Of a stretch of 64,000 bases of DNA, positions 1 through 64,000 are shown in pieces. Positions within the stretch are counted from its first letter, which is position 1; each line of letters opens with the position of its first letter. Source of the stretch: Nitrospinaceae bacterium (GTDB taxonomy: Bacteria; Nitrospinota; Nitrospinia; Nitrospinales; Nitrospinaceae); the NCBI GenBank assembly GCA_028278405.1, contig JANQEK010000021.1, forward strand, positions 1-64,000, in the 5' to 3' direction. A model generated the notes under the pieces. The model was given only the letters and a program-made list of their open reading frames with translations. It ran no database searches and was not told the DNA's origin. The translations under genes and the position numbers were made by a program.

Positions 1-723
1 CATATTGGGATACACCCAGGATTCCTTGCCCATCAATACTGCCGGGGACAACACGGCGTTGCATCCGACTTCCGCATAATCACCCAGCACCGCACCAAAT
101 TTCGAACGTCCCGTGTGGATTTCCTTACCCTCTACTTCCATGAGAATGCGCGGAAACAAAACGTCCCGTTTGTCCGCAGGGGAACGGAACTCCAGGTTGG
201 CGAGGCGGGACCCAGCGCCGAGATTGACATAACTGCCGATGATGCTGTCACCGATATAGTTGAAGTGTCCGGCCTCGGTGTGGTCCATGAGGATGCTGTT
301 CTTGATTTCAGTATTGTGTCCGATAACGCAATGATCACCGACGACGACATTGCCCCGCAGGTATGCGCCCTGGCGAATCTCACATCCCTTGCCGATCAGG
401 GCAGGGCCCTTGAGGATCGCCGAGGGTTCCAGTACGGTGCCTTCGTCCAGAAAAATATCCAACGGCTTTAAAAGAACAGGGCTTTCGATTTCCACCCAGC
501 GTTCCACATAACACGCCGGCTCGTTCAACCGGGACAACGCGTCATTCGTCGCCAGCATCAACCCGTCGAGAGACTGCAACTCCCGTACATCCGATAACCC
601 ATCCACCGCATCACCCACGGATTGCTTCAGCGTATCCAGCGGCTGCCATGGAGTTTCAATACCCTCAAACCAGTGCTTGTAGGCAAATTCATCGAGGCGA
701 TCGTAAAAGCTCTGAAGGTCCAT
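1..723 (-). CDS. left-handed beta-helix (hexapeptide repeat) nucleotidyltransferase-like protein, partial
   Basis: The frame opens at an ATG at 723 and runs off the left edge with no stop, giving 241 residues; the C-terminus is missing. After about 85 residues of helical N-terminal sequence it becomes a series of hexapeptide repeats (for example IGKGCEIRQGAYLRG and VVVGDHCVIGHNTEI), which form a left-handed beta-helix. A motif NLGAGSRLANLEFRS resembles the sugar-nucleotide and acyl-CoA binding part of GlmU C-terminal domains. No N-terminal pyrophosphorylase signature is visible, so it looks like the C-terminal half of a GlmU or glucose-1-phosphate thymidylyltransferase-like enzyme. It lies 39 bases after the phosphohexomutase gene on the same strand, which fits a role in activated-sugar metabolism. 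The substrate is not known. Confidence 0.75.
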   Translation of the reverse strand, partial: MDLQSFYDRLDEFAYKHWFEGIETPWQPLDTLKQSVGDAVDGLSDVRELQSLDGLMLATNDALSRLNEPACYVERWVEIESPVLLKPLDIFLDEGTVLEPSAILKGPALIGKGCEIRQGAYLRGNVVVGDHCVIGHNTEIKNSILMDHTEAGHFNYIGDSIIGSYVNLGAGSRLANLEFRSPADKRDVLFPRILMEVEGKEIHTGRSKFGAVLGDYAEVGCNAVLSPAVLMGKESWVYPNM

Positions 724-762
724 CCTGTTCCAATCGTAAACCGTTCTTAAAATGCGACGGAG

Positions 763-2823
763 CTACTTCGACGCACTGGTAATATACCATGTTCCAAGCT
801 CGGTCAACCGCCAGCCCCTGGCCGAAGGCTGTACTAATTTCTGTTTCACCATCTCCATCAACACCCGCTGGTCCGATCCGGCAACCTGAGTCTCTTTCAA
901 AGGGCCGACTGCCATGCGGCTGAGCAGATCCCATTCCACTTTATAGTGATGGTTTTTGTGATCTTTAAGCATTGTAAACAAAATACGCGCAGCCTGTTCA
1001 CCGATCGCCTTGAGTGCCGTCGCATCACCTCGGGACCCGCGCAGGTTGACGCTGATCTTGTTCTCTGTCCCGGAATTGCGGACGAATACTCCCGCCTGAC
1101 TCCCCTTGGGCGAATCCATCGAGATGTACAACATGTCTTTATCCTCCCGGAACGGAGTAACCCGGCACCGGTAACCGTTCTTCTTCCCGGCCTGTACGAT
1201 GTTTTGACGCACCCGGTTCCATACAAGGGAACCATTGGAAAATTTTTCCTGATGTATGTGATAGACATAACGGGTACCCTTGAATCCCGGTGCAAACGGT
1301 TTTTCAAGCTTCGCATAATATTTTGCCGCCGGTTTGCCGTCCAGAAGATATTGAGAAGCCGCAAAAGTGTTGAGCGCGCTTTTCAAACCATTGCCGCAAA
1401 ACACCGGCACAGCTTCGCCGCCATTCATCCACCCCAGCGTGATATTGTGACCGGTTTCCTCGCTGCCGACTGCGAAAGGGAGATCCCGGTAACCATGGTC
1501 GCCGATGCGTGCCCGGTCGATTTGCGCTTCCAGTTTATGGAGGGCCGACACATCCAACGCATCGGATTGTTTCAATCGGGCCAGCCGTTTTCTTAGTGCC
1601 ACCGCTTTACGTCCTTTGAATCCCTTCAAACGCGTTTCGATGACCAACAAAGCAATACGCAAGAGCACCCATTTGTCGCCGACGGGAGACAACTGAGGTT
1701 TGAATCCCAGCCGCTCCACCGCCTGCGAAGTATTAAGATCGCTCTCCACTGTATTGATGTAAACCGCGCCCTGGTATCTCCCGGGATCGCATTTCATCAG
1801 GTACTCGGCCTGCAGGTACGCGGTTTCATCGCCGCTCAGCACCAGTAGGCAATCCTTGAAGGGATGGTAGTCGAGGCGATAAAAACGGTCGGCATCGGCA
1901 TCGAACACGGCTCCGCAAAGACGAAGTTTTCCCGAACGCAGTTTACTTTTATGCTGGCGTCCCAGCTCAAACAGTTTACGGATAGCGGCGTGCTTTGAAA
2001 AAAGGCCCGAGCCTTTGGCAATCATATCGCGGGAAATAATCTTGTTCCCCTCCAGATCGGCGACGCCGCTACGAAGATTGACGTCACCGTTCAACCGGTT
2101 GTTCAGCTCGATCACCTTTCCGAAGCCGGTTTTCCGAAACACGTCCGCGGCGATTCCGGTGAGCGAACCGCGCGCCGGATCGACCACCAGGATAATATTC
2201 TTAAATGAAATGTCTTCGCTCCAGGAATTGACGGGATCCAGCGAGAAGTTCTGGAACAATTCCAAGGCTTCCCGGCGTTTGTCGAGGCGTTTGCCCTTTA
2301 CAGGTTTGCTGCGGATGGAGCCGAGCGACAGGAGGGTGCGGGTTAATGTGACATCGTTTTCCGGCAGGAGCTTCATACCCCGGTAGGCGAGGAAGATTTT
2401 AATCCCGTTCTGGTCCTTCGGGTTGTGCGATGCGGTAACCATGATGGCGGCTCCGGCTTCCTTGTACTGCATGTACATGGGTACCAGAGGGGTTGGCACC
2501 ACACCCAGCACCAGAGCATTGACCCCCGCTTTGCGGATACCGCGGACCACCGCCCCGGTGTATTTTCCCGTCGTGTCCCGGGGATCCCAGCCGACGATAC
2601 AGGCATCTCCGCGTTTGAGTTGACCGTCGCGGATCAACGCGATCATGTGAGCATAGGCGTAGCGCTCCATGAATTGATCGGTCATCACACCCCTGTCCAG
2701 AAACGCCTGGATCGGGGACAAACCCTTCACCCGTGAATCCGTTGCCGGGCGCACCTCACGGCGAATGCCATCGGTTCCCTGCAGACGAAATCGACGAGGA
2801 ATGGAAGGCTTTTTGGGGGTCAT
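763..2823 (-). CDS. phosphoglucomutase/phosphomannomutase family protein with C-terminal extension
   Basis: 686 residues, much longer than the usual 450-460 for bacterial phosphomannomutases and the roughly 550 of alpha-phosphoglucomutases. The family landmarks are all present: the phosphoserine loop TASHNP at residues 130-135, the metal loop DADADR at 308-313, a sugar-binding GSEETGH, and the phosphate loop RNSGTENK near the C-terminus. It should move phosphate between C1 and C6 of a hexose, but glucose versus mannose cannot be decided by eye. Two additions stand out: a charged helical insert before the GSEETGH loop, and about 55 extra residues at the end that look like a winged-helix fold. 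Its neighbour downstream on the same strand is the hexapeptide-repeat sugar enzyme. Confidence 0.85.
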   Translation of the reverse strand: MTPKKPSIPRRFRLQGTDGIRREVRPATDSRVKGLSPIQAFLDRGVMTDQFMERYAYAHMIALIRDGQLKRGDACIVGWDPRDTTGKYTGAVVRGIRKAGVNALVLGVVPTPLVPMYMQYKEAGAAIMVTASHNPKDQNGIKIFLAYRGMKLLPENDVTLTRTLLSLGSIRSKPVKGKRLDKRREALELFQNFSLDPVNSWSEDISFKNIILVVDPARGSLTGIAADVFRKTGFGKVIELNNRLNGDVNLRSGVADLEGNKIISRDMIAKGSGLFSKHAAIRKLFELGRQHKSKLRSGKLRLCGAVFDADADRFYRLDYHPFKDCLLVLSGDETAYLQAEYLMKCDPGRYQGAVYINTVESDLNTSQAVERLGFKPQLSPVGDKWVLLRIALLVIETRLKGFKGRKAVALRKRLARLKQSDALDVSALHKLEAQIDRARIGDHGYRDLPFAVGSEETGHNITLGWMNGGEAVPVFCGNGLKSALNTFAASQYLLDGKPAAKYYAKLEKPFAPGFKGTRYVYHIHQEKFSNGSLVWNRVRQNIVQAGKKNGYRCRVTPFREDKDMLYISMDSPKGSQAGVFVRNSGTENKISVNLRGSRGDATALKAIGEQAARILFTMLKDHKNHHYKVEWDLLSRMAVGPLKETQVAGSDQRVLMEMVKQKLVQPSARGWRLTELGTWYITSASK

Positions 2824-2893
2824 GAAATCAAGTGAAAGGTCTGGAAAATCAAGGAAGGTCAGAGATCATTATCGGGGAAATTGTAACATAAAA

Positions 2894-2920
2894 GGCCCGG
2901 ACGGATAAACCGTCCGGGCC
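2894..2920 (-). terminator. rho-independent terminator
   Basis: A perfect 11-bp stem (2894-2904 with 2910-2920) closes a 5-base loop ATAAA. Read on the minus strand it is followed by TTTTAT. It lies about 70 bases after the stop of the small gene ending at 2992 and ahead of the phosphohexomutase start at 2823, so it should separate the two transcripts. Confidence 0.8.
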
Positions 2921-2991
2921 CTTCAGACAGGCAATTCTCGCCGGCCTTTTATTCGAAATCACTCGTCAGTGCAAGTGAAACTTTGGACTCT

Positions 2992-3360
2992 TTAATTCTT
3001 GCAGAAACCGTACGCTCGAACCAGTTGCTTGGAAAGCGCTCCCTTGGACAAATCTACATCCGGGTTGCCGCCGGGAACTTCACCATTTCCATCCAAAAAC
3101 ATTGCCATGGATTTTTCCTGGATATCTTCGTCCTCCAACTCCTCCAGACTTTCGGGTTCCTCAACATCTTGAGGTTCATCCAGCAACTTCTCAACCAGCT
3201 TTTTGCCGTCCAGAATGTAATCGTGCTGGCACAGAAAATCCACCATGTTCATCTGCTTTAAAATCTTGAGGCAATTGCGTACGTTGTTCGAATTGATAAT
3301 CGCCCGGTTGATTTCCAACCATAAAAATTCTGCCAGTTCTTTTTTATTGCGCTCTTTCAT
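2992..3360 (-). CDS. hypothetical protein, 122 aa
   Basis: I do not recognise this protein. The frame could begin at 3387, but an AAGGGG ribosome-binding site sits 8 bases before the ATG at 3360, so I prefer that start (first residues MKERNKKELAEFLW). The N-terminal 60 residues are helical and basic, with a single Cys in a LCQHDYIL stretch. A strongly acidic Glu/Asp segment follows, then a short conserved-looking tail ending in YGFCKN. There is no signal peptide or membrane segment, so it is probably cytoplasmic. It stands alone with its own terminator. The ordered N-terminus plus acidic linker suggests a small regulatory or binding protein, but that is only inference. Confidence 0.6.
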   Translation of the reverse strand: MKERNKKELAEFLWLEINRAIINSNNVRNCLKILKQMNMVDFLCQHDYILDGKKLVEKLLDEPQDVEEPESLEELEDEDIQEKSMAMFLDGNGEVPGGNPDVDLSKGALSKQLVRAYGFCKN

Positions 3361-3620
3361 TGCTGCACCCCTTCCCAAATTCCTCATCTCGGTATCACTT
3401 TTCTCCTCGTATCAGAACCAGTCTAAATAGTGGATATCACAGCGAAGTTGTCGTTATGTCACAAGATTTAAACAAATACCGGGCATTACATGGAAATCTG
3501 AGAAGTAACTGTAAACAGTAAATTTGAAAGGCATTGAATATGGCCTGGAAACCATCAGCCGGAAACGGGGGAGTTCAACAGCCAAAACCTGGACAAATTC
3601 CCGAATTGACGAAGTGCTTC

Positions 3621-3812
3621 CTAGTGAAATTTTTTCTGCAGTAATTCGACGGGGCTTGCGTATTTGTCGCAGGCGATAATCGCTTCCTTCGAGTCCAGTG
3701 GGTCTCCATTGTTCAGAGTCACATCCTGGCTGAAGACCGGTTCGGCACCGCAACTCTGTCTTTCATGGGTACAGAAATCACACATGTTTAAAGTCTGCAG
3801 ATTTTTTTCCAT
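3621..3812 (-). CDS. small Cys-rich protein, 63 aa
   Basis: A short reading frame with a good ribosome-binding site (GAGGA, 6 bases before the ATG). It has CDFC at residues 11-14, then a further Cys at 21 and one at 48, which could bind a metal or an iron-sulphur cluster. The rest is hydrophilic with no signal peptide. A longer overlapping frame in another register (3454-3753) has no comparable start signal, so I treat it as a shadow. No family is recognised. It could be a zinc-ribbon-like small protein. Confidence 0.55.
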   Translation of the reverse strand: MEKNLQTLNMCDFCTHERQSCGAEPVFSQDVTLNNGDPLDSKEAIIACDKYASPVELLQKKFH

Positions 3813-3942
3813 CGGTTGTCCTCATTCAACGTTTTACAACGTGATTCTCAGGTTAAGGGGCCGTTGATCGTTTGTAAATTACAAAAAACAGTTTAACCCA
3901 ACATTGGAGTTCTGAAGTGAATTACTTACAAAAATTCAAATA

Positions 3943-4809
3943 TTAAGCGGGGGCTTGACTGCGCAACAGGTTGAAATTTTTTTCATACTCCGCATCCAAA
4001 ACAGACAAACCGTTTGCAGATGCGTCTTCGTCGTTCGCAACAATTTGAGTAAGGGATTCAAATGGGGATTCTTTCAACGAAAACGTTTCGAGAGCGGCCA
4101 TCTCGGGGCTGATCTTGTCGCGCCGTAACAGGGGCAGGGTGGCCGGATCGAGATTGAACTGTTTGCCCGCCTGTTCCAGGGCGGCCAGCGGGGCTTCGCC
4201 TTCAGCCATGTGTTCCTTGACGAAATCCTCCACCCGTCGGACATGCTCCATCAACCGGGTATGGGCGAAATCCGGTTTGGACAGGATCATAAATTCCAGA
4301 TGCGGCCAGTAATTGTTGATGAAATCTTCAAAATTCACCTCCACTCCCTGACTCAACTGGATATCCCGGGCGTGGGCGGGATCGGCACTCAACAGTTCGT
4401 TATAGACTTTCACGATATTGCGGGTGCAATCGTACAATGCCGTCCAATGGTAGGTATTGCCTTTCTCGTAGGTACGGAACGAATCCATCGCCTTGATCAG
4501 CAGGACCAGCAGAGAGTGCAGGTCCTCCATTTCCATGAACGACCCCGACCAGGGAAACTGCTGGCGATACCATGCAGGAATATCGGACGGATACTCTTCG
4601 CGCATCGAGCCTTCCGGCTTCTGGTGGTCATTATCAATGTAGTTCAATATATCGTCGAGTTCCTTGTACGCCAGGTCGAGTCCCGCCCGGATGACCGTAT
4701 AAGGAAACAGCTTGCGCTGGTACTCCATGTACTCGCGCAGGGCCGGGTTGTCCGCCTCCCGCATGTGTTTGTGATCCCGTTCCCCGATGTCTTTCGCGAA
4801 AATCAACAT
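3943..4809 (-). CDS. hypothetical protein, 288 aa
   Basis: No known family is recognised. The protein is soluble, acidic and mainly alpha-helical, with aromatic-rich patches such as YRQQFPWSG and NNYWPHLEF and no membrane segment. It starts 9 bases after the stop of the CBS-domain gene and is last in a three-gene minus-strand operon (5724 to 3943) whose members are spaced by 9 bases each. Co-transcription with a CBS protein hints that it may be a partner or target of an adenine-nucleotide sensor. That link rests on context alone. Confidence 0.65.
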   Translation of the reverse strand: MLIFAKDIGERDHKHMREADNPALREYMEYQRKLFPYTVIRAGLDLAYKELDDILNYIDNDHQKPEGSMREEYPSDIPAWYRQQFPWSGSFMEMEDLHSLLVLLIKAMDSFRTYEKGNTYHWTALYDCTRNIVKVYNELLSADPAHARDIQLSQGVEVNFEDFINNYWPHLEFMILSKPDFAHTRLMEHVRRVEDFVKEHMAEGEAPLAALEQAGKQFNLDPATLPLLRRDKISPEMAALETFSLKESPFESLTQIVANDEDASANGLSVLDAEYEKNFNLLRSQAPA

Positions 4810-4818
4810 AGCTTCTTA

Positions 4819-5262
4819 TTACTCCAGGTTCTTGAACATCTTGTTCACTTCATGGGAAAGCTTGACATAGGCCCGAAGGATATCCGTTGACGTGATCATC
4901 CCGACCAGCTTGTTCTTTTTCACCACCGGCAGGCAGCCGATTTTTTTCTTGGCCATGATAGCCGCCGCATCCGCCGCCTGCTCGTCCGGTCCGATGGTGG
5001 TCAATCCCCGGCTCATGATTGTGCGCACCTTTCGGGCGTGCACGGTGAATTGAGTTCCATCCGCTTTATTGGTGAACACTTTCTTGCGGGGACCCAGGAT
5101 TTTTTTAAGATCCCGGTCGGAAAGCACCCCGACCACCTTGCCTTTCTCCACCACCGGCAGATGCCGAATCGCCTCGAAGTTGAACAGGTAAAATACTTTG
5201 TCCAGCATATCCTCCGGCCCGACTGTGAACAGCTTCTTCGACATCAGATCCTTGACCTTCAT
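4819..5262 (-). CDS. tandem CBS domain protein
   Basis: 147 residues that consist almost entirely of two CBS motifs. The first begins VKDLMSKKLFTVGPEDML and ends with VVGVLSDRDLKKIL. The second begins VRTIMSRGLTTIGPDEQA and ends with LVGMITSTDILRAY. Such pairs (Bateman modules) bind AMP, ATP, NAD or S-adenosyl compounds and usually regulate a partner. There is no catalytic domain in the chain, so it must act on another protein, perhaps its operon neighbours on either side. A short loop with FTNKADGTQFTVHARK separates the two motifs. Confidence 0.9.
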   Translation of the reverse strand: MKVKDLMSKKLFTVGPEDMLDKVFYLFNFEAIRHLPVVEKGKVVGVLSDRDLKKILGPRKKVFTNKADGTQFTVHARKVRTIMSRGLTTIGPDEQAADAAAIMAKKKIGCLPVVKKNKLVGMITSTDILRAYVKLSHEVNKMFKNLE

Positions 5263-5271
5263 CCCCGTCTC

Positions 5272-5724
5272 CTATTTGCCTTTGAAAGGATTTTTGAACT
5301 GCGACATCATTTTCAGGATATTCTGTTTTTCCTCGTCACTCATATTTTCGACGCGCTTTTTGACCTCTGCCAGTTGCTCGGGAGTCATCTTGGCCATCGC
5401 TTCCTTGGCCATTGCCGGCAGATCACCGATTCCCGGAAGCTTGCTCCACCAGGACGAGTCATCCGAATCGTCTTTCGAAGTCTCCTTTTTCAGCTGGGCC
5501 GCTTCGGCCGCTTTTTCCGGAGAGCGGAACACGATGTAATCGCCTTCCATCGATCCGAGAATGTTTTCCGTCTTCAACTGTTCCAGAACATCGGCAAGCG
5601 CGACATCATTTTTCTTGCAACTGTCGTAGACCGGTTTGAACGGCAGGCGCACCACCTTCCCCGGAAATCCGCTTTTGGTGATGGAATGCCTGATACTGTC
5701 CACAACCGGGTTCAATGTGTTCAT
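5272..5724 (-). CDS. hypothetical protein, 150 aa
   Basis: First gene of the CBS operon. The N-terminal 70 residues look like a compact mixed fold (ending EGDYIVFRSPEKA). A Ser/Asp-rich linker with two adjacent Trp follows. The C-terminus is a charged helical segment, MTPEQLAEVKKRVENMS, with a Met-rich and Phe-rich end. There is no signal peptide or membrane span. No family is recognised. Gene order and the 9-base gaps suggest it acts with the CBS protein. Confidence 0.65.
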   Translation of the reverse strand: MNTLNPVVDSIRHSITKSGFPGKVVRLPFKPVYDSCKKNDVALADVLEQLKTENILGSMEGDYIVFRSPEKAAEAAQLKKETSKDDSDDSSWWSKLPGIGDLPAMAKEAMAKMTPEQLAEVKKRVENMSDEEKQNILKMMSQFKNPFKGK

Positions 5725-5909
5725 CGCTTTCTAAAGGATTTTTGATTGAGTTGATTTTAATACAAAGATTGGGCTCTCCCAAATGAAATCCAGCTTTTGT
5801 GGTCCGCTCGTAGATTCTATGCTAGAATCCGCTCATTCAACAGGAAAACCGGGTGTTTGAACGCCTAAACGCTAACTTAAAGGCCTGAAGCAACAGGCGG
5901 AGGCGGGAT

Positions 5910-6575
5910 ATGAAAAAGAAAATTGGAGTCGTGCTGTCCGGGTGCGGTGTGTACGACGGCGCGGAAATTCACGAATCGGTCATCACGCTGCTGGCGATCG
6001 ACCGGGCGGGTGCCGAGGCGGTGTGTATAGCACCCGACACGGATCAACTGCACGTCATCAACCATCTCACCGGTGAAGAATCCAAAAATGAAAAACGGAA
6101 TGTGCTGGTGGAGTCGGCACGCATCGCGCGCGGCGCGATTAAAAACATCGCCGAAGTGAAAGCGGACGATCTCGATGCGCTCATCTTTCCCGGCGGGTTC
6201 GGTGCGGCTAAAAATCTGTGCGACTTTGCGGTGAAGGGTGAAAACTGCGATGTGCATCCGGAAGTGAAACGGCTGGTCAAGGAATTTGAACAGAAGCAGA
6301 AACCGCAGGCAGTGTGCTGCATCGCCCCGGCGATGATGGCGAAAATTTATGAAGACTCGGACGCGAACCCGACGTTAACCATCGGTAATGATGCCGACAC
6401 CAGCTCAAAAATGGAAGCGATGGGGACCAAGCACCAGAATGCCGTCGTGACCGAAGCGGTGGTGGACGCGCCCAACCGGATCGTCAGTACTCCGGCTTAC
6501 ATGCTGGGACAAAGTATCGGTGAAGTGGCGGAGGGGATTGAAAAGACCGTCAAGCAGTTGGTGAAGATGATCTAA
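5910..6575 (+). CDS. elbB: isoprenoid biosynthesis glyoxalase ElbB (DJ-1/PfpI superfamily)
   Basis: 221 residues, the usual ElbB length. It starts MKKKIGVVLSGCGVYDGAEIHE, the characteristic N-terminus, and carries the nucleophile elbow Cys in AVCCIAPAM. The family has a class I amidotransferase-like fold; the E. coli protein shows weak glyoxalase activity and was linked to isoprenoid supply, but its true role is unsettled. A GGAGGCGGG ribosome-binding site precedes the ATG. The gene runs opposite to hldE and the two stop codons interlock in the same CTAA tetramer. The 185 bases upstream are a divergent promoter region shared with the CBS operon. Confidence 0.88.
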   Translation: MKKKIGVVLSGCGVYDGAEIHESVITLLAIDRAGAEAVCIAPDTDQLHVINHLTGEESKNEKRNVLVESARIARGAIKNIAEVKADDLDALIFPGGFGAAKNLCDFAVKGENCDVHPEVKRLVKEFEQKQKPQAVCCIAPAMMAKIYEDSDANPTLTIGNDADTSSKMEAMGTKHQNAVVTEAVVDAPNRIVSTPAYMLGQSIGEVAEGIEKTVKQLVKMI

Positions 6576-8041
6576 TTGCCTCGGTTGGCCTCGAGGATTT
6601 TATCGACGGTGCTGGAAGTGGACAGGCCCTTGATGATGGGAATCAACGCGACCCTTGCACCGTAGCCTTCGACGATTTCGCGTCCGACGACATCTTCCAG
6701 TTTGTAGTCGTTGCCCTTCACCAGAACATCGGGGCGTATTTCCCGGATCAGGTTTTCCGGAGTTTCTTCACTGAAGATGGTGATGTAATCGACGTCCTGC
6801 AGGGCGGAGAGAATGTTGGCCCGTTCTTCCTGGGATTTGATGGGCCGTCCGTCGCCCTTGATGGCGCGGACCGATTCGTCGCTGTTGATCCCCAGAATCA
6901 GAATATCTCCCTGCTTTTTGGCCTGCTGTAAAAACTCGATGTGGCCGCCGTGGATCAGATCGAAACACCCGTTGGTGAACACCACTGACTTGCCGACGCT
7001 TTTGGCCAGACTCACCACTTGCTTGACCTCGTTCAACTCCAGCACGGTGTTGGAGGTTCGAAGCATTTCCTCTTTCAAGTATTCATTGATCTCTTCCAGG
7101 GTGACGACTGCGGTTCCGATTTTGCCGACCACGATGCCCGCCGACATGTTGGCCAGCCACGCGGCTTCCTCATAACTGAAATCGCTGAACAGAGACATTC
7201 CGAACACACTGATGACCGTATCCCCCGCGCCGGTTACATCGTACACTTCCTTGGCGACGGTCGAAATTTCAAACGGCTTTTCCTTTTTGGAATAAAAAAT
7301 CATTCCGTCTTTACCCCGCGTCACCAGAATACCTTCCGAATGCGTGAGGCTGAGCAGATACTCTGCAGCACGGTCGAGATCTTCGCGGCTGTTGATCTTG
7401 ATAGGCGCCACCCGTTCCACTTCATTCTGGTTGGGAGTAATAACCGTGGCGCCGTTGTACTTATGGAAATCGGTTCCCTTGGGATCCACCACCACCTGCT
7501 TCTTGGAATTTTTAGCGCGGTGCATGACGGCGTTGGCGATCTTCTCCGAAAGAATGCCCTTGTGGTAATCGGAGCAGATCACCCCGTCCATCTTCGGAAT
7601 GATGTCATTGATGTATTTGATGAATTTGTTTTCCGTTTCTTCGGTGATCGGGCGGTCGTCTTCCTTGTCAATGCGTAACACCTGTTGGTTGTTGGCAATA
7701 ACGCGCACCTTGGAGGTGGTGGGCCGATGCACAAACCGGTAAATGCCGTCGGTGCGAATGGAGCGGTTCTTGATCAACTCGAGCAACTTGTCCCCTTTTT
7801 CATCGCGCCCGATTCCACCGACCAGATACACTTCGCATCCCAGGGCCACCAGGTTGTTGGCGACATTGGCCGCACCGCCCAGAGACAGGTTTTCTGATTT
7901 GGATTCCAATACCGGCACCGGCGCTTCCGGCGATATGCGGTTGACCGATCCCCAAATGTACTCGTCCAGAATCAGGTCCCCCACGACCAGAATCTTGGGA
8001 CGTTTTTTATTGTCGAAGAAATGCTTGAACTTGGCTTTCAC
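6572..8041 (-). CDS. hldE: bifunctional heptose 7-phosphate kinase / heptose 1-phosphate adenylyltransferase
   Basis: 489 residues with both halves of HldE (RfaE). Residues 1 to about 325 are a PfkB-type sugar kinase, with the ATP and catalytic motif VTGAGDTVISVFG. Residues from about 350 are a cytidylyltransferase-fold adenylyltransferase, with FTNGCFDLIHGGHIEFL and its HxGH signature. It phosphorylates D-glycero-beta-D-manno-heptose 7-phosphate at C1 and then makes the ADP-sugar for the LPS inner core. The start is a GTG directly after the gmhA stop. Together with gmhA and hldD (at 20.2-21.1 kb) the route to ADP-heptose lacks only the phosphatase GmhB within this window. Confidence 0.95.
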   Translation of the reverse strand: MKAKFKHFFDNKKRPKILVVGDLILDEYIWGSVNRISPEAPVPVLESKSENLSLGGAANVANNLVALGCEVYLVGGIGRDEKGDKLLELIKNRSIRTDGIYRFVHRPTTSKVRVIANNQQVLRIDKEDDRPITEETENKFIKYINDIIPKMDGVICSDYHKGILSEKIANAVMHRAKNSKKQVVVDPKGTDFHKYNGATVITPNQNEVERVAPIKINSREDLDRAAEYLLSLTHSEGILVTRGKDGMIFYSKKEKPFEISTVAKEVYDVTGAGDTVISVFGMSLFSDFSYEEAAWLANMSAGIVVGKIGTAVVTLEEINEYLKEEMLRTSNTVLELNEVKQVVSLAKSVGKSVVFTNGCFDLIHGGHIEFLQQAKKQGDILILGINSDESVRAIKGDGRPIKSQEERANILSALQDVDYITIFSEETPENLIREIRPDVLVKGNDYKLEDVVGREIVEGYGARVALIPIIKGLSTSSTVDKILEANRGN

Positions 8042-8605
8042 TTAATCAAAATCCTCGTCGAGTATTTCACAGATGATATGCCCGATGGTGATATGCGCTT
8101 CCTGAATGCGCGCGGTATCCGAAGAGGGGACCACAATGGCCAGATCAACCTTATCCTTTAATTTTCCGCCCTGATTGCCCAAAAGTCCAATGGTTTGTGC
8201 GCCTATTTCCCGGGCCTTTTCGACCCCCCGGATCACATTTTCCGAGTTGCCGCTGGTACTGATGGCAATAACCACATCCTCTTTTTTGGCTAAACCCCCC
8301 ACCTGGCGGGAAAATACCGAGTCATACCCGTAATCGTTGCCCACGCAGGTCAGGATGGAAGAATCGGTTGTCAAGGCGATGGCGGCGACCGGACGCCGTT
8401 CTTTCTTATAACGGCCGATAAATTCGGCGGCAATGTGCTGAGCATCCCCCGCGCTTCCACCGTTCCCCATCAGCAGCAATTTGCCGCCGTTTTGAAGACT
8501 GCTCCGCGCCAGCTTGATGGCTTCCAGAATTTTATCGGATAGAGTGTCCGCGACGGTTTGTTTTACCTTCGCGCTTTCATAAAGAAATTCTTTGATTCGA
8601 TCCAT
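8042..8605 (-). CDS. gmhA: sedoheptulose 7-phosphate isomerase
   Basis: 187 residues with a SIS (sugar isomerase) fold. The motifs LLMGNGGSAGDAQHIAAEF and VVIAISTSGNSENV are the phosphosugar-binding loops of GmhA. The enzyme converts sedoheptulose 7-phosphate to D-glycero-D-manno-heptose 7-phosphate, the first step of LPS heptose synthesis. The zinc-binding residues would be those around QEAHITIGHIICE at the C-terminus. The gene directly abuts hldE and follows radC by 2 bases, so the three are certainly co-transcribed. Confidence 0.95.
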   Translation of the reverse strand: MDRIKEFLYESAKVKQTVADTLSDKILEAIKLARSSLQNGGKLLLMGNGGSAGDAQHIAAEFIGRYKKERRPVAAIALTTDSSILTCVGNDYGYDSVFSRQVGGLAKKEDVVIAISTSGNSENVIRGVEKAREIGAQTIGLLGNQGGKLKDKVDLAIVVPSSDTARIQEAHITIGHIICEILDEDFD

Positions 8606-8607
8606 AT

Positions 8608-9306
8608 TTAAATCATCCCTTCGTCGGCAAAACTGTAAAACTCCGTTCCCCCGATAATGATGTGGTCCAACAACTTTATTCCGATAATGTCTCCAGCTTT
8701 ACTCACCCGGTGAGTGATTTCAATATCCGCCTGACTGGGTGATGGATCTCCGCTGGGATGATTGTGGACCAGTACGATTCTGGTGGCCGATTCCTTGATC
8801 GCGGGAATCATCACTTCCCGCGGGTGGACAATACTTGAATTGACACTGCCTTCAGATATTACAAAATCCTTGATGAGTTGAAGTTTGTTGTCCAGTAATG
8901 CGACTTTGACAACTTCCTTTCTGAGGTTTTTCATGAAAGGCGCAAAGTATTCTACAAACTCCCTACTGGTGGTCATTCTGGCGCTATTGCCGGACCGTGT
9001 GGAAGCCAACCGCTTGCCCACTTCCAGTGCCGCCTTGATTTGAGCCGCCTTTGCCAACCCGATGCCTTTTACCTTGCACAACTCAGCAACCGAAGCGCGG
9101 TCCAGATTACTCAGATTGTCAAACACTTTGAGTAGGTCCCGGCAGAGATCCACAGCGCTTTTGTTGGCGCCGCTGGCCCCGGAACCGATCAGGATAGCCA
9201 GCAATTGGGCATCGGAAAGCGCATCTCCTCCAAACTTTACCAGCCGTTCGCGAGGACGTTCATCTTCGGGCCAATGCTTGATTGAAGAAACGTCCTCTTT
9301 TCCCAT
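8608..9306 (-). CDS. radC: RadC family JAB1/MPN domain protein
   Basis: 232 residues. The N-terminal helical part (up to about 100) contains a helix-hairpin-helix-like segment, KVKGIGLAKAAQIKAALE. The C-terminal JAMM domain has the zinc motif HNHPSGDPSPSQAD, with a Glu upstream in the ISEGSV region. RadC was first named as a DNA repair protein, but its repair role has been withdrawn in E. coli, so the molecular function is open. It sits 4 bases after the UDP-sugar decarboxylase gene within the def-to-hldE transcription unit. Confidence 0.93.
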   Translation of the reverse strand: MGKEDVSSIKHWPEDERPRERLVKFGGDALSDAQLLAILIGSGASGANKSAVDLCRDLLKVFDNLSNLDRASVAELCKVKGIGLAKAAQIKAALEVGKRLASTRSGNSARMTTSREFVEYFAPFMKNLRKEVVKVALLDNKLQLIKDFVISEGSVNSSIVHPREVMIPAIKESATRIVLVHNHPSGDPSPSQADIEITHRVSKAGDIIGIKLLDHIIIGGTEFYSFADEGMI

Positions 9307-9310
9307 AAGG

Positions 9311-10261
9311 TCACGGTTCGGCCTTCTGCGCCTTGATCCTCTTTCGGAAATAGTCCAGAGTGTCCCGCAACCCTTCTTCCAACTTGACCTTCGGTTCCCA
9401 TCCCAACAGCTTTTTTGCCAGGCTGATGTCCGGTCGTCTCACCTTGGGGTCATCCTCAGGCAACGGTTTGAAGACGATTTTACTCCGGCTCCCGGTCACT
9501 TGCAAAATTTTCTCTGCCATCTCAAGCAGGCTCATTTCAATGGGATTCCCTATATTTACCGGGTCCGAGTGACCGGATTTCAGAAGCCGGACCATGCCCT
9601 CAATGAGATCGGACACATAGCAAAAACTACGGGTCTGCTGACCGTCGCCATACACGGTGAGGTCCTCCCCCTGCAACGCCTGATACAGAAAATTGGGAAT
9701 TGCACGGCCATCGTTGATTGCCATACGCGGTCCGTACGTATTAAAAATTCGGACGATACGCGTATCCACTCCGTGAGTGCGATGATAGGCCATGGTCAGG
9801 GCCTCGGAAAAACGCTTGGGCTCGTCGTACACACTGCGCAGGCCGATGGGATTGACGTGGCCCCAGTAAGATTCCTTCTGCGGATGCTCGAGCGGATCGC
9901 CGTACACTTCCGAAGTGGAGGCCATGAAAAATACGGCACCCTTTTCGCGCGCCAGTTCCAATGCGTTATAAGTGCCAAACGAGCCAACCTTGAGTGTTTC
10001 AACCGGGTAGGCGTAGTAATCCACGGGGCTGGCAGGGGACGCCAGGTTCATGATGTTATCCAGGGACCCATCCACCGTAAAGGGTTGAGAGATGTCCTGT
10101 TTTATAAAGGAAAACCGTTCACTCTGAATATGGGCGATGTTGTCCTCGCTTCCGGTGATCAGGTTATCCATGCAAATGACTTCGTGTCCCTGGCTCAACA
10201 GGGCGTCGCACAAATGAGAACCCAGAAAACCTGCGCCACCAGTCACTAATGTTCTTTCCAT
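9311..10261 (-). CDS. UDP-glucuronate decarboxylase-type NAD-dependent epimerase
   Basis: 316 residues, an extended SDR enzyme. It has the NAD-binding loop GGAGFLGSH at residues 8-16, the catalytic STSEVYGDP, and YDEPKR, which carries the YxxxK pair with the Glu typical of UDP-xylose synthases. The family converts UDP-glucuronate to UDP-xylose or the 4-keto intermediate for surface polysaccharide. A dTDP-glucose dehydratase or GDP-mannose enzyme is less likely given the YDExKR form. It lies in the operon between fmt and radC, next to LPS heptose genes. Confidence 0.85.
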
Positions 10262-10275
10262 ATATTATGCCTTGT

Positions 10276-11223
10276 CTAGGCGGAAGCTCCAGAGACGTCG
10301 AAACGCTCTCCAGGTTCCACAGGATGTCCTCTCAGATAACTTTTGACGGTCATCTTCTTTTTTCCTTCAGGTTGAATCTCGGTCACAATGATCCGATCTT
10401 TCAAGGTTCCGATTTCAATGCCGTAATCCGACACACGCATAACGGCTCCCGGCGTATCGTCCGGCATTCCAGAACCGGTTTCCACCTGGCAGAAGCGCAG
10501 ACGCTTTCCGTTTAAAAACCCAAAAGCTCCCGGCCAGGGTTCCATTCCACGAACCCGGTTTCGAATGGCTTCTGCCGGCTGATCCCAATGCAGACAACCG
10601 TCTTCTTTTTTCAGTTTGGAGGCATAGGTGGACTCGGCATCGTTTTGGGGAATGAATTTCAACTGTCCTTTTTCCAGCTGATCGACGGTTTCCAAGGCCA
10701 GCTCTCCTCCAGCCACTGACAATTTATCGTGCAGGTGCTGTGCCGTATCGTTATTTTCAATCGCGATCTTTTTCATGAGCAGGATATCGCCGGTATCCAG
10801 TCCCTTATCCATTTTCATGGTGGTAACACCGGTTTCCTTGTCACCGTTAATGATCGCCCAGTTGATCGGCGCCGCTCCCCGGTATTTCGGCAACAGGGAC
10901 GCATGAACGTTCATGCAAAAGTGCTCGGGCAGTGACAAAATATTTTCCCGCAGGATTTGGCCGTAGGCGATCACGACGATCAAATCGGGCTTCAGTTCCG
11001 AAAGTTCCGCAACAAATTCAGGGGCGCTTGCCTTCTCAGGTTGATACACCTTAAGGCCATTGTCTACGGCGTACTGCTTAACTGGAGAAGCCTGCATTTC
11101 CCGCCCGCGGCCTTTGGGCCGATCCGGTTGTGTCACCACCGCCAGAACGGAATGGCGGGACCCGTGGAGCGTCTTCAGAGTCGGCACCGCGAAATCCGGT
11201 GTACCCATGAAAACGAGATTCAT
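10276..11223 (-). CDS. fmt: methionyl-tRNA formyltransferase
   Basis: 315 residues, standard length. The N-terminus LVFMGTPDFAVPTLKTL and the catalytic block SLLPKYRGAAPINWAI are diagnostic of Fmt. The C-terminal OB-fold domain ends VKSYLRGHPVEPGERF. It formylates Met-tRNA(fMet) using 10-formyltetrahydrofolate for translation start. The ATG overlaps the stop of def by four bases (ATGA), which couples the two genes whose products act one after the other on the initiator Met. Confidence 0.96.
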   Translation of the reverse strand: MNLVFMGTPDFAVPTLKTLHGSRHSVLAVVTQPDRPKGRGREMQASPVKQYAVDNGLKVYQPEKASAPEFVAELSELKPDLIVVIAYGQILRENILSLPEHFCMNVHASLLPKYRGAAPINWAIINGDKETGVTTMKMDKGLDTGDILLMKKIAIENNDTAQHLHDKLSVAGGELALETVDQLEKGQLKFIPQNDAESTYASKLKKEDGCLHWDQPAEAIRNRVRGMEPWPGAFGFLNGKRLRFCQVETGSGMPDDTPGAVMRVSDYGIEIGTLKDRIIVTEIQPEGKKKMTVKSYLRGHPVEPGERFDVSGASA

Positions 11224-11732
11224 TCCTGCGTCTCTTTCAATATTTTTTTAAACTTTCGCTTCAACATATCCCGCTTCACCTTTCCCAGCATATCCCAGAA
11301 CAATTTTCCTTCGAGGTGGTCCATTTCATGTTGAAACGCGCGCGCCAGAAAACCTTCCGCCTCCAACCGGACATCTTTTCCGTTCAAATCCACTCCTTTA
11401 ACTTCCACTCCTTGAAATCGTTTGACGTCCGCAAAGACTTCGGGAATGCTCAGGCAACCTTCTTGTCCTATTTGTTCTTCCTCAGAGGCGGTGATGACCG
11501 GGTTGACGATAATAAGAGGATCATGCTTTTCTTCTTCAAACCCCAGGTCCACGACGATCAACCTCGAAGAGATTCCAACCTGATTGGCGGCCAAACCCAC
11601 TCCTGTGGCGGCATACATGGTTTCAATCATGTCTTCCGACAGGTTTACAAGATTCTCATTGATATTTTGAATCAAGTCGCACTTTTTACGGAGGACGGGG
11701 TCTAAACAATTTTTGATGGTTAAAACAGACAT
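11220..11732 (-). CDS. def: peptide deformylase
   Basis: 170 residues with all three deformylase motifs: GVGLAANQVG (motif 1), EGCLSIP (motif 2, with a metal-binding Cys) and QHEMDHLEG (motif 3, HExxH with two His ligands). It removes the formyl group from new proteins. It is the first gene of the minus-strand unit def-fmt-uxs-radC-gmhA-hldE. The 175 bases upstream, to the histidine kinase stop, probably hold its promoter, though I could not pick clear boxes. Confidence 0.96.
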   Translation of the reverse strand: MSVLTIKNCLDPVLRKKCDLIQNINENLVNLSEDMIETMYAATGVGLAANQVGISSRLIVVDLGFEEEKHDPLIIVNPVITASEEEQIGQEGCLSIPEVFADVKRFQGVEVKGVDLNGKDVRLEAEGFLARAFQHEMDHLEGKLFWDMLGKVKRDMLKRKFKKILKETQE

Positions 11733-11907
11733 GAAGTTTTTGAGCGCTCCAATCGGGCTCGGTATTTTCCAAGAGAATCCGGAAAACTGCAGATTCCTCT
11801 CAAAGAACGGCAGCTCGATAAATTAATGTTACTGTAACTCATCCATTATAAGTCATTTAATAAAGGAGATCAGAAAATAGGCTGAAAAATATAAAAAGAG
11901 TTACGTA

Positions 11908-14361
11908 TCAATTTTGGTTGGGCGAGGCCGCGGGCTTTTCCTGATTGACCGGAAGAAGAATTTTAAACGTGGTTCTTCCCGGACGGCTGTCTACCAGAAT
12001 TTCCCCTCTGTGTTTTTTGATGATGCCATATGTCACGGAAAGCCCCAGTCCCGTACCCTTGACAGAAGGCTTGGTGGTAAAAAACGGGTCAAAAATATTC
12101 TTCATCACGTGGCTGGGTATCCCCACTCCCGTATCATCGATTTTAATCTGCATAGTTCCACTATTGGTTGATGTGGTAATTGTAACGCAACCTCCATCCT
12201 CAGAAATTGCTTCTTCGGCGTTTTGTAAAATATTCAATATAACCTGCTTGAACTGGTCCGGGACCACTTCAATTTTCGGAATGTCTGATGCATACATTTT
12301 AACCAGATTTATACCACGCATACTGAATTTTTTCTGGAGCAACAGAAGCATCTCATCGATTGAACCATGAACATCTACCCAATCTTTTTCATCCGTCGAT
12401 GGACTGTGAAAATTGAGAAGTCTCCGGATCAACATCGTTACCCGGTCACATTCCTGTATCGCCAACTGGACAAAGCGTTTGTTGTTGCCTTCCATCGGAA
12501 CTCGCCTGATTATTTTTTCAAGAACATTGCGGATACCATAAATGGGATTGTTGAATTCATGAGCCATGGAAGCGGCTATCTTACCGGTTGCAGACAATTT
12601 CTCTGCATGCAACAGCTGCAAATGCGTCGATTCCAGATCAGCCGTTCTTTGCATCACCAGTTCTTCCAGATGATGACGGTGTACGGCCAGTTCTTCTTCA
12701 GCCTGTTTTCGTTCGGTGATATCAACATCGGCACCGACCATTCTCAAAGGTTTACCGTTTTTATCTCTTGAAACGACACAACCTCTGTCAAGATTCCATC
12801 GATAAATTCCGGATTTGGTCCGAAGCCGGTTTTCAAATTGATAAAACGATGTTTTCCCTTCCAAATGAGCGTTCAAAACTTCCCTTAATTTGGGCATGTC
12901 GGAGGGGTGCACCAATTCTTCCCACGAACTTATATGCGGCTTCAATTCCCCAACTTCGTAACCCAGTGACCGAAACCATTGGGGACTGAAAAACACCTCT
13001 CCGGTAGAAATGTTCCAGTCCCAGATGCCGTCGCTGGTCGCTTCCAGCACCAACCTCAACCGTTCCTCACTTTCACGCAACGCCTGCTCTGCCTGCCTGC
13101 GTTCGGTGATGTCCTCCACAATTCCCACAAATACAGGATAGAGTTCGGTATGGGACAACTGAATCCGGCATTCAACCGGATAGAAGGTTCCATTTTTGCG
13201 TTGATGCTGCGTCCGAAAAGTTACCAGATTTTCTGTTCCATTACGCAGGGACTCAAGCGCTGATTCCAGATGCTCTTGTGAATTGTCGGGTTTAAGGTCA
13301 AGCGGAGTCAGTGACTGCAACTCCTCCAGCGTGTAACCCAGGTTCTCCTGGGCTCCCCGGTTAACTTGAATGAATCGGTAAGTTTGTGCGTCGAACAAAT
13401 AAATTTCGTTGGAGGACTCGTCCAATACCCGGCCGAACCGAATCGATTGCATTTGAGCATTCTCCGCTTCGGTTGCCGCCGCACATAAAATCAGCGTCAT
13501 GATGGTCAAAACCAATAAATACGATTGCAGCAAGGCAAACGACTCCTCCAGGGAAGCCAGAGGGAACGGTCCTCTTCCTGCCATTGTTCCCCAGATAGCT
13601 ATCGAAGAAACCATCAGGATCGCAATAACAGTGCCCCGGTGACCAAATCGATAGGCAGCCCAGACCAGGCAAGGAGCCAGCAGATAGACCAGGGGGTAAT
13701 GACTGTATTGTAGCCAATCTCCGAACACCACCTTGCTGGTGACATAAAATAATAATAATAGTATGCCTATTTCAATCCTGCGGGAGGGAGTCCATTTAAT
13801 ATTTAACGGCTGACGAAAAACGAAAAATAACGGGGTTACCAAAAGAACTCCCATAACATCACCCAACCAACGGGTGATTCCGGCCTGGATAAATTTGTCC
13901 CAGGGTAAATGGCTGCCCCAGCCCAGCAGCGACATACATATGAAGCTACAAACAGAAGAGCCCACCCCTGCGACGACAAATATGAAGATCAGGACGTCTT
14001 TGGTCCGGTTCAACGGGTTGGAAGAACTGATAAACCGGTTAAACAAAAATGTTCCCAAAAGCCCTTGGGCAACTGCCACCACAGCCATGCCCGGGCCGTT
14101 CAGCATCACACCAACAACCCACGAGTCCGGTGTCGGGGACGCATGATTCATAAACCAGGCGTTGAACGCAAACGCACCTATGAAAACCCCCGGCCACACC
14201 CGAGGCCCCCAACAAATAAATCCACCCAGCGCCACCCCGGTCGCTGGATAAATAGGTGAGGTGAAGCCCTCGGTCAACCCCAGAATACTGACACTCCAGG
14301 CCGCAAAAAAATACATCCCGGCCAGAGCAATCACTTTCAACAACAAATGATCAGTTTTCAT
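11908..14361 (-). CDS. MASE1-PAS-PAS sensor histidine kinase
   Basis: 817 residues. The first 300 contain eight or so hydrophobic helices with the pattern of the MASE1 sensor (GFTSPIYPATGVALGG, GWGSHLPWDKF). Two PAS domains follow, roughly 310-430 and 430-555, the first with DEITERRQAEQ-like and the second with DITERKQAEE-like PAC ends. The HisKA domain has the phospho-acceptor box MAHEFNNP. The ATPase domain has N-box ILQNAEEAI, G1 DDTGVGI and G2 KGTGLGLS. It should autophosphorylate on His and signal to a response regulator that is not encoded nearby, so it is an orphan kinase. It is read away from the cyclase operon, with a shared 326-base intergenic region. Confidence 0.93.
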   Translation of the reverse strand: MKTDHLLLKVIALAGMYFFAAWSVSILGLTEGFTSPIYPATGVALGGFICWGPRVWPGVFIGAFAFNAWFMNHASPTPDSWVVGVMLNGPGMAVVAVAQGLLGTFLFNRFISSSNPLNRTKDVLIFIFVVAGVGSSVCSFICMSLLGWGSHLPWDKFIQAGITRWLGDVMGVLLVTPLFFVFRQPLNIKWTPSRRIEIGILLLLFYVTSKVVFGDWLQYSHYPLVYLLAPCLVWAAYRFGHRGTVIAILMVSSIAIWGTMAGRGPFPLASLEESFALLQSYLLVLTIMTLILCAAATEAENAQMQSIRFGRVLDESSNEIYLFDAQTYRFIQVNRGAQENLGYTLEELQSLTPLDLKPDNSQEHLESALESLRNGTENLVTFRTQHQRKNGTFYPVECRIQLSHTELYPVFVGIVEDITERRQAEQALRESEERLRLVLEATSDGIWDWNISTGEVFFSPQWFRSLGYEVGELKPHISSWEELVHPSDMPKLREVLNAHLEGKTSFYQFENRLRTKSGIYRWNLDRGCVVSRDKNGKPLRMVGADVDITERKQAEEELAVHRHHLEELVMQRTADLESTHLQLLHAEKLSATGKIAASMAHEFNNPIYGIRNVLEKIIRRVPMEGNNKRFVQLAIQECDRVTMLIRRLLNFHSPSTDEKDWVDVHGSIDEMLLLLQKKFSMRGINLVKMYASDIPKIEVVPDQFKQVILNILQNAEEAISEDGGCVTITTSTNSGTMQIKIDDTGVGIPSHVMKNIFDPFFTTKPSVKGTGLGLSVTYGIIKKHRGEILVDSRPGRTTFKILLPVNQEKPAASPNQN

Positions 14362-14687
14362 AACGATTGGGCGTGTTGGAAAACATGTATTTAGGTAATA
14401 TCCCTGATTTCTCCTGAGTATAAAGCCCAGAGAGACACGACTCCAGACCTTTTCCGATGAGCGCGGAAGACCATAAATCAGCCGAGCGCGGGCCCCGCAT
14501 TGCCACAGCCTACCTGTAACACACCCAAAATCAATGGGATTTTACCAATTCACGGCGAATCAAGGGTTTTATTTTAGGGTACTGGCTGGAAAAATTTCGG
14601 TTTCATTTATCAAAAGGCGTCCTTTGAGTTAGAATATAATGTCACCTTACTCAAGTAATTTCAGTTATATAAAAGGATTTTTAGGGC
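14362..14687. other. divergent intergenic region (326 bp)
   Basis: This stretch separates the histidine kinase (leftward) from the cyclase operon (rightward), so it should hold both promoters. It becomes AT-rich toward the cyclase. A good -10 hexamer TATAAT lies at 14635-14640, 48 bases before the cyclase ATG, but I find no convincing -35 at the right distance, so an activator may be needed. An AAAGGA ribosome-binding site lies 9-14 bases before the ATG. I see no RNA gene or strong hairpin. Confidence 0.45.
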
Positions 14688-16478
14688 ATGCAGTCGGAGT
14701 CACTGGTTTGCCAGGCACGCGAGCTACTAAAAAAAGGAGATTTTGTCGGGGTCTACGATGTGGCCTATAAGGCCCTCGAGGATCAGGAAAATGCCGACCC
14801 GACTCTGGCCCATCTGGCTGTCCTCAGCCTGGCTCGAAGCGGGGCCACCACCCAGGCGGAACATTTGTACCGGAAGGTTAAAAAAATATTGCCTCCAACT
14901 GAAGACAATCTCTCACTGGAAGCGAGACTGTACAAAGACCAGTTTTTAAAAGCAAAGGAACCCGGTGTCAAAACATCATTGGGAAAAAAAGCCCGGGATC
15001 TTTATCTTGAGGCATACCGAATCAACAATAATTATTATCCTGCGATCAATGCCGCAACTCTGTCATTAATAATCGGCGATCAAAAGGCCTGTCAACATTT
15101 GGCAAAAGAGGTTTTAAAACTTTGCGATCAAAGTTCATCTATAAATGGCGATGAGAATTATTATGTCGATGTGACGCGAGCCGAGGCGAACCTTCTTTTG
15201 GGAAACGATGATGAAATCTCCCCGGTATTATCCCATGCCTATGAGAGTCATTGTCATGATTACGGCAAGCTGAGCACCACCTGGAAACAACTGTCTCTAA
15301 TTTGTGAACAACGGGGGATTTCAACCGATTGCATCCGGGCCATCCAGCCGCCTACCGTGATCGCGTTTATGGGCCAAACCATTCATGGCATGGGAAAATC
15401 TCCGGGAATTGATTCTGCGGACGAAGCGATGCTTCGCGAACAAATCCGTCAGCTTTTAGAAAAGCATAAAGTGAAAATCGCTTTCGGGGCGCTAGCTTGT
15501 GGCGCCGATTTGATGATTGCCGAGGAAATATTGAAGCTAAACGGGGAATTAAACGTGATTCTGCCGTTCTCCCGGGAGGAATTCAAGCGTACATCCGTCT
15601 CCCCTGCGGGACGGGACTGGGAAGAAAAATTCGACTGGGCGCTGGAGCGCGCGGCCTCGCTGTATGAAATCGTGGACGACGCTTATACCGGTTACGATCT
15701 GCTCTACGAGGCGTGTTCCCTGCAGATCATGGGACTGGCTTATCTGCGGTCGCAAACTCTTGGATCGCAGGCGTATCAGGTGGCCTTGTGGAATGGCCAG
15801 CCTTCAGCCAGCCCCGGAGGCACCGCCGCCGCGATGCAGCGTTGGGAGGCCCTGGGACAAAAGAACCTGATCATTCCGGTTCCGGAACCCCGTTCCAAAG
15901 GAGTGGCGCCATTACCGGTTTCCTCATCTCAAAAAGTTGAGTTGAAGCGCCATATGAAAGCCATGATTTTTGCGGATGTCAAAGGCTACAGCAGTCTCAA
16001 GGAAAAGCAATTGCCACAGTTTATCTCCAAATGGTTTCATCACCTGGAGCAAATTTTCAATAACCATTCTGGAGAAATCCTGTTCGCCAACACGTGGGGG
16101 GATGCGATTTATCTTGTCATGGATTCTGTGTCTTCCGCGGCCCGGGTTTCACTGGAACTAACCCGGATCTTCACCGACAAAGAGCGGGCCGAATTGGGTT
16201 TGCCTGAGGATCTGGGGTTGCGCGTTGCGACGCATGTGGGACCGATTTTCGAGGGGTACAACCCCCTCACTCGCAAAAAAGAATATTTTGGGACGCACGT
16301 TAACAAAACCGCCCGACTGGAACCCTGTACTCCAGTGGGATCGGTCTACGTGACGGAGCCTTTTGCGGCGCTGATCTCCGTCGAAGCAGCCGGAGTTTAT
16401 CGGTGTGAGTATGTGGGCAATCATCCGTTGCCCAAGAATTTTGGAAGAATCCGCATGTACCACCTGGGAGAAAACTGA
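14688..16478 (+). CDS. TPR - SLOG-like - class III nucleotide cyclase fusion
   Basis: 596 residues in three parts. Residues 1-215 are a helical repeat (TPR-like) region resembling the N-terminus of TRAFs-binding-type proteins. Residues 222-398 look like a Rossmann-type SLOG or TIR-related nucleotide-binding domain, with FGALACGADLMIAEE at 266-280 followed by NVILPF. Residues 420-595 are a class III adenylate/guanylate cyclase domain. In it the two metal Asp residues are D430 (FADVKGYS) and D472 (NTWGDAIYLV), and the transition-state Asn and Arg are N539 and R543 (GTHVNKTARLE). The domain therefore looks catalytically competent. The base used cannot be told by eye. There is no membrane segment, so it is cytoplasmic. 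It heads a three-gene operon with a periplasmic protein and a TIR protein. Confidence 0.85.
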   Translation: MQSESLVCQARELLKKGDFVGVYDVAYKALEDQENADPTLAHLAVLSLARSGATTQAEHLYRKVKKILPPTEDNLSLEARLYKDQFLKAKEPGVKTSLGKKARDLYLEAYRINNNYYPAINAATLSLIIGDQKACQHLAKEVLKLCDQSSSINGDENYYVDVTRAEANLLLGNDDEISPVLSHAYESHCHDYGKLSTTWKQLSLICEQRGISTDCIRAIQPPTVIAFMGQTIHGMGKSPGIDSADEAMLREQIRQLLEKHKVKIAFGALACGADLMIAEEILKLNGELNVILPFSREEFKRTSVSPAGRDWEEKFDWALERAASLYEIVDDAYTGYDLLYEACSLQIMGLAYLRSQTLGSQAYQVALWNGQPSASPGGTAAAMQRWEALGQKNLIIPVPEPRSKGVAPLPVSSSQKVELKRHMKAMIFADVKGYSSLKEKQLPQFISKWFHHLEQIFNNHSGEILFANTWGDAIYLVMDSVSSAARVSLELTRIFTDKERAELGLPEDLGLRVATHVGPIFEGYNPLTRKKEYFGTHVNKTARLEPCTPVGSVYVTEPFAALISVEAAGVYRCEYVGNHPLPKNFGRIRMYHLGEN

Positions 16479-16479
16479 G

Positions 16480-18174
16480 ATGATGCGGCAGCCGTTAATC
16501 TATCTGTGCGCCCTGGCTTTTGTGTGGAGTGTGACCGTTCCAGGGACTGCCGTTTCCCAGGAAAGGACTCCGATTCAATTTCTGTCGGTCGCTTCGGATG
16601 GAAATACCAAGCAGGCCGACCAGAAACTTCTAGATCATTTGCGTCACAAAGTTCCTGTCACTTTTGAAAAACAGGAAATGGCGTATGAATCGGCGATTAA
16701 AACGCTGGTCGACTGGGATCCGGAAAAGCAAGGACCGCTGTTGGCCCGGGTGACTCCTTACGCATTCGTTGTCGCGGAAATGCTGGGGGCAGACATGGAA
16801 ATTGTCGGAACCTACTTGAACAAAAAATCCAATAGTATTACCAGCAGAAGTTATTTTGTCGTCCACAAAGAATTCGGCTATGAAAAAACCGAAAACCTGA
16901 AAAATTTCACCCGACATCTGAACAATCCAAAAGCCCAGGCAAGAGATTTCATCAAAGTACTGAAACGCAGGGAAACTCCGGCGCGTTTCGTCTATCACAA
17001 CAAGTTCAGCACTTCGAGCCATTTCCTTCCTTCCTTATATTTCAAAAGGAGAGGCATTTTTTCGCTGTTCACCCAACCCAAAGGCAAACAAAAATTCATC
17101 ACGATCCACAGTCTGGCCCCCGATGGCGTTGCAACCCCTTCCGAATTGATTCCCATCATCAAGAACCGGCAGGCGGATTTCGCAGCGATTCGTGAAAGCA
17201 TTAAAAACCAGTTCGAAACGGACTCCGATCTTAAATTCATTAAACTGCCTTACGCAACTCCCAACGATCTCCTGGTGATGGTCAAACCGTTCAACAAGCT
17301 CATCAAGCAGATCAAAGACCAGATATTGGAAACCATCCAGAGAATGGAGGCAACCGATATCAACGAAGGAGACATCCTGAAATGGGAAGATTTCAACGCC
17401 AGCCCGAAGGCGAGGAAGTCGCTGGCAAGCTTGCGCCACATGGCTAAAACCACCCCTCATCCGGTGGTGATCAATATTCGCAAATCTCAAAAGGAAAATT
17501 CCGGCATTGACGAAAAACACCTGGAGGCCGCCCGTCAGGCGGTGCGTTTTTCAGGGACGGAAATGATACTCTTTGACGAAGACTACCACAGCGCGTTTGA
17601 CATTCTGTGGACGCTGGAAACCCGGCATGACCATTCGATTCTGCTGACCAGCACGATCATGGATTCGGGTCTGACTCAGGAATTCTCAGTCAGCTACCGC
17701 ATAGGAGACATGGAGAGCCTGGTTTCGCGCATCAGTTGGGTGATCGACCATAAAATGCACCGGATCCGGTATGTCTGGCCCTTCGATGACGAAACCGCGC
17801 GGGTGCTGCGGGATGTCGATTTTCAAATTCCCGTAGGCCAACAGCTGAAGGTTCAAAAAATCACATGGAGCGATTTTAATACCAACGAATATACAGTGGA
17901 CACCCCTTTCAACGTGGAAGTTACACAATCGGATTTCCACTCATTTCAATTAAAAGGCAAGGGTTTCCCACAGAAAGAAGACGGCAGGTTCGGATTCGAG
18001 CCTTTGGGCAATATTGCTTATCGCGTGTTTCTGGAGCGTACTCCAAAAGCCGGGGAAACCTACAAAATGACAACCAAAATTCTGATCGGATTGTTTGGTC
18101 TGGCGGCCCTGTTCACTTTGGTCGAAGTGATTATTAAACCCAAAACACCCGATCCGATTAAAGAAAAATCATGA
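16480..18174 (+). CDS. membrane-anchored periplasmic binding-protein-like protein
   Basis: 564 residues from the ATG at 16480 (or 16483); a GGGAG site ends about 8 bases upstream. The N-terminus is a Sec signal peptide with likely cleavage after AVS. The following 250 residues resemble PhnD-type phosphate/phosphonate binding proteins: LARVTPYAFVVAEMLGA, then SRSYFVVHKEFGY, then FSTSSHFLPSLYFKRRGIF, and a later ADFAAIRESI. The middle and end are beta-rich and unrecognised. A hydrophobic helix close to the C-terminus (about 532-553) precedes a Lys/Pro tail that would face the cytoplasm. The layout suggests a periplasmic ligand sensor tethered in the inner membrane. Its stop overlaps the start of the TIR gene (ATGA). 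Confidence 0.75.
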   Translation: MMRQPLIYLCALAFVWSVTVPGTAVSQERTPIQFLSVASDGNTKQADQKLLDHLRHKVPVTFEKQEMAYESAIKTLVDWDPEKQGPLLARVTPYAFVVAEMLGADMEIVGTYLNKKSNSITSRSYFVVHKEFGYEKTENLKNFTRHLNNPKAQARDFIKVLKRRETPARFVYHNKFSTSSHFLPSLYFKRRGIFSLFTQPKGKQKFITIHSLAPDGVATPSELIPIIKNRQADFAAIRESIKNQFETDSDLKFIKLPYATPNDLLVMVKPFNKLIKQIKDQILETIQRMEATDINEGDILKWEDFNASPKARKSLASLRHMAKTTPHPVVINIRKSQKENSGIDEKHLEAARQAVRFSGTEMILFDEDYHSAFDILWTLETRHDHSILLTSTIMDSGLTQEFSVSYRIGDMESLVSRISWVIDHKMHRIRYVWPFDDETARVLRDVDFQIPVGQQLKVQKITWSDFNTNEYTVDTPFNVEVTQSDFHSFQLKGKGFPQKEDGRFGFEPLGNIAYRVFLERTPKAGETYKMTTKILIGLFGLAALFTLVEVIIKPKTPDPIKEKS

Positions 18175-19352
18175 ATCATCGAATTTTAAATAATCGCCTG
18201 GGATTGATCTGCATATTGATCGTGCTGTTCATCACGAACTATATCCAGACCCAGATGGAGACAAGCTTAAAGACCCCCGCGCAATATGAAACGGGTTACC
18301 AGATTGCGAGGGTCTTTATGGAATTAGAGGGAAACCTGGATTTCTCTCAGTTTCAGGGTCTCGGAGAAGGAGTGGCAACGGCTCATTCCATTTCCTATTA
18401 CCTGTTGTTTCCCGTACTGTTACTGATAGTCATGACAGGTCTCGTGTTCCGCAGAGAGATCACTCCATTCCGTGTCATGACCCTGGGATTCGCCATCAGT
18501 TATTTAATTGCCCTGTCCTTCTTTATGGTATTCCCCGTTCCCGAGCGATGGGCCTTCCCGGAAGCCAATGCCACCCTGTTGTCCGATATAGTGTCTACCG
18601 GATGGATTGAGTTTTACAGATCATTCCGGGCGCTGGACAATTCTTTTCCCAGTCTGTCGGCCGCTTTTACCCTAATCATGATTTTTGTTTGTTATCGCTA
18701 CCGGTTTAAGTTTAAGAATCCCATTTGCCTGATGGGAATCATGGTTTTGCTGTCTTCATTCACCCTGGGTATTCACTGGCTGCCGGATCTGCTTATGGGT
18801 AGTTTTTTAGGCGTGTTCAGCGTGTCTCTTGCTGTTCTGTGGGATCACCGGATTGTGGATAAAATCAAAAAAGTGGAACCGGAACTCGCGACCAAGGGCG
18901 CGACCGTCATGGGAATAAAACTTCCGGAGAAGAAAACCACTTTTATCAGTTACCGTAGAGAAACCGGCTCCATCATGGCCCGCATCGTTCAATCGGAACT
19001 GAAAAAAAGAGGGCACCTGTCATTTCTGGATGTGGATGATCTCGGGCCGAAGCAGTTTGGCGAACGTTTGCTGCGGGAAATCGAATCGGTTCCCAATTTT
19101 GTAGTGGTCTTGTCGCCCGGTTCCATGGACCGGTGCCAGGCGCATGACGACTGGTTGCGCAGGGAAATCGCCCATGCCATTACCACCCACCGCAACATCG
19201 TCCCTCTTATGGTGGATGAATTCCAGTATCCTCCCAAATCAAAGATTCCGGATGAGCTCGAAGAACTCCTGCATCACAACGGCGTTAATTATTCTCACGA
19301 ATACTTCGCCGCCACCTTTGACAAACTCTCCGATTTTCTGCAAAAGGTATAG
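18171..19352 (+). CDS. PAP2-like membrane domain fused to a TIR domain
   Basis: 393 residues. Residues 1-225 hold about six hydrophobic helices. Two motifs recall the PAP2/inositol phosphorylceramide synthase fold: FPSLSAAF at 159-166, where the usual catalytic His of PSLH is Ser, and HWLPDLLMG at 202-210, with His and Asp kept. Residues 256-393 are a cytoplasmic TIR domain: FISYRR at 258-263, FLDVDDLGPKQFGERL, VVVLSPGS, then W328-x3-E332 in DDWLRREIAHAI. That Glu matches the catalytic residue of NAD-cleaving TIR proteins. The likely roles are a membrane-bound NADase effector or a signal-producing TIR. It ends the cyclase operon with a four-base overlap to the gene before it. Confidence 0.85.
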   Translation: MNHRILNNRLGLICILIVLFITNYIQTQMETSLKTPAQYETGYQIARVFMELEGNLDFSQFQGLGEGVATAHSISYYLLFPVLLLIVMTGLVFRREITPFRVMTLGFAISYLIALSFFMVFPVPERWAFPEANATLLSDIVSTGWIEFYRSFRALDNSFPSLSAAFTLIMIFVCYRYRFKFKNPICLMGIMVLLSSFTLGIHWLPDLLMGSFLGVFSVSLAVLWDHRIVDKIKKVEPELATKGATVMGIKLPEKKTTFISYRRETGSIMARIVQSELKKRGHLSFLDVDDLGPKQFGERLLREIESVPNFVVVLSPGSMDRCQAHDDWLRREIAHAITTHRNIVPLMVDEFQYPPKSKIPDELEELLHHNGVNYSHEYFAATFDKLSDFLQKV

Positions 19353-19391
19353 CGAAACAGACAGTCCAAAGCCGTCACGATGACGAGGTTT

Positions 19392-20051
19392 TCACTCCTC
19401 GTTAATCTGGCAATCGTATTCGTTATCGTTGATCCAGTTGATTTTCATATACGCCGGAAGCTGGGTGGTGGTATCGATGGTGGCGGAACGGAGTTGATCG
19501 CAGGTCAGGTTCTCGGCGCCTCGCAAATCGGCACCCCGCAAATCGGCACCGGTCAAGTCCGCAGCCTTTAGCTTGGCGCCTTGAAGGCTGGTCTTGGACA
19601 AGTCGGCACCGGCAAAGTTGGCATCCATCAGAATCGATCCGTGACCGATATCCGCACCGGTAAATGTGGCGCCTTCCGCATTCACCTCGGAAAAATCCAC
19701 TTTAGCCAGGTTGGCCTCCAGAAAACAAGCCTTGCTGATATCCGCATCGAAAAAATTGGAGCCTCCCAGATTGGCCCGGGTGAGATTGGCTTCCATCAAA
19801 TCCGCTTGAGAGAAAACCGTACCGACCAGAAGCGCTCCTTCCAGGTTGGCTCCGCACAAATCAACATAGGCCAGATCCGATCCGCATAAATCCACACGGG
19901 ACAAATGCATACGCGCCATGGAAGGAAGACTCATCCGGTTCGACAACAGTGTGAGAATGGTTTGACCCTTTTTCTCAACCATCTCTGTTTCGGTGTGCTC
20001 TCTGTTATCTTCCAGAAAAGCGATTAACGCCTCTTCAGAAAATTCGCCCAT
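19392..20051 (-). CDS. pentapeptide repeat protein
   Basis: 219 residues. From about residue 45 to 190 the chain follows the A(D/N)LxX pentapeptide pattern (for example ADLMEANLTRANLGGSNF and ADLTGADLRGADLRGAENL), which folds as a right-handed quadrilateral beta-helix. A helical N-terminus precedes it and an unrepeated tail of about 30 residues follows. A GAGGG site lies upstream of the ATG. Some family members mimic DNA and protect gyrase, but most have no known job. It converges on the TIR operon, with 39 bases between the stops. Confidence 0.88.
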   Translation of the reverse strand: MGEFSEEALIAFLEDNREHTETEMVEKKGQTILTLLSNRMSLPSMARMHLSRVDLCGSDLAYVDLCGANLEGALLVGTVFSQADLMEANLTRANLGGSNFFDADISKACFLEANLAKVDFSEVNAEGATFTGADIGHGSILMDANFAGADLSKTSLQGAKLKAADLTGADLRGADLRGAENLTCDQLRSATIDTTTQLPAYMKINWINDNEYDCQINEE

Positions 20052-20160
20052 CGTTATTATCCCTCGAATCTGTGGGTCCCGTTCGCCGAAAAGGGTATCA
20101 AAACCGGCTGAGGAATGGAATTAAATCCATAAAAATTTTGGATTCTTTTCTAAACGCCTG

Positions 20161-21132
20161 TCAGGAAACGAGGTGTTTGCCGGGGATGAGATAGAAATTG
20201 ACATAGTCGTTGACGGCATCTTCAAGGGAAAGGATGGGGCGATCGTATCCCGCATTCCGAATTTTGTCGATTTCCGCGCAGGTATGGTATTGGTACTGGT
20301 CCCGTATGGAATCGGGCATCTCGATGTATTCAATCTTAGGCTCCCGGTTCAAGGCGCTGAATAGCGACGCCGCCAGATCGTTCCAGCAACGCGCCTGCCC
20401 GGTACCCACGTTGAACAACCCGTTGACCTCCGGATGATCCAGAAAAAATAAAGTCATCGCGACGGCGTCCTGAACGTAAATAAAATCCCGTACCTGTTGG
20501 CCGTCGCCGTACTCTTCGCGATAGGATTTGAACAGGCGGATCTTGCCGGTATCGCGAATCTGCTCGTACCCTTTCAACACCATGCTGCGCATATCTTCTT
20601 TATGGTATTCGTTGGGCCCAAAAACATTAAAGTATTTGAGGCCCACCATTTGGTCCAACACTCCTTCCCGTTGGGCCCAGAGATCAAAGTCCTGCTTGCT
20701 CTGGCCGTAGGGGTTGAGGGGTGTTAGCGTTGTTAGATAGGCAACATCGTCGGAATAGCCCTGACATCCGTCCCCGTAGGTGGCCGCACTGGAAGCGTAG
20801 ATGAACCGGATGTTTCGACCCAGGCAGTACTGCGCCAAATGTTGGGTAAACTGGAAATTATTGCGATTGAGAAAATCGACGTCTGTTTCCGTGGTTGATG
20901 AACAGGCTCCCAGGTGAAACAAGGCGTCCACTCCCTGCAGGGACCCATCACGCACCTGTTCAAGAAAGGTGTCCGGGCTGACCAGACGTGAAAACTTCAA
21001 CGAGGCCAGATTATTCTTTTTTTCTGGATGATCTTCAATATCGACAATATCGATGTCGGTGTGTCCCCGCCGGTTGAGGGCATGAACGAGGGCGCTTCCA
21101 ATAAAACCCGCTCCGCCGGTAACGACGATCAT
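20161..21132 (-). CDS. hldD: ADP-L-glycero-D-manno-heptose 6-epimerase
   Basis: 323 residues, extended SDR fold. It has the NAD loop VTGGAGFIGSALVHALN, then GACSSTTETD, YASSAATYGDG, and the catalytic Tyr-Lys in NPYGQSKQDFD. FNVFGPNEYHKEDMRSM is typical of HldD. It inverts C6 of ADP-heptose, the last step before heptose transfer to LPS core. It is the last gene of an operon after DUF898 and M48 genes (18-base gap), away from gmhA-hldE. Confidence 0.95.
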   Translation of the reverse strand: MIVVTGGAGFIGSALVHALNRRGHTDIDIVDIEDHPEKKNNLASLKFSRLVSPDTFLEQVRDGSLQGVDALFHLGACSSTTETDVDFLNRNNFQFTQHLAQYCLGRNIRFIYASSAATYGDGCQGYSDDVAYLTTLTPLNPYGQSKQDFDLWAQREGVLDQMVGLKYFNVFGPNEYHKEDMRSMVLKGYEQIRDTGKIRLFKSYREEYGDGQQVRDFIYVQDAVAMTLFFLDHPEVNGLFNVGTGQARCWNDLAASLFSALNREPKIEYIEMPDSIRDQYQYHTCAEIDKIRNAGYDRPILSLEDAVNDYVNFYLIPGKHLVS

Positions 21133-21150
21133 GAAGGCTCCGAAAGACGA

Positions 21151-22401
21151 TTAGAAGATAAATTCTGTATCTTTGGCTTCCCGGTGCATACTTTTCCAAT
21201 CGAAATCAGGAAGCAAGGGTATGGGTTTCCGGGTGGAAGATTGAGATAGTTTTTTGAGTACTTCGACACGGTCTTCGCCTGCGGGATGGGTGGATAGATA
21301 TTTCATCCATTTTTTAAATTCCTCGGTGCTTTCCTCTGTTTCCTTTTCTACCTTATCATTCTTTTCAGAATCGTTTTCTGTAAAATCTTTTTCTTCAGAG
21401 TCTGACTGCTTCCGATTTTCTTTCGGGGGCTTCAGTTGAAAATGCTGCTTCTCCAGTTTCTCAAAGATCCGGACCATCCCACGGGGGTCGACCTGGCTGG
21501 CCAGCATCATCTTCATTCCCTCAGCATCCGCCTGGGTTTCCAACTCCCTGTTATGGTGCAGATACTCTAAAACACCACCCGCTTGTATGATCACGTTCGT
21601 CATGGAATCGGAATTGCCTGAAATAATCATCATAAACAGGTTAATCGCCTCCGACCGGATAATACTGCGTGTGGAGTGCCGCTTCAAAACATGTTGGAAT
21701 TCATGGGCCAGAACCCCAGCCAACTCCTCCGGGGTTTCCGTAATATTGATGAGCCCCTGGAACACAACAATCGTACCTCCCGGTAAAGCCAGGGCGTTGA
21801 CCAGTTTTGACGGATGCACATAAATCCGAAAATGATAGGGCTGATCCGGAACCGAAGCCAGTAATCGTTCGGAAATAGCATCCAGTGCCTTTTGCATTTC
21901 TGGATCGGGTTTCTCCAAAGGTTCTCTGAACAACGTCTTAACACTGCTTTGTCCCAATTCCTCTTCCCATTCCGTTGGAATCCGATCGGCAACGGCATTG
22001 GTCATTCCCGGAATGGCATACACCCAAATGGCAAAAATGAAAGGAGGAAGAGCGATCAACGCCAGAATCATCAGGGCATATCTTAAAGAACGCTTGTGGG
22101 GCTGGTTCCAAATGGTCCCCAAGGCTCCCGGAGCCACTTGATGCGCCGCATGAAGAAAGTCTGGATCTTCAATAACAACGGACTCCGGAATAACTTCAGG
22201 ATGGGAAGATCGCTCCAAACGAATCGGACCCTTCGAACCTGTTCTGGATAGTTTCAGTGTGGGATAGTTCCAGGCAATACGGCGACCGTTCGAGAAAACC
22301 AGTTCCAGTTGAAGCTTGGTCAGGAAAAGAGTGACCGGGTACTTGTTGGCGCTTTTCCCGTCATAGAAGGTACCCGAGAACTGGGCTTTCGTCGTACTCA
22401 T
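21151..22401 (-). CDS. M48 family metalloprotease with N-terminal domain and membrane anchor
   Basis: 416 residues. The first 105 form a beta-rich domain of the kind often found ahead of M48 peptidases. A hydrophobic helix at about 106-130 follows, then the peptidase. The zinc site is VLAHEFQHVLKRHS (HExxH), with the third ligand Glu in RELETQADAEGM. A low-complexity acidic/Lys segment near the end may be a flexible linker. The orientation suggests the catalytic part lies outside the cytoplasm. It is paired with the DUF898 membrane protein, a common partnership in proteobacteria whose purpose is not established. Confidence 0.88.
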   Translation of the reverse strand: MSTTKAQFSGTFYDGKSANKYPVTLFLTKLQLELVFSNGRRIAWNYPTLKLSRTGSKGPIRLERSSHPEVIPESVVIEDPDFLHAAHQVAPGALGTIWNQPHKRSLRYALMILALIALPPFIFAIWVYAIPGMTNAVADRIPTEWEEELGQSSVKTLFREPLEKPDPEMQKALDAISERLLASVPDQPYHFRIYVHPSKLVNALALPGGTIVVFQGLINITETPEELAGVLAHEFQHVLKRHSTRSIIRSEAINLFMMIISGNSDSMTNVIIQAGGVLEYLHHNRELETQADAEGMKMMLASQVDPRGMVRIFEKLEKQHFQLKPPKENRKQSDSEEKDFTENDSEKNDKVEKETEESTEEFKKWMKYLSTHPAGEDRVEVLKKLSQSSTRKPIPLLPDFDWKSMHREAKDTEFIF

Positions 22402-22430
22402 ATTTTATTGAAGGATAGGGTTTCAAAGCA

Positions 22431-23873
22431 TTAGATACCAATATCGATATCCATGTCAAAACCATCGGCAGCTCCTTCACCCAGAGCGCTGCTTTTTTGA
22501 GCTTCCTGAACCACTTTGGATAATTGCATATTGCCGGCTACAGCCAGGTGGTCCGCCAGAAACCTCCGGGAGCGGACCGTAGCCAAAGGAAGCGCCAGCC
22601 CCAAGGTGAAAAAGATGAGTAAAAAGTTTGTGAAGTTAATCATAAACCATTCTCCGCCGGTGGCATCATAATTGAAAGTACCGCCGGCAAACCGGGTCTT
22701 AGACCAATGGTACCGGTCCAAAAAGGCCGAATAATACATGTATCCAATAATCAGAGGAATCCAGAGCAGAATCATAGCCATCGCAGCATGCTGATCCGAT
22801 AGGCCTGGGATCAGCAGCGGTAATGAAAATGGAGTCGTCATGACAACGACATATGACAAAATCATCAGGAGGAACGCCAGCATAATATCTTTACCTTCGC
22901 CCTTGTAGTTGAAGGACTGGCTGCCGAAGTAGGATTCACCTCTCCAGAATTTTTGCGCCTCGACCATAAAATACGGCCAGTAAAATCCCAAGGTGAATAT
23001 TGTCAATACATATCCCTTGATGTAAATCCACAGGGCTCTTTTACGTTTTCCGCGAAATGAAAACCGGATGCCGCGCCAGGCCGTTCGTGACAGCCGATAC
23101 CTGAAGGCGCCCACCATGATCACGGGTAACAAAAATACAATAATGTACGGCATCAACATTTGCGCCCATATCTGGGCATCCCGACCCCAAATACTGCCGA
23201 TAGCAAAGATGCCGGCATTGAGCAGACTCAGCATCACGCCGAAAATCACTGCGCCTTTGAACAGTTCTCCGCCTGTGCCGTGGTAATGAAAGCGATCTCC
23301 CGCAAAGGAAGACTGCTCCCACAAATAATTTCGTATTTTGGTCTTGCCCCAGAAATAATAAATCCCCAAGGTGAAGAAAGTTAAAATCCAGTTGATCAAC
23401 ATGATTTTAAACAATCCCCCACCCGTACCATGAAATCCTATGGGCATGTCTTGCGGAGGAGATCCTCCGGGATGGGTCGCTCCTCCATTTCCGGGAGGAC
23501 GAAACTCGCCGCCGGCTCGAGGGGGTTCGCCTGGCGACCCGCCAATCACGGAATCTTCACCACCTGAAAGACCCGACCCGAGTTCCTCATTAACAGGTGC
23601 CTCTTCCACGGCCACGGCGCCCGCGATCTGATCGACCACTGCCTGTTGCCCGGAACGTTCGACCTGAAAACCAATGCCTGTCAGATAGTTTTCAGCAACT
23701 GCCGCCTGCTGATCCGAAACTTCCCTTGGAGTGCGCCATCCTTCACCGTTGGCGACTTTCTCTAAAATGGCATTGGCTTGCTGAGGCGCCATGCGAAACA
23801 TCAAGGCCAGTTTCTTCGCCGCAGCTTGCTGATCATGACCTGCAAAAGAATTTAGAACAAGAAAACAACCCAT
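22431..23873 (-). CDS. DUF898 (YjgN-type) multi-pass membrane protein with N-terminal sensor-like domain
   Basis: 480 residues. Residues 1-75 are a small domain (starts MGCFLVLNSFAGHDQQ) that also occurs alone in the gene upstream. A Gly/Pro-rich linker (about 100-145) leads to the DUF898 region, with about eight membrane helices. Within it are repeated units of the form FHGTGGxLFK...FTLGIYYFWGKTKIRNYLW, the DUF898 signature, found at least three times. No transport or enzyme function is proven for the family. It is followed by the M48 protease gene after 29 bases, and hldD ends the operon. Confidence 0.85.
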   Translation of the reverse strand: MGCFLVLNSFAGHDQQAAAKKLALMFRMAPQQANAILEKVANGEGWRTPREVSDQQAAVAENYLTGIGFQVERSGQQAVVDQIAGAVAVEEAPVNEELGSGLSGGEDSVIGGSPGEPPRAGGEFRPPGNGGATHPGGSPPQDMPIGFHGTGGGLFKIMLINWILTFFTLGIYYFWGKTKIRNYLWEQSSFAGDRFHYHGTGGELFKGAVIFGVMLSLLNAGIFAIGSIWGRDAQIWAQMLMPYIIVFLLPVIMVGAFRYRLSRTAWRGIRFSFRGKRKRALWIYIKGYVLTIFTLGFYWPYFMVEAQKFWRGESYFGSQSFNYKGEGKDIMLAFLLMILSYVVVMTTPFSLPLLIPGLSDQHAAMAMILLWIPLIIGYMYYSAFLDRYHWSKTRFAGGTFNYDATGGEWFMINFTNFLLIFFTLGLALPLATVRSRRFLADHLAVAGNMQLSKVVQEAQKSSALGEGAADGFDMDIDIGI

Positions 23874-23932
23874 ATCTCACTCGTGCTTTTTAAAATGGAA
23901 AACCTACTCTGCATTCGTTGTTAAAAGGGAAA

Positions 23933-24265
23933 TCAGTTTTTTCTTTTGAACAGATTTTTTATCTTGCCAAAGAAACTCGGTTTGCTTTCGGTGAAGTCCT
24001 CAGCGGGCATGCCCATATCCATACCGTCATCCGTCATCACCGGAATACGTTCTACATCAAACCCCAGGCTTTGCAGATAGGGTTCCGCGATCTGGGACTG
24101 CCGGTCGGAAACCTGATGGTCGAACTGCCAGGGATTGCCGTTGGCCAGGTTATCAACTACCGCATCCGCCTCTTCCGGATCCAGACGAAACACGCGGGCT
24201 ATTTTTTCCGTCGCGGTCAATTGATCCTCCCCATTCCAGCTATTGATCATTAAGAAACAGCTCAT
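23933..24265 (-). CDS. small protein sharing the N-terminal domain of the DUF898 neighbour
   Basis: 110 residues. The first 72 align by eye with the start of the next gene product: MSCFLMINSWNGEDQ against MGCFLVLNSFAGHDQ, and SDRQSQIAEPYLQSLGFDVER against SDQQAAVAENYLTGIGFQVER. So it is a stand-alone copy of that domain. The tail has a Met/Asp segment and a strongly basic amphipathic end (KIKNLFKRKN) that could touch the membrane. It has no signal peptide. First gene of the four-gene operon with DUF898, M48 and hldD. Confidence 0.75.
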   Translation of the reverse strand: MSCFLMINSWNGEDQLTATEKIARVFRLDPEEADAVVDNLANGNPWQFDHQVSDRQSQIAEPYLQSLGFDVERIPVMTDDGMDMGMPAEDFTESKPSFFGKIKNLFKRKN

Positions 24266-24465
24266 GGCGCCTCCTACTTACTTACAAGTAATGTTAATGT
24301 GTTTTGTTTAGACAGTATCCCTTATAACTTGCGAAATTTAAAGGAAAAATTTTAGCCCACAAGTGTCTGTTTTATAAAGAATTCTTAGCTCAAAAATAGC
24401 TGTATAACAGGGGTCTTTTTTGCGCAGAAATTATCGGATTTTGAGGCGAAGAAAATAAGGAAGAC

Positions 24466-25368
24466 CTAATAAAAATCGTAAGCCGTTTGTTGCTGAGTCC
24501 AACCCAGAAAACCGTCTTGGAGGGGATCTCCGGTGAATTTATCGGCATTCTGGACCCATTTCTCGGGAGTATCCCAATGGTCGCCAAAATGATAAAGATA
24601 CATTTTCTCCCGAACCTCGCGGGGCAGAGTCATCAGTTCCTGGTAGGAGGCATGCACTCCCCCTTGAAACAGCTGGCAATCATGGAACATCACTTCCGCT
24701 TCCTTGTAGAAGCACTCCGGATATTCCCGGTCAAACATGGTGTCCCCGGAAATCCATACCCTTCGGTTGATAAACACCCCAGAACACCATTGGGACTCAT
24801 CTGCATTGAGGGCACTGTCAGGAAAATGCCGGGTCCGCATCAGCAGCAACTCAATCGGTCCATATTGAAATACCCAACATTTCAGCCCAAAGGCTTCAAT
24901 CGGGCTGGGACGTAAAATCTCAAAGAAATCAGTAATTTGGAGAGATCGACCCTGGTCAACCTCACAGTATTCTGCGCCGCCGGAAAGACTTTTGCTCCAC
25001 AAAAGGTCCTGGTAATCCCGCAAAATGATCAGCTTGGGCCGGCGTGGGGTATGGCTGTACCGGTTCATCAGCATGATTTCCTCGAAACCGCCAATATGGT
25101 CGGCATGGCTGTGGGTCGGAAGGTAGCAATTCACGTCCTGGACGCTCAAGCCAATATCGTTCAGCGCCAATGGGCCCTGGGTACCGCAATCGATCAGCAC
25201 ATGGCGGTCCCCCTGAATCACCAGAATGTTGGATTGCCGCCGCCTCTTGGAAAAGGCAGACCCCACCCCGATAAAAACCACACGCAAATGACCGTCTGTC
25301 TTTAAGGAAAGTGATTCCCCCTGCTCACATATTTTGTTAACTTCGTACATAGACGAACGGCTGGCCAA
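24466..25368 (-). CDS. metallo-beta-lactamase fold hydrolase
   Basis: 300 residues with the MBL zinc motif THSHADHIGG, a metal Asp in WISGDTMFD, and a late His in YLYHFGDHWD. The N-terminus contains FIGVGSAFSKRRRQSNILV, which resembles the RNase Z/phosphodiesterase-like branch of the superfamily and not antibiotic-degrading enzymes. The substrate is unknown; a cyclic nucleotide or other phosphodiester is possible but not shown. It stands alone, with about 200 bases on the 3' side and 245 bases on the 5' side that face the divergent DUF4912 gene. Confidence 0.82.
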   Translation of the reverse strand: MASRSSMYEVNKICEQGESLSLKTDGHLRVVFIGVGSAFSKRRRQSNILVIQGDRHVLIDCGTQGPLALNDIGLSVQDVNCYLPTHSHADHIGGFEEIMLMNRYSHTPRRPKLIILRDYQDLLWSKSLSGGAEYCEVDQGRSLQITDFFEILRPSPIEAFGLKCWVFQYGPIELLLMRTRHFPDSALNADESQWCSGVFINRRVWISGDTMFDREYPECFYKEAEVMFHDCQLFQGGVHASYQELMTLPREVREKMYLYHFGDHWDTPEKWVQNADKFTGDPLQDGFLGWTQQQTAYDFY

Positions 25369-25613
25369 GAGCTTTCAACGCCTGCTCAGATGATTGAAAT
25401 GTTTGGATTTGATATCTTTATACAATTAGAAACGATTCCATTCAAATACGCTACAAAAAAAATTGTATACTGTAGATTGAAGCTGCAACGGAACCAATGT
25501 CTCTTTCAGTTCTTCCCAAAAACCCGGAATAAAACACATAATTGGATAACCGGAATCATCTCGGTGACATTGAGCCGGACTCCGACAGGCAACAGAAATT
25601 TGGACCTGAAGTC

Positions 25614-26354
25614 ATGATGCAGACTGCTGAACTGGCGAAAAAAACCAAAGCTGAATTGACCGCGTTGGCTCGACGCAAAAAAATTCCGGTGACGTCCGGA
25701 ATGCTCAAGGATGACTTGATCAAAGCCATCAAAAAAGGTCTTCGGAAAATCGAAACACAAAAGAAATCGAAAACGAAAAAATCGACCTCGAAAAAGAAAA
25801 GTACGAAAACATCCAAAGCGAAATCCGGACGAAAAACTACTCCGAAAAAAACGGCTGTGCGCAAACCCAAAACGGCTCGGTCAACAAAAGCGAAACCCCT
25901 TCCAGAGCTGCCCGACCGCTATGGCGATCATCGGCTGGTGGTGATGGCGCGCGATCCCAACTGGGCCTACGTATACTGGGATCTGAGCCCATCGAAAATC
26001 CGCGACCTGTTGAAAAGTGCGGGACAAACCGCCGATACAGTCCGTTGGATTCTGAGGGTGTATTCCGCCGCACTTCACCCGGTGGAAGACAAAGGGCATT
26101 ATTTCGATGTGGATGTCGATGTCCAGGGAGGAAACTACTACCTCAATCTTTCCCGGCCGGGAGGCCGTTTCATTGTGGAAATTGGAGTGATGGACCCCTC
26201 CGGCATGTTCCGGTCGACCGCCCAATCCAATCCGGTAATCCTGCCGCTGGACTACCCCGCGGATACCATTGCACCGGAGAGCATCTTCTCGGAAGACATG
26301 ACTTCGCCAGGCGTTTCCAGCTTCACCAAACCTCCTTTCTCCCGGCCTCAATGA
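25614..26354 (+). CDS. Rho N-like domain, Lys-rich linker and DUF4912 protein
   Basis: About 246 residues from the ATG at 25614. An upstream TTG (25542) is also possible, and neither has a clear ribosome-binding site. The first 45 residues (ELTALARRKKIPVTSGMLKDD) resemble a Rho N-terminal/SAP-like helical domain. About 60 residues follow that are nearly all Lys, Thr, Ser, Arg and Ala. Then comes DUF4912 (LVVMARDPNWAYVYWDLS, then RVYSAALHP and GGRFIVEIGVMDPSG). DUF4912 often sits beside glycogen or GH57 genes and may bind carbohydrate or nucleic acid. The GH57 gene starts one base after its stop. Confidence 0.8.
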   Translation: MMQTAELAKKTKAELTALARRKKIPVTSGMLKDDLIKAIKKGLRKIETQKKSKTKKSTSKKKSTKTSKAKSGRKTTPKKTAVRKPKTARSTKAKPLPELPDRYGDHRLVVMARDPNWAYVYWDLSPSKIRDLLKSAGQTADTVRWILRVYSAALHPVEDKGHYFDVDVDVQGGNYYLNLSRPGGRFIVEIGVMDPSGMFRSTAQSNPVILPLDYPADTIAPESIFSEDMTSPGVSSFTKPPFSRPQ

Positions 26355-26355
26355 T

Positions 26356-27936
26356 ATGACCCAGGGTTATCTATCGCTGGTTTTACATGCTCATTTGCCT
26401 TATGTTCGGCACCCGGAGCATGAAAAGTTTTTGGAAGAGGACTGGCTGTACCAGGCCATCACCGAAACCTACATTCCCTTGATTCAGGTGTTCGACGGAC
26501 TGGAGCGGGATGGCGTGCCGTTCAAAATCACAATGTCGTTGACGCCTCCCTTGTTGTCCATGTTAAGCGACGGCCTGCTGCAACGCCGGTATGTCCGGTT
26601 TCTGGACCGTTCACTGGAACTTGCAGAAAAAGAAATCAAACGTACCGGCGACCATCCGGAGGTTCAACCGCTGGCGCAAATGTATTTTGACAAGCTGAGC
26701 CAGGCCCGCGATTTGTTCGTCGACCGTTATCATAAAAACCTGACACAAGCCTTCCGCAGTTTTATGGAAGCCGGACACCTCGAGGTCATCACCTGCGGCG
26801 CCACGCACGGCTACCTGCCGTTGATGAACCTGATGCCCAATGCTGTTCGCGCCCAGATTCAGGTCGCCGTTCAAACGCATGAAAAGTTTCTGGGAGTAAA
26901 GCCTTCCGGCATTTGGTTGCCCGAATGCGCTTACCAACCGGGCATCGAAACATTCCTACAGGAAGCAGGTATCCGTTATTTCTTTCTGGACACACATGGA
27001 CTGCTGCACGCCCAGCCGCGGCCACAACACGGCGTCTACACGCCCATCCTCTGTCCCAATGGTGTAGCCGCTTTCGGACGCGACGCGGAATCGTCCAAAC
27101 AGGTATGGAGCTCGAAAGAAGGGTATCCCGGTGATTTCGATTATCGCGACTTTTACCGCGACATCGGTTACGATCTCGATCATGACTACATCCGGCCATA
27201 CATCGCCGCCACCGGCGAACGCAAAATGACCGGTTTCAAATACCACCGCATCACCGGCACGACCGACCATAAAGAACTGTATCAACCACAACATGCTCGG
27301 AGTAAGGCGGCAGCCCATGCCAGCGACTTTCTGTTCAACCGCCAGAGACAAGTCCATCAACTGGCGGAATCAATGGACCGGCCCCCGCTGGTGCTGGCTC
27401 CCTACGATGCCGAACTGTTCGGCCACTGGTGGTATGAAGGACCGGACTGGCTCAACTTTCTGATACGCAAGATCGCGCTGGATCAGGAAGTCGTCGCGTT
27501 GACCACTCCCGGCGAATACCTGAAGCGGCACCCGAAGAATCCCTGCGCCACTCCCTCCGCCTCCAGCTGGGGCCACAACGGGTACCACGAGCACTGGTTG
27601 AGCGGCAAGAACGACTGGATCTACCGCCACCTGCTCAAGGCGGCCGGGCGAATGGTGGAACTCGCACAAAAATACCCGAAGGCCACCGGACTGCAGAAGC
27701 GCGCCCTCAACCAGGCGGCTCGGGAGTTGTTACTGGCGCAGGCGAGCGACTGGGCGTTTATCATGTACGCCGGGACGATGGTCGACTACGCCGTGAAACG
27801 CACCAAGGATCACCTTATCCGCTTTACCCTCCTGTACAAAACCATCCGCAACGGCAAAATTGATAAAAAGTGGCTGGGCGATATCGAATCCAAGGACAAC
27901 ATTTTTCCTCACATCGATTATCGGGTGTACTTGTAG
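26356..27936 (+). CDS. GH57 family 1,4-alpha-glucan branching enzyme
   Basis: 526 residues. The GH57 opening LVLHAHLPYVRHPEH is present. The nucleophile Glu is in GIWLPECAYQPG and the acid Asp in APYDAELFGHWW, both strongly conserved in this family. A C-terminal helical domain (from about 430) with WGHNGYHEHWLSG is typical of the branching enzymes and their DUF1957 region. It would introduce alpha-1,6 branches into glycogen. Its partner DUF4912 gene lies immediately upstream. No other glycogen gene is in the window. Confidence 0.9.
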   Translation: MTQGYLSLVLHAHLPYVRHPEHEKFLEEDWLYQAITETYIPLIQVFDGLERDGVPFKITMSLTPPLLSMLSDGLLQRRYVRFLDRSLELAEKEIKRTGDHPEVQPLAQMYFDKLSQARDLFVDRYHKNLTQAFRSFMEAGHLEVITCGATHGYLPLMNLMPNAVRAQIQVAVQTHEKFLGVKPSGIWLPECAYQPGIETFLQEAGIRYFFLDTHGLLHAQPRPQHGVYTPILCPNGVAAFGRDAESSKQVWSSKEGYPGDFDYRDFYRDIGYDLDHDYIRPYIAATGERKMTGFKYHRITGTTDHKELYQPQHARSKAAAHASDFLFNRQRQVHQLAESMDRPPLVLAPYDAELFGHWWYEGPDWLNFLIRKIALDQEVVALTTPGEYLKRHPKNPCATPSASSWGHNGYHEHWLSGKNDWIYRHLLKAAGRMVELAQKYPKATGLQKRALNQAARELLLAQASDWAFIMYAGTMVDYAVKRTKDHLIRFTLLYKTIRNGKIDKKWLGDIESKDNIFPHIDYRVYL

Positions 27937-28093
27937 GGAACCCCTCAATCGTTGACTGACCCTCCCTGGGTAACCTTTTTATAGGAACACTGAAATTTTA
28001 TTTCCCCTTTTCCTTAAAAATTTGTAGAATCGGCACATCACAATACACAAGCCCGTTGAATGCCAACTCTGCATCAAATAAAAGGAGGGGATC

Positions 28094-29332
28094 ATGGCTC
28101 TTTATGCGTTTGATGGAACCTGGAACAGCGATGATGAAAAGGACAGCAAAGACACCAACGTGATCAGATTCCGCGAATTGTATCAGGGTAAGACCGAATA
28201 TATCTCCGGGGTGGGAACCCGATTCGGCGTTGTAGGGAGAATCCTTGGAGGAATTTTTGGCAGTGGCGGAAAAACCCGTATCAAAGAAATGAGCGAGAAA
28301 TTGGCGGCCAATTGGGAAAACGGGGATGAGGTGGTCGATGTCATTGGTTTCAGCCGGGGTGCCGCGTTGGCGGTTCATTTTGCGAATACGATTGGAGAAG
28401 ACGGCGTCGAGCTTTCCAACGGCAAAACCATAAATCCCAAAGTTCGTTTTCTCGGTGTCTGGGATATTGTGGGTTCTTTTGGATTGAGTTTTGATACGCC
28501 CTTGATCAACTTCCAGGATATCAACCTCGGCTGGGATATTAACTACATTGGAAAAAATGTAGACAAATGCAGCCATGCCATGGCTCTGGACGAGCGCCGT
28601 GAAACGTTTAACGTGACCCGACTTGACCCCGAAAATAAATTCGACAATATTGAGGAGCAATGGTTCCGGGGCGTACACAGTGACATCGGGGGAGGCAACG
28701 AAAATCCGAACAGATCAAATATAGCCCTGCAATGGATGATCGGGGAAGCAGTCCAGTGCGGCGTCCCGATAGATTTGAGTAAGGCTAAGGAGGAAAAATA
28801 TAAAAAAATCGATCTGATGGCAAAAATCAGCGAAAACACCGATATTCAAATTGATCCCCGGAGAGAAGTAAAGCAAGGAGACAAGATTCATTTCACCGCA
28901 GAAGCAAAACACTTGGAAGCGGGTGAACAACATACATTCACCATCCTGGCCGAACTCAAGTTCAACTGGTCCGGCGTTCATCTGGAAAAAGGCGCCACCT
29001 ATAAAATCTCGACTCCTGACAAAGATGAATGGGCGGACGACAAAATGGAATGCGGTCCGGGCGGCTGGACTAGTGAACGTTTGCCCTGGCTTCATAAAAA
29101 GGTTGTGAAACAATTCGAAGGCAGGCGCCGGCTCCCCGAGGCCAACTGGTTCGAACTGGTTGGGGCTTATGGAGACGAAGATGATCACCTTTTCAGGTTG
29201 GGACAAGCCGAGGGCGGGCAGGAATATAAAGCCACCCGGAATGGCGAGCTCTACCTTTTTGCCAACGATTTGAATTCCAAGTATGATAATAACCGTGGTG
29301 ATTTGAAAGTAACCATTACACGGATGGCATAA
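28094..29332 (+). CDS. DUF2235 alpha/beta hydrolase with C-terminal lectin-like domain
   Basis: 412 residues. The N-terminal DUF2235 domain has the Ser nucleophile in GFSRGA (S87), a likely Asp at 124 (VWDIVGSFG) and His at 195 (RGVHSDIGGG). This is the triad pattern of Tle1-type phospholipase effectors. There is no signal peptide. From about residue 285 the chain is beta-rich, and its end (GELYLFANDLNSKYDNNRGD) resembles the calcium and galactose-binding loop of PA-IL/LecA lectins, with the ND and NN residues at 391-392 and 399-400. No VgrG, Hcp or immunity gene is near. It has a good GGAGGGG site and stands alone. Confidence 0.8.
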   Translation: MALYAFDGTWNSDDEKDSKDTNVIRFRELYQGKTEYISGVGTRFGVVGRILGGIFGSGGKTRIKEMSEKLAANWENGDEVVDVIGFSRGAALAVHFANTIGEDGVELSNGKTINPKVRFLGVWDIVGSFGLSFDTPLINFQDINLGWDINYIGKNVDKCSHAMALDERRETFNVTRLDPENKFDNIEEQWFRGVHSDIGGGNENPNRSNIALQWMIGEAVQCGVPIDLSKAKEEKYKKIDLMAKISENTDIQIDPRREVKQGDKIHFTAEAKHLEAGEQHTFTILAELKFNWSGVHLEKGATYKISTPDKDEWADDKMECGPGGWTSERLPWLHKKVVKQFEGRRRLPEANWFELVGAYGDEDDHLFRLGQAEGGQEYKATRNGELYLFANDLNSKYDNNRGDLKVTITRMA

Positions 29333-29390
29333 GCATTTCTGTTAAGATCAGTTTATAGAATTTCATTGCAAATAACCTGCGAGGCTGTTT

Positions 29391-29789
29391 ATGTCGAAAG
29401 GAAGTAATTCTACTTTCCATGTTCCTTTTCTATCTTGTTTGCTTGCAGGAGCGCTCTTGATGGGTGTTGTCATTTCCCCCTCCGTCACCCTGGGAAGTGT
29501 GGAGGGTCAAAACCTGCGGTCGTCCACGTTGAGGCAATATGATTTTCTTATTGCCCGAGTTAACAATGGAGAACCTTTTGACCCTCCATCACAAACAGTC
29601 GTGAATAAAATCGCCGAGAACCTGGAAACGCTTTCTTTCTACCAAATTGGTTCCATAAAAAAGCGTGAATTTCAACAAGTGGCGGAGAGACTTTACGCTG
29701 CAGTAGAAGATTGGGAAAGCGGCCAAATGATCGAAGCGAGACACCATTTGCTGAAGTCCCGAGCGTTACTGGCCTCGTTTTCATTTTAG
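29391..29789 (+). CDS. small secreted protein of unknown function
   Basis: 132 residues with an N-terminal signal sequence (hydrophobic LSCLLAGALLMGVVISP) and likely cleavage shortly after. The mature part is helical (about 95 residues), with paired Arg and Leu and no Cys. The end resembles a small helical bundle. No family is recognised. It lies between the DUF2235 gene and the MarR gene on the same strand, with 58 and 90 bases of spacing. Confidence 0.6.
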   Translation: MSKGSNSTFHVPFLSCLLAGALLMGVVISPSVTLGSVEGQNLRSSTLRQYDFLIARVNNGEPFDPPSQTVVNKIAENLETLSFYQIGSIKKREFQQVAERLYAAVEDWESGQMIEARHHLLKSRALLASFSF

Positions 29790-29846
29790 GCCAATCATAT
29801 TCCTCATCCCAACCTGATGGAAAAGTCCGGTCCCGCCCTCGAGTTG

Positions 29847-29865
29847 TAGTTTCGAATCAAAACTG
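29847..29865. promoter_or_regulatory. MarR operator box A (in front of the regulator gene)
   Basis: The 19-base sequence TAGTTTCGAATCAAAACTG lies 14 bases before the MarR start codon. Its reverse complement differs from box C before the P460 gene by one base. Binding here would overlap the 5' untranslated region and block the marR transcript, so self-repression is likely. Confidence 0.75.
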
Positions 29866-29879
29866 ATAAGCTGCATTTT

Positions 29880-30449
29880 ATGAGCATGCTGGAGATTCAT
29901 CAATTCTTGGAGAGGCTGGGAAATTTGATCCGGTCCCAAGCGCGGCGGACGTCGGACGCATTTGATCTGCAGCCAGTGCAGCTGAACGCACTGTACTATC
30001 TCTCCATCTGCAACCGTTACTCGGATACCCTCCTGGCTGTGTCCGAATATTTGGGCCAGACCAAAGGCACCACCTCACAAACCATAAAGCTGCTGGAACA
30101 GCGCGAGTTGATTGCAAAAAAACCGGACCCCATCGACGGTCGGGTAGTCCATCTAAAACTGACCGCTGCTGGAAAAAAAGTGGTCCAACAGTCCTGGCCT
30201 TCTCCAGTCCTGAAAGCAGTGGAGGACACCTTTCCGATCGAACACCAGGACGCTCTTCGCGATCATCTGAAACATCTGCTCCACACTTGCCAAACGGTCA
30301 ACGAGCAAAAAACCTTCGCAGTCTGTCACAGCTGCCGCCACAATGAAAAACGTGCAAAAGGCTATTTCTGCCGGCTGACCCAGGAACCTCTGTCCGCTGA
30401 GGATGTGACCCTTATCTGCCGGGAACATGAATTCCCTAAAAGCGCCTGA
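29880..30449 (+). CDS. MarR family regulator with C-terminal Cys cluster
   Basis: 189 residues. Residues 1-125 have the MarR winged-helix fold with DNA-recognition segment KGTTSQTIKLLEQRELI and the wing KPDPIDGRVVHLKLT. The C-terminal 45 residues have C149, C152, C164 and C180 plus H150, H154 and H183, in a CHSCRHN, GYFCRLTQEPL and CREHEF arrangement. This could hold an iron-sulphur cluster or zinc and act as a redox, NO or metal switch. Box A lies just before the gene. The ATG has no strong ribosome-binding site and an ATG two codons later is possible. The next gene, a cytochrome P460, carries two more copies of the same box. Confidence 0.85.
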   Translation: MSMLEIHQFLERLGNLIRSQARRTSDAFDLQPVQLNALYYLSICNRYSDTLLAVSEYLGQTKGTTSQTIKLLEQRELIAKKPDPIDGRVVHLKLTAAGKKVVQQSWPSPVLKAVEDTFPIEHQDALRDHLKHLLHTCQTVNEQKTFAVCHSCRHNEKRAKGYFCRLTQEPLSAEDVTLICREHEFPKSA

Positions 30450-30480
30450 TCCGGTCCTTTCCAACCCCGAACCGTTTTAA

Positions 30481-30499
30481 TAGTTTTGTATCGAAACTA
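30481..30499. promoter_or_regulatory. MarR operator box B
   Basis: TAGTTTTGTATCGAAACTA, an imperfect palindrome with arms TAGTTT and AAACTA. It ends one base before the -35 element of the P460 promoter. Boxes B and C differ at two central positions, and their centres are 46 bases apart. Confidence 0.85.
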
Positions 30500-30500
30500 G

Positions 30501-30530
30501 TTGACCTGCCCCTGCATTTCCTGATATAGT
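30501..30530 (+). promoter_or_regulatory. sigma-70 type promoter of the P460 gene
   Basis: A -35 box TTGACC at 30501-30506 and a -10 box TATAGT at 30525-30530, with an 18-base spacer. The start of transcription would be near 30537. Operator C overlaps the -10 box and operator B abuts the -35 box, a layout suited to repression. An AGGAGG-like ribosome-binding site (CAGGAGGC) follows at about 30556, before the ATG at 30568. Confidence 0.75.
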
Positions 30531-30545
30531 TTTGATTCGAAACTA
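30527..30545. promoter_or_regulatory. MarR operator box C
   Basis: TAGTTTTGATTCGAAACTA overlaps the end of the -10 box and the likely start site of the P460 gene. Bound MarR protein here would stop RNA polymerase loading or escape. Confidence 0.85.
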
Positions 30546-30567
30546 ATTAAACTTCAGGAGGCATCAT

Positions 30568-31062
30568 ATGAAAGCACCGTTTAAAGTTGTAGCCCTATTA
30601 TCTATATTCGCTGGGATCGCAGGAGTTTCTCTGATGGCCCAAGCTCAGCCCAACCAGGTGGCGTATCCGGAAGGCTACCGCGATTGGACACACGTCAAAT
30701 CCATGGTGATCCAAAAAGGTCATCCACTGGAGAACCCGTTCCAAGGAATCCATCATGTATACGCAAATCCAAAAGCGGAAAAAGGATTGAAAACAGGTAC
30801 ATTTGCCAACGGATCGGTACTGGTGTTCGATCTGCTGAAAGCTCAAGACGCCGGCGCGGCTTTGGTCGAAGGTCCTCGCAAACTGGTTGGAGTCATGAAG
30901 AAGGATAAAAAACAGTTCGCCTCCACCGGCGGTTGGGGATTCGAGGGATTCGCCGGCGACAGTTCCACCAAGCGATTGGTTAAGGACGGCGGTCAAGGTT
31001 GCTATCAATGTCATACTTCGCAGGAAAAAAAGGACTTCGTCTTCTCAACCTACCGTAAGTAA
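30568..31062 (+). CDS. cytochrome P460 family protein
   Basis: 164 residues with a Sec signal peptide ending around MAQAQ. The mature domain has the P460 pattern YPEGYRDWTHVKSMVIQKGHPLE, then GTFANGSVLVFDLL, and the c-type haem motif CYQCH near the C-terminus. P460 cytochromes oxidise hydroxylamine or handle NO in the periplasm. Their haem is joined to a Lys as well as the two Cys. The gene has its own promoter, two MarR boxes and a strong terminator, so it is an independent single-gene unit controlled by the MarR protein before it. Confidence 0.9.
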   Translation: MKAPFKVVALLSIFAGIAGVSLMAQAQPNQVAYPEGYRDWTHVKSMVIQKGHPLENPFQGIHHVYANPKAEKGLKTGTFANGSVLVFDLLKAQDAGAALVEGPRKLVGVMKKDKKQFASTGGWGFEGFAGDSSTKRLVKDGGQGCYQCHTSQEKKDFVFSTYRK

Positions 31063-31065
31063 TCC

Positions 31066-31096
31066 TGTTGCGGGGGCTCTTCCAGCCTCCGCAACA
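31066..31096 (+). terminator. rho-independent terminator of the P460 gene
   Basis: A 13-bp stem (31066-31078 with 31084-31096, one G-U pair) and a 5-base loop, starting 4 bases after the stop codon, followed by a short T-rich tail. It isolates the P460 transcript from the amino-acid genes downstream. Confidence 0.8.
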
Positions 31097-31229
31097 TTTC
31101 CCTTGATAAAAATTTACTGTTTCCCGCCAAAAATATAAGGCTTTTCAAACCTTTGGTCATGGAAATCCATCCAAATTACGCTATAATTCCTAAAGCACCC
31201 CGTTCACAACCTGAGCTGCTCCTAAGACT

Positions 31230-32435
31230 ATGAAATATATAGTACTTATGTGCAATGGGCTGACCGATCAGCCGATTGCCGAAAAAGACAACCAGACGCC
31301 CCTGCAACTGGCGGATACACCAAACCTGGATCGGTTGACGGCCCTGGGCCGATGCGGCTCGGTCCGCACCATCCCGGAGGACCTGCCGGCAGAGAATGCG
31401 ACCTCGTACCTTGCCCTGCTTGGCTACGACCCGGCAAAGTACAATCTCGGTTCAGCACGGTTCGAAGCGCGGGCTTTGGGAGTGGAACTGAAAGATGACG
31501 AGGTACCGTTGTGCTGTGATTTCATCATGCTGCAGTCCAGCCACAACGACATGATCCTGAAGGATTTCACCGCCGGGCAGCTGTCGGCGGATAACGCCCA
31601 ACTGTTGCTGGGCGCCCTGCAGGAGCAGATACCGGACGAGGTGACGTTTCATCCCGGTAACGGTTATCACAACCTGATGGTCATGAAGCAAGCGGCCTTG
31701 TCGGATCGCCTCATGCCGCCGCACGAGCTGGTGGGCGAGGGCATCCGCCAGCACATGCCGCAGGGTGATGAATCGCGGGAGTTGGTATACCTGATGAACC
31801 AGGCGCAGATCATTCTGCACAATCATCCGTTCAACCAGGCGCGCGCCAAAAACGGAGAAGACGTGGTCAACAGCGTCTGGTTCTGGGGCAACGGTAACGG
31901 CAAACGGGACCTGCCTCCGGTCTTTTCCGAGCGGTTCGGAAAACAGGCGTCGGTCATCACCGCGTCCCTGTTGATGAAAGGCATCGCCCAGGCGGCCGGG
32001 ATGCACACGCCGGAGGTGGCGGGCGCGACGGGGTTTCCCAATACAGATTACCCGGCAAAGGTCGAGGCCGCCTTGAACGAACTCGAGAACCATAATGTGG
32101 TGATACTGCATGTGGCCGCTGCCGAAATCCCGTCGCTGCTCGGCAGTATTGACGATAAAATTTTAACGATTGAAGACATCGACCGCGAAGTGGTGGCTCC
32201 GTTGACAGAGGTTGTGGATCAAAGAAAGGATGTCAGCCTGTTGCTGGTGGAAAACCACATGAGTTCAGTGAACCTGATGCGTTATGCAAAAAGCCCGGTG
32301 CCTTTTGTGGTTTATCCTTCTACCCAGGGGGCGGACCGGGTCGAACAATTCAACGAAGAAATGGTACTGAGCGGCTCGGATCATTTCAAATCCGGTTCCG
32401 CTTTGACCGAAGCGTTTCTTCAGGGAAATTTATGA
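31230..32435 (+). CDS. archaeal-type phosphoglycerate mutase (ApgM) homologue, catalytic residues lost
   Basis: 401 full-length residues of the alkaline-phosphatase-fold ApgM family. Conserved structural parts remain: [43 protein letters not shown] and [13 protein letters not shown]. The active-site positions have changed. The DG(M)xD start is CNGLTD (residues 8-13), the PGSDxANLS nucleophile region is [10 protein letters not shown] (53-62), the HVEAPDEAGH block is [10 protein letters not shown] (274-283), and the DHxTP block is ENHMSS (321-326). In many bacteria the neighbour of lysC in this family is thought to act as a homoserine kinase. Here metal catalysis seems unlikely. The stop overlaps the start of lysC by four bases. 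Confidence 0.82.
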
Positions 32436-33703
32436 GCAGCAACCTGATCGTACAAAAATACGGCGGCACCTCCGTGGGTTCGGTAGAAAAAATCCGCGGG
32501 GTGGCGAAGCGGATCAAGAAGAGCCGTGATGCCGGCAAGGACGTGCTGGTGGTGGTCTCCGCCATGGCGGGGGAAACCGATAAGCTGTTGAATATGGCAC
32601 ACGAGTTGTCCGACCTTCCGGAACGGCGGGAGATTGACCTTCTGTTGTCTTCCGGCGAGCGCATCTCCAGTGCCCTGCTTTCCATCGCCCTGCACGATAT
32701 GGGTTGCCCGGCGGTGGCGTTGACGGGGCGGCAGATGGGCCTGGTGACCGACAACACCCACACACGCGCCCGGATCAAGGAAATCAATGCCGGTCGTGCG
32801 AGCGACATCCTCAAGAAAAACCACGTCGTGGTCTGCGCGGGATTCCAGGGCGTCAACGATATGGGGGATGTGACCACCCTCGGTCGGGGCGGGTCCGATA
32901 CCTCCGCAGTCGCTTTGGCGGTAGCATTGAAAGCCGATTTGTGCGAGATTTATACGGATGTCAAAGGGGTCTACACCGCTGACCCCCGCATGGTGCCTAA
33001 CGCCCGCAAACTGAATATGGTATCCTTTGAGGAAATGCTGGAAATGGCCAGCCTGGGCGCTAAGGTGTTGCAGATACGCTGTGTCGAGTTTGCCAATAAT
33101 TTTAATATGCCGCTTGTGGTCCGCTCCACCTTCGACGAGGGGGATGAGGGGACCCGGATTTGCCAGGAGAATCCCGATATGGAACAGCCGGTTGTATCCG
33201 GAGTGATGTACGACAAGAATCAATCCAAAATCACCATCAAGGGTGTGCCGGATCAACCGGGGATCGCCGCCAAGATTTTTAACGCGCTGGCGGAGGCTTC
33301 CATTTCCGTGGATATGATCATCCAGAATGTGAGTGCCGAGGGTCACACGGATATTTCATTCACACTGCCCAACACGAACCTGCAGGAAGCGATGTCGATC
33401 ATGGAGAAGAAAGGCAAAGAGGTGCAAGCTGAAAGTGTTTCATCGGATTCAAATATATCCAAGATCTCTGTTGTCGGTGCGGGTATGCGTAGTCATTCCG
33501 GCGTAGCGGCACGGATTTTCAGCACGCTGTCTAACAACAAAATTAATATCATGATGATCAGCACATCGGAAATCCGCGTGTCCTGTGTCATCGATTCAAA
33601 AGGCACCGAACAAGCCGTTCGGGCCCTGCATGACGAGTTTAAACTGGAGGAAGAACCGGTACAGGTGTCGCAACCGGCTACCGACGCTTCGCCAACAGCC
33701 TGA
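32432..33703 (+). CDS. lysC: aspartate kinase
   Basis: 423 residues, a monofunctional aspartokinase. The kinase domain starts with [15 protein letters not shown], and [22 protein letters not shown] is the nucleotide-binding loop. Two ACT domains follow from about 260 ([21 protein letters not shown] and [20 protein letters not shown]), which give feedback control by lysine and/or threonine. It phosphorylates aspartate, the first step to lysine, threonine and methionine. ATG overlaps the stop of the ApgM-like gene, so the two are translationally coupled. cimA follows 18 bases later. Confidence 0.96.
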
Positions 33704-33721
33704 TAGAAAACGCAAATTAAG

Positions 33722-35308
33722 ATGAAAATGGTAAAAATATACGACACAACCTTACGAGACGGTTCCCAGGCGGAAGAAATCTCTTTCACCGTCGAGGACA
33801 AGCTCCGCATCGCTCACAAGCTGGATGACAACGGCATCCACTATATCGAGGGCGGCTGGCCTGGATCGAATCCCAAGGATGTGGAGTTTTTCGAGAAAAT
33901 CAAAGCAGACTCCTTCCAACAGGCCCAGGTGGTTGCGTTCGGCAGTACCCGTTCGCCCCGGCACAAGGCGGAGAACGATCCCAACCTGAAACGCCTGCTG
34001 GCTGCTGAAACGCCGGCGGTCACCATCTTTGGAAAAAGTTGGGACCTCCACGTGAAAGATGCTTTGGGCACCGACCTCGACGAGAACCTGAAAATGGTAT
34101 CCGATAGCCTGTCTTTCCTGAAAAAGTACGTCAAGGAAGTGTTGTTTGACGCCGAGCATTTTTTCGACGGATACAAGAAGAACCCGAAGTACGCGCTCAA
34201 AGTGCTGAAAGAAGCGGAATCGGCCGGAGCCGACTGGCTGGTATTGTGCGACACCAACGGCGGAACGATGCCTTGGGAAATCAAATCCATCTTCGAGGAA
34301 GTCCGCAAGGCCTGCCGAGTGCCGCTTGGAATTCACACTCACAACGATTCTGAATTGGGCGTTGCCAACGCTTTGACTGCGGTCGATGCGGGAGCGGAAC
34401 AGGTGCAGGGCACCATCAACGGTTATGGCGAACGCTGCGGCAACTGCAATCTGGTTTCGGTCATTCCCAATCTGAAGTTGAAAATGGGAATGGACTGTAT
34501 CTCCAACGAGCATATGAAGGGGCTCAAGGATTTGTCCGCGTTCGTAGACGAGCTGTCCAACAAGGCGCACTGGAACCATCAGCCCTTTGTCGGGAAAAGT
34601 GCGTTCGCACACAAGGGCGGTATCCACGTCAGCGCCATGCAGAAAAATCGCGAGACTTACGAACATATCGATCCTTCATTGATCGGCAATCAAACGCGTA
34701 TTCTGGTGTCCGACCTGTCGGGCAAAAGCAATATCCTGGAGAAAGCCAGGGAATTCGGAATGGACATCGACTCCAAGGACCCCAAGATCCAGGAAGTGCT
34801 CGACCAATTAAAGGAATCGGAAAAACTGGGTTTTCAATACGAAGGCGCCGAAGCTTCATTTGAATTGCTGATGCGTGACGCGATGGGCGACCGGGAGCAG
34901 CATTTCGAGTTTATCGGGTTCCGTGTGATCGTCGAGAAACGGCAGGAGGATGAAGCGCCGCTTGCGGAAGCCTCAGTGAAAATCCGCGTCAACGGCGTTC
35001 AGGAAGTGACTGCCGCCGAAGGGCACGGTCCCGTCAACGCGCTCGACAAGGCCATTCGCAAAGCGCTGACCAAGTTTTATCCGGAACTGGAAGAGGTCAG
35101 CCTGTTTGACTACAAGGTCCGCATCCTGGACGAGAAAAGCGGAACCACGGCCAAGATCCGTGTGTTGGTGGAATCCGGCGACCACGATTCCAAATGGGGC
35201 ACCGTTGGTGTTTCCGAAGATATTATCGAAGCCAGCTGGCAGGCGCTGATCGATAGCATTCTCTACAAGCTGAGCGCCGTTCCCAAAGATAAAACGACTT
35301 TAGCCTGA
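33722..35308 (+). CDS. cimA: (R)-citramalate synthase
   Basis: 528 residues. It belongs to the alpha-isopropylmalate synthase family: [16 protein letters not shown] at the start, metal motif [14 protein letters not shown], and [11 protein letters not shown]. The form [10 protein letters not shown] together with the C-terminal regulatory region (from about 400) fits CimA-type citramalate synthases, which condense pyruvate and acetyl-CoA for isoleucine made without threonine. This also explains the coupling with lysC. It is the last gene of the unit and is followed by a hairpin terminator. Confidence 0.9.
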
Positions 35309-35330
35309 CAACGTCTGTCGAAAAGCAAAA

Positions 35331-35366
35331 GCGCTCTTTCTCTTTTTAGAGAAGGGCGCTTTTTTA
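35331..35366. terminator. bidirectional terminator between cimA and glnE
   Basis: GCGCTCTTTCTC and GAGAAGGGCGC form a stem with one bulge and a 6-base loop. On the plus strand it is followed by six T, and on the minus strand by TTTTGCTTTTC. It lies between the convergent ends of cimA (35308) and glnE (35382) and can serve both. Confidence 0.8.
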
Positions 35367-35381
35367 TTGACTTGAGGTTTG

Positions 35382-38300
35382 TTAAAGAGAGGTGCGGAGC
35401 AGGATGTCCAGGTTAGACTTGTAAAAACTTCGGACGTCCTCGGTGGTTTGCTTGTACTCCTTCATAAACGCTGCAGCGGGTGAATCCGAATAGCCCAGCA
35501 GCCTCGCCAAAACCGTCAAAGCCTGCTCATCCTTGGGCAAATGGCTGGAATATTGCTCAGACAGCAACCGCAGGGCGCACTCCACATTTCTCAGGAAATG
35601 ATAGTGTTTCCCCAAATTGGCAGCCTGATCATGATCGAGGATGCCGTAATTCGATAACAATTGAATATTCTCAAACGTGTTGCCGCTTCTCAATTTCGGG
35701 TTGCGGTGACCGTGCATCAATTGCAGCACCTGTACTGAAAACTCGATATCCGCCAACCCGCCTGCCCCAAGTTTCACATCAATGCCCTTTTGGAACTCCT
35801 GCGCCAGTTCCTTTTCCATGCGATCCCGCAGTCGTGATATTTCGATCAACGAACCATATTCCAACTTGGATTGGTAGGCAAAATCGTGTGCCAACTGGAT
35901 GAACTTTTTCCCCACCTCGGGAGAGCCGGCGATAAAGCGGGCGCGAGTCATAGCCTGTTGTTCCCAGATTTTCCCCCTCGTCTCGAAATAATCCTTATAA
36001 CCCTTGAGCGACAGAACCAGCGCCCCACGGCTTCCCTCCGGACGCAGGTCAGTATCAATTTCGTAGGGAGACGGTACCGGAGCCATTGTCGCTGTCAATT
36101 GGCATATCTTCTGTGCAAAGGCAACATAAGTCGAAATCAAATCTTCTGAATGAGGACTTGCTTTTCCGTCAACTTCCTCTTCATAAACAAAAACCAGATC
36201 CAGGTCCGATCCAAAGTTGATTTCCTGTCCGCCCAGTTTTCCCAGACCGATGATTGCAAAACTCTCGGAAAGGTTGTCACTGTCCTCGGAGGGCTGCAAT
36301 TCCTCCCTGGCCAGTTGATAAATGGTTTGCAAATAGATATCGGCCAGATGAGATAAATCCGCCAGGGTGCCCGGCACATCCGTTTCACGAATCATGAACC
36401 TCAATCCAATACGCAATTCCTCGCCCTGCTTGAATTTCCTGAGACAGATGTTTTTTTCCGAAAGACTGGAAATTCCGGACATCCGGGAACTCAATTCCTC
36501 AACCATCATCGCCGGAGTTTTAAAAAGATATAACGATTCCTGATTGGAAATGACATCGATCAGGTTCGGCTGTTTGATCAGCAAGGCGGAAAGGACTGGA
36601 CTGGAGCCGAACAGGATCAGAAGAATTTCCAAAAATTTGTGGTTGTCATGAAATATGGTCAGATAGGTTTCGCGGGCGTGACTGACTTCCATAAAGCGCA
36701 ACAGATAATCCACCGCAGCATCCGGGTCGGGTACTTTGTTACATAAATCCAAAAGTGTGGGTAATACCGCATAAAAAGTTTGGATGCTCTTTTCACTGGT
36801 ATGAGACAACTCCGGTCCATCACGAAGTGTGGTCAGAAATTTGTAGGTGCGTTTCAAATTCTTAAAAGGATATTCTTTTAAGGCATCCTCCGAAAAACGT
36901 CCCTCCAATCCCCGTTGCTCGGCCCATTGCTGGGCGGTATCACCGGCAGCTTCCTGATCCTTGCCCTCGATAAAAAGTTTCGCGTACATATTACCCACAA
37001 ACTGAGTGTGCCGCTCGAACTCCTGATTCAACTGCTCCACCAGCTCCGGGTAGCCGTCTCCCCGGAATCCCATTTTTCTTGCCAGGATTGCAAGGTCCTT
37101 TTCTTCCTTCGGCAGATGATAGGTCTGTAGGCCAAAAGAAATCTGTACCCGGTTTTCCAGGTTACGCAGGAAGATATAGGCATCGCGGAGTTTTTCATAT
37201 TCCTCTTCCTTCAGAAACCCACGGTCTTTCAATTTTCCAATCAGGGATGAAGTGTTCGGATCGCGCAAACTCTGATCGCGCCCGGCGAACAGCAATTGAT
37301 ACGATTGAACGATGAATTCCACTTCGCGGATACCACCGAAGCCCAACTTGATGTGCCCCTTCTCTATCTGCTTCTGTTTCAGGTTAAGGTCCACCTTCTT
37401 CTTCAGCGACTTGACTTCTTCAATGGCGTTGAAGTCCAGGCTTCTGCGAAAAACAAACGGACGAATCATATTCAAAAATTCCGTGCCCAGGGCCTGGCTG
37501 CCAGCTGAGACCCGCGCTTTGATGAGGGCTTGCCGCTCCCAGGTACGTCCCCAGGATTCGTAATAGGTCTCACAACTGGTGAGGGAATTGACCAGATCCC
37601 CGCTTTTGCCATCCGGTCGGAGATCTAGATCGACTCGAAATACATTCCCCTCCGGAGTGATATCGTGAAGCGTCCGGGTAATCGATTGCCCCAGTTTGGT
37701 GTGGAATTCATGATTGCTGAGCTGGACCTGGCCGTCGCCCGCGCGGGTTTCACCCATGCTCGAAGTGTAGATGTAGATCAAGTCGATATCGGAACTATAG
37801 TTGAGTTCCCGTCCGCCCAATTTTCCCATGGACAGAATGGCGAACTCCGACTCCCGGGCCTGTCCCTCGGCGTCAGTGAAAAGGGGGGTACCATATTTCT
37901 CTTTGAGCGTTTTTATTGAATATTCGTATGCCACCTGCAGACAAACATCCGCCAGGTCCGACAAGCCCTCGACATTTTCACGCAAAGTGACCAGACCCAT
38001 CAAATCCCGCAACCCCAGCCGGATATATTCCCGTTTCTTGAACTTTCTCAGGAGAGACGGCACCTGATCCGTCAATTCATCCGTCCCCGCCAGCGCATAA
38101 AAATCCCGATACAACACATCCCGGGTCTTCGGTTTGGTCAAGGTATCCGGATCACTCAACCAATCGATATACGTCGGATTGCTGAGGAGGGTATCGGTCA
38201 ACATCTGGCTCCCTGAAAATAAAACCGTCAAAGCATTTAGCAGAAAGGGAGAACTGGACAGCAGAGAGTACAAGTGATCTTTATCCAGAATTTCTTCCGT

Positions 38301-38540
38301 CAACCGCTCAAAATTATTGAGTGCAATATCTGCGTTATAGGATTGAGACAGCTCACTCAAAAAGGAAGAAAAAAAATGCGGATACAATTTCGAAAAATTG
38401 CTTTGTTGGGTCAAGGAGGTGAGAATCCGCCAGGCATTTTCCGGTTGCTTGAAGCCGTTTTTGGCCAACGCCGCTTCAATTTCTTCATTCCAGTGCCTGC
38501 TGCCGAGCAGCCACGATTCCAATGTGTTTGAATCATTCAT
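35382..38540 (-). CDS. glnE: glutamine synthetase adenylyltransferase/deadenylase
   Basis: 1052 residues, slightly longer than the E. coli protein (about 946). It has two homologous nucleotidyltransferase halves, each with a helical GlnD-binding-type domain. The N-terminal half, for deadenylylation, has LSMGKLGGRELNYSSDIDLIY; the C-terminal half, for adenylylation, has IGLGKLGGQEINFGSDLDLVF. The enzyme adds or removes AMP on the Tyr of GlnA and is told which way to work by P-II. GlnA has that Tyr. The GlnD sensor is not in the window. Confidence 0.95.
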   Translation of the reverse strand: MNDSNTLESWLLGSRHWNEEIEAALAKNGFKQPENAWRILTSLTQQSNFSKLYPHFFSSFLSELSQSYNADIALNNFERLTEEILDKDHLYSLLSSSPFLLNALTVLFSGSQMLTDTLLSNPTYIDWLSDPDTLTKPKTRDVLYRDFYALAGTDELTDQVPSLLRKFKKREYIRLGLRDLMGLVTLRENVEGLSDLADVCLQVAYEYSIKTLKEKYGTPLFTDAEGQARESEFAILSMGKLGGRELNYSSDIDLIYIYTSSMGETRAGDGQVQLSNHEFHTKLGQSITRTLHDITPEGNVFRVDLDLRPDGKSGDLVNSLTSCETYYESWGRTWERQALIKARVSAGSQALGTEFLNMIRPFVFRRSLDFNAIEEVKSLKKKVDLNLKQKQIEKGHIKLGFGGIREVEFIVQSYQLLFAGRDQSLRDPNTSSLIGKLKDRGFLKEEEYEKLRDAYIFLRNLENRVQISFGLQTYHLPKEEKDLAILARKMGFRGDGYPELVEQLNQEFERHTQFVGNMYAKLFIEGKDQEAAGDTAQQWAEQRGLEGRFSEDALKEYPFKNLKRTYKFLTTLRDGPELSHTSEKSIQTFYAVLPTLLDLCNKVPDPDAAVDYLLRFMEVSHARETYLTIFHDNHKFLEILLILFGSSPVLSALLIKQPNLIDVISNQESLYLFKTPAMMVEELSSRMSGISSLSEKNICLRKFKQGEELRIGLRFMIRETDVPGTLADLSHLADIYLQTIYQLAREELQPSEDSDNLSESFAIIGLGKLGGQEINFGSDLDLVFVYEEEVDGKASPHSEDLISTYVAFAQKICQLTATMAPVPSPYEIDTDLRPEGSRGALVLSLKGYKDYFETRGKIWEQQAMTRARFIAGSPEVGKKFIQLAHDFAYQSKLEYGSLIEISRLRDRMEKELAQEFQKGIDVKLGAGGLADIEFSVQVLQLMHGHRNPKLRSGNTFENIQLLSNYGILDHDQAANLGKHYHFLRNVECALRLLSEQYSSHLPKDEQALTVLARLLGYSDSPAAAFMKEYKQTTEDVRSFYKSNLDILLRTSL

Positions 38541-38589
38541 TCAGAAACGTTCTACGGGGTGACACATTTTCGCCAATCTAGCATAAAAA

Positions 38590-38615
38590 AGCCCCCTGGA
38601 AAAACCCAGGGGGCT
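38590..38615 (-). terminator. rho-independent terminator of glnA
   Basis: A perfect 10-bp stem AGCCCCCTGG (38590-38599) with CCAGGGGGCT (38606-38615) and a 6-base loop, followed on the minus strand by TTTTTTAT. It lies 50 bases after the glnA stop and just before the glnE start. Confidence 0.9.
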
Positions 38616-38664
38616 ATCAATTGTAATGTATTACAACCTGAATTTTACGAGAATTCCTGCGCTC

Positions 38665-40077
38665 TTAAATATCGTAGTACAGGTAGAACTCGTAGGGATG
38701 GGGCCGCAACCGCATCTCGTCGATTTCGTTTTCCCGCTTGTAGGAGATCCAGCGGTCAACCACATCCTGAGTGAACACATCTCCTTTCAACAGGAACTGG
38801 TGATCTTCCTCCAAAGCGGCCAGCGCTTCGTCAAGAGAGCCCGGCAGCCGGGGAATATTAGCCAGCTCTTCCGGCCCAAGGGCATAAATGTCCTTGTCCA
38901 GAGGTTCGCCCGGATCGATTTTGTTTTCGATACCGTCCAGTCCCGCCATCAACATGGCTGAGAAAGCGAGATAGCCGTTGGAGGAAGCGTCCGGGAACCG
39001 GCACTCCAGGCGTTTCGCTTTCGGGCTGGGAGAGTACATGGGAATACGCACCGCGGCGCTCCGGTTCCGGCTTGAGTACGCCAGATTAACAGGTGCTTCA
39101 AAGCCGGGGACCAACCGTTTGTATGAATTCATGGTGGGCGCCACAATAGCCGCCAGCGCCCGGGCATGTTTCAGGATACCGCCGATGTAGTGCATCCCCA
39201 TTTCGCTGAACCCGGCATAACTGTTACCGGCAAACAGCGGCTTGCCGCCTTTCCAGATACTTTGGTGGACGTGCATCCCGGAACCGTTATCTCCATAAAT
39301 GGGTTTCGGCATAAAGGTGGCAGATTTATTGTAGCGGCGCGCAACATTCTTGACGATGTATTTGTACCACATCAAATTATCGCCACACTTCAACAGGTTG
39401 GAGAATCGCATATCGATTTCGCACTGACCACCGGAAGCCACTTCATGATGATGACATTCCATCGAGATGCCCACTTGCTCCATCAAAAGAGTCATTTCGG
39501 TACGCATGTCGTTCAAGCTGTCACTTGGAGACACCGGGAAATAACCTTCTTTATAGCGCGGTTTGTAGCCGAGGTTGGGACCTTCGTCGCGGCCGGTGTT
39601 CCAGTTCCCTTCAGTGGAGTCCACATAATATGCAGCGTGATTGATATCGGATTCGTAGCGAACGTCGTCAAACACAAAAAATTCCGGTTCGGGACCGAAA
39701 TAAGCCGTATCACCGATTCCCGTTGATTTGAGATAAGCTTCCGCTTTGATTGCGATGTTTCGGGGATCGCGGGAATACCTTTCCTTGGTAATGGGATCCA
39801 CGATGTTACCGATCATGCTCAAGGTCGGCTCTTTAGTGAAAGGATCCATAACCCCGGTGTCAGCATTGGGAATGACCAGCATGTCGCTGGCATTGATCGC
39901 CTGCCACCCGCGGATACTGGATCCGTCAAACCCCAAGCCCTCTTCAAACATATGCTCTTCCAACTCGCTGATGGGAACAGTGAAATGCTGCCATGTTCCC
40001 AGAAGGTCCATGAATTTCAGGTCCACCATCACGGCGTTGTTCTTCTTCGCTAAATCGATTACCTCTTTCGGTGTCAT
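38665..40077 (-). CDS. glnA: glutamine synthetase, type I
   Basis: 470 residues, the usual GSI-beta length. Landmarks are FDGSSIRGW near the N-terminus, [11 protein letters not shown], the ATP-binding [18 protein letters not shown], and the [10 protein letters not shown] loop. The adenylylation Tyr is about residue 398 in DIYALGPEE, so the enzyme can be switched by GlnE. It makes glutamine from glutamate and ammonia in the cytoplasm. An AGGAGCG ribosome-binding site precedes the ATG. glnB lies 99 bases upstream on the same strand. Confidence 0.97.
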
Positions 40078-40176
40078 TAGGCTCGCTCCTCGCTTGACAA
40101 AAAATTTTTAAAAATTAATTCAATATATTCACTGATCCAGAAACAAAAACTGTCCGATACGAAAAATTAAATTTTT

Positions 40177-40899
<723 letters not shown>

Positions 40900-41544
40900 T
40901 TAAGGCAAATCACACGCTCCCGTAATTTGGTTTAAAAGAGCGGTGAGCTCGTCCTGTTTTTGTTTGATCGCTTCCTTATCCGCGTCTGGAGGTACGGTCA
41001 TTGGAGAACCAAAATTAAGGGTCACTTTAGAAAAAGGAAGCGGAAGGATGAATTTGTCCCAACTGGGAAATTCGTATTTGGGTCGAGCGTCGTAAGCCAT
41101 AGTATAAACAGGAGCGCCGGTAATGCGAGACAATTGCACCGATCCTGCCTGGGCCTGATGACGGGGCCCGCGGGAACCATCGGCGATGATCGCGACTTTG
41201 AGATCTTTCTTTAAGAGATCAATACACTCGCGTGTACCCGGCAAGGTTCTCTTGAATGAAGAACCGCGGACCACATTATAGCCGAACCATTTCCCAACAT
41301 TGGCGATTAGATCTCCATCGCTGCTGGGACTGACCAACATATGATATCTGTGCAATCCCCGGAAGTGGTAAAAAATATAAAAGATGTGAGAATGCCAGAA
41401 AGTATAAATCGCCTTACCCGGTTTTTCCCGGATGTCCCGTTCGATTTCAGGATTCAGAATTTTTTTCCGGAGTGTCATGCACCACAATTGAATGACAATC
41501 CACAAAATGGGGGGAAGGATATATTTAAACAAAAGCCGTTTCAT
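40900..41544 (-). CDS. lysophospholipid/lipid A acyltransferase-like protein (DUF374)
   Basis: 214 residues with an N-terminal hydrophobic helix (LFKYILPPILWIVIQLW) and the acyltransferase-like motif TFWHSHIFYIFYHF, then SPSSDGD and VAIIADGSRGPRHQAQAG. These are the DUF374 signatures. Some DUF374 proteins are lipid A late acyltransferases and others may be lysophospholipid acyltransferases. Its place at the end of the lpx operon, overlapping lpxB by one base (TGATG), points to lipid A secondary acylation. No separate LpxL gene is in the window. Confidence 0.82.
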   Translation of the reverse strand: MKRLLFKYILPPILWIVIQLWCMTLRKKILNPEIERDIREKPGKAIYTFWHSHIFYIFYHFRGLHRYHMLVSPSSDGDLIANVGKWFGYNVVRGSSFKRTLPGTRECIDLLKKDLKVAIIADGSRGPRHQAQAGSVQLSRITGAPVYTMAYDARPKYEFPSWDKFILPLPFSKVTLNFGSPMTVPPDADKEAIKQKQDELTALLNQITGACDLP

Positions 41545-42704
41545 CAGGAGTTCGGGGAAAGATTCATGGATTCTGCCATGCTCCGGGCGATGCGCGCCAC
41601 CACCCCGGGCGATCCGAGGGATTCGCGAACTTGTTGCAACCGCTCTTTCACCGCACGAGCCTGTTCCGGATCCTTCAACACTCTCAGGGCTTCGGTGGCG
41701 ATGCGTTCTGCCGTCACCTGTTCGTTCAGTAGTTCAGGAACAACCTCTTCGCCGGCCACGATATTGATCAAGCCGAAGTGAGTGATGTGCGTCAAAAAAC
41801 GGGCGATGAAATAAGTGAGGGGATGCACTTTGTAGATGATCACCATGGGAACGGTGAACAGACCTGCTTCCAGCGTCGATGAACCGGAAGCCATGATGAG
41901 CGCATCACTGCAGTTCATCACGTCATAGTTTCTCCCGGTCAGCATTTTGATTCCCAGAGGGTTCTCTCCCAGTTTCTGCCGGATCCATTCGGGATCGATG
42001 CTATCCGCAACGGGCAAAAGGAACTGGCATTGTCCCAGTTCTTTCTGAATAATCCGGGCGGCGTCTACCATATCATCCAGCAGATAGTTGACCTCGCTCC
42101 TCCGGCTTCCCGGCAGCAAACTGACGGTTTTGACGGCTGGGTCCAACCCGAATTCATTAAACGCCTCTTCGCGGGAAACCTGCGGCCGGACAATATCGAT
42201 AAAGGGGTGGCCCAGATACTCGACATCTACCTTGGCCTGGCGAAAAATCTCCTCTTCAAAAGGCAGGATAACGTACATCTTGCTCACGGTTTCGCGAATG
42301 GTATTCACCCGGCCTTTGCGCGAAGCCCACACCTGGGGGCTGATATAAAACAGCGCCGGGCAATTCCATTGTTTGCACACTTTAGCGAGTTTTAAATTGA
42401 AAAAAGGATAATTGATCAAAATGGCGGCGCGATATTTTCCTTTGGCGATTTCACGCGACAGCCTGCGGTAGATTTCAAGATGGTGCCACAGACTGTTCAC
42501 AAACTCGAATATTCCCATGCCCCCCATACGGCTGATGTCATACAGCGTGCTGACCCCGGCGTCCTGCATATGTTTGCCGCCGACGCCTTCAAACTGTAGT
42601 TGAGGGTGTTGGGCTTTCAGAGCCCGTACCAGATGCCCGCCATGCAGATCGCCGGATGCTTCCCCGGCAACGATCAGAACTTGATCTGAGTCTGAACTGA
42701 CCAA
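41544..42704 (-). CDS. lpxB: lipid-A-disaccharide synthase
   Basis: 386 residues. It has VAGEASGDLHGGHLVRAL at the start, KHMQDAG, and the conserved SLLPGSRRSEV and MASGSSTLEAGLF blocks of this GT19 family. It joins UDP-2,3-diacylglucosamine with lipid X to form the tetra-acylated disaccharide at the inner membrane. The start is a TTG with GAGGA 6 bases upstream. It follows lpxI and precedes the acyltransferase. Confidence 0.95.
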   Translation of the reverse strand: MVSSDSDQVLIVAGEASGDLHGGHLVRALKAQHPQLQFEGVGGKHMQDAGVSTLYDISRMGGMGIFEFVNSLWHHLEIYRRLSREIAKGKYRAAILINYPFFNLKLAKVCKQWNCPALFYISPQVWASRKGRVNTIRETVSKMYVILPFEEEIFRQAKVDVEYLGHPFIDIVRPQVSREEAFNEFGLDPAVKTVSLLPGSRRSEVNYLLDDMVDAARIIQKELGQCQFLLPVADSIDPEWIRQKLGENPLGIKMLTGRNYDVMNCSDALIMASGSSTLEAGLFTVPMVIIYKVHPLTYFIARFLTHITHFGLINIVAGEEVVPELLNEQVTAERIATEALRVLKDPEQARAVKERLQQVRESLGSPGVVARIARSMAESMNLSPNS

Positions 42705-42770
42705 TGGGATTCCTCGACTACGAAAGCATTGCTTAACGGGTGTGTTGTGTGATCCGAACGCGCACTCCGG

Positions 42771-43586
42771 TCAAATGCATACAATGGAAATACCTGCCTG
42801 GTCGGCCTGTTCCACAACTTTGTCGCGTTCCACGATCATGATTCTCCCGGCTTCCACCGCCACCACCGAGGCGTTGCCCTGAATCATTCGCTCGATCGTG
42901 CGGGGTCCAATGCCGGGGCTGTCGAAACGGTAATCCTGGCTGGTCCGGCTGACCTTGATCACCGAGCACCCTTTCTGACCCAGATCACAACCCCGCTCAA
43001 TGGTTTGATCCGTGCCTTCAACCGCTTCGACTGCAATGACCGTTTTATTTTTTACCAGGACAGTTTGTCCGATTTCCTGATCCGCCATGTAACGGGCAAT
43101 GGGAAAACCAAACTCGATATCCGCCATTTCTTTTTCCGTAGGCTGCCGGCGAGTCAACACTCCCTTTTCCGGATAGAGTTCTTTCAAGTATTCCATCTGA
43201 TCCAATACCTTAAAACCTCTACTCTCAATTTCGTCGATGATCTTTAACATCACGGTTTTGTCCTGGTGAGTCCGGAACGACAGGATCAGCTTGAGGGTTT
43301 CCATATCAAACAGCTGAGGCTTGAAAATCATTTTCTTTTCGACTTTTCCGATGATCAGAATATCCTTGACGTTTTCTTCCTCCAGAGTCTTCAAAATTTT
43401 TCCGCTCTTGGCGAGACCGATGGAATAGTTTTTTTCGACAAAAGGTTTCAGGCGGGCATCGATTTCATCGGTGAAAGCAACAGACACGACACGGAGACCG
43501 TTCTCGCGAGCCTTTTTGGCGAAATAAACGGGTATTTCACCGGCACCGGCAATCAAACCGATGCGTTGCGCAGCCAGGGTGTTCAT
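42771..43586 (-). CDS. lpxI: UDP-2,3-diacylglucosamine pyrophosphatase LpxI
   Basis: 271 residues of the LpxI family (DUF1009). Signature stretches are IGLIAGAGEIPVYFAKKA, then TVLVKNKTVIAVEAVEGTD and RFDSPGIGPRTIERM. It makes lipid X from UDP-diacylglucosamine, the step done by LpxH in E. coli. It supplies the acceptor for the neighbouring LpxB. The gap to the Gfo/Idh gene is 107 bases, so it could have its own promoter. Confidence 0.92.
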   Translation of the reverse strand: MNTLAAQRIGLIAGAGEIPVYFAKKARENGLRVVSVAFTDEIDARLKPFVEKNYSIGLAKSGKILKTLEEENVKDILIIGKVEKKMIFKPQLFDMETLKLILSFRTHQDKTVMLKIIDEIESRGFKVLDQMEYLKELYPEKGVLTRRQPTEKEMADIEFGFPIARYMADQEIGQTVLVKNKTVIAVEAVEGTDQTIERGCDLGQKGCSVIKVSRTSQDYRFDSPGIGPRTIERMIQGNASVVAVEAGRIMIVERDKVVEQADQAGISIVCI

Positions 43587-43693
43587 AAGGTGAAATTACC
43601 AGGAAAGATATTCTTAAAGTGGTGCGGAACGTTCAACCCCGGTTCTTGTTCTACGGTTCCGCGTAGGTGGAACGGATCCATCGCGTTTCTATA

Positions 43694-44665
43694 CTATTGA
43701 AGGATTCCGTTTTGTTTGTAGAATTGTTCCATGATTCCCAATGCAATTTCCAGGGAATACAATTCATTATCAACCGTTACTTTCCGTGGAGTTCCATTTT
43801 TAACGCAATCGAGAAAATGCTGGATTTCCAGTTTCAGCGGGTTGTCCTTGTGCACAAAAATCCGTTCGATCAGGGATTCCTGTTTGTAACGGAGGGAATC
43901 CTTCGTCAACATGTAATCCGATGAAGACTGCCGATGCACATAAATTTCCTGATCGGTATAATCCAGAATGACATAGGAATTCTTCTGGGTAATGGACAGG
44001 GTACGTTCTTTATTTTGAGAAGCGCGGCTGGCGAGAATACTGGCGATGCAACCATTTTCAAATTCCAGCTGAACGCTGACCACATCGTCTTTTTCCGAAA
44101 AAACCGATCGTCCCATCACATTGATCTGCGCCACTTTCGAATCGATGAGGTTCAGGACAATATCGATATCATGGATCATGGTATCCAAAACCACACTGTC
44201 GTCTTTCATGCGCTCGACAAAAGGGCCCATCCGTTTGCACTCAACCAGAATGGGATCATCCACCAATTTGTGGAGTTCCTGAACAGCTCCGTTGAACCGC
44301 TCGACATGACCGATGTGCAGAATGAGGTTTTTGGAATCGGCCAGGTTGAACAATTCGCGGGCATGCTCCAGATTGTCAGAGCAGGGTTTTTCCAGCAGTA
44401 CGTGAATTCCGGCATTCAGGACTTCCTTGCCGATTTGATAATGCAGTTTGGTGGGAACGGCCACGACCGCCACATCCACCTCTTTGAGCATTTGATTGTA
44501 ATCTTTAAAAAAAGGAACCTCATACCGCTCGCTGATAACCCGGCCCCGTTCTTCGCTGATATCAGAAATCCCCTTCAGGTCGACATCCCGGTTTTCGGAT
44601 AGAATACCTACATGGTATTCACCCATTTTCCCGACGCCTAAGACTCCTACATTAATCCGACTCAT
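43694..44665 (-). CDS. Gfo/Idh/MocA family oxidoreductase in the lpx operon
   Basis: 323 residues. The Rossmann loop is GVLGVGKMGEYHVGIL and the conserved substrate Lys is in the EKP motif of LLEKPCSDNLEHA. It starts directly after the lpxA stop. The location suggests it acts on a UDP-sugar of lipid A. The known case is GnnA, the UDP-GlcNAc 3-dehydrogenase that works with an aminotransferase (GnnB) to give 3-amino lipid A. No aminotransferase is found here, so I do not assign that function. Confidence 0.85.
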   Translation of the reverse strand: MSRINVGVLGVGKMGEYHVGILSENRDVDLKGISDISEERGRVISERYEVPFFKDYNQMLKEVDVAVVAVPTKLHYQIGKEVLNAGIHVLLEKPCSDNLEHARELFNLADSKNLILHIGHVERFNGAVQELHKLVDDPILVECKRMGPFVERMKDDSVVLDTMIHDIDIVLNLIDSKVAQINVMGRSVFSEKDDVVSVQLEFENGCIASILASRASQNKERTLSITQKNSYVILDYTDQEIYVHRQSSSDYMLTKDSLRYKQESLIERIFVHKDNPLKLEIQHFLDCVKNGTPRKVTVDNELYSLEIALGIMEQFYKQNGILQ

Positions 44666-45436
44666 TTATTTACTGAAACCTCTCTTTGAATTTCTTACAA
44701 AATCAACAAGATATCGGATTTCATCACTCATTTCAATTTCTCTTTCAATTTTCTCAACGGCCTGGGTGGTATTCAACTCGGGGTCTTTAAGAATTTTAAA
44801 GGAATTCTTGATAGCCGTCCGCACCTTGGGACCAAAATTACGCCGCCGCAATCCTACGGAATTGAGGCTCACCAGCTTGGCCGGCCAGCCGCCCACCAGG
44901 GCATAGGGCAAAACATCCTGGCTGATTCCGCTCATTCCCTGAATCATGGAATGGGCACCGATACGGGCGTATTGGTGAATCGCAACAAATCCCGAGATAA
45001 ATGCATGGTCTTCCACCACAATGTGCCCGGACAATCCGGTTGAGTTCACTACAATCACATGGTTGCCGAGTTCACAATCATGCGCCACATGCGCGTAGTT
45101 CATCAGCATGCAATGGTCGCCGATTCGGGTGATCCCATTTTCCGTACCGGAACGTTGAACCGTAACAAATTCGCGAATGGTAGTATTGTCGCCGATATGG
45201 ACGAAAGAAGGAACGTCTTCGAACCCGACGATCTGGGGATCGCCCCCCAATGAAGCGCCATGGTAAATCTTGCAGTTTTTTCCAATGACCGTCCCCTTGT
45301 CGATCAGGACATTGGGTCCCACCACGGTTCCTCCTCCAATTTTGACCCCAGGCCCAATCGTGGTGTAGGGTCCAACGGTCACATTGTCCTCCACAACCGC
45401 AGAAGGGTCAATGGTGGCATTTTCTGAAATATTCAC
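44666..45436 (-). CDS. lpxA: UDP-N-acetylglucosamine acyltransferase
   Basis: 256 residues, a left-handed beta-helix with hexapeptide repeats (VEDNVTVGPYTTIGPGVKIGGG). The catalytic His lies in the region MNYAHVAHDCELGN. The C-terminal helical part carries RRRNFGPKVRTAIKNSF. It performs the first step of lipid A synthesis, transfer of a hydroxyacyl chain to UDP-GlcNAc. The chain length it prefers cannot be told here. The fabZ gene is 127 bases upstream. Confidence 0.95.
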   Translation of the reverse strand: MNISENATIDPSAVVEDNVTVGPYTTIGPGVKIGGGTVVGPNVLIDKGTVIGKNCKIYHGASLGGDPQIVGFEDVPSFVHIGDNTTIREFVTVQRSGTENGITRIGDHCMLMNYAHVAHDCELGNHVIVVNSTGLSGHIVVEDHAFISGFVAIHQYARIGAHSMIQGMSGISQDVLPYALVGGWPAKLVSLNSVGLRRRNFGPKVRTAIKNSFKILKDPELNTTQAVEKIEREIEMSDEIRYLVDFVRNSKRGFSK

Positions 45437-45563
45437 AAGACCAACCTGACTGCAATATTATTTTTGGAATCCATTTGTACGACAACGGGGAAGGCAAAAA
45501 TCGGCAACGAGCCATGCGTATAAGGCCTTACATATTAATTCTAAACGGGTAGGGGGGAAGATT

Positions 45564-45995
45564 TCAACCTTTTCCAAGGACCGCCTGAATCGATCCCTGG
45601 GTAACCACTTGTTCCTCCACCAGAGCTTTTCCATCAAAACGAAACAGCTCACCTCTTTGCTTGGTCTTGGTCAATTCCAGACGAAGCACATCTCCCGGAA
45701 CCACGGGCTTCCGGAATTTAACACCATCAATGCCGGTGAAAAACACCGAAGAGTGCCCCTCTTTCTTGAGCACACGCATCGCTAAAATGCAGGCCACCTG
45801 CGCCATGGCCTCAACGATCAGAACACCCGGCATAACAGGAAACTCGGGGAAATGGCCCTGGAAAAACGGTTCATTCATAGTGACAGATTTAATACCCACA
45901 ATCTTCGAATCATCATCACACTCAATTATCTTATCGACCAGCAAAAACGGATATCGATGAGGAATGATTTTTTTGATTTCATTGATGTCCAACAT
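45564..45995 (-). CDS. fabZ: 3-hydroxyacyl-ACP dehydratase
   Basis: 143 residues with the family core IKKIIPHRYPFLLVDKI, FFQGHFPEFPVMPGVLIVEAMAQ and FRKPVVPGDVLRLE. The catalytic His is in PHRYPF and the Glu in GVLIVEAMAQ. It dehydrates 3-hydroxyacyl-ACP in fatty acid synthesis and competes with LpxA for hydroxyacyl-ACP, which explains its place beside lpxA. The usual neighbour lpxD is not between it and the skp-like gene. Confidence 0.96.
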   Translation of the reverse strand: MLDINEIKKIIPHRYPFLLVDKIIECDDDSKIVGIKSVTMNEPFFQGHFPEFPVMPGVLIVEAMAQVACILAMRVLKKEGHSSVFFTGIDGVKFRKPVVPGDVLRLELTKTKQRGELFRFDGKALVEEQVVTQGSIQAVLGKG

Positions 45996-46073
45996 TAAGA
46001 ACCCTCAACGGACGAATTGATGGTTTACAGAGACAGGATAGATCAATACCGGCTTTGGGCCTGCCGGACTGAA

Positions 46074-46622
46074 TCATGGGTACAACTTGTTGTATGTTTT
46101 GGTGGCCAAACCGGTCAATTCCAAGGTGGAATCGCTGTAAAACACCGCTTTCTTTTCGATCACCATGGTCAGTTTTTTCTGTTTGCCCAATTGCTTGAGG
46201 ACTTTAAGCATTTTTTTGGAAATCTTGTCGAGGGCAACTTTCTCCTTACGCGCAAATTCCTCCTCGCGATCCTGAACATACCGCTCGAAATCTTTCTTTT
46301 CCCTTAAAAAACTTTCTTCTTTTTTCTTCTTTAACGACGGGTTGAGAACATTGGCCTGCTTGTTCAATTCAGAGAGCATGGACTCCACCTTTTTTTTGCG
46401 CGCATCGATGATGCCTTTTTCCTTCTGGATCTCCACACGAAACTTCATTTGCGATTTTTTAAATTCCTTGGTTTCAGTAATCGCTTTCTGAATATCCACA
46501 AAACCAATTTTCACATCCCCGGCTGAAGCGTTGGTCACGGCTATGACCGGAACAAACATCACGGCCAGGGTTACCCACGCCAATACACGATACCGCATCA
46601 AAATGTCTTTTAACGAAAACAT
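46074..46622 (-). CDS. OmpH/Skp family periplasmic chaperone
   Basis: 182 residues with a signal peptide (VLAWVTLAVMFVPVIAVTNASAG), then GFVDIQKAITETKEFK and a long charged coiled coil (residues 60-140, nearly all Lys, Glu and Arg). The form is typical of Skp, a trimer that holds unfolded outer-membrane proteins for BamA. The gene lies 23 bases after the bamA stop. An AGAGGTG site supports the start at 46622. Confidence 0.88.
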   Translation of the reverse strand: MFSLKDILMRYRVLAWVTLAVMFVPVIAVTNASAGDVKIGFVDIQKAITETKEFKKSQMKFRVEIQKEKGIIDARKKKVESMLSELNKQANVLNPSLKKKKEESFLREKKDFERYVQDREEEFARKEKVALDKISKKMLKVLKQLGKQKKLTMVIEKKAVFYSDSTLELTGLATKTYNKLYP

Positions 46623-46645
46623 GTCACCTCTTTATGTAGTTAATC

Positions 46646-48895
46646 CTAAAAAGCGTTTCCTGCTGAAAAATGAAATTCTCCGGCTGACTCTCCGGCTCTT
46701 TGGTCTAACTTAAAACCATACGCAAGGGCTATGGGACCGAAAGGACTGAAGAACCGGATTCCCCCACCCACACTTTCCCGCATCTTACTCAGATTGATAT
46801 TGGTATCGGTGGATGCTGTATTGAATCCAGAGCCATACACATTGCCCCGGTCATAAAATGCAAACAAACGAAATCCGTCGGTAATAGGATACTGAAGTTC
46901 CACATTAAGCAAAAGGGACTGCTCTCCTCCCAAAGGATCTCCCAAAGAATCCAAGGGGCCGACTTGACGGATGGTGAAACCCCTCAGAGAATTGGCCCCG
47001 CCCATAAAGTATCTCTCAAATGCGGGTAAGTCCTCGCCGCCGTACCCATCCGCATGCTGAATCTCTCCATGAATGGCGCCTACCAGCTTGCCGACCAGCT
47101 TACGATAATAGCTGATCTCGTAGGCAGCCTTGTAAAAATCGGCCCCGCCCAGAACGCTTCCGGCGAACTCCAATCGTACCATATGCCTCCAGCCCTTTGT
47201 AGGATTAATGAAATTATCGCGGGAATCCCTGATAAATGTGCCTCCTATCCTGCTGGTGGTGCGGGTTTCCTCCTTGATGAGCGAGGTGGGGTTGATCACA
47301 TCAGAAATTTTTACTCTGGCGAAGCGGTAATTTACTCCCGCCCAATCAGTTTCGGAAAGGTTTTTACCCAAAGTCAGTCCGGCCCCCCTGGAACGGGTAT
47401 CAAAACTGAAAAAGTCGGATCGGCTATTGAAAAGATTAATTCCCGCGGAAACATCGCTATCGAATACACGGGGTTCTGACAATAGAATGTTAAAATTGGT
47501 TCTACGAGCGGAAATATTGGCGGAAACATTGACCTTGCGGCCCGTCCCAAAAAGATTGTCCTGCGCAACCGATGCATTGAAAATAACTTTATCCACTGAA
47601 CTGAACCCGGCCCCAAAAGAGATCGAACCCGTCGGCTTTTCGGTGACGGATGCGTCAACATCAATCAATCCCGGGGTGTCTCCGCGATGTGTATCAATTT
47701 TAACATTTTCAAAAAAGCCCAGATTATTGATCCGTTGTTTGCTTCGCTTCAGCTTCTTACTATTGAATAACTCACCCTCTTTGAAACGAAACTCCCGGCG
47801 AACGACATTGTCCCGTGTTCGGGTATTGCCGATGACATTGATTTTCCCAACATACACTTTTCGTCCCGGTTCGATTTCGATACTCAGATCCACGATCCTC
47901 GTTTTATCATCGATAGCGGCTTTGGGATTAACATCGGCATATGCAAATCCCTTCTCTGAAAACTTCTCGGTAATATTCAGTATATCTTCCCGCAGTTGAG
48001 ATATATTGTATACCGCGCCCGGTTTGGATTTAATATCTGCGAGTAGTTCCTGTTCGCTGAATCCTTCAACTTCCTGAGTGGTGATTTTTCCGAATTTGTA
48101 CCGCAAGCCTTCTTCAATTTTTATGTCAATATATATTTCCTTATCCTCAGAGTTCACTTCGATCTGAGGCTCGTGCACACGCACCCGGATATAACCATGG
48201 TCCTGATAAAATGATTCCAACCGAAGGACATCCACTTTCAAGACATCCTTCTTATAAATTCCGGATTCGTCGATGAAAGAAAATAACCACTTTTCCTCCG
48301 TCTCCATAACATCTTTCAGGTCATCCTCATCGAAAGAGTCATTACCGATGAAACGGATTTCATCAATCTTGACTTTCTCTCCTTCGTTGATATTGATGGT
48401 GACGTCCACCAATCCACTGGCGTTGATAGACGTATCCACATTCACCCGCGCCAGAAAAAACGCTTTTTCACGATAGTGTGTTGTTAATTTCTGGATGGTG
48501 TCGTTGACGAGATGTTCCTTAAACGTGACTCCGCGTTTAATGGAGATCACATCCCTTAAATCCGCGGCGTCCAGGGTATCGTTTCCGACGAAGGTCACCT
48601 CTCCCACGGATGGAATTTCTTCAACCACGAAAATCACCTCCACACCGCCTTGGCCCGGCCGGACATCGACTTGAATGTCGGTAAATTGTCCGAGACTGTA
48701 AATTTGCTCAATGTCCTTTCGGATGAGAGCACGAGACAGAGGTTTTCCAGCTTCCGTTTTGATGTAATAGAAAATGGTGGACGAATCGACTCGTTTGTTG
48801 CCTTGGATTTTGATCGCGGTGACGGTGGGTGGAGGGTTTTGGGCGTATAGCGGCGAACCGAGCAGCCCCATGAGAAAAAAGAGAAGGTACGGCAA
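46646..48895 (-). CDS. bamA: outer membrane protein assembly factor BamA
   Basis: 749 residues. A signal peptide is followed by five POTRA domains (for example ITVIGNTRTRDNVVRREF in the last) and a C-terminal 16-strand beta-barrel. The barrel includes the L6 loop motif GGANSLRGFTIRQVG, and the chain ends in HFSAGNAF with a terminal Phe. It is the core of the Bam complex that folds outer-membrane proteins. I use a TTG start at 48895. An extended, Arg-rich N-terminus is possible because the frame stays open for about 90 bases upstream without an ATG. The gene heads the lipid A operon. Confidence 0.93.
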   Translation of the reverse strand: MPYLLFFLMGLLGSPLYAQNPPPTVTAIKIQGNKRVDSSTIFYYIKTEAGKPLSRALIRKDIEQIYSLGQFTDIQVDVRPGQGGVEVIFVVEEIPSVGEVTFVGNDTLDAADLRDVISIKRGVTFKEHLVNDTIQKLTTHYREKAFFLARVNVDTSINASGLVDVTININEGEKVKIDEIRFIGNDSFDEDDLKDVMETEEKWLFSFIDESGIYKKDVLKVDVLRLESFYQDHGYIRVRVHEPQIEVNSEDKEIYIDIKIEEGLRYKFGKITTQEVEGFSEQELLADIKSKPGAVYNISQLREDILNITEKFSEKGFAYADVNPKAAIDDKTRIVDLSIEIEPGRKVYVGKINVIGNTRTRDNVVRREFRFKEGELFNSKKLKRSKQRINNLGFFENVKIDTHRGDTPGLIDVDASVTEKPTGSISFGAGFSSVDKVIFNASVAQDNLFGTGRKVNVSANISARRTNFNILLSEPRVFDSDVSAGINLFNSRSDFFSFDTRSRGAGLTLGKNLSETDWAGVNYRFARVKISDVINPTSLIKEETRTTSRIGGTFIRDSRDNFINPTKGWRHMVRLEFAGSVLGGADFYKAAYEISYYRKLVGKLVGAIHGEIQHADGYGGEDLPAFERYFMGGANSLRGFTIRQVGPLDSLGDPLGGEQSLLLNVELQYPITDGFRLFAFYDRGNVYGSGFNTASTDTNINLSKMRESVGGGIRFFSPFGPIALAYGFKLDQRAGESAGEFHFSAGNAF

Positions 48896-48993
48896 GACGC
48901 GCCCACGCCTAAACGGCGCAGGAGTCCATCGATCCTGTATTGATGACGAAACCGGCAGCGTCTTTCTCCCAGGAAATGTAAATTAGGGCAAAA

Positions 48994-49044
48994 AAAAAGT
49001 ATTAAGCTTTACGGCAAACAATACCATAAAACTTAATACTTTTT
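48994..49044 (-). terminator. inverted repeat/terminator after clpC
   Basis: Perfect 13-bp arms (48994-49006 and 49032-49044) separated by a 25-base loop. It is AT-rich with T-runs on both sides, so it could stop transcription leaving clpC (minus strand). Because of the long loop and weak stem it may be less efficient than the others. Confidence 0.5.
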
Positions 49045-49085
49045 CGAATGTAAATTACTAAAGAATGTGCCGGAAATCCTTGCTT

Positions 49086-51515
49086 TTAGGGAACTGTATT
49101 AAGTGCCCCGGATTTCTCGGTGAACACCAGGTCATCGCCGACCAGGCCAACCTCAATCACGCCACCGGATTTGAACCGGCCTTTCAGCATTTCATCGGAC
49201 AAAACATCCTCTAAGTGCTTCTGAATGGCTCGTTTCAACGGTCGGGCACCGAAATTCTTATCGTACCCCTTTTCTGCCAGCCAGCTCTTGGCTTCATCCG
49301 TCATATCCAGCGTCAATCCCTGTTGAATCAGCTGTTCGTTCAGCATATTCAATTGGATATCCAGAATCTGAGTGACGTCCTCAAGCGTCAGAGGCTTGAA
49401 CACAATCATATCGCTCAACCGATTTAAAAACTCCGGATTGAACGATTTCCTCAGATCTTGCTTGAGATCTTTCTCCATTTTATCGAAGCTCATATCGGCG
49501 TCGGAGTCGTGGAATCCCATCGATCCCTTATCCAGCGCTTTGGAACTGATATTGGAGGTCAGAATGATCACTGTGTTCTTAAAGTCGATGTTCCGTCCAT
49601 AACTGTCCGTCAGGCGTCCGTCATCCATAATCTGCAATAACAGGTGGAAGACATCGGGATTGGCCTTTTCAATTTCGTCGAACAGCACCACGGAGTACGG
49701 CTTGCGGCGTACTTTCTCCGTCAATTGACCGCCCTCTTCATATCCGACATAGCCGGGAGGGGCTCCAGTCAACCGGGAAACATTGAATTTTTCCATATAT
49801 TCGGACATGTCCAGGCGAATCAGGGCATCGCGGTGACCAAACAGGAATTCCGCCAACGCTCCGGCCAGTTCGGTTTTACCGACACCCGTCGGACCCATGA
49901 ACATAAATGTGCCGATAGGACGACGCATGTCCTTAAGCCCGGATCGGGAGCGACGGATCGCTTTGGAGATCGCTTCAACAGCTTCTCTCTGCCCCACGAT
50001 CTTAGACCCCAACTCATCCGCCATGTTGAGCAACCGGGCCGATTCTTTCTCTTCGATCCGGTTTAAGGGAATACCCGTCATGCTGGACACCACCTCGGCA
50101 ATATCCTCTTCGCTGATGCTCGGCTCGTTGATAGAATTTTCCTGATCCCACTTTTCTTTTTCCTTATCCAGTTTGGAACGCAGTTCTTCTTCGTTGTCGC
50201 GCAACTCCACTGCCTTCTCAAATTCCTGGTTTTCGATACGGATCTTCTTCTCACGGACCAGGGCATCGATTTCGCGCTGGATCTCCTTCATTTCAGGAGA
50301 TTGCGAAGATTTCCGCAACCGCACGCGGGACCCCGCTTCGTCAATGACGTCGATTGCCTTATCTGGCAGGAACCGGTCATTAATATAACGATCGGCAAAC
50401 CGGACAGCAGTGATGATCGCGTCGTCACTGATTTTTGCCTTGTGATGCACTTCGTAAGGCACCTTCAAGCCGCGGATAATTTCGATAGTCTCTTCCACCG
50501 TCGGCGGGTTGACGATGATCGGCTGGAATCGTCTTTCCAACGCTCCGTTTTTCTCAATGTACTTGCGGTATTCTTCCAGGGTCGTTGCGCCGATACACTG
50601 GATTTCCCCGCGTGACAATGCCGGTTTCAGCATATTCGAGGCGTCCACGGAACCTTCCGCCGCACCTGCACCGACCAGCGTATGCAATTCATCAATAAAC
50701 AGAATGACACTCTCATTCTGAATGATCTCTTTCATGATGCCCTTCAACCGGGCTTCAAACTGACCGCGGTATTTGGTTCCGGCAATCAACGATCCCAGAT
50801 CGAGGGATACCACCCGCTTTTCGAACAGGGTATCGGGAACTTCGCGCTCGATGATCAACTGGGCCAGGCCTTCCACAATGGCGGTCTTGCCCACGCCCGG
50901 TTCACCGATCAATACCGGATTGTTCTTGGTGCGCCGGCTGAGGATCTGAATGACCCGCTCGATTTCCTTGCTGCGACCGATGATCGGATCCAGCTTGCCC
51001 GCCAGCGCCATCGCTGTCAGGTCGCGGCTGAATTCGTCCAGTGTCGGCGTTTTGCCGGTTTCACGAGTCGACTCCGTCGGCTCCTTGAACATGTCGACGA
51101 GCTTCTCTTTGACGTCGTCAAAATAAGTTCCGAAACTATTCAATACGCGACACGCCACGCCTTCCTTCTCCTTGAGCAAGCCCAGCAGAAGGTGCTCGGT
51201 GCCGATGTAGTTATGATTCAGGGAACGCGCTTCTTCAACCGCAAACTCCAGAACCTTCTTGGCGCGCGATGTAAAAGGTATGTCGCCGATCACCAGGGAG
51301 TTGGAACTCCGCGGAAGGTTCTTTTCAAGTTCAGCTTTGATCTGACTCAGGTCAGCGCCGGACTTCTGGAGAAGCGCAATCGCGATACCCCCTCCATCTT
51401 TGATGACTCCTTGCAAGATATGCTCGGTGCCCAAGTACTCATGTCGGTAAAGCTCTGCTTCTTCCCGCGCCAGGATAATAACTCGTCTCGCTCTTTCAGT
51501 GAATCGCTTAAACAT
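49086..51515 (-). CDS. clpC: ATP-dependent Clp protease ATPase subunit ClpC
   Basis: 809 residues with the full ClpC layout: Clp N-repeats (1-145), first AAA+ module with Walker A GEPGVGKT (204-211), a UVR-type linker coiled coil around 420-460, and second AAA+ module with [12 protein letters not shown]. ClpC with the [10 protein letters not shown] start is common in Gram-positive and other lineages and pairs with ClpP (not in the window). It unfolds proteins for degradation. The stretch before the ATG is AT-rich with no clear ribosome-binding site. Confidence 0.95.
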
Positions 51516-51860
51516 GATTTAAACTTTCGATAAGAGGGTGCATAGAAGGTGACTAACTTGTTGTTTTTATGAACTCTGCGCCCTTCGAGCACAGGATAGC
51601 GAAGAGTTCCAAGGCTATAATCTGGTGCTACAATTAATTATTCTATCAAACAGAACCTATAATACAAGCCTTTATTTGAACGGCTAGTGTCGGCAATAAC
51701 TACTTGTTTTATAAACTTTAACAACGCCGAAAAAATTAAATATAGCCGTTTTGGGCACTGGTTTTTATGGGTCGGTAAGCATTTGTTTTATTTGATATTA
51801 CAATGATAACGGGTTTTGGCACATAAAATCCACTATTATTTCCAATTGAAAAAACCTGGC
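51516..51860. other. intergenic region between clpC and metH (345 bp)
   Basis: The metH stop is at 51861 and clpC starts at 51515, both read leftward, so this holds the metH 3' end and the clpC promoter. It is AT-rich and has several TATAAT-like words on the minus strand, but I cannot choose between them. I see no CIRCE-type or CtsR-like operator and no strong terminator. Confidence 0.4.
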
Positions 51861-54800
51861 TTAAAAATAGCCCGCATCCGGATGAAAACAGACCACCGCC
51901 GCTGTTGTGCTGGGCGGATCAAACTCGTTACCGGAAGTCAAAGTGATTCCCAAATCCTCGGTTTTCAATATGTCATAAATCACTTTATTATTGGTCAAGT
52001 CTTCCAAAGCCGGATAACCCGGACTATATCGCTGGCCCAATTGGTCTTTTTTTCGGCCAGTGCGCTGACCCATCAATCCATGGATATATTGGGCGAAATC
52101 CTCCGCCACCCGGTCACCCAGCCCTTGCAGATACAGTGCCGACTCGGAGTCATGTTCGCTCTTGAACTCGGCAATAACTTCCTCCATCCGGCGGCCCGCC
52201 GTGGTGATCTGTAAACCCACAACGTCCATAATTCCAGAGCTTTTGGGATGAAAATACTGCGCAACGGAAAATACATCCTTGGTTCCGTTCTTGCCTTTGC
52301 CAACCACTGCATTCCACCGGATTCGGCCCAACTCCTGCTCGGCATTTTCCGGATCGTAAATGATCAGTTCGTCTCCTTCAGATTGCGCCGGCAGGAGAGC
52401 AAACCGGGCCTTGGGAGTCAGCCAATGATGAGCGTCTGCTTTCTGCAGCCATTCCTCGCGTAATTTTTTTAACTGCTCGGGCGTTATGCCTTTCTTCTTC
52501 CAGGAGGATTGCTTGCCGAATTTCCAGTTCAGGGAAAACAGGCTTTTCGAGTCGATCACGTTTTTCAGCTTGTCCAGCTTGAATTCCACTTTATGGATGC
52601 CATAACCGTTCTGCATCACTTCATGTTTTTTGAAGCTCACTTTACGTCGATCCAGAGATGCCAACAATTTTTCCTTGTTCTCTTCAATCCCCTTGGCGCG
52701 CTCATAATTGCGCTTCAGTTTTTCGCGGTTGGCATTCAGGAATTCTTCCAACTGATCGCGGTCCATCAGCGCATTCATGGTGTTGACGCCGTCCATGCCG
52801 CTTTCGCAGTAAAACACGTTAGGAAGAATATGATCGGTCTGGTCCTGCCCGTACATCGCCACATATCCGGCATGACGATCATTGACGGGCGCTCCACCAA
52901 TCAATACAGGAATAACATAGTCTTCTTCCTTCATCATTTTCGCAACCGTAATCATGTGGTTCGAGGTCTGCACCAACAGGGCGCTCAGACCGATGGCATC
53001 GGCGTTTTCTTCCCGTGCCGTTTCGATAAACTTTTCCAGCGGCACTTGCACACCGAGGTCGATGGTCCGGTATCCATAATTTTCCAGCAGGGTTTTGGCA
53101 AGATCCTTGCCGATGCTGTGTACGTCCTGATACACCGTCCCGATAACCACCACGCCTTTGTAATCGATGGCGGCTCCCGGCTCGACACCGCTGGTGTGGC
53201 GCATCCACGCTTCCAGAAACCCCATGACATTGCGCATCACGTCGGCACTCTTCAATAGATGCGGCAGGCTCACTTCACCGCGTCCGAATCCGTCGCCGAG
53301 CTCACGCATGGTCTTCATCAGATAATCGCTGATGAAATCAAGAGGCTCATGTTTGTCTAACGCCTCGGCGGCCTGTAGCACAATCTTGTCCCTATATTCA
53401 TAGGTCCAGCCGTCTTTTTCCAGGGTCCCGGCGGTCTTCTCCTTGTAACCGTCCATGATCTTGAGGCAGATACTTTCCTCCAGAGACAGGTCGCCATAAT
53501 TATGTTTTTTGGCAACGGCACCGGTTTTCTTTTTGACCGCCACTTCCTCGAGGCGCTCGAAGGCATCCATGTCGTGTTCCAGAATGATCTTCCGGCCCAG
53601 GTCGACATCCTCCGGCGGTAGGCTTTCCACCGGTACGTAGTGATTGGGATTGAGAATGGCGCAATCGAGTCCCCGCTGCCGTGCCTCGTCCAGAAACACA
53701 CTGGTCAGCACCTTCCGCATATACGGCTTCTGCCCGAGACCCGCGGTCAGGTTTCCAACGCCGATGGACGTTTTTAAGTCTGGGTGAATGGCTTTAATGC
53801 GCGGCAGGCTGTTCAACGCCTCTTCACAGAAATTCATACCTTCCTGCGATTCGCTGCCGATCGGATAGGCATTGATGTCGATCAGTATCTGATCCGGCGT
53901 CACGCCATATTTTTTTCCTGCCTGCTCGACGATCTCCGCCGCCAGATTGTATTTTTCATCGGCGGTGATCGCGGGACCTTCCGGACCGTTCACCAGCGCA
54001 ATATAAATCGGGTGATGCTCGTGGCTCATTTTCAACACCGCGTCCAGCTTGCTGACACCGGGTTCGTATTCCTCCAGGCTGATCGAATTGACGATGGGAC
54101 GTCCAGGATAAACCTCCAACCCCTCTTTCAAAGCCTCCACGGAGAACGAGTCGATGCACATCGTGCCCTTGAAGTCGCTGGTCACGCCGTGAATCACTTC
54201 CGGCAAAACCTTTTCGGTCTCGACGATGTTGCTGTCCAGGCACACGTCGATGATCTCCATTCCCAGATCGTCGACTTGCGCATGCGCCACGTCTTCCAGC
54301 ACTTCCATGCGCACGCCGTCTTCGGTTTCCACCGCATTGCGTACCTTTTTACTGCCGCGCACGTTCAGCATTTCGCCGATACGGACCAGTCCCTCGGTGC
54401 TGTCCAACGCCGCTACTTCCTGCGGTCCGGAGATGTAGATGTGCGGATCGATCTCCCGCTGGAGAGGTTTGGAGTTCTTGAACTTGTCGCGCAGCACGCG
54501 GATATGATCGGGCCGCGTGCCACAGCAGCCGCCGACGATGGACACGCCGTATTCCTTCACGAAGGGTTCCATGATATCGCCCATCGCGTCGGGCTCCAGC
54601 TTGTAACAGGTCTGGCCGTTTTCCGAGACCGGCTGACCGGCGTTGGGCACGATCGATATGGGATGCTTCGAGAAATGACAGAGATGTTTGACTGTGGTTT
54701 CCATCTCCGCCGGACCGACGTTGCAATTGATGCCGAATACATCGATTCCCATGCCCGCGACGGCGGTATATGCCGCATGAATATCGGTATTGAAAATCTG

Positions 54801-55487
54801 CATTTTAGAGAAGGTGTCGACCGTCACCTGCGCGATGATGGGCAAACGCTTGCCTTTTTTATCGAACGCCCGGTTGGCGCCGATGATCGAAGCCTTGAGC
54901 TCCAGGATGTCCTGTTGGGTTTCGAACAGCAGCACATCCGCACCGCCATCGATCAACCCTTCCACCTGAACCCGATTGTTGTCGACGACCACATCGAAGG
55001 TTGTCTTCTGCAGATTCGCCTGCGTGCTCGACAACACATTGTTGGATGGACCGATGGACCCGGCAACGAACAACGGCCGCCCGTCATACTCCGGCAGGGA
55101 TTTGTAATGCTCCACCGCCTTGCGCGCCAGACGGCAACCTTCAACGTTCAAATGGTGCGCAATGGTTTCCAGATGGCCGCCCATCAGCGTCAGCCCTTCG
55201 GGAACCGTGTGCATGTCCGAAGTATCGATCTTCGCCCAGTCGAATTCTTTGAGCCGCAGAGGCGACGCGCCGAAGGTGTTGGTCTCGATAATGTTGGCGC
55301 CCGCCTGCAGGTATTGAAAATGAATATGCTCCAGTTCCTCCGGCCGCGCGAACACCAACAAGTCGGTCAACATGCGGAACAGCGACCCGCCGAAGGTGGC
55401 ATCGGTCACGTCCAGCGCCTGCACCATGGTGCCCATGGCTCCGTCCAAAACAAGGATCTGATTTTTTAAAGCGTCTTCAAAGTTCAT
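51861..55487 (-). CDS. metH: cobalamin-dependent methionine synthase
   Basis: 1208 residues, close to the E. coli length (1227). The homocysteine domain has the zinc pair C321-C322 in GGCCGTRPDH and DGAMGTMVQ at the start. The methyltetrahydrofolate domain follows (to about 640). The B12-binding motif is DVHSIGKDL with the axial His at 790. The C-terminal reactivation domain has QRYSPGYPA. It transfers the methyl group of methyl-tetrahydrofolate to homocysteine. All four modules are intact in one chain. A divergent gene starts 192 bases upstream. Confidence 0.97.
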   Translation of the reverse strand: MNFEDALKNQILVLDGAMGTMVQALDVTDATFGGSLFRMLTDLLVFARPEELEHIHFQYLQAGANIIETNTFGASPLRLKEFDWAKIDTSDMHTVPEGLTLMGGHLETIAHHLNVEGCRLARKAVEHYKSLPEYDGRPLFVAGSIGPSNNVLSSTQANLQKTTFDVVVDNNRVQVEGLIDGGADVLLFETQQDILELKASIIGANRAFDKKGKRLPIIAQVTVDTFSKMQIFNTDIHAAYTAVAGMGIDVFGINCNVGPAEMETTVKHLCHFSKHPISIVPNAGQPVSENGQTCYKLEPDAMGDIMEPFVKEYGVSIVGGCCGTRPDHIRVLRDKFKNSKPLQREIDPHIYISGPQEVAALDSTEGLVRIGEMLNVRGSKKVRNAVETEDGVRMEVLEDVAHAQVDDLGMEIIDVCLDSNIVETEKVLPEVIHGVTSDFKGTMCIDSFSVEALKEGLEVYPGRPIVNSISLEEYEPGVSKLDAVLKMSHEHHPIYIALVNGPEGPAITADEKYNLAAEIVEQAGKKYGVTPDQILIDINAYPIGSESQEGMNFCEEALNSLPRIKAIHPDLKTSIGVGNLTAGLGQKPYMRKVLTSVFLDEARQRGLDCAILNPNHYVPVESLPPEDVDLGRKIILEHDMDAFERLEEVAVKKKTGAVAKKHNYGDLSLEESICLKIMDGYKEKTAGTLEKDGWTYEYRDKIVLQAAEALDKHEPLDFISDYLMKTMRELGDGFGRGEVSLPHLLKSADVMRNVMGFLEAWMRHTSGVEPGAAIDYKGVVVIGTVYQDVHSIGKDLAKTLLENYGYRTIDLGVQVPLEKFIETAREENADAIGLSALLVQTSNHMITVAKMMKEEDYVIPVLIGGAPVNDRHAGYVAMYGQDQTDHILPNVFYCESGMDGVNTMNALMDRDQLEEFLNANREKLKRNYERAKGIEENKEKLLASLDRRKVSFKKHEVMQNGYGIHKVEFKLDKLKNVIDSKSLFSLNWKFGKQSSWKKKGITPEQLKKLREEWLQKADAHHWLTPKARFALLPAQSEGDELIIYDPENAEQELGRIRWNAVVGKGKNGTKDVFSVAQYFHPKSSGIMDVVGLQITTAGRRMEEVIAEFKSEHDSESALYLQGLGDRVAEDFAQYIHGLMGQRTGRKKDQLGQRYSPGYPALEDLTNNKVIYDILKTEDLGITLTSGNEFDPPSTTAAVVCFHPDAGYF

Positions 55488-55679
55488 AAATATTTCAAAT
55501 CAAGTCCGCGCCTGCCACGCCAACGGGAGCTTTCTTACCTTTGGAATCAACGATTTACGGGTAAGGAACCTGCAGGTAGGAATATTTTTCTCGTACTATG
55601 GGGTCCATTATATAAAATATGCGAAGGCAATGCATCTCCGCGCCCACAAGAGATACCACGAATTCGGGGAGGATTCACT

Positions 55680-56828
55680 ATGAACCTGCAACCTGTACCA
55701 AAATCTTTGGAGCGAAGAGTCCCGGGGGCGTACTGCCTCATATTGATTTGGATGCTGTTTCTGGACAGCGGGTGCAGCTGGGCGGAGAATGCGACTGATT
55801 TAAAGTTGAACGTGCCGGACGATGTCCGTCTGACCGTGTTTGCCGACAACGTGCCCAAAGCCCGGCACATGGCGTTTGACGACCAGGGCATCCTGTTCCT
55901 GAGCCGGCACCGCGCCGGTGCCGTGACCGCCCTGCCTGATAATAACAACGACGGCAAAGCCGACCGAAACGTTTCGATCCTTGAAGGACGGCAAAAGCCC
56001 CACGGACTGGCGTTCATCCAGCTCGACTCCGGTTACTATCTGTACGTGGCGGAAGAGGACCAGGTGGTCCGCCTCAAACGCACCGCCAAACCCTTCACCT
56101 ACGGCAAGCCCGAGGTGCTCGTGTCCGGCATCCCCACCGGCGGTCATTCCACACGCACCGTTAAAATCAAAGACAACAAGATGTACGTCTCCATCGGCTC
56201 GTCCTGCAACGTGTGTATCGAAGACACCCCGCTACGGGCCGCCGTCTGGCAATACGATCTGGATGGCAAGAATGGAAAACTGTTCGCGGCAGGACTGCGC
56301 AACTCGGTGGGTATCGAATTCTCGCCTTACTCCGGTGAGCTGTGGGGCGTCAACAACGGCCGCGACTGGCTGGGGGACGATCACCCAAGAGAAGAACTCA
56401 ACATAATTAAAGAAGGAAAACACTATGGCTGGCCGTACTGCTGGGAACGCCGTACGCCCGACCCCGATTACGGCAACCAGTACAACTGCGATAAGACCGA
56501 AGTCCCAGCCTATATGTTTACCGCGCACATGGCGCCGCTGGGTCTCGAGTTTTATCAGAAAGGTAACCTGCCTGCGAAGTACAAAAACAGTCTGTTCATT
56601 TCCTTTCACGGATCGTGGAACCGCTCCGTCCCCGCCGGGTACAAAGTCGTGCGCGTCATCCTCAACAGCAAGGGCGAAATCCAGTCGCACGAGGATTTCA
56701 TCACCGGCTGGCTGATGCCCGACGGCTCCAAACAGGGCCGCCCCGTCGACGTCCAGCTCTCACCCACCGGCGACCTCTACCTCTCCGACGACTCCCTCGG
56801 CGTCGTCTACAAAATCACAGGAAAATGA
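55680..56828 (+). CDS. PQQ-type sugar dehydrogenase (glucose/sorbosone dehydrogenase family)
   Basis: 382 residues. An N-terminal hydrophobic signal segment ends with LDSGCSW, so the protein is exported and perhaps lipid-modified, though the box is not a standard lipobox. The mature part is a beta-propeller: PHGLAFIQLDSGYYLYVAEE, GGHSTRTVKIK, FAAGLRNSVGIEFSP and YGWPYCWERRTPDPDYG are typical of the family. It should oxidise an aldose or similar compound in the periplasm using PQQ, but cofactor and substrate are not shown. The stop overlaps the ATG of the next gene. Confidence 0.85.
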   Translation: MNLQPVPKSLERRVPGAYCLILIWMLFLDSGCSWAENATDLKLNVPDDVRLTVFADNVPKARHMAFDDQGILFLSRHRAGAVTALPDNNNDGKADRNVSILEGRQKPHGLAFIQLDSGYYLYVAEEDQVVRLKRTAKPFTYGKPEVLVSGIPTGGHSTRTVKIKDNKMYVSIGSSCNVCIEDTPLRAAVWQYDLDGKNGKLFAAGLRNSVGIEFSPYSGELWGVNNGRDWLGDDHPREELNIIKEGKHYGWPYCWERRTPDPDYGNQYNCDKTEVPAYMFTAHMAPLGLEFYQKGNLPAKYKNSLFISFHGSWNRSVPAGYKVVRVILNSKGEIQSHEDFITGWLMPDGSKQGRPVDVQLSPTGDLYLSDDSLGVVYKITGK

Positions 56829-57805
56829 AAACATATCCATTATTAATGATCTTTGTGTTCAGCTTGATCGCATGCGCCGCGGATCAGAGTATTCAGTTTA
56901 ACGAAGCCGGGTTAAAAGCCAGTAGTCTGGGCCATTACGATGAAGCAATTGAGTATCACGAAAAAGCTCTAGCTATTGACCTGAAAATTTATGGTCCTGA
57001 AGACTCCCGTGTGGCTTCTTTGTGGAACAATCTTGGGGAAACGTGGAGGCTGAAAGGAGACTACGACAAAGCTATTGAATATTTGAATAAAGCCCTGGCC
57101 AGCGATCTCAAAAATTTTGGTCCCGAGCATCCTAAGGTGGCTTCCCGTTGGAACAATCTGGGACTTGCCTGGAATGGTAAAGGTCAACACGGCAAAGCCA
57201 TTGAGTATCTTGAAAAAGCTCTAGCAAGTGATCTAAGGAATCTCGGCCCCGAACACCCGCATGTAGCAACAGCCTGGAATAATCTGGGAACGGTTTGGGC
57301 TGACAAACGCGACTACGATAAAGCCATAGAATATTTCGAAAAGGCTTTGGCTAGTAGCCTTAAAACATACGGCCCCGAACATCCCATTGTAGCCATGCGA
57401 TGGAACAACTTGGCGATTACTTGGCAGGATAAAGGAGAACATGAAAAAGCCATTGAAAATTATAAAAAAGCTCTCGTCATTGAGCTGAAAACTTTGGGTC
57501 CCGAGCACCAAGAAGTGGCCACTACCTGGAACGCCATGGGAGTTTCATTGTGGAAAATTGGAAACTTTGATCAGGCCATCGAATATTACGATAAGTCTTT
57601 AGCCAGTAACCTTAAAACGTTCGGTCCCGAACATTATTCAGTTGCTGTTCGCTGGTTCAACCTGGGCAAAGCTTGGCAAGATAAGGGCGAAAAAGAAAAA
57701 GCGAGAGAATATTATGAAAAAGCATTGGAGGTTTTTCGAAAGAAAGAACTCAGACAACAGGTTAAGTTAGTAGAAAAAAACCTCCGTTCCCTACCCGACA
57801 ACTAA
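56825..57805 (+). CDS. TPR repeat lipoprotein
   Basis: 326 residues from the ATG at 56825, which overlaps the stop of the gene before it (ATGA). An in-frame extension to 56615 has no coding look. The lipobox is LIAC (residue 17), so it is a lipoprotein. The rest is seven 42-residue TPR units of kinesin-light-chain type with the shared pattern GPEHPxVAxxWNNLG followed by YDKAIEYFEKAL. It is very likely a protein-binding scaffold. The stop interlocks with that of the convergent SUMF1 gene. Confidence 0.85.
   Translation: MKTYPLLMIFVFSLIACAADQSIQFNEAGLKASSLGHYDEAIEYHEKALAIDLKIYGPEDSRVASLWNNLGETWRLKGDYDKAIEYLNKALASDLKNFGPEHPKVASRWNNLGLAWNGKGQHGKAIEYLEKALASDLRNLGPEHPHVATAWNNLGTVWADKRDYDKAIEYFEKALASSLKTYGPEHPIVAMRWNNLAITWQDKGEHEKAIENYKKALVIELKTLGPEHQEVATTWNAMGVSLWKIGNFDQAIEYYDKSLASNLKTFGPEHYSVAVRWFNLGKAWQDKGEKEKAREYYEKALEVFRKKELRQQVKLVEKNLRSLPDN
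56910..57725 (+). repeat. tandem array of about 126-bp units encoding TPRs
   Basis: Seven protein units of 42 residues, from YDEAIEYHEKAL to KEKAREYYEKAL, are imperfectly repeated at DNA level as well. This gives an array prone to unit gain and loss. Confidence 0.75.
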
Positions 57806-58680
57806 TCGGTGTTATTGCTCTTCTTTTCTTTCTTTTCAAAATATCTCTGATACAAAGTCGGTTTGTCCTTGGCGCAGCGGAAGCCGACGTCGATGGCGCG
57901 GCGGACGGGGTGCAGTTTCTGGCGGTAGGAGACGCGCGATTTGAGCGCCATCACTTTCTTGTAGGACTTCTTCGGGAAGTGACCGATGCCGAGATACGAC
58001 ATGCCGCGCACCACCACCTTCTTGCCCTCATAATGTTCCTTCTGCCAGATGTTGTCGGGATACGGTTTGTAGTAGTCCCACACCCATTCCCACACGTTGC
58101 CGATCATGTCCTCCACACCGTAAGGACTGGCTCCCTGCGGAAACGAGCCGACGGGTCGGAGTCCACGGTTCTTTTTGGGATTCTGCGACCGGCTGAGGTT
58201 GGCCTTTGAAAAATCGAAATGGTTGCCCCAGGGATACCGGAAATCTTTTGGACCGCGCGCGGCTTTTTCCCATTCCTGCTCGCTGGGCAGACGCTTGCCC
58301 GCCCACTTGGCGTAGTCACTGGCGTCGTAAAACGTGACATCGGTAACCGGCAGGTTCTCCCAGCCTTCGGGGTATTTCCTGCCGCGCCAGGAACGCGGCG
58401 TGCGGTGATCGGTCGCCTGCGTGAAGATATAGTACTGCTTATTCGTCACTTCATATTTGTCGATGTAGAAGTCGGGCAGGTGCAGGCGCCGCTGCGGGGA
58501 CTCGTCGGCATACCAGGGTTTGTCGAGTCCGAGGGACAGCGCATCGCCCTCGTCATCGTACTCGTCCGTTCCCATGAGGAAATACCCGGCGGGAACCAGC
58601 ACCATCCCCTCCGGCGGAGGCGGATCGCAGGCGATCAACAACGCAGCGCATCCCAGTAATAAGATCAGCCTTTTAACCAT
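57802..58680 (-). CDS. SUMF1/formylglycine-generating-type domain lipoprotein
   Basis: 292 residues with a lipobox LLIAC (Cys at residue 18). The SUMF1 fold follows: MVLVPAGYFLMGTDE, EVTNKQYYIF, RLPSEQEWEKAARG, MIGNVWEWVWD and VGFRCAKD. Apart from the lipid Cys, one other Cys remains in the mature part (GFRC), so the active Cys pair of true formylglycine-generating enzymes is missing. It is probably a binding or structural variant and not a sulfatase activator. It converges with the TPR lipoprotein, and both may sit at the cell envelope. Confidence 0.85.
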   Translation of the reverse strand: MVKRLILLLGCAALLIACDPPPPEGMVLVPAGYFLMGTDEYDDEGDALSLGLDKPWYADESPQRRLHLPDFYIDKYEVTNKQYYIFTQATDHRTPRSWRGRKYPEGWENLPVTDVTFYDASDYAKWAGKRLPSEQEWEKAARGPKDFRYPWGNHFDFSKANLSRSQNPKKNRGLRPVGSFPQGASPYGVEDMIGNVWEWVWDYYKPYPDNIWQKEHYEGKKVVVRGMSYLGIGHFPKKSYKKVMALKSRVSYRQKLHPVRRAIDVGFRCAKDKPTLYQRYFEKKEKKSNNTD

Positions 58681-58735
58681 CAGATGTCATCTTTGGCTTT
58701 TTGACAATACATCAGTTCGGTCTCTGTTCAATAGT

Positions 58736-59182
58736 TTATCTATAAAGATTAAACAATTCGCAGACAAACGCGTAACCTAACACTCCATAAGCACCTAATC
58801 CTGTACCAATGGCTACTATCAGCACTGGAATCCAAATTCGGCCAAGACGTACTGCTAACTCAGTAGTTTTCTTATTATGAATTTCAATTTGCGTGTGGAA
58901 CTGTTCGGGATCTTTGATGACCTTTTGAAGAGATTGAAAAACAATCCCATTATGAATCATCTTATAAATCTCGAAAGACATAAAGAAAACAATTGAAATG
59001 AGAATCAAGAGCGCTGACCAGAAAACCTGTCCTTTAGATAAATATTCTTTGGTAAGACCCCATAATGCAAAAAATCCCGCATAACCACCTATCATAATTA
59101 GATTGGTGTATGCCATTGCACGGTTATATGCATTTTCTAAAAATTCTTTTTGCTTATCTATGGTTGATTTGGTGAATTCCAT
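58736..59182 (-). CDS. small membrane protein, 148 aa
   Basis: Starts at the ATG at 59182, where GGGGG lies 5 bases upstream. The first 25 residues are charged. Three hydrophobic helices follow (AYTNLIMIGGYAGFFALW, FWSALLILISIVFFMSF and IPVLIVAIGTGLGAYGVLG), with a polar loop of about 50 residues between the second and third. No family is recognised. It has no operon partner; the SUMF1 gene begins 55 bases after its stop. Confidence 0.65.
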   Translation of the reverse strand: MEFTKSTIDKQKEFLENAYNRAMAYTNLIMIGGYAGFFALWGLTKEYLSKGQVFWSALLILISIVFFMSFEIYKMIHNGIVFQSLQKVIKDPEQFHTQIEIHNKKTTELAVRLGRIWIPVLIVAIGTGLGAYGVLGYAFVCELFNLYR

Positions 59183-59295
59183 GCGACCCCCTTTCTCAAC
59201 CTTGTTGACGGCGGCCAACCTTTAGTATTTCAAGTAGTTATTTTTATCGTTGCATAGAAGGATGTAAACATAATACCGTTTCATAGTTTACTTAC

Positions 59296-59330
59296 GCCTG
59301 CCGCCCTTCGACAAGCTCAGGGTGACAGGC
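59296..59330. repeat. palindromic dispersed repeat element candidate
   Basis: The stretch holds CCCTTCGACAAGCTCAGGG flanked by GCCTG at 59296 and CAGGC at 59326-59330, so it can form a hairpin. This word closely resembles a short repeat seen between genes in many unrelated bacterial genomes. Only one copy is in the window. Confidence 0.5.
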
Positions 59331-59377
59331 TTGATCAAGTCCTGATTGATATTGAAGACCTAAACTATACACGTTTC

Positions 59378-60361
59378 ATGGACGGAACATCCAAAAAACC
59401 CATCGAACACATTCCGCTGACGAGCATCGGGGAGGACCGTCTCACGCAATTCTCGATGGACCCGCCTCCCGACACCCTGGTGCAGTCGGTTCGGGAACTG
59501 GGGATCACCCATCCGGTCCTGCTGGCTCCTCTGGGCACTGAGTACCAAATCGTGTGCGGCCACCGTCGTGTCGCGTGTGCGCGCCAACTGAATCTGGAGT
59601 CCATTCCCGCCTGGATACTGGAGAGTGTTCCCACACCTGCCGAAATGCTGAAACACAACCTGCTCGAAAACCGCGGACAGAGAACCTACAGCGACATCGA
59701 AAAAGGAGGAATCGTCCACAAACTGACGCAAGCGAAGATACCCGAATCTAAAATCATCCAGGATTACCTGCCTCTGCTCGATCTGGAACGCAGTAAAAAA
59801 CTATTGGTCGATCTTAAACAATGCGCCGCATTTTCCGAGAGCCTGAATGTATTGCTCCACGAACTGAACCTGCCGTTGCGCGTGTTTTCAATTTTGTTCC
59901 GGTGGAATGCGAACGACCAGGCCCTGGCTGAAACCCTGCTGGGAACCCTGCGTCCGGGCGTCAACAAATGCCGCGAGTTGCTGGAACTGGCAGACGAGAC
60001 GGCGGTAAAGGAGACTACATCTCCGCATGAAATTCTGAACCGTCCGGAAATTCAAACACCGCTCCAGAACACCGATCTGGCGCTGAACGAAAAATATGAA
60101 GCGGTTCACAAGCAACTGCGTTTATGGCGTTACCCGGTGTTGACCGATCTCCAGAAGCAGGTGTACCGGGCCATCGACCAGCTCCGTCTCGACGGGAGAA
60201 TCAAACTGCGCACGCCGGAGAATTTCGAGAGCGATCAATTCAAGATCGAATTACAGTTCAAGACCCGCGAGGAGTTCGTCGCCCAAGTGGAACAGTTGTT
60301 TCGAGTCACCGACTCCGAAGCCCTCGACGAATTGATCCGTATTTTCAAGGAGATGAAATAA
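59378..60361 (+). CDS. ParB/Srx-like N-terminal domain protein
   Basis: 327 residues. Residues 10-100 follow the ParB N-terminal fold: IPLTSIGEDRLTQFSMD, then VRELGITHPVLLAPLG, and the conserved QIVCGHRRVACARQL. The region to about 190 is helical and could hold a HTH. The C-terminal third (LRLWRYPVLTDLQKQVYRAI) is unlike ParB dimerisation domains. No parA and no clear parS site are close, so a role in chromosome partition is unlikely. It may be a DNA-binding regulator or an orphan ParB-like protein. Confidence 0.7.
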   Translation: MDGTSKKPIEHIPLTSIGEDRLTQFSMDPPPDTLVQSVRELGITHPVLLAPLGTEYQIVCGHRRVACARQLNLESIPAWILESVPTPAEMLKHNLLENRGQRTYSDIEKGGIVHKLTQAKIPESKIIQDYLPLLDLERSKKLLVDLKQCAAFSESLNVLLHELNLPLRVFSILFRWNANDQALAETLLGTLRPGVNKCRELLELADETAVKETTSPHEILNRPEIQTPLQNTDLALNEKYEAVHKQLRLWRYPVLTDLQKQVYRAIDQLRLDGRIKLRTPENFESDQFKIELQFKTREEFVAQVEQLFRVTDSEALDELIRIFKEMK

Positions 60362-60513
60362 GGCTCTCTCAAAAAGTCTAACAAGTGGTTTTAATATTTG
60401 CTCCGGGCCTTGCCCGGTCAGAAAATTCTTGCACTCCGTCAGACTAAAGTCCATAATGCCCCATCCCATAAACCCTGTATTTTAAATGGATAACTGCTCT
60501 GGGGGAGGCGGTT

Positions 60514-61737
60514 GTGGATCTGAAAGAGGCGCGTTCCTATCTCAACTATCTATTGACCCTGAACATCCGCGGGGAGGAGGCGTTCGGCCCGATGGCCCTG
60601 GCCTTCATCAAGGACAACGACCTGGGCGGGATCGGCCTCGAGCCGGAGGAGCAGTTCGGGTTGTTGATGGCGACGGTGCAATCGCTGGCGGACGAGCCGA
60701 AGCGCTTCAGCCTGAAACTGGAGATGCTCCAGAAAACCAAGGCCCTGCTCTCGCAGACCCGCTACTCCAACACCGAACTGGCGCGGCAGATCGATTACGA
60801 CATCAAGAAAACCGAGTCGGAACTGACAATTTACAATGACGCCATGCGTCCCGCGGCGCGCACCGATACCGACGAGGTTCAGCAGCTGATTGTCCAGACC
60901 GACGTTCCGGATTATTTTCTGGATGTGGCTCAGAAACGCGCATCGGAGTATTACCAGAACAAATTCGGTCTCACCAAGGAAGCCAAAACCGCGCAGCATT
61001 TTTCCGGCGGACCCCGCAAGTTCGAACCTGAGAATGAAGACGTGCACCGCGAGTTCCCCGGCGCCTGTGCTCCGTTCATGAACTCGCGCACCAACGCGTT
61101 CCACATGATGCTGCCGTTCGATATCAAGATCAGCAAAAAACCGGACGACCCGCTGGACGGTGGCTCGCGTATTTTTTACACCAAGTTCGGCTACTCGTTC
61201 CCGTTGGCCTACGAGATGGACAAGCTGATCAGTTATCAGGACGGACAGGTGCTGGATGTCAGTTTAGACGATCCTAATCTTTTATTCGTGTCGTTTTCCC
61301 GCGTAAAGGAAAAGGATTTTAAATTCCAGGGCGACAAACCGAACGTACCGCCGGAATACGCCTACCCGATGACCGTGCTGGAACGGCTGGGCACCCTGGG
61401 AACGTACGTTCAAATCGTTTCGAATTTCAAAGTGTGGTTCGATTCGGCTCAGGTCTCCGTATTGGTGACCGGCGCACCGGATTTGTATGAGTACGGCCTG
61501 CAGGGCGGCTCGGGTTTGATGACTCGCAGTCACGCGTCCGACAAGATTCCCGCCTATGCCGAGTCGACGAAAGAACCCTGGCAGGAGGGACTCAGTTTCA
61601 ACTTCGTCAACATACACCTGACGCTCAGCCCCGGTACCGACACCGCAACGGTTCCTTACAACACGCCGCTGTTTACGGTTTACCCCGTGCACAACCGGCA
61701 GAATTTTAAGTTCGTTGACAAGTACAAGATGAAATAA
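60514..61737 (+). CDS. conserved hypothetical protein, 407 aa
   Basis: A GTG start with a strong GGGGGAGG site about 5 bases upstream is the likely beginning (MDLKEARSYLNYLLTLN). Residues 1-100 are helical. From 130 the chain is mixed with conserved-looking aromatic stretches: FYTKFGYSFPLAYEMD, then DPNLLFVSFSRV, and PYNTPLFTVYPVHNRQNFKF. No signal peptide, membrane helix or known motif is seen. It follows the ParB-like gene by 152 bases on the same strand. Confidence 0.65.
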   Translation: MDLKEARSYLNYLLTLNIRGEEAFGPMALAFIKDNDLGGIGLEPEEQFGLLMATVQSLADEPKRFSLKLEMLQKTKALLSQTRYSNTELARQIDYDIKKTESELTIYNDAMRPAARTDTDEVQQLIVQTDVPDYFLDVAQKRASEYYQNKFGLTKEAKTAQHFSGGPRKFEPENEDVHREFPGACAPFMNSRTNAFHMMLPFDIKISKKPDDPLDGGSRIFYTKFGYSFPLAYEMDKLISYQDGQVLDVSLDDPNLLFVSFSRVKEKDFKFQGDKPNVPPEYAYPMTVLERLGTLGTYVQIVSNFKVWFDSAQVSVLVTGAPDLYEYGLQGGSGLMTRSHASDKIPAYAESTKEPWQEGLSFNFVNIHLTLSPGTDTATVPYNTPLFTVYPVHNRQNFKFVDKYKMK

Positions 61738-61770
61738 GATCGGATGAAAACTTACATCTGATTAAAGAGA

Positions 61771-62118
61771 ATGATCATGTTTGGTCCCAAATTTAAAAAA
61801 TTTTTCAATACACCCTTAGTCTCCAGTGAAGTTCGCGCAATTATTGATAGAATTTTATTATCATTGAGTCTGCTGGTAAGCCTATTACTCTTCGGCTGGG
61901 TGATTGCATTATTGCCAAAAGTTTTTCAATTGGCCGGAAACGACGGAGATGCCCTTTCCTTCAGCGTGCAGTGTTTAACCCTGACTTTGGTTATGAGTAT
62001 TCGAGCTACAGGAGGATTGGTTCCACGATACGAAGCCATTGCGAGGAAAACCACCCTATGGCTATTCTTGTTCTGCGCGCTGACAATGATAATGAACATT
62101 ATCACCCAGCGCTTCTGA
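61771..62118 (+). CDS. small membrane protein, 115 aa
   Basis: Three hydrophobic segments: ILLSLSLLVSLLLFGWVIAL, FSVQCLTLTLVMSI, and LWLFLFCALTMIMNII, with a charged N-terminus. No family is recognised. An AAAGAGA stretch upstream of the ATG is a plausible ribosome-binding site. Confidence 0.5.
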   Translation: MIMFGPKFKKFFNTPLVSSEVRAIIDRILLSLSLLVSLLLFGWVIALLPKVFQLAGNDGDALSFSVQCLTLTLVMSIRATGGLVPRYEAIARKTTLWLFLFCALTMIMNIITQRF

Positions 62119-62228
62119 ATCCTCCAAAGCTCTAAAATCATTGACGTTTCTGACCTAAGAGTACAATTTCCTCCTAAAATTTTAAACTTCTGCCCTATAT
62201 TATTAAGGTAACGCTTTTTGGAGCATCG

Positions 62229-63911
62229 TTGCCGGTAACCGGTTTTTCCATTCAACCCGAGAACGCCATGGCGGCCATGAACAAACATCGTTTGCCGTTT
62301 GCCATCCAGGATTTGATCCGGATGCTGGAGGAGACCAAGGATCTCACTCCTCGCAAAGCGCGCGAACTTCTGCTTTCCGCGAACCTGCAGGCGGAGGACT
62401 TGGAACCCTGGTCCGAACTCGAACATCCCATCCGCGACAGTTACGGACGCAAACTCATTTTCGACGGCGGCTTCTTCGAGATGATGGCCATGTCGTGGAC
62501 GCCGGGGGATTTTTCCGCTATTCACGATCACGGCTATACCGAATGGGGAGCCGTGCAGGTGTTCGGTCCGGCCGAGCATTCGGTCTTCCTGGTGCAGGAC
62601 GGCGACATCACCACCCTGTCGCGCGCCGAGGTCAAGCCCGGTGAAGTGATGTCGGTCGGCCATCAACTGGTGCACCAGTTGGGAAACCCGTCCAACACGA
62701 ATTTCATGAGCTTCCACATGTACGGTTGTTACGAGCGGTCCAAAGGCGGCATTACCGCCGACGCGCGTATTTTCGATCTCGAGGAAGACAGCATTCAGCG
62801 CACCGACGGCGGAGTGTTCTTCGCAATGCCGGAGAACCAGATCAAGCGCCGGGAAGCGGGACCGCATCCCGACTACCTCACCTGGTTGCGCAACGTCATC
62901 GAACTGAAGAACCGCATCGACCGCATCCAACGCCATATGGAACTGCCCGCCGATCTGGTCGAGCGCGACCAGGAGCTTGTTCAGAAACTGTGCGACACCG
63001 CCAACTGGCAACGGTTCGAAAACGATCTGTTTCCCCATGTCGATCCGAAGACGGGTCACATGAAGGACATGGGCTACTGGAGGTTGCTGCGCAACGAGTT
63101 GATTGCTGCTGCCAAGGTACAGAAGGCTCTGCTCTTTCCCGAAGACGAGGGCGATCCATTTTATACTTACGCCGAGTTGTACGACGACGTCATTGGTCAG
63201 CCCTGTCTCGACGAGTTCATCGCCGGATATTTAAAGCTTGTTTTTGAAAAATACAAACTGGAACCGGAGAAAGTTAAATTTCTATCCATCGGCTGCGGTA
63301 CCGGTATTGTGGAGGATTATCTGATCAAGAAAATGGGGTTGCAGGGCGATCATCTTCTGGGAATCGACAAATCGGAAGCGATGGTGCAGGTGGCGTCGCG
63401 CCGCATCACCGCCAAAGCGGAAGACATCCTGGCGCTGGGTGATCAAACCTGGGATGTCACCTATTGCGGACTCAACGTGTTTCAGTATCTGGCGCCGGAG
63501 AAACTGGACGAGGCGCTGGCGGTTACGGCACAAATCACCAAACCGGGAGGATACTTCTTCGGCGACTTCATCACCCCCGACCACATCCGGACCTATCCGC
63601 ACGTGATCCGTTCGAAGACCGGCAATGTCATTTCATTACGCAACCCGGTATTGATTGAGGAAGGGAACTTCACCTTCCAGCAAAGCGAGATTCTTAATGT
63701 CAGCCGCAACAACGACCGGTTGCTCATCACCAACGAAGGCAAGCATCTTAGATTCTTGCCGCCGATGTGGCGCTTGCGTCAGGAATTCCAGAAAGCGTTC
63801 AAAGGTAAAGTGGACATTTACGATGCCGTCACCCTCCAACCCATCGGCGACAAAGCCGATACCTGTCCTTCTACCCGCTACCTCCTCGTAGCCCAGAAAG
63901 CTCCAGCGTAA
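62229..63911 (+). CDS. cysteine dioxygenase-like cupin fused to a SAM-dependent methyltransferase
   Basis: 560 residues from a TTG (GGAG 6 bases upstream); an ATG at 62268 is the alternative. Residues 60-180 form a cupin like cysteine dioxygenase, with metal ligands H99 and H101 in SAIHDHGYTEWG and a likely third His at H149 in LVHQLGN. A helical linker follows. From about 345 is a class I methyltransferase with motif I LSIGCGTG (352-359), LGIDKSEAMVQVA, and a post-motif region TKPGGYFFGDFITPD. The two domains in one chain suggest two steps on one substrate, perhaps a thiol. No biosynthetic partner is in view. Confidence 0.85.
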   Translation: MPVTGFSIQPENAMAAMNKHRLPFAIQDLIRMLEETKDLTPRKARELLLSANLQAEDLEPWSELEHPIRDSYGRKLIFDGGFFEMMAMSWTPGDFSAIHDHGYTEWGAVQVFGPAEHSVFLVQDGDITTLSRAEVKPGEVMSVGHQLVHQLGNPSNTNFMSFHMYGCYERSKGGITADARIFDLEEDSIQRTDGGVFFAMPENQIKRREAGPHPDYLTWLRNVIELKNRIDRIQRHMELPADLVERDQELVQKLCDTANWQRFENDLFPHVDPKTGHMKDMGYWRLLRNELIAAAKVQKALLFPEDEGDPFYTYAELYDDVIGQPCLDEFIAGYLKLVFEKYKLEPEKVKFLSIGCGTGIVEDYLIKKMGLQGDHLLGIDKSEAMVQVASRRITAKAEDILALGDQTWDVTYCGLNVFQYLAPEKLDEALAVTAQITKPGGYFFGDFITPDHIRTYPHVIRSKTGNVISLRNPVLIEEGNFTFQQSEILNVSRNNDRLLITNEGKHLRFLPPMWRLRQEFQKAFKGKVDIYDAVTLQPIGDKADTCPSTRYLLVAQKAPA

Positions 63912-63918
63912 CGCTGGA
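63902..63918 (+). terminator. weak hairpin at the cupin-methyltransferase stop
   Basis: TCCAGCG and CGCTGGA form a perfect 7-bp stem whose 3-base loop is the TAA stop codon itself. Five T follow at 63930-63934, a bit far for a normal terminator. It could be a weak terminator or mRNA end structure. Confidence 0.35.
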
Positions 63919-64000
63919 CCCAATATGTCCTTTTTATAAAGAGGTGTTAGGCAGCTTACCACCATAAAGGGTACAGAGAACTTAATACCTCTTCTTCTCA

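Follow-up and report, generated by a model that had tools for sequence, protein, structure and literature searches.

A MarR-family regulator with an invariant four-cysteine tail and a neighbouring cytochrome c'-beta gene as a predicted autoregulated stress switch in a Nitrospinaceae bacterium

The locus considered here lies in a window of 64,000 nucleotides, the whole stretch of DNA that was analysed, from a Nitrospinaceae bacterium that we take to be a relative of nitrite oxidisers. It comprises a gene for a MarR-family regulator, then a cytochrome c'-beta gene, and then a terminator-like hairpin; the two genes stand in tandem and have separate promoters (Table 1). Just 5' of the marR region, at 28094-29332, the window encodes a protein with a catalytic domain like that of the type VI secretion (T6SS) phospholipase Tle1 (PF09994, 1.6e-39), and between this gene and marR, at 29391-29789, lies a gene for a putatively secreted protein of 132 amino acids with no Pfam match.

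Table 1. Features of the marR-cytochrome locus, in window coordinates
Feature	Position	Strand	Remarks
MarR-family regulator gene	29880..30449	+	189 aa; winged helix and C-terminal Cys4 tail; Pfam MarR_2, 3.7e-8
Cys4 tail of MarR	30297..30446	+	residues 140-189; C149, C152, C164, C180; putative sensor element with metal or Fe-S
Operator box 1 (predicted), TAGTTTCGAATCAAAACTG	29847..29865	+	14 bp 5' of the marR ATG; position kept in genus relatives L034/L035
Operator box 2 (predicted), TAGTTTTGTATCGAAACTA	30481..30499	+	ends 1 bp before the -35 of the cytochrome promoter
Cytochrome gene promoter, TTGACC-18-TATAGT	30501..30530	+	-35 at 30501-30506, -10 at 30525-30530; top promoter-scan match
Operator box 3 (predicted), TAGTTTTGATTCGAAACTA	30527..30545	+	overlaps the -10 of the cytochrome promoter
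Shine-Dalgarno of cytochrome gene, AGGAGG	30556..30561	+	from sequence
Cytochrome c'-beta gene	30568..31062	+	164 aa; Pfam Cytochrome_P460, 3.6e-34; PDB 6hih, 4.4e-56
Intrinsic-terminator-like hairpin	31066..31096	+	closes the cytochrome transcript

The first-pass annotation of this DNA had described three boxes with the arms TAGTTT and AAACTA, one before marR and two around the cytochrome promoter, and both the boxes and their placement proved exact: against TAGTTTN7AAACTA, box 1 has one mismatch and boxes 2 and 3 have none. What that annotation missed is the inner palindromic bases. All three boxes are near-complete 19-bp palindromes with the consensus TAGTTTYGAWTCRAAACTA, and box 1, set against the reverse complement of box 3, agrees at 18 of 19 positions. 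It is this inner palindrome that carries the signal; the arms alone were rejected as evidence because they occur at chance frequency in both window and genome. At up to three mismatches, the arms-only pattern has 19 matches in the window against 19.3 expected from shuffled sequence, and at up to one mismatch, it has 11 sites in the whole genome, fewer than the 19 of a reversed control. The proposed genome scan for more copies was run with the full pattern, inner bases included, and it returned only three sites at up to two mismatches in the 3.16-Mb genome, all at the marR-cytochrome locus. The worry that the boxes might be no more frequent than random sequence would allow is borne out for the arms but not for the full palindrome. 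At exactly three mismatches, there are seven other sites in the genome, and the control pattern has eight sites in all. The only box-carrying genes at up to two mismatches are marR and the cytochrome gene, and the scan found no further regulon members in this genome at that threshold.

Does the box accompany the regulator elsewhere? Homologues of the regulator were collected from 21 of 61 related genomes (19 close and 2 remote) and from 29 named genome loci, one of which (L062) is a partial match only; they belong to Nitrospinota, Gammaproteobacteria, Alphaproteobacteria, Campylobacterales, Dadabacteria, and Chloroflexota (Caldilineaceae). The family box pattern, TAGTWTYGANTCRAWACTA, occurs at up to two mismatches within 160 bp upstream of marR at 43 of 46 close homologue loci, versus 0.04% of shuffles, a contrast that is somewhat optimistic because the loci counted had also served to refine the pattern; a pattern drawn from the window's own boxes alone also finds sites at most homologue loci. 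Across the 61 genomes, 27 of the 32 sites at up to one mismatch adjoin a marR, cytochrome c'-beta, or thioredoxin-like gene, and the reversed control pattern has two sites in all. The box is present in 16 of 19 genomes with the regulator versus 6 of 42 without it (Fisher p = 2e-7). Box pairs also mark putative targets in trans, namely a cytochrome c'-beta gene on a contig other than that of marR (L103) and, in a single-contig genome, thioredoxin-like and MOSC genes at a distance of 1.3 Mb from marR (L085/L090). Matches before ftsH (G027, G028, and G049) and those in G005 and G060 look unrelated. Homologues with another recognition helix, in which T-K-G-T-x-S-Q is lost (L031, L032, and Thermus), are all without the box. 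L031, a divergent Cys4-MarR that is about 28% identical, and Thermus carry a related palindrome, TTTAGGANTCC, over the -10 (L031 2115-2135; L115 4952-4972), and this is probably the operator of their MarRs. Box and recognition helix vary in step, as would be expected if MarR recognised the box directly.

The arrangement of boxes and promoter is conserved as well. In the homologues, the second box of a pair lies 44-56 bp from the first (box A), over or just after the -10, and a -35 matching TTGACA at five or more of six positions begins 1-2 nt after box A in 47 of 48 distinct box pairs, versus 6% for shuffled gaps; in most homologues, this -35 is TTGACA itself. The window conforms, with box 2, one base, TTGACC, 18 bases, and TATAGT running into box 3. 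A -35 sought upstream of each single box gave nothing, the actual pattern being a -35 just downstream of box A. Box pairs in other families lie mostly between divergent genes, whereas in the window's genus the genes are tandem and marR has a box of its own 14 bp before its ATG. Such an operator-promoter-operator geometry is that expected of a repressor. The comparative evidence (the 43 of 46 loci, the 47 of 48 pairs, and the trans targets) backs the earlier proposal that the regulator represses its own gene and the cytochrome gene; binding and repression themselves are what we infer from it, and we consider this operator-and-repression core highly likely.

What would such a repressor control? 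The target had been called a P460, and in the hydroxylamine-oxidising sense this name must be given up: the protein has c'-beta residues at all three positions that a 2025 review lists as diagnostic for c'-beta versus P460 (PMC11928373), with F58 (the cap), F87, and G108 corresponding to F32, F61, and G82 of McCP-beta. Its closest solved relatives are the c'-beta proteins of Methylococcus capsulatus (6hih, 4.4e-56) and Thermus thermophilus (7ead, 8e-38), which share the Phe cap, the Phe at the cross-link position, and the Gly at the carboxylate position, whereas true P460 structures match far worse (about 1e-7 to 3e-11). The sequence features of a c'-beta are all found, namely, membership of the P460 superfamily, a CXXCH haem c motif (here CYQCH), a hydrophobic pocket with a Phe cap, and no Lys, and a signal peptide is recognisable by eye. 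With cytochrome P460 of Nitrosomonas europaea, the window protein has in common Pfam PF16694 and one CXXCH haem, but it has F87 in place of the cross-linking Lys and G108 in place of the distal Glu/Asp that serves as the proton-relay carboxylate. Both of these residues are needed for hydroxylamine oxidation (PMC11928373), and a P460 hydroxylamine oxidase was rejected on this basis. By its residues, then, the window's "P460" is a cytochrome c'-beta, a predicted binder of NO or CO that is not expected to oxidise hydroxylamine. Hydroxylamine is an unlikely substrate, although it may yet be a signal. McCP-beta binds NO with a Kd of <= 1e-10 M (PMC11928373), and the switch very probably controls an NO-binding haem protein here. 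The genome has a second P460-superfamily gene (L070; G000 contig 37, 15013-15405) with, by eye, a Lys at the cross-link position (GAVLVKEL), and its product may be a true cytochrome P460. Two more paralogues of the superfamily lie on contigs 25 (with Met at the cross-link position) and 29, and no box was found near any of these three genes.

The regulator scores 33.9 bits against Pfam PF12802, for which the cut-off is 27, and belongs to the MarR family by this measure. The best sequence and fold matches of its winged-helix core are MarRs of the MepR/HosA/FabT type, and the core of the AF2 model is MepR-like in Foldseek. Although the cores are alike, none of these proteins covers the Cys4 tail: matches to solved MarR chains end near residue 140. 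The four C-terminal Cys residues pointed out in the first-pass annotation are indeed present and follow the motif F-x2-C-x2-C-x11-C-x15-C. They are invariant in 48 of 48 aligned homologues, as invariant as the helix-turn-helix core, and the same four recur in alphaproteobacterial, Enterobacter, P. aeruginosa, and Thermus proteins. The AF2 model folds the tail into a small beta unit with moderate confidence (pLDDT of about 70-85). Compared by sequence, profile, and fold with Pfam, PDB, and Foldseek, the tail has no significant match and resembles no solved metal site, its Pfam similarity being weakly zinc-ribbon-like (DZR_2, E of 0.004 at best, in 4 of 26 members). We think it likely that the Cys4 unit is a metal or cluster site, and most likely the four Cys would bind Zn or Fe-S. 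Set beside Fe-S NO-sensing repressors of the NsrR and ArnR type, the four invariant Cys are compatible with either.

We posit that these parts form a two-gene autoregulated stress switch in which a Cys4 MarR represses cytochrome c'-beta, a model that we judge fairly probable as a whole. In this model, a MarR dimer would bind the 19-bp palindromes; bound at box 1, it would shut off its own gene, and bound at boxes 2 and 3, it would clamp the cytochrome promoter just upstream of the -35 and over the -10, leading to repression. The gene repressed in this way would encode a cytochrome c'-beta that acts in the periplasm as a binder of NO or CO. A metal (Zn) or an Fe-S cluster would sit on the four tail Cys, and reactive nitrogen species (RNS), with NO as the first choice, or a related thiol-reactive stress would attack this site, whereupon the repressor would release DNA and the cytochrome would be made. 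The sequence comparison gives directly the boxes, their conservation, the promoter geometry, the identity of the target, the class of the cytochrome, and the invariance of the Cys; direct binding to DNA, a repressing and not an activating role, the cofactor, and the signal are what we infer. The earlier suggestion of redox, NO, or hydroxylamine sensing through the Cys cluster gains from that invariance, and the sensing itself stays conjectural. Our best guess is a stress sensor that would work through a metal or Fe-S and respond, most probably, to RNS; as to whether NO/RNS is the main signal, we find ourselves evenly divided.

The partners of the regulator bear on this choice. In T. thermophilus HB27, a cytochrome P460 family gene, whose product is 45% identical to the window's and by species and family is of the TtCP-beta type of PDB 7ead, lies just ahead of a gene for a Cys4-tailed MarR. 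There, the cytochrome gene leads and the operator is another one; the window has marR in the lead, a promoter for each gene, and the TAGTTT...AAACTA box. The pairing of c'-beta and Cys4-tailed MarR thus spans Nitrospinota, Pseudomonadota, Campylobacterota, and Deinococcota. Elsewhere, the linked genes encode a thioredoxin-like protein (FYHAGCPVC), DUF2024, a redoxin (PF08534), MOSC, and a secreted protein of no known family, joined in P. aeruginosa and Enterobacteriaceae by a Rho-binding antiterminator. At 26 of 48 loci, many of them gammaproteobacterial, the neighbour is a thioredoxin-like, DUF2024, or secreted-protein gene with no cytochrome in the locus DNA compared, which leaves room for a signal wider than NO alone. 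MOSC proteins that include MOSC_N are similar to YcbX/mARC, reducers of N-hydroxylated compounds. Together, the gas-binding cytochrome and the MOSC partners suggest RNS, with thiol or oxidant stress an almost equally good fit.

Could the tail instead answer to thiol chemistry? With the same repressor and operators, the Cys4 unit may be a Zn-thiolate switch for redox or electrophile stress (hypochlorite, disulfide stress, or reactive sulfur) rather than NO, with the cytochrome as one of several downstream defences. The thiol/redox proteins that accompany the regulator in other phyla (thioredoxin-like, redoxin, DUF2024, and MOSC) and the weak zinc-ribbon similarity of the tail speak for this reading; however, the linked target here and at the Thermus locus is a dedicated diatomic-gas binder, and the thioredoxin-like partner gene is absent from this genome and from the window's genus. 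We hold it to be possible, at well short of an even chance. It is unlikely, in our view, that the tail holds zinc for structure alone and that the regulator responds to a phenolic, haem, or comparable small molecule lodged in the pocket that MarR proteins usually have between their dimerisation and wing domains. Such a pocket is typical of MarRs, with MepR, HosA, and PefR among the fold matches, and many zinc ribbons are structural, but a mere tail is seldom as invariant as the helix-turn-helix core, and haem and thiol defence genes go along with the family. Nor does it seem at all probable that MarR activates the cytochrome gene from box 2 beside the -35: box A does abut the -35 in nearly all pairs, yet the -35 is near consensus, the second box (box B) covers the -10 or +1, as in repression, and a box also stands just before the marR start codon. 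It is barely conceivable that the three boxes are functionless palindromes that arose by chance, since the chance frequency that would favour this applies to the arms alone, and the full palindrome has no other site in the genome at up to two mismatches and is kept across phyla.

The components of the proposed switch, a MarR repressor and a cytochrome c'-beta, are each of a known kind. A parallel, by published description, is ArnR of Corynebacterium, a [4Fe-4S] NO-sensing repressor that is released from DNA by NO and controls the NO-defence gene hmp (PMC12343034). The outline in common is a MarR/ArsR-type winged helix with a C-terminal Cys sensor region, but ArnR has three Cys with other spacing, where four are found here, and it is reported almost exclusively from Actinobacteria (PMC12343034). 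CioR, a Chromobacterium MarR tied to NO resistance, was set aside as different (GbsR subgroup, with a single Cys; PMC11837568). No characterised member of the Cys4-tailed subfamily was found in the open-licence PMC literature, and neither the subfamily nor its operator or promoter clamp seems to have been described there. We propose, tentatively and at a little short of an even chance, that this is a widespread, uncharacterised MarR subfamily, ranging from Nitrospinota and Thermus to P. aeruginosa, in which a Cys4 tail with Fe-S or zinc senses NO/RNS and a conserved operator-promoter-operator clamp is used. If true, no regulator of cytochromes c'-beta would have been known before this one, the MarR family would gain a new class of NO sensor, and the invariant four-Cys tail would extend the known stress-sensing modes of MarR regulators. 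The physiological role and regulation of cytochromes c'-beta are unsettled, and a dedicated regulator that accompanies them from phylum to phylum and has a defined operator makes the inducing signal directly testable.

The MarR of the window shares 53% identity with gammaproteobacterial proteins (Thalassolituus, L036/L038) versus 43-52% with its counterparts in other Nitrospinota families, and marR is missing from most sampled congeners, including one genome that is 95% complete (G005). This identity pattern and patchy presence hint at horizontal transfer of marR.

That members of this regulator family also occur in P. aeruginosa and on conjugative plasmids of Enterobacter suggests a stress response that has gone unnoticed. 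A P. aeruginosa MarR encoded between lpxO2 and purM, presumably PA0942 by gene order, is 47% identical to the window's and shares its Cys4 tail, and the boxes there are related; its neighbours are the thioredoxin-like, DUF2024, and Rho-antiterminator set rather than a cytochrome, and in papers it was found only as a transcriptome-list entry. Cys4 MarR homologues on P. aeruginosa and Enterobacter plasmids usually lie beside a small thioredoxin-like gene. On a P. aeruginosa megaplasmid (L110 6054-7561), the Cys4 MarR gene and its boxes are divergent from thioredoxin-like and Rho-binding antiterminator genes, and the same MarR, boxes, and divergent partners occur on an Enterobacter IncHI2A plasmid (L109 8305-9564) and a Lelliottia plasmid (L113 3469-5073); two of these three plasmid loci also have a DUF2024 gene. 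The Cys4 MarR is carried by 56 Enterobacter plasmid records. A secreted family of about 250 amino acids (APFDIIHT...DFDDTPL...WHSHWVVL), with no Pfam or NCBIfam match, adjoins the same regulator (L037 2915-3655, L061 2816-3559, and L060 3075-3860) and occurs in Gamma- and Alphaproteobacteria and in Chloroflexota.
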